Source: Desulfococcus sp. 4484_241 (lineage in GTDB: Bacteria > Desulfobacterota > Desulfobacteria > Desulfobacterales > Desulfosudaceae). From it: a stretch of 32,630 bases of DNA. The notes under the pieces were generated by a model. That model made no database searches, had not been told where the DNA came from, and saw nothing but the letters and a program-made list of their open reading frames with translations. The stretch is taken from the NCBI GenBank assembly GCA_002085115.1, contig MZGQ01000017.1:1-32630 (forward strand), in the 5' to 3' direction. The position numbers and the translations under genes were made by a program. Below are positions 1 to 32,630 of the stretch, piece by piece. The number at the start of each line of letters is the position of its first letter. Position 1 is the first letter of the stretch.

Positions 1-531
1 TGTAATGGTTATTAAAAACATTATGATAGCAGAGCAGAACGCGTTTATCATTACACCTGAGAGTAACAGTGATTCGTTTTTCAGTATGGTGCTTCCCGAA
101 GCCATCAGCAGTATAAGCAGCAGGGAAGCGGCGCTTCCTGTAAACGCGGTAAGGCTTACCCCTGGAAACGGAGCAAGCCCGGCCATTATTCCAAGAATCG
201 CGCCTATGGCAGCTCCTCCTGATATCCCGAGTATATATGGTTCTGCAAGCGGATTGCGCAACAATGCCTGAAAAACAAGTCCGCCGGCCGACAGAGAAGC
301 TCCCAACAAGGCCGCCATAATTACCCTGGGCAGGCGTATATCCCATATTATGGAATAAAGAGCATGATCCGGATTCCGGGCAAATGTTATCGTCCTTATT
401 ATTTCCTTCAGGCTCCAGTCTGATGAGCCAACAGAAATCCCCGCAATCCATGCACATACCAGCATAACCGTCAATAACATCGAGATTAGACATATGCGCA
501 GTATCAGCGATGATGGGGAGGCCGGTTTCAT
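1..531 (-). CDS. FecCD/BtuC-family ABC transporter permease (3' end runs off the window start)
   Basis: Reverse translation from ATG at 531: MKPASPSSLILRICLISMLLTVMLVCAWIAGISVGSSDWSLKEIIRTI...WDIRLPRVIMAALLGASLSAGGLVFQALLRNPLAEPYILGISGGAAIGAILG, typical of FecCD permeases (RLPR, G...QALLRNPLA.P.ILG.S.GA). ATGA overlap with the upstream gene. Not in the ORF track because it is open-ended. Confidence 0.92.
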   Translation of the reverse strand, partial: MKPASPSSLILRICLISMLLTVMLVCAWIAGISVGSSDWSLKEIIRTITFARNPDHALYSIIWDIRLPRVIMAALLGASLSAGGLVFQALLRNPLAEPYILGISGGAAIGAILGIMAGLAPFPGVSLTAFTGSAASLLLILLMASGSTILKNESLLLSGVMINAFCSAIIMFLITIT

Positions 532-1373
532 AACTGTTTCTTCCCAGCAGCATCAGCTGTAAAGAGTTCGGGGTGGATCAGCCTGGCCAACCGTTCAAGG
601 CCGTCTATGAGCCTTGGAGTTGGACGGTCTACAAGGTTTGAGTCAATAAGGTATATGCGGCCGTTTTTCACCGCCTGTATATTTGGCCACCGTTTCCACT
701 GTTCTTCCGCCTTGTCAAATGCCCCGTGCCTTGCCATGGTTGTTATTATTACTATATCAGGGGAAAGCTTTATGAGCTCTTCCTGTGAAAAGCTGACATA
801 CCGGCCTTTTTTTTCTGCTATGTTTTTCCCACCCGCAAGGGTTATCAGCTCGTTTATGAAGGTGCCGCTGCCAGCCGCTAAATCTTCTGCCGCTTTTGGA
901 GCATTGAGAATCACCCCCAGCCGTTCTATGGCTTCCATGGTTGTTGCAAGATCAGTGGGGAATGTAGCATACACAGGTATTCCCAGCTCCTCCAGCCTGT
1001 CTATAACCTGCTTGGGATTGCCGTCTTTTATTGCAATACACAGGTCAGGCTTGAGTGCTACGATCCGTTCAATGTCAAGATGTACGTAGGACCCCACCCT
1101 TGGAAGACGCATGGCATCGGGCGGGTAATCGCTGAATTGTGTCACACCTTTCAGTATGTCTTGCCGTCCGAGTGCGTATATGATTTCGGTTATGCTTGGA
1201 GCAAGAGCAACTACCCTTGCCGGACAATCCGGGATATTAACAGATCGGCCTGTCTGATCAATTACCGTGCGTGCATCTGCCCCGGCAATAAACACAAAAG
1301 AAGCAAGCAGGCATACCGCCATGGTATGTATACGGGTTATGGATAATCTTTTGTTTATGATACACTTTGGCAT
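528..1373 (-). CDS. ABC transporter periplasmic substrate-binding protein, BtuF-like (cobalamin or metal-chelate)
   Basis: Signal peptide, then TVIDQTGRSVNIPDCPARVVALAPSITEIIYALG...VGSYVHLDIERIVALKPDLCIA; adjacent to a FecCD permease. Confidence 0.88.
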   Translation of the reverse strand: MPKCIINKRLSITRIHTMAVCLLASFVFIAGADARTVIDQTGRSVNIPDCPARVVALAPSITEIIYALGRQDILKGVTQFSDYPPDAMRLPRVGSYVHLDIERIVALKPDLCIAIKDGNPKQVIDRLEELGIPVYATFPTDLATTMEAIERLGVILNAPKAAEDLAAGSGTFINELITLAGGKNIAEKKGRYVSFSQEELIKLSPDIVIITTMARHGAFDKAEEQWKRWPNIQAVKNGRIYLIDSNLVDRPTPRLIDGLERLARLIHPELFTADAAGKKQL

Positions 1374-1730
1374 AATGCAGCTTTATCACGAGGCGTTGTG
1401 CCAAAAACATGATCCGTTCATAATTGCCTGCTGCAACCTGTTTTTACGGCTGCCGACTCAAGAACTCTTACCAGAAAACTGCCAGAGTAGCAAGGCAACC
1501 GGTCTTATTGTGTCGGTGAGAACATATCGCCCCTGCTTTTAGATGAAAATACCGGCTCGGGGCCAAATCGTTGATCTGGCGTTTAAAACAGCGTTTTTTT
1601 TAAACTGATTAAAACCGATTATAAGGTTTTGGGTATCCACAGGCCCTTGAATATAGCGCAACACTCTGTTATTTTCTTAAAAAGCGTGTGTTTTGTTTGT
1701 TGTCCATCCATTTTGATTGGTGCCGGAAAC

Positions 1731-2822
1731 ATGGGAACTGTAATAAAACGCAGGAAATCACGATCCATACGTGTTGGTAATACAGAAATCGGGGGAGACG
1801 CTCCGATCTCCGTGCAATCGATGACAACGACAGACACCTCTGATGTAGAAGCTACAGTTGCGCAGATAGTGCGTCTTCAGGAAGCAGGCTGCGATATTGT
1901 GCGTGTTGCCGTGCCTGACAGGAAGGCGGCAGAAGCCTTGTCATACATTAAGGAAAACATCTCGATTCCCCTTATAGCAGATATTCATTTCAACTGGCGT
2001 CTTGCAGTGGCTGCATTGGAGTCGGGGGTCGATGGCCTGCGCATAAATCCGGGGAACATGGGGGGTGAAAAAAAAACACTCAAGGTGATAGATGCGGCTG
2101 CAAAGAGGGAGACGCCGATTCGTATAGGGGTCAATTCCGGGTCGGTTGAAAGGGACCTTCTGGAAAAACATGGCGGGCCGACTGTGCATGCAATGGTGGA
2201 AAGCGCTTTGAGATATATCACTGTTTTTGAGCGGGCCGGTTTTTACAATATGAAAATTTCCATAAAGGCGTCGGATGTTTTTCGTACCGTTGAAGCATAC
2301 CGGCGTATCGCAAAAGAGTGCGATTACCCGCTACACGTCGGAGTGACCGAGGCGGGCGGCCTTTTCCCGGGACTTGTCAAGTCTTCCCTTGGAATCGGAA
2401 TGCTCCTTGCCGAGGGTATTGGTGACACTATACGGGTATCACTCACAAGGGATCCTGCAGAAGAGGTGAGAGCCGGATTCGAGATACTCAGGGCGCTTGG
2501 TATCCGGAATGTCGGGCCTGAGATAATATCATGCCCCACCTGTGGCAGGTGCGGAGTGGATCTTTTTGCAATTCTTGACAAGGTTGAACAGCATGCCTTG
2601 AAAATGAAGGCCCCGATCAAAGTGGCGGTTATGGGGTGTGTTGTAAACGGGCCCGGAGAGGCTAAAGACGCCGATCTCGGAATAGCCGGCGGAGCAGGGA
2701 AGGGGGTTCTTTTCAAAAAAGGGGAGATTGTCAGGACAGTTAAGCAGGAACAGTTGGCCGAAGCGCTTTTGATGGAAATGGACGCTGTTGAAAAGGAATG
2801 GCATAAAGAACATAATAAGTGA
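1731..2822 (+). CDS. ispG: 4-hydroxy-3-methylbut-2-en-1-yl diphosphate synthase (flavodoxin)
   Basis: MGTVIKRRKSRSIRVGNTEIGGDAPISVQSMTTTDTSDVEATVAQI; Fe-S motifs SCPTCGRCGVD and GCVVNGPGEA. The ORF-track start at 1629 is too early; ATG 1731 gives the family N-terminus. Confidence 0.96.
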   Translation: MGTVIKRRKSRSIRVGNTEIGGDAPISVQSMTTTDTSDVEATVAQIVRLQEAGCDIVRVAVPDRKAAEALSYIKENISIPLIADIHFNWRLAVAALESGVDGLRINPGNMGGEKKTLKVIDAAAKRETPIRIGVNSGSVERDLLEKHGGPTVHAMVESALRYITVFERAGFYNMKISIKASDVFRTVEAYRRIAKECDYPLHVGVTEAGGLFPGLVKSSLGIGMLLAEGIGDTIRVSLTRDPAEEVRAGFEILRALGIRNVGPEIISCPTCGRCGVDLFAILDKVEQHALKMKAPIKVAVMGCVVNGPGEAKDADLGIAGGAGKGVLFKKGEIVRTVKQEQLAEALLMEMDAVEKEWHKEHNK

Positions 2823-2837
2823 CCGGAAGGGCTGCAA

Positions 2838-4364
2838 ATGGGAAAATCGGAAACCAGGGCGATTCAACCTACACGGGAAGAAAACTATTCAGAGTGGTAT
2901 CAGCAGGTGATTAAAGCCGCTGATCTTGCGGAAGCTTCACCCGTAAGGGGCTGCATGGTCATAAAACCGTGGGGATACGAAGTATGGGAGAACATACGCC
3001 ATGTTTTGGATGGAATGTTCAAGGCAGAAGGCGTGAAGAACGCTTATTTCCCGCTTTTTATCCCGATGGAGTTTTTGCAAAAGGAAGCCGAGCATGTTGA
3101 AGGGTTTGCAACCGAGTGCGCGGTGGTAACACATCACAGGCTGGAAAAGAGTGACGGCAAGCTGGTGCCGGCTGGAGAGCTGGCCGAGCCTCTTATTGTA
3201 AGGCCAACGTCCGAAACCATAATCGGGGAATCGTTCTCCAGATGGGTCAAAAGTTATCGTGACCTGCCGGTTTTGATAAACCAGTGGGCAAACGTGGTAA
3301 GATGGGAGATGCGGACGCGAATCTTTCTCAGGACAAGCGAGTTCCTTTGGCAGGAAGGCCATACTGTACATGCATCAGCGGATGAGGCGATGGCTCTTGC
3401 CGGCCGCATGCTTGATCTTTACGAAACGCTTGCCAGGGACTATCTGGCCATACCGGTTATAAAAGGCAGGAAAAGTGAGTCGGAAAGATTCCCCGGTGCG
3501 GTTGAAACGATGTGCATCGAGGCTATGATGCAGGACAGGAAGGCTCTTCAGGCGGGGACTTCCCATTTTCTGGGCCGGAACTTTGCAAAAGCATCCAATA
3601 TACTGTTCCAGTCTGAGAGGGGAAGGATGGAGCTGGCCTGGACAACTTCGTGGGGGGTTTCGACAAGGCTTATAGGCGGTCTTATAATGTCTCACGCAGA
3701 TGATGACGGAATGGTAATGCCACCCAAAATAGCGCCCGCCCACGTTGTTCTTTTGCCCATTTTCAGGAAAGATTCAGACAGACAGCCGGTAATGGAGTAT
3801 GTCGAAAATCTTGCCGCGCGGCTGCGCGAAAAACAGTATGCAGGCCGGCGACTGGGTGTTGAGATAGATGCAAAGGAGACCGGCGGCGCCAGGGGCTGGG
3901 AGTGGATAAAAAAAGGAATACCCATAAGAGTCGAGATAGGGCCCAAAGATATGGCTAAAGGAGCGGTGTTCATGGGAAGGCGGGACACCAGCCACCGCGA
4001 CAGGAAATCGGTTGGCACGGATCTGTTTGTGGATACAGTTACGGACATTCTCGATGATATTCAGTATAAAACATACCAAAAAGCCCTGGAATTCAGGGAA
4101 GCCCATACGGTTTTCATAGATGCCCGCGACGGGTTCTACGACTTTTTCACACCTTCCAATCCGCAGCAGCCGGAGATCCATGGCGGATTTGCGCTGTCCC
4201 ACTGGTGCGGATCCCCTGAGTGCGAGAAAAAGATAAAAGACGAACTTTCGGTTACGATAAGGTGTATCCCCTATGACAGGAATCTTGCCGGAGATGGGCC
4301 AGGGCGTTGTATCTGCTGCGGCAAGGAAAGCCCTTGCAGGGTTGTGTTTGCAAAGGCTTACTGA
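2838..4364 (+). CDS. proS: Prolyl-tRNA synthetase, short archaeal/eukaryote-type
   Basis: 508 aa: EENYSEWYQQVIKAADLAEASPVRGCMVIKPWGYEVWENIRHVLDGMFKAEGVKNAYFPLFIP...RPTSETIIGESFSRWVKSYRDLPVLINQWANVVRWE...RTSEFLWQEGHT. Lacks the long bacterial ProRS editing insertion. Confidence 0.95.
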   Translation: MGKSETRAIQPTREENYSEWYQQVIKAADLAEASPVRGCMVIKPWGYEVWENIRHVLDGMFKAEGVKNAYFPLFIPMEFLQKEAEHVEGFATECAVVTHHRLEKSDGKLVPAGELAEPLIVRPTSETIIGESFSRWVKSYRDLPVLINQWANVVRWEMRTRIFLRTSEFLWQEGHTVHASADEAMALAGRMLDLYETLARDYLAIPVIKGRKSESERFPGAVETMCIEAMMQDRKALQAGTSHFLGRNFAKASNILFQSERGRMELAWTTSWGVSTRLIGGLIMSHADDDGMVMPPKIAPAHVVLLPIFRKDSDRQPVMEYVENLAARLREKQYAGRRLGVEIDAKETGGARGWEWIKKGIPIRVEIGPKDMAKGAVFMGRRDTSHRDRKSVGTDLFVDTVTDILDDIQYKTYQKALEFREAHTVFIDARDGFYDFFTPSNPQQPEIHGGFALSHWCGSPECEKKIKDELSVTIRCIPYDRNLAGDGPGRCICCGKESPCRVVFAKAY

Positions 4365-4455
4365 TCAATGCCCGCTACAGACAAATCGTGAAATTATGTT
4401 GTCTGTGCGGGGTGATAAACAGACTCAAGTGCCTTAAACCGGCCTGACATTTTTG

Positions 4456-6606
4456 ATGATACGCATAAACGATATAATCGAGACCCTGCTCGAACACAGT
4501 CCTGATGCCGACACTACCCTGGTCGAGCGTGCCTACATATATTCGGCAAAGGTGCATGAAGGGCAGATGCGGCTTTCCGGTGAGCCCTACCTTTCCCATC
4601 CTCTTGAAGTTGCGGGGATCCTGGCCTCTATGAAACTTGACAGCGTGTGCGTGGCGGCAGGCCTGCTGCATGATGTCCTTGAGGATACAAATGCAACCGA
4701 GGAGGAAATCCGGGAGCTTTTCGGCGAGCAGGTCCTGCATATAGTAAGGGGGTTGACAAAGATAAGCACTTTGCCCACCGGTTCAAAGACAATCCGCCAG
4801 GCCGAGAGCATAAGAAAGATGATACTGGCCATGGCGGATGACCTCCGCGTTATACTTATAAAGCTGGTAGACAGGCTGCATAATATGCGGACCATAAGGT
4901 TTCACAAGGAGGAAAAGCAGAAAAGCATTGCGCAGGAGACACTCGATATATATGCGCCCATAGCACACAGACTCGGTATATACTGGATAAAAAACGAGCT
5001 TGAGGATATCGCTTTTAAGATCCTGTATCCCGAGGAGTACGCTTTTATCGGCAGCAGGATCCGCACGGACGATGTCCAGCGCGAAAAATATATCGAAACC
5101 GTAAGGGACTATATCCGGGAAAAGCTCCTGGAAAACGGGTTAAAAGCCGAGGTGCTCGGAAGACACAAGCACTTTTACAGTATTTACCAGAAAATGAAAA
5201 GACAAAACCTTTCGCTTGAAGAGGTTTACGATATCATCGCGTTTAGAATAATACTGGACACTGTCCCGCAATGCTACGAAGCCCTTGGAATAATTCACTC
5301 GATGTGGAAGCCGATAGCCAAGAAGTTCAAGGATTATATTGCGGTGCCCAAGCCCAATTTTTACCAGTCGCTTCACACGACAGTATTCGGCCCGTTTGGC
5401 GAACGGATCGAGATTCAGATTCGGACCCGGGAGATGGATCTTGTTGCAAAGGCTGGAATAGCAGCCCACTGGAGTTACAAGGAGGGTGGCAAGGCTCCCG
5501 GCAAAGAGGGCAAGACGTATGCCTGGATACAGAATCTGCTGGAAGCGAACAGAGAGTTGGATACTCCTGGTGAGTTTTTGGAGAGCGTAAAGCTGAACCT
5601 TTTTTCCGACGAGGTCCACGTGTTTACACCTGGCGGGGATATAAAGTCATTGATGAGAGGGGCGACTCCTGTTGACTTTGCCTATCATGTACATACCGAG
5701 GTGGGCCACAGGTGCGTGGGTGCCAAGGTGAACGGGAAGATGGTCCCGCTTTCCCATACACTGAAAACCGGTGATATAGTGGAAATAATCACTTCCTCCA
5801 AAAGCAAGCCCAGCCCGGACTGGCTTGGCTTCGTATGTACCCCGAAGGCCCGCTCCAAAATACGCCAGTGGATAAAAAACGAAGAAAAAGCCAGAAGCCT
5901 TCAGCTCGGCAGGGAGATGTGCGAAAAGATGTTTCGCAAGTTCCGTGTTAATTTTAATGAAGCCATGCATTCCGAGGAGATGAAATCCCTGCCATCGGCA
6001 TTCGGTTTCAAGACCATGGATGACCTGCTTGAACATGTAGGGTATGGCAAGGTCACGCCAAGGCAGGTGGTGCAAAAATACCTGGCAAAAAGTAATATAC
6101 CGGATGCCGAATTGCTTTTGGAAAAGATTGTAAGCCGGGTGCGGAAAAAAAAGGATGCCGAAGGGGTTGTTGTATGTGGAATGGACGATGTGCTTATCAA
6201 GCTTGCCAAGTGCTGCCAGCCTGTTCCTGGTGATAAAATTGCAGGTTACATCACCAGGGGCAGGGGCGTGACCGTGCACAGAACAAACTGCATAAACATG
6301 TTAAGAGTTTCTCCGGAGCGAAGAATAGATGTCCAGTGGGCAATGGAGCCCGCCTCGACTTATCCGGTCAGGATGAGGATACGCGCCTATGATAAGCTTG
6401 GGCTTTTAGCCGAAATAACGTCTGAGATAAGCAAACACGGAGCCAATATAACAAGCGCCCACACCGAGACCCAAGCGGACGGGATGGTGGAAATCCGTTT
6501 TACGCTCCTGGTGAAAAGCACCGAACAGCTGGATAATATAATTTCCGCCTTAAACAGTCTTAAAACTGTTATCGGAGTAAAACGGCTGGGTGTTCCAAAA
6601 GATTGA
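4456..6606 (+). CDS. rel: RelA/SpoT-family bifunctional (p)ppGpp synthetase/hydrolase
   Basis: HD domain (HPLEVAGILASMKLDSVCVAAGLLHDVLEDT), synthetase domain (YDIIAFRIILDTVPQCYEALGIIH), TGS and ACT domains; ATG at 4456. Confidence 0.95.
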   Translation: MIRINDIIETLLEHSPDADTTLVERAYIYSAKVHEGQMRLSGEPYLSHPLEVAGILASMKLDSVCVAAGLLHDVLEDTNATEEEIRELFGEQVLHIVRGLTKISTLPTGSKTIRQAESIRKMILAMADDLRVILIKLVDRLHNMRTIRFHKEEKQKSIAQETLDIYAPIAHRLGIYWIKNELEDIAFKILYPEEYAFIGSRIRTDDVQREKYIETVRDYIREKLLENGLKAEVLGRHKHFYSIYQKMKRQNLSLEEVYDIIAFRIILDTVPQCYEALGIIHSMWKPIAKKFKDYIAVPKPNFYQSLHTTVFGPFGERIEIQIRTREMDLVAKAGIAAHWSYKEGGKAPGKEGKTYAWIQNLLEANRELDTPGEFLESVKLNLFSDEVHVFTPGGDIKSLMRGATPVDFAYHVHTEVGHRCVGAKVNGKMVPLSHTLKTGDIVEIITSSKSKPSPDWLGFVCTPKARSKIRQWIKNEEKARSLQLGREMCEKMFRKFRVNFNEAMHSEEMKSLPSAFGFKTMDDLLEHVGYGKVTPRQVVQKYLAKSNIPDAELLLEKIVSRVRKKKDAEGVVVCGMDDVLIKLAKCCQPVPGDKIAGYITRGRGVTVHRTNCINMLRVSPERRIDVQWAMEPASTYPVRMRIRAYDKLGLLAEITSEISKHGANITSAHTETQADGMVEIRFTLLVKSTEQLDNIISALNSLKTVIGVKRLGVPKD

Positions 6607-6641
6607 TTTTACATTGCTGCCCGAGCCGTCATCCGGGGAAT

Positions 6642-6833
6642 TTACGCGGCTTTAACAACGAATCCAGCCTTGATGCACTTTGTGCAAACATAAATCTTTT
6701 CTGTCCTGCCGTTTCGGTCAACGCGCACTTTCTGCAGATTCGGGTTAAAGCGGCGCTTTGTTACATTATGGGCATGACTCACGTTTGCACCGACCATCGG
6801 TTTTTTTCCGCATATTTCACATTTTTTAGACAT
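6642..6833 (-). CDS. rpmB: 50S ribosomal protein L28 (Cys-containing form)
   Basis: [63 protein letters not shown]. Confidence 0.96.
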
Positions 6834-6981
6834 CGGTAAAACCCTTTACGTCTGATTTTTCTCATCATACATTTGTCATGTTACAAAAAAAAAGAAAAGG
6901 CATGATATACCGGCTTGTTTTTCATGTAAAGCTTTTTTTAAAGTTTTTTGCTCCAGGTACTATCTGTCCAAGATATGGCTA

Positions 6982-8362
6982 TTATTCACCCTCCAAAATC
7001 ACATAATCTCTTGATACAAAGCCGGTCAGACCGTTTGTTGTTTGGATTTTAATCCATTTGCCATCCACTTTCAGAACTTTTGGCCTTTCATTCGGGAAAA
7101 GCTTGCCGAGTTTTTTGTAGGCGAGCCCCGGCCCGGATCTTATGTTAAGGGCATCTGCCGTTATTGCTGTTATTTTTGGGCAGGCTGCCCTGCCAATGGC
7201 TGTGTTTTTTTTCAGGAACAGGCGTTGAGACTGCACTCTCTGCGGACGGAGCAGCCGTCTTTACACCTGAAGGCGGGGTTTTTACCGAACCCTTGTTATC
7301 GATTTTATTTTTGGCAGCCAATTTCTTTGCCGCTTTAGTTTTCATCACAATAAGAGCGTTAAGAGCTGCTTCTTTTACCTCTATCGATTCGTCCTCGTGC
7401 CCTGTTTTTTCAAGCGCCTGCTCAACCTGGTTATTGTAGATTCCGAAAGCGGAAATTGTTTGAATTGCGCCAAGCCTTACTCTTGAACTATCATCACTTA
7501 ACGCTGCAATAACAGCAGACAGGGCTTTTGTCCTGTATCCAGGTGCAACATTGCCAAGCGCAAGCATGGCTGCGCCGCGGACATTCTCATTTGTGTCATT
7601 TGACAACAGGTGAATAAGAGCATCTACGGCAGGATCGGTTTTTGGCCCTGTTTTGCCAAGAGTTTTTACTGCTTCCAGCCGTACGTCAGGGTCCTCGTCT
7701 GAGAGGGCCTTCACCAGATTATCAGTGATAATGGTGATGTAATGCCGCGCCTCATCAAGATTCCCGACATCAGGATAGTCAGAGATAACCCTGTTCAGCC
7801 GGTGAAGCGCAGCCTTGTAATGGCCCATCTTGTAGTAGAATTTTCCCACATAAAGCTCATGGCCGGCGAGACTCTTTCTGCATTTAACAATATATTCAGC
7901 CGCCTTTTTGGAATACTCACAGTCGGGATATCTGTTTACCAGGCGAGAGAATGCTTCTATCGCCTTTCGCGCAGGTGTCTGATCCCTGTCGATGGTGTCA
8001 AGCCGGTAATAGTAACATAAACCTTCCCTGTAAATTGCATATGGAACAGACTTGTTTTGAGGATGTAACCTTTCAAAATCCTCGTATGCAGAGGCTGCGT
8101 TTTCGTAATCTTCCATTTGGAAGTATGCGTCCGCTATTTTCAGGTCGGCCACTGCCGCCAGGGTGCTGAAAGGATACCAGTCTTTAAGGTTTTTAAAGGT
8201 ATCTATCGCTTTTTGGTATCGCTTGGCATTTAAGAGTGATTCACCTTCAGCAGCCAGTTCCTGCGCGGTTTTTTCACTTTCGGGTTTTTTATGGGCGCAA
8301 CCGTTCCCCATGAATGTTATAACCAAAAGTGTGCATAAGATGGAGACAAGTGAGCGTTTCAT
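6982..8362 (-). pseudogene. Outer-membrane lipoprotein with TPR (BamD/YfiO-like) + HEAT repeats + SH3b domain, split by a +1 frameshift at an A8 run
   Basis: Frame 1 (ATG 8362): MKRSLVSILCTLLVITFMGNGCAHKK lipobox, TPR-like repeats, HEAT repeats (DPDVRLEAVKTLGKTG..., NENVRGAAMLALGNV...). Frame 2 (stop at 6982): ITADALNIRSGPGLAYKKLGKLFPNERPKVLKVDGKWIKIQTTNGLTGFVSRDYVILEGE = SH3b. The frames join if one A is removed from the A8 run at 7205-7212. May be a slippage site or sequencing error rather than a true pseudogene. Confidence 0.75.
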
Positions 8363-8444
8363 GTCAATCTCTTGTTGTTGGTGTGTTTTTAATAATACCA
8401 GGGGATGAAAGATATGCTGTTGCCGTCTGCATGTCAACAACCAT

Positions 8445-9695
8445 CTATTCCTGGCTGCCTGCAGCCTCTGGTGGTTCTCCGGTTTTTTTTACCAGAAGGG
8501 AGATTATCCTGTTTGTCTTCATTCTTTTGACCGTTATATCAAAATTGTCTATGGATATCGTTTCGTTTTCTACAGGGATTCTTCCTATTTTATAAAGCAG
8601 GAATCCTGAAATGGTGTCATATTCTGCAGAGTCCGGGATATTCATCGGGATCTTTTCGTTTACTTCGTCAATGTGGGTTTTACCCTGAACAAGCCATGTA
8701 TTTTTTTTCAGCTTGACGATTGATGGTTCATACCTGTCTGTCTCATCTATAATATCCCCGACCAGTTCCTCTAAGACATCCTCAAGGGTTATCAATCCCA
8801 GAACCTCACCATGTTCGTTTATAACGATGGCCATGTGATGTTTACGCATCCTGAACTGTTTCAGCAGGCTGTTGAGTTTTTTGGATTCAGGAATGAAATA
8901 CGGTTTGCTCATTATGGCCCTTATGTTTATCGGCCCCTTGCCGGTTGTATAATGCCTGAATATGTCTTTTATGTTGACTATTCCGATTATATTGCCGATG
9001 TGGTTTTCATAGACCGGAATGCGGCTGAACCCGGACTTTATTATTGCCCGCAGCGGTAATTTTTTGTTTACGTCGATTGCAAACATGTCTGTTGTGGGGG
9101 TCATACATTCCGAGGCGCTGGTATCGTCAAGTTTGAATATGTTGTGGATAAGCTCTTTTTCCTCGCCGTTAATCTCCCCTTCCTCCTCGGTAACCTCTAC
9201 GATCACCTTGAGTTCCTCTTCAGTCATTGAAGGATGGGGAGAGATCTTTCCGGTTATCCGTGGAATGAATTCCAGAAAAAGAATCACCGGCGAAAAAAAC
9301 AAAGACAGCCAGTAGATAGGGTATATGACTATCCGGGCGACTGCCACGTTGTTCCTTGTGGCAATCGATTTGGGCAGAATCTCACCGAATATAAGAATAA
9401 AGAATGTCATCACGCCGGTTGCAATACCAACAGCATTATTCGAAAATATATTGATCGCCATGGATGTCGCGACTGCTGAAGCCCCTATGTTCACCAGGTT
9501 GTTGCCTATGAGGATCGTGGAAAGAAGCCTGTGCGGGGTTTCCTTCATTTTCTTTATAAGAAGATCAAACCGGTTTCCCTTTTTAGCTAAAAACTTTACT
9601 TTTGAACGGCTTATTGAAAAAAGAGCGGTTTCAGCAGAAGAAAAAAACCCGGACAGCGCAAGAAACGCTATCAGGATAATGATTTCTGGTCCCAT
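8445..9695 (-). CDS. CNNM/DUF21-CBS-CorC (HlyC/CorC family) transporter-like protein
   Basis: N-terminal DUF21 membrane domain (LSGFFSSAETALFSISRSK), CBS pair (SECMTPTTDMFAID...), EHGEVLGLITLEDVLEELVGDIIDETD. Confidence 0.93.
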   Translation of the reverse strand: MGPEIIILIAFLALSGFFSSAETALFSISRSKVKFLAKKGNRFDLLIKKMKETPHRLLSTILIGNNLVNIGASAVATSMAINIFSNNAVGIATGVMTFFILIFGEILPKSIATRNNVAVARIVIYPIYWLSLFFSPVILFLEFIPRITGKISPHPSMTEEELKVIVEVTEEEGEINGEEKELIHNIFKLDDTSASECMTPTTDMFAIDVNKKLPLRAIIKSGFSRIPVYENHIGNIIGIVNIKDIFRHYTTGKGPINIRAIMSKPYFIPESKKLNSLLKQFRMRKHHMAIVINEHGEVLGLITLEDVLEELVGDIIDETDRYEPSIVKLKKNTWLVQGKTHIDEVNEKIPMNIPDSAEYDTISGFLLYKIGRIPVENETISIDNFDITVKRMKTNRIISLLVKKTGEPPEAAGSQE

Positions 9696-9880
9696 TGCAT
9701 GAAACTCCAGTGTGGAGAAGGTGGTTTGTCGACAGGCATCGATACTTTCCCCCGGAGGACTCCGGGCCTGTGATTGTTCATAGTTTACTTGTCAATTAAA
9801 TTAAAACAGTTATACATATAATAACATAAACCGATTTTTTGTCAATTTTTTGCCGGTATGGGAAACGGGCTTTAGCAATT

Positions 9881-11419
9881 TTATATCATATCCCCCATCG
9901 ACACCGGATGGCGTTTCAGGTATTCAAGACGGTTTAAACCGTTTATATATGCTTTTGCGCTTGCCGTGATGATATCAGGGTCAGCTCCCCGTCCCAGTGC
10001 GACAAGTCCTTTCTCTTTCAGCCTGACAGTGACCTCGCCCTGCGAATCGGTGCCGCCGGACAGCGCACTCACCGTGAACCTCAGCATTTCCGATTCTGTG
10101 CCGGTGATATCTGCAATGGCCCTGTATGTCGCATCGATAGGGCCGTTACCGGTGCTCTCTTTTTCAACAGGTTTCCCGTTTACTATCATACCTACGCGCG
10201 CCAGTGGAGAAACCCTGTTTCCGCTTACCACGTGCAGAGTGTCAAGTATAAACATCTCAGAGATATCCATGATGTTTTCAGAAACAAGAATTTCGAGATC
10301 TTCGTCAACGATGTTCTTTTTCTTGTCTGCAAGTTCCTTGAATTTTGTAAATATTGTATCGAGTTCCCGGGGTGACAGCCTGTAACCCAGATCCCTTAAA
10401 CGGTCGTTAAGCGCCTTTCTGCCGGAGTGTTTGCCAAGCACGAGGGTGCTGCTGCTGACTCCCACAGTTTCAGGCCGCATGATTTCATAAGTCATGGGGT
10501 TTTTCAGCATGCCATCCTGGTGGATGCCGGCTTCGTGCGCAAAGGCGTTGGCCCCGACTATAGCCTTGTTGGGCTGTACGATCATACCGGTTAACATGCT
10601 TACCAGCCGGCTGGTGGGATAGATTTTGGTTGTATCGATACCGGTGGTCAGAGGGTAACAGTTGGACCGTGTTTTTATCGCCATTACCACCTCTTCCATA
10701 GAGGTGTTGCCGGCACGTTCCCCTATGCCGTTGATAGTGACTTCCGCCTGCCTTGCCCCGGCCGAAAGCGCAGCAAGGGTATTGGCTGTAGCCAGCCCCA
10801 GGTCGTTATGGCAGTGGACGCTTATGACGGCCCTGTGCACGTTGGGAGTGTGTTTCTTTACATATTTTACAAGTTCTGCAAACTCTTCGGGGATAGCGTA
10901 CCCTACAGTGTCAGGGATGTTTATGGTTGTTGCCCCCGCTTCAATGGCGGCTTCAAATATCCGGCACAAAAAGTCACGGTCGCTCCGTGAAGCATCCTCG
11001 GCCGAGAACTCTACATCGTCGGTAAATTTTTTTGCATATTTTATTCCGGCAACAGCGCTTTCGACCACCTGCTCTCTTGACATCCTGAGCTTGTGCTCCA
11101 TGTGGATGTCCGATGTGGCTATAAAAACATGAATTCTGGGCTTGACGGCACCGGATACTGCCGCCCATGCCTTGTCAATATCTTCCTTGTTGGTTCTTGC
11201 AAGCCCGGCCACGGAAGAGGCCTTGAGATGCTGGGCGACCTGGGAAACCGCCTCCATGTCTCCTTTTGATGCAGCAGGAAAACCGGCCTCGATTATGTCA
11301 ACACCAAGTTCTTCAAGGCGTGAAGCGATCCGAAGTTTTTCCGCCACGTTCATACTGGCGCCTGGTGATTGCTCTCCGTCCCTCAGTGTCGTATCAAATA
11401 TGATTACTCTGTCAGCCAT
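9881..11419 (-). CDS. leuA: 2-isopropylmalate synthase
   Basis: MADRVIIFDTTLRDGEQSPGASMNVAEKLRIASRLEELGVDIIEAGFPAAS...; C-terminal LeuA regulatory domain; ATG at 11419. Confidence 0.96.
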   Translation of the reverse strand: MADRVIIFDTTLRDGEQSPGASMNVAEKLRIASRLEELGVDIIEAGFPAASKGDMEAVSQVAQHLKASSVAGLARTNKEDIDKAWAAVSGAVKPRIHVFIATSDIHMEHKLRMSREQVVESAVAGIKYAKKFTDDVEFSAEDASRSDRDFLCRIFEAAIEAGATTINIPDTVGYAIPEEFAELVKYVKKHTPNVHRAVISVHCHNDLGLATANTLAALSAGARQAEVTINGIGERAGNTSMEEVVMAIKTRSNCYPLTTGIDTTKIYPTSRLVSMLTGMIVQPNKAIVGANAFAHEAGIHQDGMLKNPMTYEIMRPETVGVSSSTLVLGKHSGRKALNDRLRDLGYRLSPRELDTIFTKFKELADKKKNIVDEDLEILVSENIMDISEMFILDTLHVVSGNRVSPLARVGMIVNGKPVEKESTGNGPIDATYRAIADITGTESEMLRFTVSALSGGTDSQGEVTVRLKEKGLVALGRGADPDIITASAKAYINGLNRLEYLKRHPVSMGDMI

Positions 11420-11436
11420 TTCCAATTAATCCAAGC

Positions 11437-13050
11437 TTATTTTTTGAGTTCCTTTGCAAGTTTGTATTGACAGCTGTCAGCAAGAGCATCCCAGCTGGCC
11501 TCTATAATATCCTCAGATACCCCGATTGTTCCCCATACCTCATCCTCATCCCTTGATTCGATAAAGACTCTGACCTTGGCGGATGTCCCGTCACGGCCGT
11601 CCAGTACCCTTACCTTGAAATCCACCAGCTGCATCGCGTCAAGGCCAAGCGAATCCGGATAAAACTCTGCTATGGCTTTTCGAAGGGCTCTGTCAAGGGC
11701 GCTTACCGGGCCGTCACCGTCAGAGGAAGCAACTGTTTCACTTGAGCCGACCGCCAGTCGTATTGTTGCGTGGGAGCTGCACGGTCGATCCGCCTCTTTG
11801 TCGATGGTGACGCGGAAAGATTTCAGCTCGAAAAGAGGCCTGAACTGTCCTGTTATCTTTTCCATCACGATCTTGAAGGAGCCGTCAGCAGCCTCGAACT
11901 GGAATCCATCAAGCTCGAGCATCTTTATTTCCGATACGATCCTGTCGACATCGAAATGCTCGGAGCCCGTATCTATTCCAAGTTCCCTGGCTTTATAGGT
12001 GATGTTGCTTCTGCCCGACAGATCGGATACAAGTACTCGTCTCTGGTTGCCCACAAGTTCGGGATCTATGTGTTCGTATGCTCTTGAGTTTTTCATTATC
12101 GCGCTTACATGGATTCCGCCTTTGTGAGAAAAGGCGCTTTTTCCCACAAAAGGCCTGCTGTTCAATGGTGTCATGTTTGCCGTTTCGCTTATAAAGCGCG
12201 ATATTTTTTTAAGTTTTTTCAGGTTTTCGGCGGTAATGCACGAACGCCCCATTTTCAAGGCCAGGATGGGGATTATCGATGTAAGATCAGCGTTCCCGCA
12301 GCGTTCTCCGTATCCGTTGATAGTGCCCTGGACAATGGTTGCCCCCCCCCTTATCCCTGCTATGGTGTTTGCTACTGCAAGACCGCAGTCGTTGTGGGTG
12401 TGTATACCAATTTTTATCCGGGAACCGCCCTGGCCGTCCGGGAATTCTGCGGCGAATATATCCGCCACCTTCTGTGTTATAGCTTCAATATCGTGGGGCA
12501 GGGTACCCCCGTTTGTATCGCACAGAATGATCGCGTCCGCTCCGGCCCGGGCTGCGGCAAGAACCGCATCCAAAGCGTACTCCCCGTTATCCCGGTATCC
12601 ATCAAAAAAATGCTCTGCGTCAAAGAAAAGTTCACGGTCATGCGATTTAACATACTCCACGGAATCCCGGATCATGGACAGGTTCAACTCAAGAGTATTG
12701 TTCATAACCTCGGTTACGTGGAGGTCCCAGGTTTTCCCTACAAGTGCTATAGCCGGCGCCTCACATTCAATAAGGAGCCTGAGGTTTTGATCCTCTTCTG
12801 CCGAAAGTCCGGATCTGCGTGTTGCGCCAAAGGCGGTGAGTTTTGCGTTTTTGAACTTTATATCTTTTGCAAGTTCAAAAAAACTGATGTCTCTCGGGTT
12901 GGAGCCCGGCCAGCCTCCTTCGATATAATGTACGCCGAAATCATCGAGATACCTGGCGATCCTCAGCTTTTCATCCACGGTAAAGTCGATGTTTTCGCCC
13001 TGCATTCCGTCCCTGAGCGTGGTGTCATATATCAGGATATCCTGTTTCAA
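11437..13050 (-). CDS. cimA: (R)-citramalate synthase
   Basis: [58 protein letters not shown], the CimA-type variant of the LeuA family signature. Confidence 0.93.
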
Positions 13051-13130
13051 AACCCGAACCTTTCCTCCAATGACCGCAATCGGAGTCAGGCAATAACAAA
13101 TAAGTGTAATATGCTACGACGATATAAACG

Positions 13131-13165
13131 GCGGGGCAGTTGCCTGTCTTACCGCCCCGCTTTTT
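13131..13165 (+). terminator. GC-rich hairpin between cimA and ilvC, T-run on the + side
   Basis: GCGGGGC-agttgcctgtcttacc-GCCCCGC-TTTTT. The U-run lies on the + strand although flanking genes are on -, so function is uncertain. Confidence 0.4.
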
Positions 13166-13182
13166 GGCAACCCTCCGATCAT

Positions 13183-14241
13183 TTACTGTTTCTTTTTGCG
13201 GTTTTCCGGTCTGAGGGCTCTCACTGCGGCACCGGCCCTCCACATTTCGGAGTTCTTGATGGCGTTCAGTTCTTCTGTAAGTTTTTTCTTGTAATCCGGG
13301 GCACTGTTTGCCTCAAGAACCCGCTTTGTTTCTTCCCCGTTCTTGACACGTTCGTAGAGTTCGTCAAAAACAGGAGCCACGGCGTCCCTGAACCTGGGCG
13401 CCCAATCAAGCGCCCCCCTCTGGGCAGTGGCGCTGCAGTTTGCGAACATCCAGTCCATACCGTTTTCCGCCACAAGCCTTATCAAACTTTGTGTCAACTC
13501 TTCTACAGTTTCATTGAAGGCCTCGCTGGGAGAGTGCCCATGTTTTCTAAGGACGTTGTATTGGGCCTCCATCGTGCCGGCGAGGCATCCCATCAGGACC
13601 CCCCGTTCTCCCGTAAGATCGCTGTAAACCTCGTTTTCAAAGGTCGTCGGGAAAAGATAGCCGGATCCGATCGCTATTCCAAGGGCCAGTGTCCGTTCCT
13701 CAGCCCTGCCGGTGTAGTCCTGGAATACTGCGTAGCTGGAGTTGATACCGCTTCCATCCAGGAAATTGCGCCTGACGTTTGTTCCTGAACCCTTTGGAGC
13801 GACCATGATAACATCTATATTTTCCGGCGGTATTATCCCTGTCTGTTCTTTGTAGACAATGGCAAAGCCGTGCGAAAAATATAGTGCGTCACCCTCGTTA
13901 AGGAACTCTTTAATTTTGGGCCATACAGCGACCTGCCCTGCGTCAGACAGCAGCATTTTTATAATGGTTCCCCGTTTGACGGCCTCTTCAATCGGGAACA
14001 GCGTCTCACCGGGCACAAAACCGTCCGCTATGGCTTTTTCCCAATATTCGTCACCTTCGAGTTGCCCGATGATTACTTCAAATCCGTTATCTTTGAGGTT
14101 TAATGCCTGGGCAGGGCCCTGTACACCATACCCAAGCACGGCGATGCGCTCGTTTTTGAGCACTTCCCTGGCCTTTTCAAGAGGGAACTCTTCAGAGGTC
14201 ACCACGTTTTCCTCAACACCTCCAAAATCGATCTTCGGCAT
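13183..14241 (-). CDS. ilvC: Ketol-acid reductoisomerase
   Basis: ERIAVLGYGVQGPAQALNLKDNGFEVIIGQLEGDEYWEKA...LLSDAGQVAVWP...APKGSGTNVRRNFLDGSGINSSYAV. Confidence 0.96.
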   Translation of the reverse strand: MPKIDFGGVEENVVTSEEFPLEKAREVLKNERIAVLGYGVQGPAQALNLKDNGFEVIIGQLEGDEYWEKAIADGFVPGETLFPIEEAVKRGTIIKMLLSDAGQVAVWPKIKEFLNEGDALYFSHGFAIVYKEQTGIIPPENIDVIMVAPKGSGTNVRRNFLDGSGINSSYAVFQDYTGRAEERTLALGIAIGSGYLFPTTFENEVYSDLTGERGVLMGCLAGTMEAQYNVLRKHGHSPSEAFNETVEELTQSLIRLVAENGMDWMFANCSATAQRGALDWAPRFRDAVAPVFDELYERVKNGEETKRVLEANSAPDYKKKLTEELNAIKNSEMWRAGAAVRALRPENRKKKQ

Positions 14242-14292
14242 TTTAAATCTCCTTATTTATGTTGTTGATAATTGGAAAGTTGTAAATTACCC

Positions 14293-14787
14293 CTATTTTT
14301 TCCTGTTGGAATCGCGCTGAAGGGCTATGGGGCCGGTGCGTGCTATCTCCTTTATGCCCATTGGCTGTAGCAGGGTAAGGAACGCCTTGAGTTTATCCTC
14401 GTTGCCGGTTACTTCTATTATGTAGTTAGTGGGCCCAACGTCAACCACCTTGGCGCGAAAAATATCCACTATGCGAAGGATCTCTGCCCTGTTTTCCGGT
14501 TTTGCCCTGACTTGTACCAGAACAAGTTCCCTTTGGACATAACTTGTTCCCGTCAGGTCAAGTACCTTTATTACGTTTATGAGTTTGTTAAGCTGCTTTT
14601 TTATCTGTTCGATTATGGCATCATCACCCATTGTCACCATGGTGACACGTGATACCATGGGGTCTGTTGTTGCGGCAACGCAAAGACTTTCGATGTTGTA
14701 GCCCCTGCCGCTGAACAGACCGGCAATCCTGGAAAGGACACCGGGCTGATTGTCAACGAGAATGGAAAGGATGTGTTTAGTGTTCAT
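14293..14787 (-). CDS. ilvN: Acetolactate synthase small (regulatory) subunit
   Basis: MNTKHILSILVDNQPGVLSRIAGLFSGRGYNIESLCVAATTDPMVSRVTMV. Confidence 0.96.
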   Translation of the reverse strand: MNTKHILSILVDNQPGVLSRIAGLFSGRGYNIESLCVAATTDPMVSRVTMVTMGDDAIIEQIKKQLNKLINVIKVLDLTGTSYVQRELVLVQVRAKPENRAEILRIVDIFRAKVVDVGPTNYIIEVTGNEDKLKAFLTLLQPMGIKEIARTGPIALQRDSNRKK

Positions 14788-14806
14788 AGGTTAACCCCTT
14801 GAAATA

Positions 14807-16504
14807 TTATACCAGAATCATATTGGTTATAGGAGAGCCCGCAGGCACCATGGGATAAACGTTTTCCTCTCTTTCAACCTTGAAATCCATGATAACCGGT
14901 TTGGGGGTTGCAAGAGCCTCTTTTATTACAGGTTCCACCTCTTTCGGTTTCGTGGCTCTCAGTCCTACGGCGCCGTAGGCTTCGGCCAGCTTTACAAAAT
15001 CAGGTGCCGCTGTTATATCTGTCCATGCGTAACGCCTGTCATAGAAAAGCTCCTGCCACTGGCGAACCATTCCAAGAAAGCTGTTGTTGAGAATAGCCAC
15101 TTTTACAGGAAGGTCATGGCTTACCGCTGTCATCATCTCCTGAATGTTCATCTGTATGCTGCCGTCGCCTGCTATGTCAATGACTATACTTTCCGGACTC
15201 GCCACCTGGGCGCCCACTGCGGCCGGCAGTCCAAACCCCATGACTCCAAGGCCTCCGGAAGTGATGAATTGGCCTGGCCTCTTAAAGTGGTAATACTGCG
15301 CTGCCCACATCTGGTTCTGCCCGACCTCCGTTGTGATTATGGCATCTCCTTTAGTGAGTTCATACAGTTTTTCGACCACGTACTGCGGTTTTATGCTGTT
15401 TTCCCCTTGAACATAGGAAAGGGGCTTGGTCTTTTTCCATTCCTCTATCTGTTTCATCCATTCTGTGCGTGCTTTTTTTGTGGAGGAGTCAAGCCGCACC
15501 TTCTTTTCGGTTATCATGCGGTTCAGCCTGGCAAGGGCTGCCTTGCAGTCTCCAACTATTGGAATGGCTACCTTGACGTTTTTCTGGATCGATGTGGGGT
15601 CTATATCTATATGCACGATCTTTGCATTTGAAGCGAACTCGTCGGTTTTGCCTGTTACACGGTCATCAAACCTCACACCTATGGCAATCATGAGGTCACA
15701 GTTCGCAAGACACATGTTCGCCCGGAATGTTCCATGCATACCCGGCATTCCAAGCCACAACGGATCCGTTGCCGGAAAGGCGCCAAGCCCCATAAGTGAA
15801 GATGTCACCGGTATCCCTGTTTTTTTTGCAAAGCTTGTAAGCTCCTTTGCGGCGTTTGAAAAGGTTATCCCGCCGCCGGAAAATATAACAGGTCTTTTTG
15901 AAGATTTTACAAGGTCCAGTACCTTTTGAAGCTGTTTTACGTTCGGTTCATAATTGGGGTTGTACGATTTGAGTTTAATGGTTTTTGGTGCGTTGTATTC
16001 AGATTTTGAATTAATTACGTCCTTAGGAAGATCTATCAGAACGGGCCCGGGCCTTCCCGACCGTGCGATGTAAAACGCTTCCCTTATGGTTCGGGCCAGA
16101 TCTTTCACGTCCTTTACCAGATAGTTGTGCTTTGTGCATGGTCTGGATATGCCTACTATATCCACTTCCTGAAAAGCGTCGTTTCCTATCAGGGGGGTTG
16201 GGACCTGCCCGGTAAGAACAACCACCGGTATGGAATCCATATAGGCTGAAGCGATCCCTGTAATGGTGTTTGTTGCCCCGGGTCCTGAAGTGACAAGTGC
16301 CACACCTGTTTTACCGGTCACCCTTGCGTAGGCGTCAGCGGCATGAACCGCTCCCTGTTCCTGGCGAACGAGTATATGCCGGAAATCGGTGTTAAGCAGC
16401 TCGTTATAGATATCAAGCACGGCACCTCCGGGATATCCAAATATAACTTCCACCTCTTCTTCCTTGAGAGCCTTCATTACTATTTGAGCACCAGTATACT
16501 CCAT
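14807..16504 (-). CDS. ilvB: Acetolactate synthase large (catalytic) subunit
   Basis: MEYTGAQIVMKALKEEEVEVIFGYPGGAVLDIYNEL...HVRQEQGAVHAADAYAR-type ThDP N-domain; likely start ATG 16504 rather than 16543. Confidence 0.95.
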   Translation of the reverse strand: MEYTGAQIVMKALKEEEVEVIFGYPGGAVLDIYNELLNTDFRHILVRQEQGAVHAADAYARVTGKTGVALVTSGPGATNTITGIASAYMDSIPVVVLTGQVPTPLIGNDAFQEVDIVGISRPCTKHNYLVKDVKDLARTIREAFYIARSGRPGPVLIDLPKDVINSKSEYNAPKTIKLKSYNPNYEPNVKQLQKVLDLVKSSKRPVIFSGGGITFSNAAKELTSFAKKTGIPVTSSLMGLGAFPATDPLWLGMPGMHGTFRANMCLANCDLMIAIGVRFDDRVTGKTDEFASNAKIVHIDIDPTSIQKNVKVAIPIVGDCKAALARLNRMITEKKVRLDSSTKKARTEWMKQIEEWKKTKPLSYVQGENSIKPQYVVEKLYELTKGDAIITTEVGQNQMWAAQYYHFKRPGQFITSGGLGVMGFGLPAAVGAQVASPESIVIDIAGDGSIQMNIQEMMTAVSHDLPVKVAILNNSFLGMVRQWQELFYDRRYAWTDITAAPDFVKLAEAYGAVGLRATKPKEVEPVIKEALATPKPVIMDFKVEREENVYPMVPAGSPITNMILV

Positions 16505-16520
16505 GTCCACCAATCCTTTT

Positions 16521-18119
16521 CTATTTCTCTTTGAATATTGCACCTGTATTGGCCGAAGAAACCATTCGCGCGTAACGAGCCATGTATCCCCTGGTTATCT
16601 TCGGGGCAGGTTTTTCCCATTTTGCCACTCTTTCGCTGATTTCATTTTCATCGAGTCGCAGGGATATCTTTTTTGCAGGGATGTCTATTGTGATGGTGTC
16701 GCCATCCCGCACAATCGCGATCGGGCCTCCTTCCATGGCTTCCGGTGATACATGTCCTATTGCAGCGCCCCTGGTTCCACCGGAAAACCTGCCGTCAGTC
16801 AGAAGCGCAACCTTGTCATCCAGACCCATACCGGCAAGAGCTGAAGTGGGAGTAAGCATCTCGCGCATGCCTGGACCGCCCTTCGGGCCTTCATAACGGA
16901 TGACAATCACGTCACCAGGTTTTATTTTGCCCCCCATTATAGCCTCTGTTGCGTCCTCTTCAGAATCAAAAACCCTTGCAGGCCCTTCGCAGACCATCAT
17001 GGCATCAACAACGGCGGACTGTTTTACCACGCATCCATCAGGAGCAAGATTGCCGAACAGAACCGCAAGGCCTCCTTCCGCATGGTGCGGATTGCTGACT
17101 GTGCGTATAACAGCGTCATCAGCATCTTTGGCGTTGGCAATGTTTTCTCCCACTGTTTTACCGTTCACAGTTATACAGTCGGTATCTATAAGCCCGGCTT
17201 TGGCAAGCTCCTTCATTATTGCCTGTATACCGCCTGCCGCGTTAAGATCTTCAATGTGATTCGGCCCTGCAGGGCTGAGGGAACACAGGTGAGGCGTTGA
17301 CTTGCTTATTTCATTTATCAGTTCGAGGTTTATCGGCACACCCGCCTCGTTGGCTATTGCCGTAAGGTGAAGAACCGTGTTGGTAGAGCATCCAAGCGCC
17401 ATGTCAACGGCAAGGGCGTTTCTGAAAGCCTTTTTGGTCAATATTTTGTCCGGCGTTATATTTTCACGGTAAAGATCAAGTATCCGCATGCCCGCCTTTT
17501 TTGCCATGCGCACGCGTTCCGACATGACAGCCGGAACAGTCCCGTTGCCGGGCAGGCCCATACCAACGGCCTCGGTCAGACAGTTCATGGAGTTTGCGGT
17601 AAACATCCCCGCACATGATCCGCAGGTGGGACATGCAGAATCTTCTATCATACGCAGTTCATCATCTGTCATCTTACCGTTTTTGACGGCCCCAACTGCT
17701 TCGAATACCGAGATCAGGTCCACCTTTTTGTCTCTGTCAGCCGGGTGCCTTCCGGCCAGCATCGGCCCTCCGCTGATGAAAATGGCATCAAACGCGTGTG
17801 CAATTGCCATGATCTCCACCGAATCGGCAATCAGTTCGCGGCTTCCCAGGGAGTATTTCATGCCGATGTGGTTCATGGCTATTCCGTCACACACGCCTAT
17901 GGTTGAAAATTCAACCGGAGTTCCGCCAGCCATGTATACACCGTCCTTTACCGCGCGTGCAATTTTGTCAAGGTCGACATGGCCCGGTATTATTTCGTTG
18001 GCCGAGTTTACGATACCAATGATGGGGCGTTCGATCTCCTCATCCGTGTAACCAATCGATTTCAGCAGCGAGCGGTGCGGTGCCCTTGTCAACCCCTGTT
18101 TCATTAAATTGCTTTTCAT
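16521..18119 (-). CDS. ilvD: Dihydroxy-acid dehydratase
   Basis: [49 protein letters not shown]...[35 protein letters not shown]. Confidence 0.96.
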
Positions 18120-18140
18120 GTCGCCTCCTCATGTTTGGTG

Positions 18141-18176
18141 AAAAAAAAACCGTTATCATCCGGCTGATAACGGTTT
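18141..18176 (-). terminator. Attenuator terminator hairpin in the ilvD leader
   Basis: Minus strand AAACCGTTATCA-GCCGGA-TGATAACGGTTT followed by an uninterrupted T-run: perfect 12-bp stem plus U-tract, immediately upstream of ilvD. Confidence 0.9.
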
Positions 18177-18209
18177 GTCTGGAAATTGTTTCTTTTGGTT
18201 AAGCCATTA

Positions 18210-18314
18210 TCAGCCGATCACTCGCCCGCAGGAGAGCAAAAGTACGCCTACAAGAAGGCTCATACGCCTAATAATTATGCCTGAATACCGGCTGATACTG
18301 GCAATGATTTCCAT
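18210..18314 (-). CDS. Branched-chain amino acid leader peptide (34 aa) of an ilv attenuator
   Basis: ATG 18314 preceded by GAAAAGG (8-nt spacing): MEIIASISRYSGIIIRRMSLLVGVLLLSCGRVIG*, with 7 Ile, 5 Leu and 3 Val in 34 residues, directly 5' of overlapping antiterminator/terminator elements and ilvD. Confidence 0.87.
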   Translation of the reverse strand: MEIIASISRYSGIIIRRMSLLVGVLLLSCGRVIG

Positions 18315-18346
18315 TTGCTTTACCTTTTCACTATTTAAAATCGCTA

Positions 18347-18374
18347 ATTACCACCCGCATTCCATATATGTCAA
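18347..18374 (-). promoter_or_regulatory. Candidate sigma70-type promoter for the ilv leader transcript
   Basis: Perfect TTGACA (18369-18374 on -), 16-nt spacer, then GGTAAT (18347-18352, 4/6 match to TATAAT). Confidence 0.5.
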
Positions 18375-18731
18375 GGTTATTTTCCTGCTTTTTTTATTTT
18401 GTGACTTTATTTTCAGAAGAATAAAACAAAGGGTGTGGCAAAAACAGGTTGGATTGCAAAAGAAACGCTATTACTGTGCAGCCTTTGCCCGGCCTTATCT
18501 TTACAAGCGTCCGGCTGCGGCTTGTGAAAATCATTGCCATATTATTTTAATAGTGCGATTATTTGCATTTATGGGAATTTGGTCCAAGCGTGCAGGCAGT
18601 TTTGGCTAACCGCTGAAAAATTAAAAAAATGACCGGCATTGATTAAAAACGTTGAAAATCAGGGGGCATTTGGCTAAATCGGATTAGTAGCCAATCATCG
18701 TGGTTATTATTGTTGATAAGGGGATGATCAT

Positions 18732-19769
18732 ATGATCAGGACTGCTGTTATAGGAGCGACGGGATATGCCGGTGCTGAGCTTGTGCGCCTGCTTGCCGGG
18801 CACCCTGATGTCACAATAACGGATATCACGTCCCGACAGTATGCGGACGTGCCTTTTGAAAAGGTTTATCCTGCCACAAGAGGATCTGTTGGCCTGGTTT
18901 GCGAAAAGCTTTCTGTCGATGCCATATGCAGAAATGCGGATATCGTGTTCACGGCGCTTCCACACAAACTGCCGATGAGTATTGTCCCGGAAATTTTGGA
19001 GTATGGCAAAAAGGTTATCGACCTTTCGGCCGATTTCAGATTTTCCGATGTGGATACCTATGAGCTTTATTACCAGCACCATACTGCCGGGGAGCTTTGC
19101 AGGAAAAGCGTTTACGGGCTTTCAGAGGTCTATACCGACAGCATTAAAACCGCAGAGCTCGTGGGTAATCCGGGGTGCTACCCCACGAGTATTCTGCTTC
19201 CGCTTGTCCCGCTTGTGAAAGCAGGCCTTGTTCATACATCCTCAATCATAGCGGATTCCAAGTCCGGTGTGAGTGGCGCAGGCAGGTCGCCGTCCCTTGG
19301 CACTCATATATGCGAAGTGGGAGAGTCCTTCAAGGCTTACAAGGTTGCGGAGCACAGGCATGCTCCTGAAATTGAGGAAATTCTTTGCCGGGAAGCCGGA
19401 GTGCCCGTTTCCCTTACGTTTGTGCCCCATCTGGTTCCCATGAATCGAGGCATGCTGTCAACCGTTTATGCGGATGTCGCAGAAGGGGTGTCGGAAGAGG
19501 ATATCATTGAATGTATCGCTGCCTATTATAATGGCAGGCGGTTTATCAGGCTTTGCGAACCAGGCAGGTTCCCTGAAACCCGACACGTGAGGGGAAGTAA
19601 TTTCTGCGATATAGGCGTAAAGCTTGACAAACGTGCCGGTAAGGCGATCCTGGTTTCTGTTGTTGACAACCTTGTGAAGGGAGCTGCGGGCCAGGCGGTT
19701 CAGAACATGAACATAATGTTTGGTATTGACGAGGCAACGGGGCTTGATATGATACCGTTTCCGGTTTAA
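18732..19769 (+). CDS. argC: N-acetyl-gamma-glutamyl-phosphate reductase
   Basis: MIRTAVIGATGYAGAELVRLLAGHPDVTITDITSRQYADVPFEKVYP...VGNPGCYPTSILLPLVPLVKAGL...KSGVSGAGR. Confidence 0.96.
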   Translation: MIRTAVIGATGYAGAELVRLLAGHPDVTITDITSRQYADVPFEKVYPATRGSVGLVCEKLSVDAICRNADIVFTALPHKLPMSIVPEILEYGKKVIDLSADFRFSDVDTYELYYQHHTAGELCRKSVYGLSEVYTDSIKTAELVGNPGCYPTSILLPLVPLVKAGLVHTSSIIADSKSGVSGAGRSPSLGTHICEVGESFKAYKVAEHRHAPEIEEILCREAGVPVSLTFVPHLVPMNRGMLSTVYADVAEGVSEEDIIECIAAYYNGRRFIRLCEPGRFPETRHVRGSNFCDIGVKLDKRAGKAILVSVVDNLVKGAAGQAVQNMNIMFGIDEATGLDMIPFPV

Positions 19770-19879
19770 AGATTTACGGGCCCGGCAGTTTTTCGGGTAA
19801 ACGGAGTGTTAAAGAGAAATTCCAGCCGTTGTGGCTTTTGTTTGCTTTTTAAAATTACAACTATGAAAGGAGCATCGAG

Positions 19880-20791
19880 ATGACTGCAAAACTGATCAAG
19901 GGAACCGAGATACGGGAGGAGATTCTAAAGGAGATCGAAGACGAGGTGAAAGAGATCAAGGAAAAACATGGACAGGTGCCTGGTCTTGTGACGATCCTGG
20001 TTGGTGAAAATCCCGCATCGATATCTTATGTAACACTCAAGATTAAAACGGCACACAGGGTCGGTTTCAAGGAGGTCCAGGATTCTCAGCCTGAGGATAT
20101 ATCGGAAGAGGATCTTCTGGCCCTGATTGACAAGTACAACAAGGATGATTCTATTCACGGTATTCTTGTCCAGCTGCCGCTTCCGAAACATATAAACGAG
20201 AAAAAGGTGCTAAACGCCATAGATCCCGACAAGGATGTTGACGGATTCCATCCTGTAAACGTTGGAAGACTGATGATCGGCGGCAGTGAAGTGAAGTTCC
20301 CGCCCTGCACACCGGCCGGAATTCAGGAGATGATTGTCAGGGCAGGGGTTGAAACAAAGGGAGCGGAAGTTGTTGTAGTGGGACGGTCCAACATCGTGGG
20401 CAAACCCATAGCAAACATGATGCTTCAAAAAGGGCCTGGCGCAAATTCAACAGTTACGGTTGTCCACACCGCGACAAAAGACATGGCTGCACATTGTAAG
20501 CGTGCCGACATACTCATAGTGGCTGCAGGCGTCCCGGGGCTGGTGAAGCCTGAATGGATTAAACCGGGCGCATGTGTTATAGACGTTGGAGTGAACAGGG
20601 TCGGAGAAAAACCCAGCGCAAAGGATCCCAACAGGATGGTTCCCATACTCAAAGGGGACGTTGATTTTGATGCGGCAAAAGAGATCGCCGGGTATATAAC
20701 ACCGGTTCCGGGCGGTGTCGGTCCCATGACCATAACCATGCTTATGCAAAACACCCTGAGATCCCTTAAGTTCAAGCTGGGCCTGATGTAA
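19880..20791 (+). CDS. folD: Bifunctional methylenetetrahydrofolate dehydrogenase / methenyltetrahydrofolate cyclohydrolase
   Basis: VGENPASISYVTLKIKTAHRVGF...HGILVQLPLPKHINEKKVLNAIDPDKDVDGFHPVNVGRL...GRSNIVGKPIANMML...ITPVPGGVGPMTITMLMQNTL. Confidence 0.96.
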   Translation: MTAKLIKGTEIREEILKEIEDEVKEIKEKHGQVPGLVTILVGENPASISYVTLKIKTAHRVGFKEVQDSQPEDISEEDLLALIDKYNKDDSIHGILVQLPLPKHINEKKVLNAIDPDKDVDGFHPVNVGRLMIGGSEVKFPPCTPAGIQEMIVRAGVETKGAEVVVVGRSNIVGKPIANMMLQKGPGANSTVTVVHTATKDMAAHCKRADILIVAAGVPGLVKPEWIKPGACVIDVGVNRVGEKPSAKDPNRMVPILKGDVDFDAAKEIAGYITPVPGGVGPMTITMLMQNTLRSLKFKLGLM

Positions 20792-20800
20792 CTGGCGAGC

Positions 20801-20848
20801 TTGCCGGCGCGCCTTTTGTTTGAATGACGGGGTGCGCCGGCAATTTTT
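20801..20848 (+). terminator. Rho-independent terminator after folD
   Basis: TTGCCGGCGCGCC...GGTGCGCCGGCAA followed by TTTTT. Confidence 0.85.
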
Positions 20849-20901
20849 CGGTTGACAAGCAGGGGGAAAAGAGGGTAAAAGATTTTTTCGTTTTTCTGTG
20901 A

Positions 20902-20976
<75 letters not shown>

Positions 20977-20985
20977 TTTTTTTAA

Positions 20986-21060
20986 GGCGGCATAGCCAAG
21001 TGGTAAGGCATCGGTCTGCAAAACCGACATTCTCCGGTTCAAATCCGGATGCCGCCTCCA
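20986..21060 (+). tRNA. tRNA-Cys (GCA)
   Basis: GGCGGCA...TGCCGCC acceptor stem plus T and CCA; anticodon loop TCTGCAAAA; T arm TCCGGTTCAAATCCGGA. Confidence 0.96.
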
Positions 21061-21126
21061 TTTCACATCAAAATCCATTACGCTTTATAACTCCTTTTTG
21101 AAAAACAAATTTAAGGTGGGCACCTT

Positions 21127-21981
21127 ATGGTCGATGAATCGTGTGTGAACACTGCCATAAACGCTTGCGTACAAGCGGGCAGGGCTGTTTTGGAGGTGTA
21201 TGGAAAAGACAGGTTTGATGTTTCGTACAAGTCTGACAACTCTCCGCTTACAGTTGCAGACACAAAATCCCATGGTATTATCTCATCATATCTCAGGAAG
21301 ACCGGCATACCGGTTCTAAGCGAAGAGGGAAGGGATATCCCCTATAGCGAGCGTTCCACCTGGAAGAGATTATGGATCGTTGATCCCCTTGACGGCACCA
21401 AAGAGTTTATAAAACGAAACGGTGAGTTTACAATAAACATAGCTCTTGTGGAAGACAGGAAAGTGGTGTTCGGAACGATTTTTATTCCAGCCAGAGACAC
21501 TTTGTATGTCGGGGCCAAGAGCCACGGCTCATACAGAATAGACGATCCTGTGCTGATAGAAAGGATCGCAAACGGAAAGATGGCAAACTTAAAAGATATA
21601 ATATCATCTGCGGTGAGGCTGCCTGACAAATCGCCGCTCCCGGGCGTGGTCAGAGTGGTCGGGAGCAGGTCCCACCTTACAGCCGAGGTGGAAGAGTTTG
21701 TCCGGGAGCTTAAGAAAACCCACAAAAAGGTTGAGTTTGTCCAGGCCGGGAGCTCTTTGAAACTATGCCTTGTTGCTGAAGGGAATGCTGATCTTTATCC
21801 GAGGCTTGGGCCTACCATGGAGTGGGATATAGCGGCAGGCCACGCAATCGCTGAAAATGCAGGGGCGCAACTGCTCTGTCATGACACCGGTGCCCCCCTG
21901 GAATATAATAAGGAAGACCTTTTAAACCCCTGGTTTGTTGTAGAGGGGGCAGCGTACAGATCGAGAGAGAGGGAAGTATGA
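21127..21981 (+). CDS. cysQ: 3'(2'),5'-bisphosphate nucleotidase (inositol monophosphatase superfamily)
   Basis: [21 protein letters not shown]...VLSEEGRDI...[29 protein letters not shown]...[14 protein letters not shown]. Confidence 0.93.
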
Positions 21982-23352
21982 TAGTTCCGGTTATTCTTGC
22001 AGGAGGTTCGGGAACACGGCTTTGGCCACTTTCGCGCGAGCTTTATCCGAAAAGAGGTGGCCGACCCGATTATTATTTGCAACGATAATCACAGGTTCAT
22101 GGTTGCCGAGCAACTTCGCATTATGGGCGTTTTGTGGGACGCGATTGTCCTGGAACCCGTTGGTCGGAATACTGCTCCGGCAATAGCTGTGGCAGCATTA
22201 AAAATCCTTGAGAAAAACAGGGAAGCGGTCCTTCTGGTATTGCCGGCGGACCATTTTATAGAGAATATATCCGTATTCCAGGAGGCGGTCGAGGCCGGGC
22301 GTTATTACGCTTCCATGTCAGCACTGATAACTTTCGGTATAGTGCCTACAGCTCCTGAAACCGGGTATGGATATATCAAGCGAGGTGGCCCGGTACGGCT
22401 CAAGGGTGAAAACAGTCCCGGCGAGGGGCCGGGTAACGCCGCCATGATAGAGTCTTTTGTTGAGAAACCGGACCTGCAAACAGCTAAGCAGTACCTTGAG
22501 TCGGGGCAGTACTTTTGGAACAGCGGCATGTTCATGTTCAGGGCCGATAAGGTATTGGAAGAGCTTGAACGTTTCTCGCCGGATATAGTTTCTGCCTGCA
22601 GAAAAGCCGTGTCTCTCGGGAAAACCGACCTCGATTTTTTCAGGCTGGACAAAGGCGCCTTTGAAGAGTGTCCATCCGATTCCATCGATTATGCGGTTAT
22701 GGAAAAGACCGACAGCGGCGTTGTGATTCCCCTTGATGCGGGATGGAACGATCTCGGATCGTGGGAGGCACTGTGGAACGTCGGGAAAAAGGATGAAAAC
22801 TCAAATGTTCTTTCCGGTGACGTAATAACACATGATGTAGCCGATTCATATATCAGGTCGGGCTCACGTCTGGTTGCGGCAGTCGGCTTGTCACGGCATG
22901 TGGTTGTGGAAACTCCGGATGCTGTGCTTGTATCCCATCGCGACAGAGTACAGGACGTAAAGTCAATAGTGAGTAAGCTGAAATCCGGCAACAGAAGGGA
23001 GGCCATTTCCCATAAAATTGATTACAGGCCGTGGGGCTCATGTGAAACCCTTATTTTCTCAGAACGGTTTTATGTCAATCACCTTCTGATAAGGCCTGGG
23101 CAGAAAATTTCGCTGCAACGGCATGAACACCGCGCAGAGCATTGGGTCATCATCGACGGCACAGCCCTGGTGACAAGGGGGGAGGAGACTTTTACCCTTA
23201 CCAGGGACCAGTCGGTTTTTATACCCGCAGGGGTGGCCCACAGACTCGAGAACAGGGGAGATACACCACTTGACGTTATAGAGGTCCAAACCGGAAACGA
23301 CATAACAGCGGCCGATATAGCCCGTATGGATGATGCGTATGGCAGGGAGTAG
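21978..23352 (+). pseudogene. manC: Mannose-1-phosphate guanylyltransferase / mannose-6-phosphate isomerase, frame-disrupted with an apparent internal deletion
   Basis: ATG 21978 encodes [25 protein letters not shown] (intact signature), then shifts frame. The rest ([48 protein letters not shown]...RPWGSCETLIF...) is +1. Roughly 25-30 residues normally following SRELYPK are absent. Confidence 0.8.
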
Positions 23353-23860
23353 GGATATTCATGACGCCGCTGTCTTGCAGTCTGATCCGTCTTTGCATGA
23401 TCGGTCACATTTCATGGACCTGGCGCTCAGAGAGGCAAAAAAGGCGCTTGCCACAGGTGAGGTGCCGATAGGCGCATTACTGGTTTCTGCAAAAGGAGAG
23501 GTGATCGCATCTGACCACAACCGTCCGATATCTTCGTGCGATCCGTCTGCCCATGCAGAGATCCTTGTGATTCGTGAGGCTGCGCGTCTTTTGTCAAATT
23601 ATCGATTGCCAAATACGACCCTCTATGTTACGGTCGAGCCCTGTGTGATGTGTATGGGCGCAGTGATTCACGCAAGAATAGAAACGGTCGTGTTCGGCGC
23701 CAGTGAGCCAAGATGGGGAGCTGCGGGTTCGCTTTACGATTTTACGGCAAACACCGGCCTGAACCACAGGCCTGCTGTAATATCCGGAGTCCGTGAGGAT
23801 GCGTGTAAAACGCTGCTTCAATCTTTTTTTAAGGAAAAAAGACGCCGGGACATTCTGTAA
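23330..23860 (+). CDS. tadA: tRNA-specific adenosine deaminase
   Basis: MDLALREAKKALATGEVPIGALLV...DPSAHAEILVIREAARLLSNYRLPNTTLYVTVEPCVMCMGAVIHARIETVVFGA; HAE and PCxxC zinc motifs. The 5' end overlaps the end of manC. Confidence 0.94.
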   Translation: MMRMAGSRDIHDAAVLQSDPSLHDRSHFMDLALREAKKALATGEVPIGALLVSAKGEVIASDHNRPISSCDPSAHAEILVIREAARLLSNYRLPNTTLYVTVEPCVMCMGAVIHARIETVVFGASEPRWGAAGSLYDFTANTGLNHRPAVISGVREDACKTLLQSFFKEKRRRDIL

Positions 23861-23889
23861 CCCGTGTTTATGCAAAAAACATTTTATGA

Positions 23890-25197
<1,308 letters not shown>

Positions 25198-25287
25198 CCC
25201 GTTTTTTACAGCTTGCTCCTGTGGCAAAACAATTTTGTTGACAACATGGCGCGTGTTATTTAAAAATTCAGGCACAAGCAACCAAGT

Positions 25288-25364
25288 CGGGACGTGGCTC
25301 AGTCTGGTAGAGCACAGCGTTCGGGACGCTGGGGCCGCTGGTTCAAATCCAGCCGTCCCGACCA
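25288..25364 (+). tRNA. tRNA-Pro (CGG)
   Basis: CGGGACG...CGTCCCG acceptor stem, discriminator A and encoded CCA; anticodon loop GTTCGGGAC; T arm CTGGTTCAAATCCAG. Confidence 0.95.
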
Positions 25365-25482
25365 GTTTAAAACAGATATTTTGTGTCTGAAAGACCGCAA
25401 GGCCGGATGTTTCTCCCGGGTTTCAATTTTAGCGCAGTAACGTCAAGGTCTTATGGCACACCCACAGGAGGGGAGTTTTTAC

Positions 25483-26199
25483 ATGCCACACAATAATGAG
25501 CCTTTATATCCCATCGAGTATGCGTTCGAATTTCAGGACGGCAGAAAAAGAACTTTCAAGATAGAGCTTGACCCTGATACCATTTCGATCGTTAATCCCA
25601 CGCCAAGCAGTTTCCCGGAATGGACAAGGCTTGATAACGAGCGTTGCGAGGTGTGCACCCTGTCCCCTGACAAGCATGAATACTGTCCTATAGCCCTGAA
25701 TATCGCTGAGCTTGTGGATGAGTTCAAAGATTCCTTTTCATATGACAGCTGCCGTGTCATATGCACCACGCCTGAGCGCTCATATCAAAAAGACACTTCC
25801 GTGCAGGAAGGGCTTTTCTCTTTGATAGGCATAATAATGGCCACGAGTGATTGCCCTGTCATGGATCTTTTCAAACCGATGGCAAGATTCCACCTGCCTT
25901 TTTCCACCATTCAGGAGTCTATGGTGCGCACCACTTCCCTATACCTGCTGAGGCAGTACTTTGAATACAAAAGGGGTAACGAACCGGACATAGACATGAA
26001 AGGGCTTGACGCCCATTACGAAAGGGTGCAGAAACTGAATAAAGGCATTCTTAACAGAATAGGATCCGTTTCGGAAAAAGATGCTGACAGGAACGCAATT
26101 ATAATACTAAATTCACTTGCGCAACTGTTTAACGTTGAGATTGAGGATAACCTGACATCTGTGGAGTATCTTTTTAACATCGCTCCATCCGGTAGTTGA
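25483..26199 (+). CDS. Conserved hypothetical protein with a CxxC...C cluster
   Basis: Start ATG 25483 after AGGAGGGG. MPHNNEPLYPIEYAFEFQDGRKRTFKIELDPDTISIV...RCEVCTLSPDKHEYCPIALNIAELVDEF...; good RBS and coding composition, family not identified with confidence. Confidence 0.85.
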   Translation: MPHNNEPLYPIEYAFEFQDGRKRTFKIELDPDTISIVNPTPSSFPEWTRLDNERCEVCTLSPDKHEYCPIALNIAELVDEFKDSFSYDSCRVICTTPERSYQKDTSVQEGLFSLIGIIMATSDCPVMDLFKPMARFHLPFSTIQESMVRTTSLYLLRQYFEYKRGNEPDIDMKGLDAHYERVQKLNKGILNRIGSVSEKDADRNAIIILNSLAQLFNVEIEDNLTSVEYLFNIAPSGS

Positions 26200-26218
26200 C
26201 GGTCTATACCGTTAAATA

Positions 26219-27913
26219 TTATTCCAATTGCTGCGGGTTCAGTTTTTTTTCTGCGTATTGTTTGTAGACCCCCTTTTTCACAAAGAGTTCCATTATATCT
26301 TTGTCTATATGCCCGGCCTTTTTCATGGCTTCCAGAATTTCCACCGCCTTGGAAACAGGCATTGGTTTCTTGTATGGCCTGTCCCTGGCGGTAAGAGCTT
26401 CGAATACATCCGCTATTGCTATTATCCTGGCCTGAAGCGGGATCTCATCTTCTTTCAGCCCTAATGGATATCCTGACCCGTCCAGTTTTTCATGGTGCGC
26501 CGAAGCATATTCCGGTACATGCGCAAAACGTTCGGGAAAGGGCAGTTCGCGCATTATGTTGAGGGTCATTTCGGCATGCTTTTCGATAATCCTGCGCTCC
26601 TCGTCAAGCAGGTTCCCCCTTGGTATTGTAAGGCACCGGGTTTCGTTTTCAGACAGCCATGGGTACTCATTTTCTCCTATACGATAGGTTCGTGCGGCTA
26701 TATCCTTTACCTGCCGTATTGAGCGGTCATCCACTGCCCCTTTGCTTGCATTGATCGTCTTCAAAAAGTCGATGGTATCAAGTATTTCTGTCTTTTTCCC
26801 CTGAAGCTCACGATTTAACAACTTTATACGCTTTATCGCTTTTTCCGAGTTGTCCGTTTCAAGGATTTCTATTTCCGAACGCAGATACTCGTTCTCCATA
26901 AGCTGCATTATGAGCAGAAGCCTGGTTTCTATAAGGTGAATACGATCGAAAACTGTCTCGAGTTTGTTTTTTTTGCTGACTATGTGTTCCGGGGTAGTGA
27001 TTTTACCGATATCGTGCATCCAGGCAGCCAGGCGAAGCTCCTCCATCTCATCGTCGGTAAAACGGATATCCTTGAACGGTCCGCTGCTGTCCTGGTTTAT
27101 GGCTTCGGCAATATCCATGGTCAGGCTGACTACACGATTTATATGGCCGCCGGTGAATGGGGATTTTGCGTCTATGGCCGTTGCAATACTTTTGATGAAA
27201 GCGTAAAAAAGAGCCTTCAAATCCTCTATGAGCTGGGTATTTGTTAAAGCAATGGCAGCCTGCGAGGCAAGGGATGATATAAGATCCACAATCTCCCGGG
27301 GAAAGGCTGTAGTTTCGCCGGTTTCCGGATCCTTTGCGTTGAGGAGCTGAAGAACACCTATGATTTTATCCTCGTGGTTTTTCAGCGGAATGACCAGCAT
27401 CGATTGACAGCGATACCCTGTAGCGGCGTCATACTCCTTCGTGCCGCTGAAATCGAACTCTTCTGTTTGATACACATCTTCGATATTGATCGTCTCCCCT
27501 GTAATGGCAACATGCGATGAAACATTGGCATGGTTGGGATTCCCGTCAGCGTCGAAAAGCGGAACGTTTGGAATATCCCATGAAGAACTGTTCTTGCGTA
27601 TCTTCATGGAATCGTTCTGGAGAACCGCAAAACGCAGGGAACGGGCCTTGCCGTCAACGATGTAGAGTGTTCCGCCATCCGCTCCAGAGAGGTTCCGCGC
27701 CGCCTCGACTATCATCTCAAGCAGCGTGTCAAGGTTTTTCTGGCCGGAGAGCGCCATGCCTATCTGTGCAAGCTTACGTATATGCTCGATCTGCCCCTCT
27801 GCATACCCCCTTACCTCCTTTACAATATTTTCAAGAAGCCTGCCAAGTTTCCTGTCACCAGACAGCTTGAAGACGATATTGTTGATTAATATTAACAGAT
27901 AACTTATTATCAT
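26219..27913 (-). CDS. GAF + HD-GYP domain protein (predicted cyclic-di-GMP phosphodiesterase)
   Basis: GAF domain (LDTLLEMIVEAARNLSGADGGTLYIVD...), HD motif AAWMHDIGKITTPEHI, GYP motif HHEKLDGSGYPLGLKEDEIPLQARIIAIADVFEALTARDRPYK. Confidence 0.93.
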   Translation of the reverse strand: MIISYLLILINNIVFKLSGDRKLGRLLENIVKEVRGYAEGQIEHIRKLAQIGMALSGQKNLDTLLEMIVEAARNLSGADGGTLYIVDGKARSLRFAVLQNDSMKIRKNSSSWDIPNVPLFDADGNPNHANVSSHVAITGETINIEDVYQTEEFDFSGTKEYDAATGYRCQSMLVIPLKNHEDKIIGVLQLLNAKDPETGETTAFPREIVDLISSLASQAAIALTNTQLIEDLKALFYAFIKSIATAIDAKSPFTGGHINRVVSLTMDIAEAINQDSSGPFKDIRFTDDEMEELRLAAWMHDIGKITTPEHIVSKKNKLETVFDRIHLIETRLLLIMQLMENEYLRSEIEILETDNSEKAIKRIKLLNRELQGKKTEILDTIDFLKTINASKGAVDDRSIRQVKDIAARTYRIGENEYPWLSENETRCLTIPRGNLLDEERRIIEKHAEMTLNIMRELPFPERFAHVPEYASAHHEKLDGSGYPLGLKEDEIPLQARIIAIADVFEALTARDRPYKKPMPVSKAVEILEAMKKAGHIDKDIMELFVKKGVYKQYAEKKLNPQQLE

Positions 27914-27981
27914 GCCAAATGGTAGTTGGGCAACAGCCGGGATCTGTCCGGCAAAAACTCTTTTAAATGTGTGAGCATACC

Positions 27982-29244
27982 ATGAACACCATGAAAGAAA
28001 GTATCAAGGCTCTAATTGAAAAAGGTGTTTCAATCCCTGCGCCGGAGAGCATTGAGATAGGCCCGGAAGTAAACATTGAAAACATTTCCGGTGACGGCGT
28101 TACCATACATTCGGGATGCAGGATCTACGGCGACTCAACGTTTATCAGCCGGAGTGCCGTGATTGGCCATGAGGGGCCGGTAACCATTGAAAATTGCCAA
28201 ATAGGTCCGGATGTCAGGCTCGGGTCCGGTTATTTCAGGCAGGCTGTTTTCTTAAACGGCTCACAGGCGGGCGGCAACTCCCATTTCAGGGAGGGAACGA
28301 TACTTGAAGAACATGTAAAAACCGCTCACTGTGTCGGTCTGAAACAGACCATACTGTTCCCGTTTGTCACATCAGGCAGCCTTGTCAATTTATGCGACTG
28401 CCTGCTTGCGGGCGGAACAGGCCCTGACGACCACAGCGAAGTCGGAAGCTCTTTTGTCCATTTCAATTTTTCAACCAATCGTGACAAGGCTACTCCCTCC
28501 CTTTTCGGTGATGTGCCAAGGGGAGTTATGCTCCGTGAAAATCCGATTTTCCTGGGCGGCCAGGGAGGCGTAGTCGGGCCGGTGCGTTTGGCTTTCGGAA
28601 CAATTACAGCAGCCGGTTCTGTATGCAGAAAGGATGAACACATTTCAGGAAAGCTTATAGTGGAACAGCCGCTAAAGGGCGGCAGCCGGTCATATGTACC
28701 CGGGGTTTATCTCGGTATAAGGCGTATCATTGCAAACAACGTCAACTACATAGCAAATCTTATGGCGCTGTTGCGGTGGTATGAATATGTGCGACAGATG
28801 TTTATCGACCCTGTTACTTTTCCGGAGGAAATTTTAAATGGCCTGAAAGAAAAACTCGTGATGGGAATAGAAGAACGTGTAAGACAGATAAGAAAACTCT
28901 GTGACAACATGCCAAAATCAATAGCTATTTACAGGAACAAAAAAGGTGAAGACGCCGTGCCGGTACTCATCGACCAGATGGAAGAACTCTACGACAAAAA
29001 GGATATTTTAACTGAACTGTTTTCATTGATATTAAAAACAGAGCAGGGAGACGAAACGATACGTGATGATTTTTTAAAAAACATGGAGCCGGTTTTATAC
29101 GATCATGAAAAACAGTATATCGAGGTTATACAGGCGCTTGATTACCACGATGTCATGAACGGCACTGTATGGTTGCGCTCAATAGTGGACAGCGTTGTGG
29201 ACAGAGTGGCGGATGTTCTTCCCGCTTTTGAACTTATGCGGTAG
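27982..29244 (+). CDS. Left-handed beta-helix (hexapeptide-repeat) protein, GlmU C-terminal-like, without a nucleotidyltransferase domain
   Basis: Repeats IGPEVNIENISGDGVTIHSGCRIYGDSTFISRSAVIGHEGPVTIENCQIGPDVRLGSGYF...; immediately upstream of glmM. Confidence 0.85.
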   Translation: MNTMKESIKALIEKGVSIPAPESIEIGPEVNIENISGDGVTIHSGCRIYGDSTFISRSAVIGHEGPVTIENCQIGPDVRLGSGYFRQAVFLNGSQAGGNSHFREGTILEEHVKTAHCVGLKQTILFPFVTSGSLVNLCDCLLAGGTGPDDHSEVGSSFVHFNFSTNRDKATPSLFGDVPRGVMLRENPIFLGGQGGVVGPVRLAFGTITAAGSVCRKDEHISGKLIVEQPLKGGSRSYVPGVYLGIRRIIANNVNYIANLMALLRWYEYVRQMFIDPVTFPEEILNGLKEKLVMGIEERVRQIRKLCDNMPKSIAIYRNKKGEDAVPVLIDQMEELYDKKDILTELFSLILKTEQGDETIRDDFLKNMEPVLYDHEKQYIEVIQALDYHDVMNGTVWLRSIVDSVVDRVADVLPAFELMR

Positions 29245-29261
29245 AGCGAAAGGTGGAACCT

Positions 29262-30493
29262 GTGAGCGCAAGACTGTTTGGCACTGACGGAATCAGGGGA
29301 ATTGCGAACAGGTGGCCCATGACTTCTGATGTGGCGGTTGCTGTCGGCAAGGCCGTGGCCGCCATTACTCTTGGGCATGGTTCTTCTCCCGGCAGGATAG
29401 TTGTTGGCAAGGATACCAGGCTTTCGGGCGACATGCTGGAGCACGCCATCTGTTCCGGAATATCCGCCATGGGTGTTGATGCCCTGCGAGTCGGTGTTTT
29501 CCCGACGCCGGGTGTTGCTTATCTTACCGCTATGTTCAGGGCCAACGCAGGGATAGTGGTTTCCGCATCTCACAATCCATATACCGACAACGGGATAAAA
29601 GTCTTTTCTTCCAACGGGCGCAAGATCACAAGGGCCATGGAAGAAGAGATAGAAGATATGGTTCTTGGACAGGTTGGAAACGGTCATGATGAGTCCGTAC
29701 CGAAATTGCCGGAGCCGCAGTTCGTATCGCGCCAAAACTGTTTCCCAATGCCCACCTGACATCTGTCGAGCCGGACGGGTGCAACATCAACGAAAAATGT
29801 GGGTCTGAACATATATCCGGTTTATGCAGGGAGGTTATTGAACGGGGAGCTGATGCCGGTTTTGCTTTTGACGGGGACGGTGACCGCGTGATCGCAGTGG
29901 ATGAAAACGGTAAACCGTTGACAGGCGACTGCATAATAGCTGTTTGCGCCAGGTTCATGAAAGAAACCGGCACTCTCAGATCGAGCAAAGTTGTCAGTAC
30001 TGTTATGAGCAATGTGGGTCTGACACTGGCTTTGAAGCGGATGGGCCTTGAGCACGTCGTAACCGATGTTGGCGACCGGAACGTTGTTGAAATGATGGCC
30101 GGATGTAATGCGTCACTGGGGGGAGAGGACTCAGGCCATATCGTTTTTTCCGACTACCAGACCACCGGCGATGGTATATTGACCGCACTTATGCTTTGTA
30201 GAATCATGCAGCAGACCGGTGAACCCCTTTCCGCTCTTGCCGGTTGCATAGAGATGTTTCCGCAAGTACTCATAAACGTTGAAGTGAAACACAAACCTGA
30301 TATTGAGTCTGTGCCCGCTCTTGTCGAGGCTATTCGATCTGCCCAGGAAACTCTTGGAGACAGGGGCAGGGTACTGGTGCGCCATTCCGGGACTCAATCC
30401 GTGTGCAGGGTTATGGTTGAGGCCCGCACAGAAAACGAGGCAAAGCACCATGCTTCCCGAATCGCCGGTGTAGTGGAAAAATGCCTTGGCTGA
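29262..30493 (+). pseudogene. glmM: Phosphoglucosamine mutase, frame-disrupted with an apparent internal deletion
   Basis: Part 1: RLFGTDGIRGIANRWPMTSDVAVAVGKA...GIVVSASHNPYTDNGIKVFSSNGRKIT...; part 2, in another frame from about 29730: GAAVRIAPKLFPNAHLTSVEPDGCNINEKCGS...AFDGDGDRVIAVDENGK...GGEDSGHIVF...RHSGTQSVCRVMVEA. Total about 410 codons, versus about 450 for the family. Confidence 0.85.
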
Positions 30494-30901
30494 TAAGCGT
30501 CCGCTCTTTATGGTGTCTGCATGTTCGCATACATTCCGGATCTGTCTATGAGTCTGATGTTAAATGTTTTCGCTCCACGGTTTTATTGATAATCTGTGCC
30601 TGCGTAAGAGCTCTGAACAGCATTAATTGATCTATACATCATGTCTAATCCGTTATACATGTAAATTTTGTAAAAAGTGTTGATTTTCACTTTTTTGTAT
30701 GGTAAGGCAACTGTATGATTGAATTGACTTTCCACAAGTATCTTCTGATTAACGGGGGAGCTGGCTGCCTGGCCATGCGTTATACGGGGTAACCGGGATT
30801 CCTGCCGCCAGGAAATCTTCTTGTGCATCATGTCAGTTCAGTCTTGTGGTGGGGCCGCTGATTTGCGGCTAAATGTAAATTTTTTTGTTAAGGAGGTCGG
30901 T

Positions 30902-31102
30902 TTGGCTGAAGGAATCGTAAAGTGGTTTAACGAAAAAAAGGGGTTTGGATTTATTGAAGTAGATGAAAGCAAGGATGTTTTTGTCCACTATTCAGCAATC
31001 TCAATGCCCGGTTTCAAGACACTTTCCGAGGGGGATAGAGTTACCTTTGAGATCGAAGAGACGGAGCGGGGGCCAGCTGCAAAGAATGTAGTACGGACAT
31101 AA
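30902..31102 (+). CDS. Cold-shock domain protein (CspA family)
   Basis: TTG 30902 after [73 protein letters not shown] (KGFGFI and VFVHY motifs). Confidence 0.95.
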
Positions 31103-31138
31103 AAAAGCGTTTTTTTAACAGTTCTTCTTCCTACGGGT

Positions 31139-31189
31139 AAAAAAAGAGGGTTGTGTTTTATTATGGGGAAAACGTAACCCTCTTTTTTT
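31139..31189 (+). terminator. Rho-independent terminator after the csp gene
   Basis: AAAAAAGAGGGTT...AACCCTCTTTTTTT inverted repeat with U-tract. Confidence 0.8.
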
Positions 31190-31536
31190 AACTGGTTCGG
31201 TAAGGCTGTTCCTATTGCTTTTGGGCTGACTGTTTCCTGAAAACAGTTCACGCCAGTCCCCCATATACACCCCACGGTATAATAATATCTGTTTTACTGT
31301 CTTGATGTTGAGCCGGACATTTCAAGTGCTTATAACACCTACAGAAAAAAGTTGATTTGACGCATCTGTTTCTATAATATATCTTCTTAGAATTTTTGAC
31401 TATTCAAACCAGCCTTGGGGATGGCTCTTTAATGAAAACAGGTTGTTGTGATTATATTGTTAAAGCATTCAATAAAACTTGCCGTACCAATATGTTTCCT
31501 TAACCATTGGCTATATTCACGCGGAAAGGAAAAACC

Positions 31537-31725
31537 ATGAAACTGCTTAGAGTAATCGTTCTTCTTGTTGTTGTTTCAATGCTTAGCGGCTGCGTTTTGA
31601 CAAAGGTCGTTTCCGTGCCTATGAGGGTGTGCGGAGCCGTTGTCTCGATCGTTCCTGTTGTGGGCAACACCGGGCACGACGCAATCGACAAGGCTGCAGA
31701 CATTGTAGATGACGTCCCGATATGA
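31537..31725 (+). CDS. Small lipoprotein with a conserved VGNTGHDAIDKAADIVDDVPI tail
   Basis: ATG 31537 after GGAAAGGA: MKLLRVIVLLVVVSMLSGCVLTKVVSVPMRVCGAVVSIVPVVGNTGHDAIDKAADIVDDVPI; lipobox LSGC. Confidence 0.85.
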   Translation: MKLLRVIVLLVVVSMLSGCVLTKVVSVPMRVCGAVVSIVPVVGNTGHDAIDKAADIVDDVPI

Positions 31726-31902
31726 GCTAAAGCCTTATCTGCAAGCATTATAATCAAGAAGCAAAAGCAAGGTATATCCAAAGGCATGGGCCTTTGTGGT
31801 TTTGCTTTGCGTTTGCATCCTGCTTTTGCGCCCAGGTTCTGGGGAATATCCACGCACGTACCGATTTTACCTCCCGGGCATACAGTATTTATGGCATAAC
31901 TG

Positions 31903-32630
31903 ATGAAAAATCATAAGACCAAAGGCTATTGGGGCAGAAGAGGGGTATTCCTGCTGATTGAAAATCTCAACTGAGCATTGGCCTTCCTGGAAGTTTTCCA
32001 GGATATGTATGGCATTCCCAATGACACGGTTCTTAAGGCTGTAACCGGCTTTGAAGGCGGAGTCGTGGCTTGTGGTGCTACCTGCGGGATCGTTACAGGC
32101 GGGGCCATTGGCATCGCCCTGAACCATGCGGATTTTCTCAAGCAGGAAGGAGAGCGTGCAAATAAAGCCATATTGGAAAAAACCGGTGCCTATGTGGAGT
32201 GGTTTGAAAAACGGTTTGGCTCATGCCGGTGCAGGGCGCAAACCGGTATAGATTTTTATTCTGCCTACGGGCAGCTGCGCTACTTCTTCCCTGGTGAAAA
32301 GGTTGCAGGCTGCATGCTCAAAATTCGTAGAGCAGCGAGGTATCTTTACGATATCCGCCAGTTTTGCCCAAAATCCGTTGCAGGAGCGGAAAATAGCCTT
32401 AATCTTCCCAATCATTCCGTTCATTGCGCAGTAAATGTGCTTGAAAAAATACGGCAGAAAACCGGTATCGGTGATGATCTGCTTGAAACGGTTGCCGTTT
32501 CCCTCGATGGGGGTGTAGGGCTTTCCGGTAATGTATGCGGAGCCTTGGCCGGAGCTGTGATGGGAATCAATCTCCTTCTTGGCCTCGATATCCGCAACAT
32601 ATCATTTGCAACAACGGTAAAGGCTTTTGT
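31903..32630 (+). CDS. Tandem C_GCAxxG_C_C-family redox protein, predicted selenoprotein (UGA at 31972-31974 = Sec); 3' end off window
   Basis: MKNHKTKGYWGRRGVFLLIENLN[UGA]ALAFLEVFQDMYGIPNDTVLKAVTGFEGGVVACGATCGIVTGGAIGIAL...GSCRCRAQTGIDFYSAYGQL...GCMLKIRRAARYLYDIRQ...then second repeat HSVHCAVNVLEKIRQKTGIGDDLLETVAVSLDGGVGLSGNVCGALAGAVMGINLLLGLD... Missed by the ORF track because of the in-frame UGA and open end. The start codon has no obvious SD. Confidence 0.75.
31985..32003 (+). promoter_or_regulatory. Candidate bacterial SECIS element
   Basis: TCCTGGAA-GTT-TTCCAGGA: perfect 8-bp stem, apical loop GUU starting with G, loop G 18 nt after the UGA. Confidence 0.7.

Follow-up and report, generated by a model that had tools for sequence, protein, structure and literature searches.

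The gene at the 3' end of the window, as we call the whole 32,630-bp stretch of DNA analysed here, very probably encodes a selenoprotein of the C-GCAxxG-C-C family, a tandem protein of anaerobic bacteria, in which the UGA codon at positions 31972-31974 (+ strand, residue 24) would be read as selenocysteine (Sec24). This reading, put forward in a preliminary description of the sequence, is strongly supported by the occurrence of TGA or Cys codons at the corresponding column in homologues, by the conservation of the region upstream of the UGA, by a putative hairpin downstream of it and by the presence of most of the selenocysteine machinery in the host genome.

A tandem C-GCAxxG-C-C gene with an in-frame UGA

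The 5' part of the gene spans positions 31903-32630 (+ strand). Its ATG start codon (31903) lies shortly after a stop codon (TAA, 31897-31899), and read-through translation showed that the TGA at 31972-31974 is the sole interruption of the frame up to position 32630. Since the window corresponds to an entire contig (C9) and ends inside the gene, the gene is 3'-incomplete; 242 codons and 2 bases are present and the remainder is missing past position 32630. The expectation that standard gene callers would miss or shorten the gene was borne out by the plain ORF list, which yields just an N-truncated form of 217 aa (31978-32628), with a TTG start and open at the contig end. Immediately upstream of the gene, a small ORF (31537-31725, + strand) encodes a lipoprotein-like signal (LLVVVSMLSGC).

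The read-through protein matched PF09719 with an E-value of 1.8e-28 (99.4 bits; cut-off 27), in two stretches corresponding to two modules, and TIGR01909, a model named 'C-GCAxxG-C-C family (seleno)protein', with 59.2 bits (cut-off 47.4). All 45 members of alignment A3 also matched PF09719. Module 1 contains four Cys-type positions: Sec24, Cys61 (32083-32085, within CGATCG), Cys110 (32230-32232) and Cys137 (32311-32313), the three Cys residues occupying invariant columns. In module 2, the counterpart of Sec24 is an invariant Cys (Cys175, 32425-32427), followed by Cys212 (32536-32538, invariant column) and by two later Cys residues that fall past the contig end and correspond to C281 and C305 in the full-length homologue L042; all these codons lie on the + strand. 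The repeat spacing noted in the preliminary description is exact, 37 residues separating both U24 from C61 and C175 from C212. Full-length homologues are about 320-345 residues long and consist of a pair of modules; in the Sec form, Sec is confined to module 1.

Sixty homologues drawn from Desulfobacterota, Actinomycetota and other groups, mostly from metagenome assemblies, were aligned. The codon found at the UGA column was TGA in 45 sequences (counting that of the window), TGT in 7, TGC in 7 and GCA (Ala) in 1; the presence of TGA or a Cys codon in 59 of the 60 sequences is beyond chance. The proposal that UGA takes the place of a Cys codon, initially drawn from the internal repeat, is thus upheld by independent orthologues with TGC or TGT at the exact position (14/60). 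The peptide encoded just 5' of the UGA (YWGRRGVFLLIENLN, 31927-31971, + strand) is conserved among homologues, which keep the pattern WG.R.....LLKDLN, indicating that translation must begin upstream of the UGA. Homologues starting downstream of this codon, which would have spoken against a selenoprotein, were therefore not what the alignment revealed.

A match with an E-value of 1e-10 or better was found in 15 of 194 genomes of the order, and the two-module proteins aligned from this search (n = 12, including the one described here) all had a TGA at the column. Scanning one genome per species returned 68 loci. Close orthologues with Cys, sharing approximately 40-50% identity, were found in Desulfobacterales (L047 and L048), in Smithella (L051 and L069) and at locus L063; Cys forms also exist in several Actinomycetota. 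When the Sec or Cys state was mapped onto a tree built without the UGA column, 8 changes were needed, at least 6 of which are forced by the starred branches; the tree was obtained by a quick method and its deep joins are uncertain. Loss of SelB was rejected as the cause of the Cys forms, SelB being encoded by 11 of the 13 genomes with Cys copies and by 11 of the 13 genomes with Sec copies.

A putative SECIS hairpin and the selenocysteine machinery

A putative hairpin downstream of the UGA, UCCUGGAA-GUU-UUCCAGGA (31985-32003, + strand), satisfies the constraints on bacterial SECIS elements (bSECIS) printed in PMC13188914: it starts 10 nt past the UGA and has 8 bp and a 3-nt loop (GUU) with G first, 18 nt separating the UGA from this apical-loop G. 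These constraints were passed by 38 of 45 Sec copies, 4 of 14 Cys copies and 11.5% of the 1,103 TGAs in the window. The folding energy of the hairpin, about -14.4 to -14.6 kcal/mol, is unremarkable on its own, with a single-sequence z of -1.18 that is not discriminating.

The conservation of the stem was examined within one clade, because the hairpin seems to be placed elsewhere in distant clades. The six-pair core was paired in 161 of 168 cells (96%) in Sec homologues versus 18 of 30 (60%) in Cys homologues of the same clade, a difference for which the Fisher p-value (4e-7) is optimistic since the rows are related. Changes on both sides of the stem were found, C-G being replaced by U-A in L027 and L050 (CCTGGA/TCCAGG to TCTGGA/TCCAGA) and GGA/UCC by GCG/CGC in L066 and L067 compared with the rest (CCTGGA/TCCAGG to CCTGCG/CGCAGG). 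Because the stem overlaps codons for conserved residues (LEVxQD), some of this conservation may reflect constraints on the protein. RNAalifold predicted no common structure for 12 divergent sequences. Most Sec copies from Actinomycetota have another hairpin, GGUACCCU-GGU-AGGGUACC, with a spacing of 23 nt. This hairpin is degraded in most Cys relatives and intact in L084 (Candidatus Solincola), a Cys copy in which the SECIS-like structure is still whole 23 nt past the Cys codon; its persistence suggests that the change from Sec to Cys in L084 was recent.

Most of the genes expected for selenocysteine incorporation were detected in the host genome (G000), a draft assembly of 128 contigs that is 87% complete. 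The selA gene (604 bits) lies at C71:31676-33040. Two different tRNA-Sec genes (selC) with a UCA anticodon are located at C71:26142 and C61:8613 (loci L021:1143-1239, + strand, and L022:4610-4707, - strand). The selD gene (C117:590-1516; locus L024:488-1543, - strand) contains one in-frame TGA after VRASG, and SelD of the host is itself predicted to be a selenoprotein. The anticipated set of sel genes is thus present with the exception of selB, for which neither TIGR00475 nor the C-terminal wing domain PF09107 gave a match in the host assembly. Given the incompleteness and fragmentation of the assembly, and since SelB was found by its wing domain in 11 of 12 relatives bearing a homologue, the simplest reading would be that selB falls in an assembly gap. 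In the proposed mechanism, SelB in complex with Sec-tRNA-Sec would recognise the hairpin inside the coding sequence, leading to the insertion of Sec at UGA 31972-31974.

A second, lower-scoring tRNA-Sec was also found in 4 of 10 relatives. In three relatives, the second tRNA-Sec adjoins a second, divergent SelB-like gene (L114:3238-5267, L115:2839-5332 and L116:3335-5378), and in two of these cases genes resembling HdrA/MvhD-type electron-transfer proteins were identified nearby by eye. The second tRNA-Sec and the divergent SelB-like gene possibly form a separate selenocysteine cassette.

Other explanations for the in-frame TGA were weighed against these data. It is very unlikely that the UGA is a true stop and that the real gene begins downstream, at TTG 31978 or at a later ATG, the upstream similarity being leftover sequence. 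The mechanical 217-aa ORF does start at 31978, but homologues preserve the peptide 5' of the UGA in the same frame, 14 homologues read through this position with a Cys codon, and a downstream start would leave the protein without the initial Cys/Sec position of its motif. A TGA resulting from mutation of TGC or TGT in a pseudogene, or from a sequencing or assembly error, could be envisaged for a gene cut by a contig end in a draft assembly; we consider it extremely improbable, since the same codon is found in 45 aligned homologues (again counting the window) across many assemblies and genera, including a single-contig genome (G070, locus L027), and since the remaining frame is whole and conserved. 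A genome-wide reassignment of UGA, for example to Trp or Gly, in place of local recoding is scarcely conceivable: homologues carry Cys rather than either of these residues at the position, tRNA-Sec(UCA), selA and selD are found in the genome, and many relatives terminate the same gene with TGA.

Family relationships and predicted structure

The protein belongs with the C-GCAxxG-C-C family (PF09719/TIGR01909), as both curated cut-offs were exceeded and the four-Cys pattern is present. It differs in that the full-length form studied here is a two-module tandem of approximately 330 aa with Sec only in module 1. Members of this family containing Sec have already been catalogued (PMC9312934), and PMC13188914 lists a form 1 and a form 2 (sequences MGD8741185.1 and WP_012158890.1); novelty is therefore limited to one more member, which may belong to a tandem subfamily not yet described. 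The HUGP/GUXX-star fusion selenoprotein profile (NF045501) fits module 1 (residues 15-129), indicating a domain in common. However, the score (51.9 bits, and 46.1 bits for the full-length L042) is below the cut-off of 325, and the second half of the protein is another C-GCAxxG-C-C module. Unlike NF045501, no second in-frame UGA was noted near the C-terminus of full-length homologues. The DVU_1555 family C-GCAxxG-C-C protein model (NF045669) describes the same domain, but is a single-module model of 140 positions, and the scores (55.1 bits, and 63.8 for L042) are below its cut-off of 103. Split-Soret cytochrome c (NF047622, PDB 1h21) shares the short motif GG..G..CGA..GA, whereas the overall match to NF047622 scores only 16.2 bits (cut-off 400) and that to the PDB sequence has an E-value of 0.56. 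A search of PHROGs returned no match, and Rfam detected three ordinary tRNAs and nothing else in the window.

The AlphaFold2 model of full-length L042, generated with 45 sequences, was all-helical (pLDDT 93.5, pTM 0.92), and the protein is probably all-helical and cytoplasmic. Foldseek returned no PDB match below an E-value of 1 with this model, the best hit of a BFVD fold search was merely at E 0.038 (TM 0.15), and a profile search for solved relatives recovered split-Soret cytochrome c alone. Hence no solved structure for the tandem form was found in the PDB by Foldseek and profile searches. We tentatively propose, as a possibility rather than an expectation, that the tandem form represents a selenoprotein subfamily in its own right, as yet undescribed and occurring in Desulfobacterota and Actinomycetota. 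It would have a fold without solved relatives, Sec in module 1 only, several Sec/Cys exchanges, a SECIS distance that varies between lineages and a Sec24 that may sit in a metal or Fe-S site.

Possible function and significance

The family is annotated as putatively redox-active. From this annotation and the conservation of the Cys residues, Sec24 most likely has a redox role in module 1: it would act as the reactive selenol and would form a selenol/thiol redox centre together with Cys61/Cys110/Cys137, module 2 being an all-Cys version of module 1. The interchange of Sec and Cys is typical of redox selenoproteins, which argues against a role restricted to metal or Fe-S binding. That Sec is inserted and Sec24 nevertheless chiefly binds a metal or an Fe-S cluster, or plays a structural part, is a variant that we regard as possible though rather unlikely. 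It would be consistent with the four conserved Cys-type positions per module, with the weak likeness to split-Soret cytochrome c (16.2 bits with NF047622, 23.3 bits for L090) and with the annotation of a C-GCAxxG-C-C family member as putative FeS cluster-binding (PMC8322314).

The gene neighbourhood of the Desulfobacterota copies revealed no neighbour family widely common to them. At two loci, L058 (6067-11757) and L059 (190-5893), the homologue heads a same-strand run of four genes with sizes matching between loci. In the L058 run, Pfam identified gene 1 as epimerase-like, gene 2 as a short-chain dehydrogenase and gene 3 as a thiamine-diphosphate enzyme; gene 4, grouped by sequence similarity and named by eye, is alcohol-dehydrogenase-like. 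The proteins found only in acetone-grown Desulfococcus biacutus include a C-GCAxxG-C-C protein, a thiamine-diphosphate enzyme, a short-chain dehydrogenase, a Zn-dependent dehydrogenase and an acetyl-CoA acetyltransferase (PMC4103992). The resemblance of the L058/L059 run to this acetone-induced set may be taken as a functional hint, coming from one lineage.

Because standard callers would truncate or miss the gene, its key residue is lost from annotations. The close Cys orthologues, encoded by genomes that mostly retain SelB (11/13), offer a clean natural test of what Sec adds. The presence of a Sec module beside a Cys module in one protein would likewise provide a natural comparison of the contribution of Sec.
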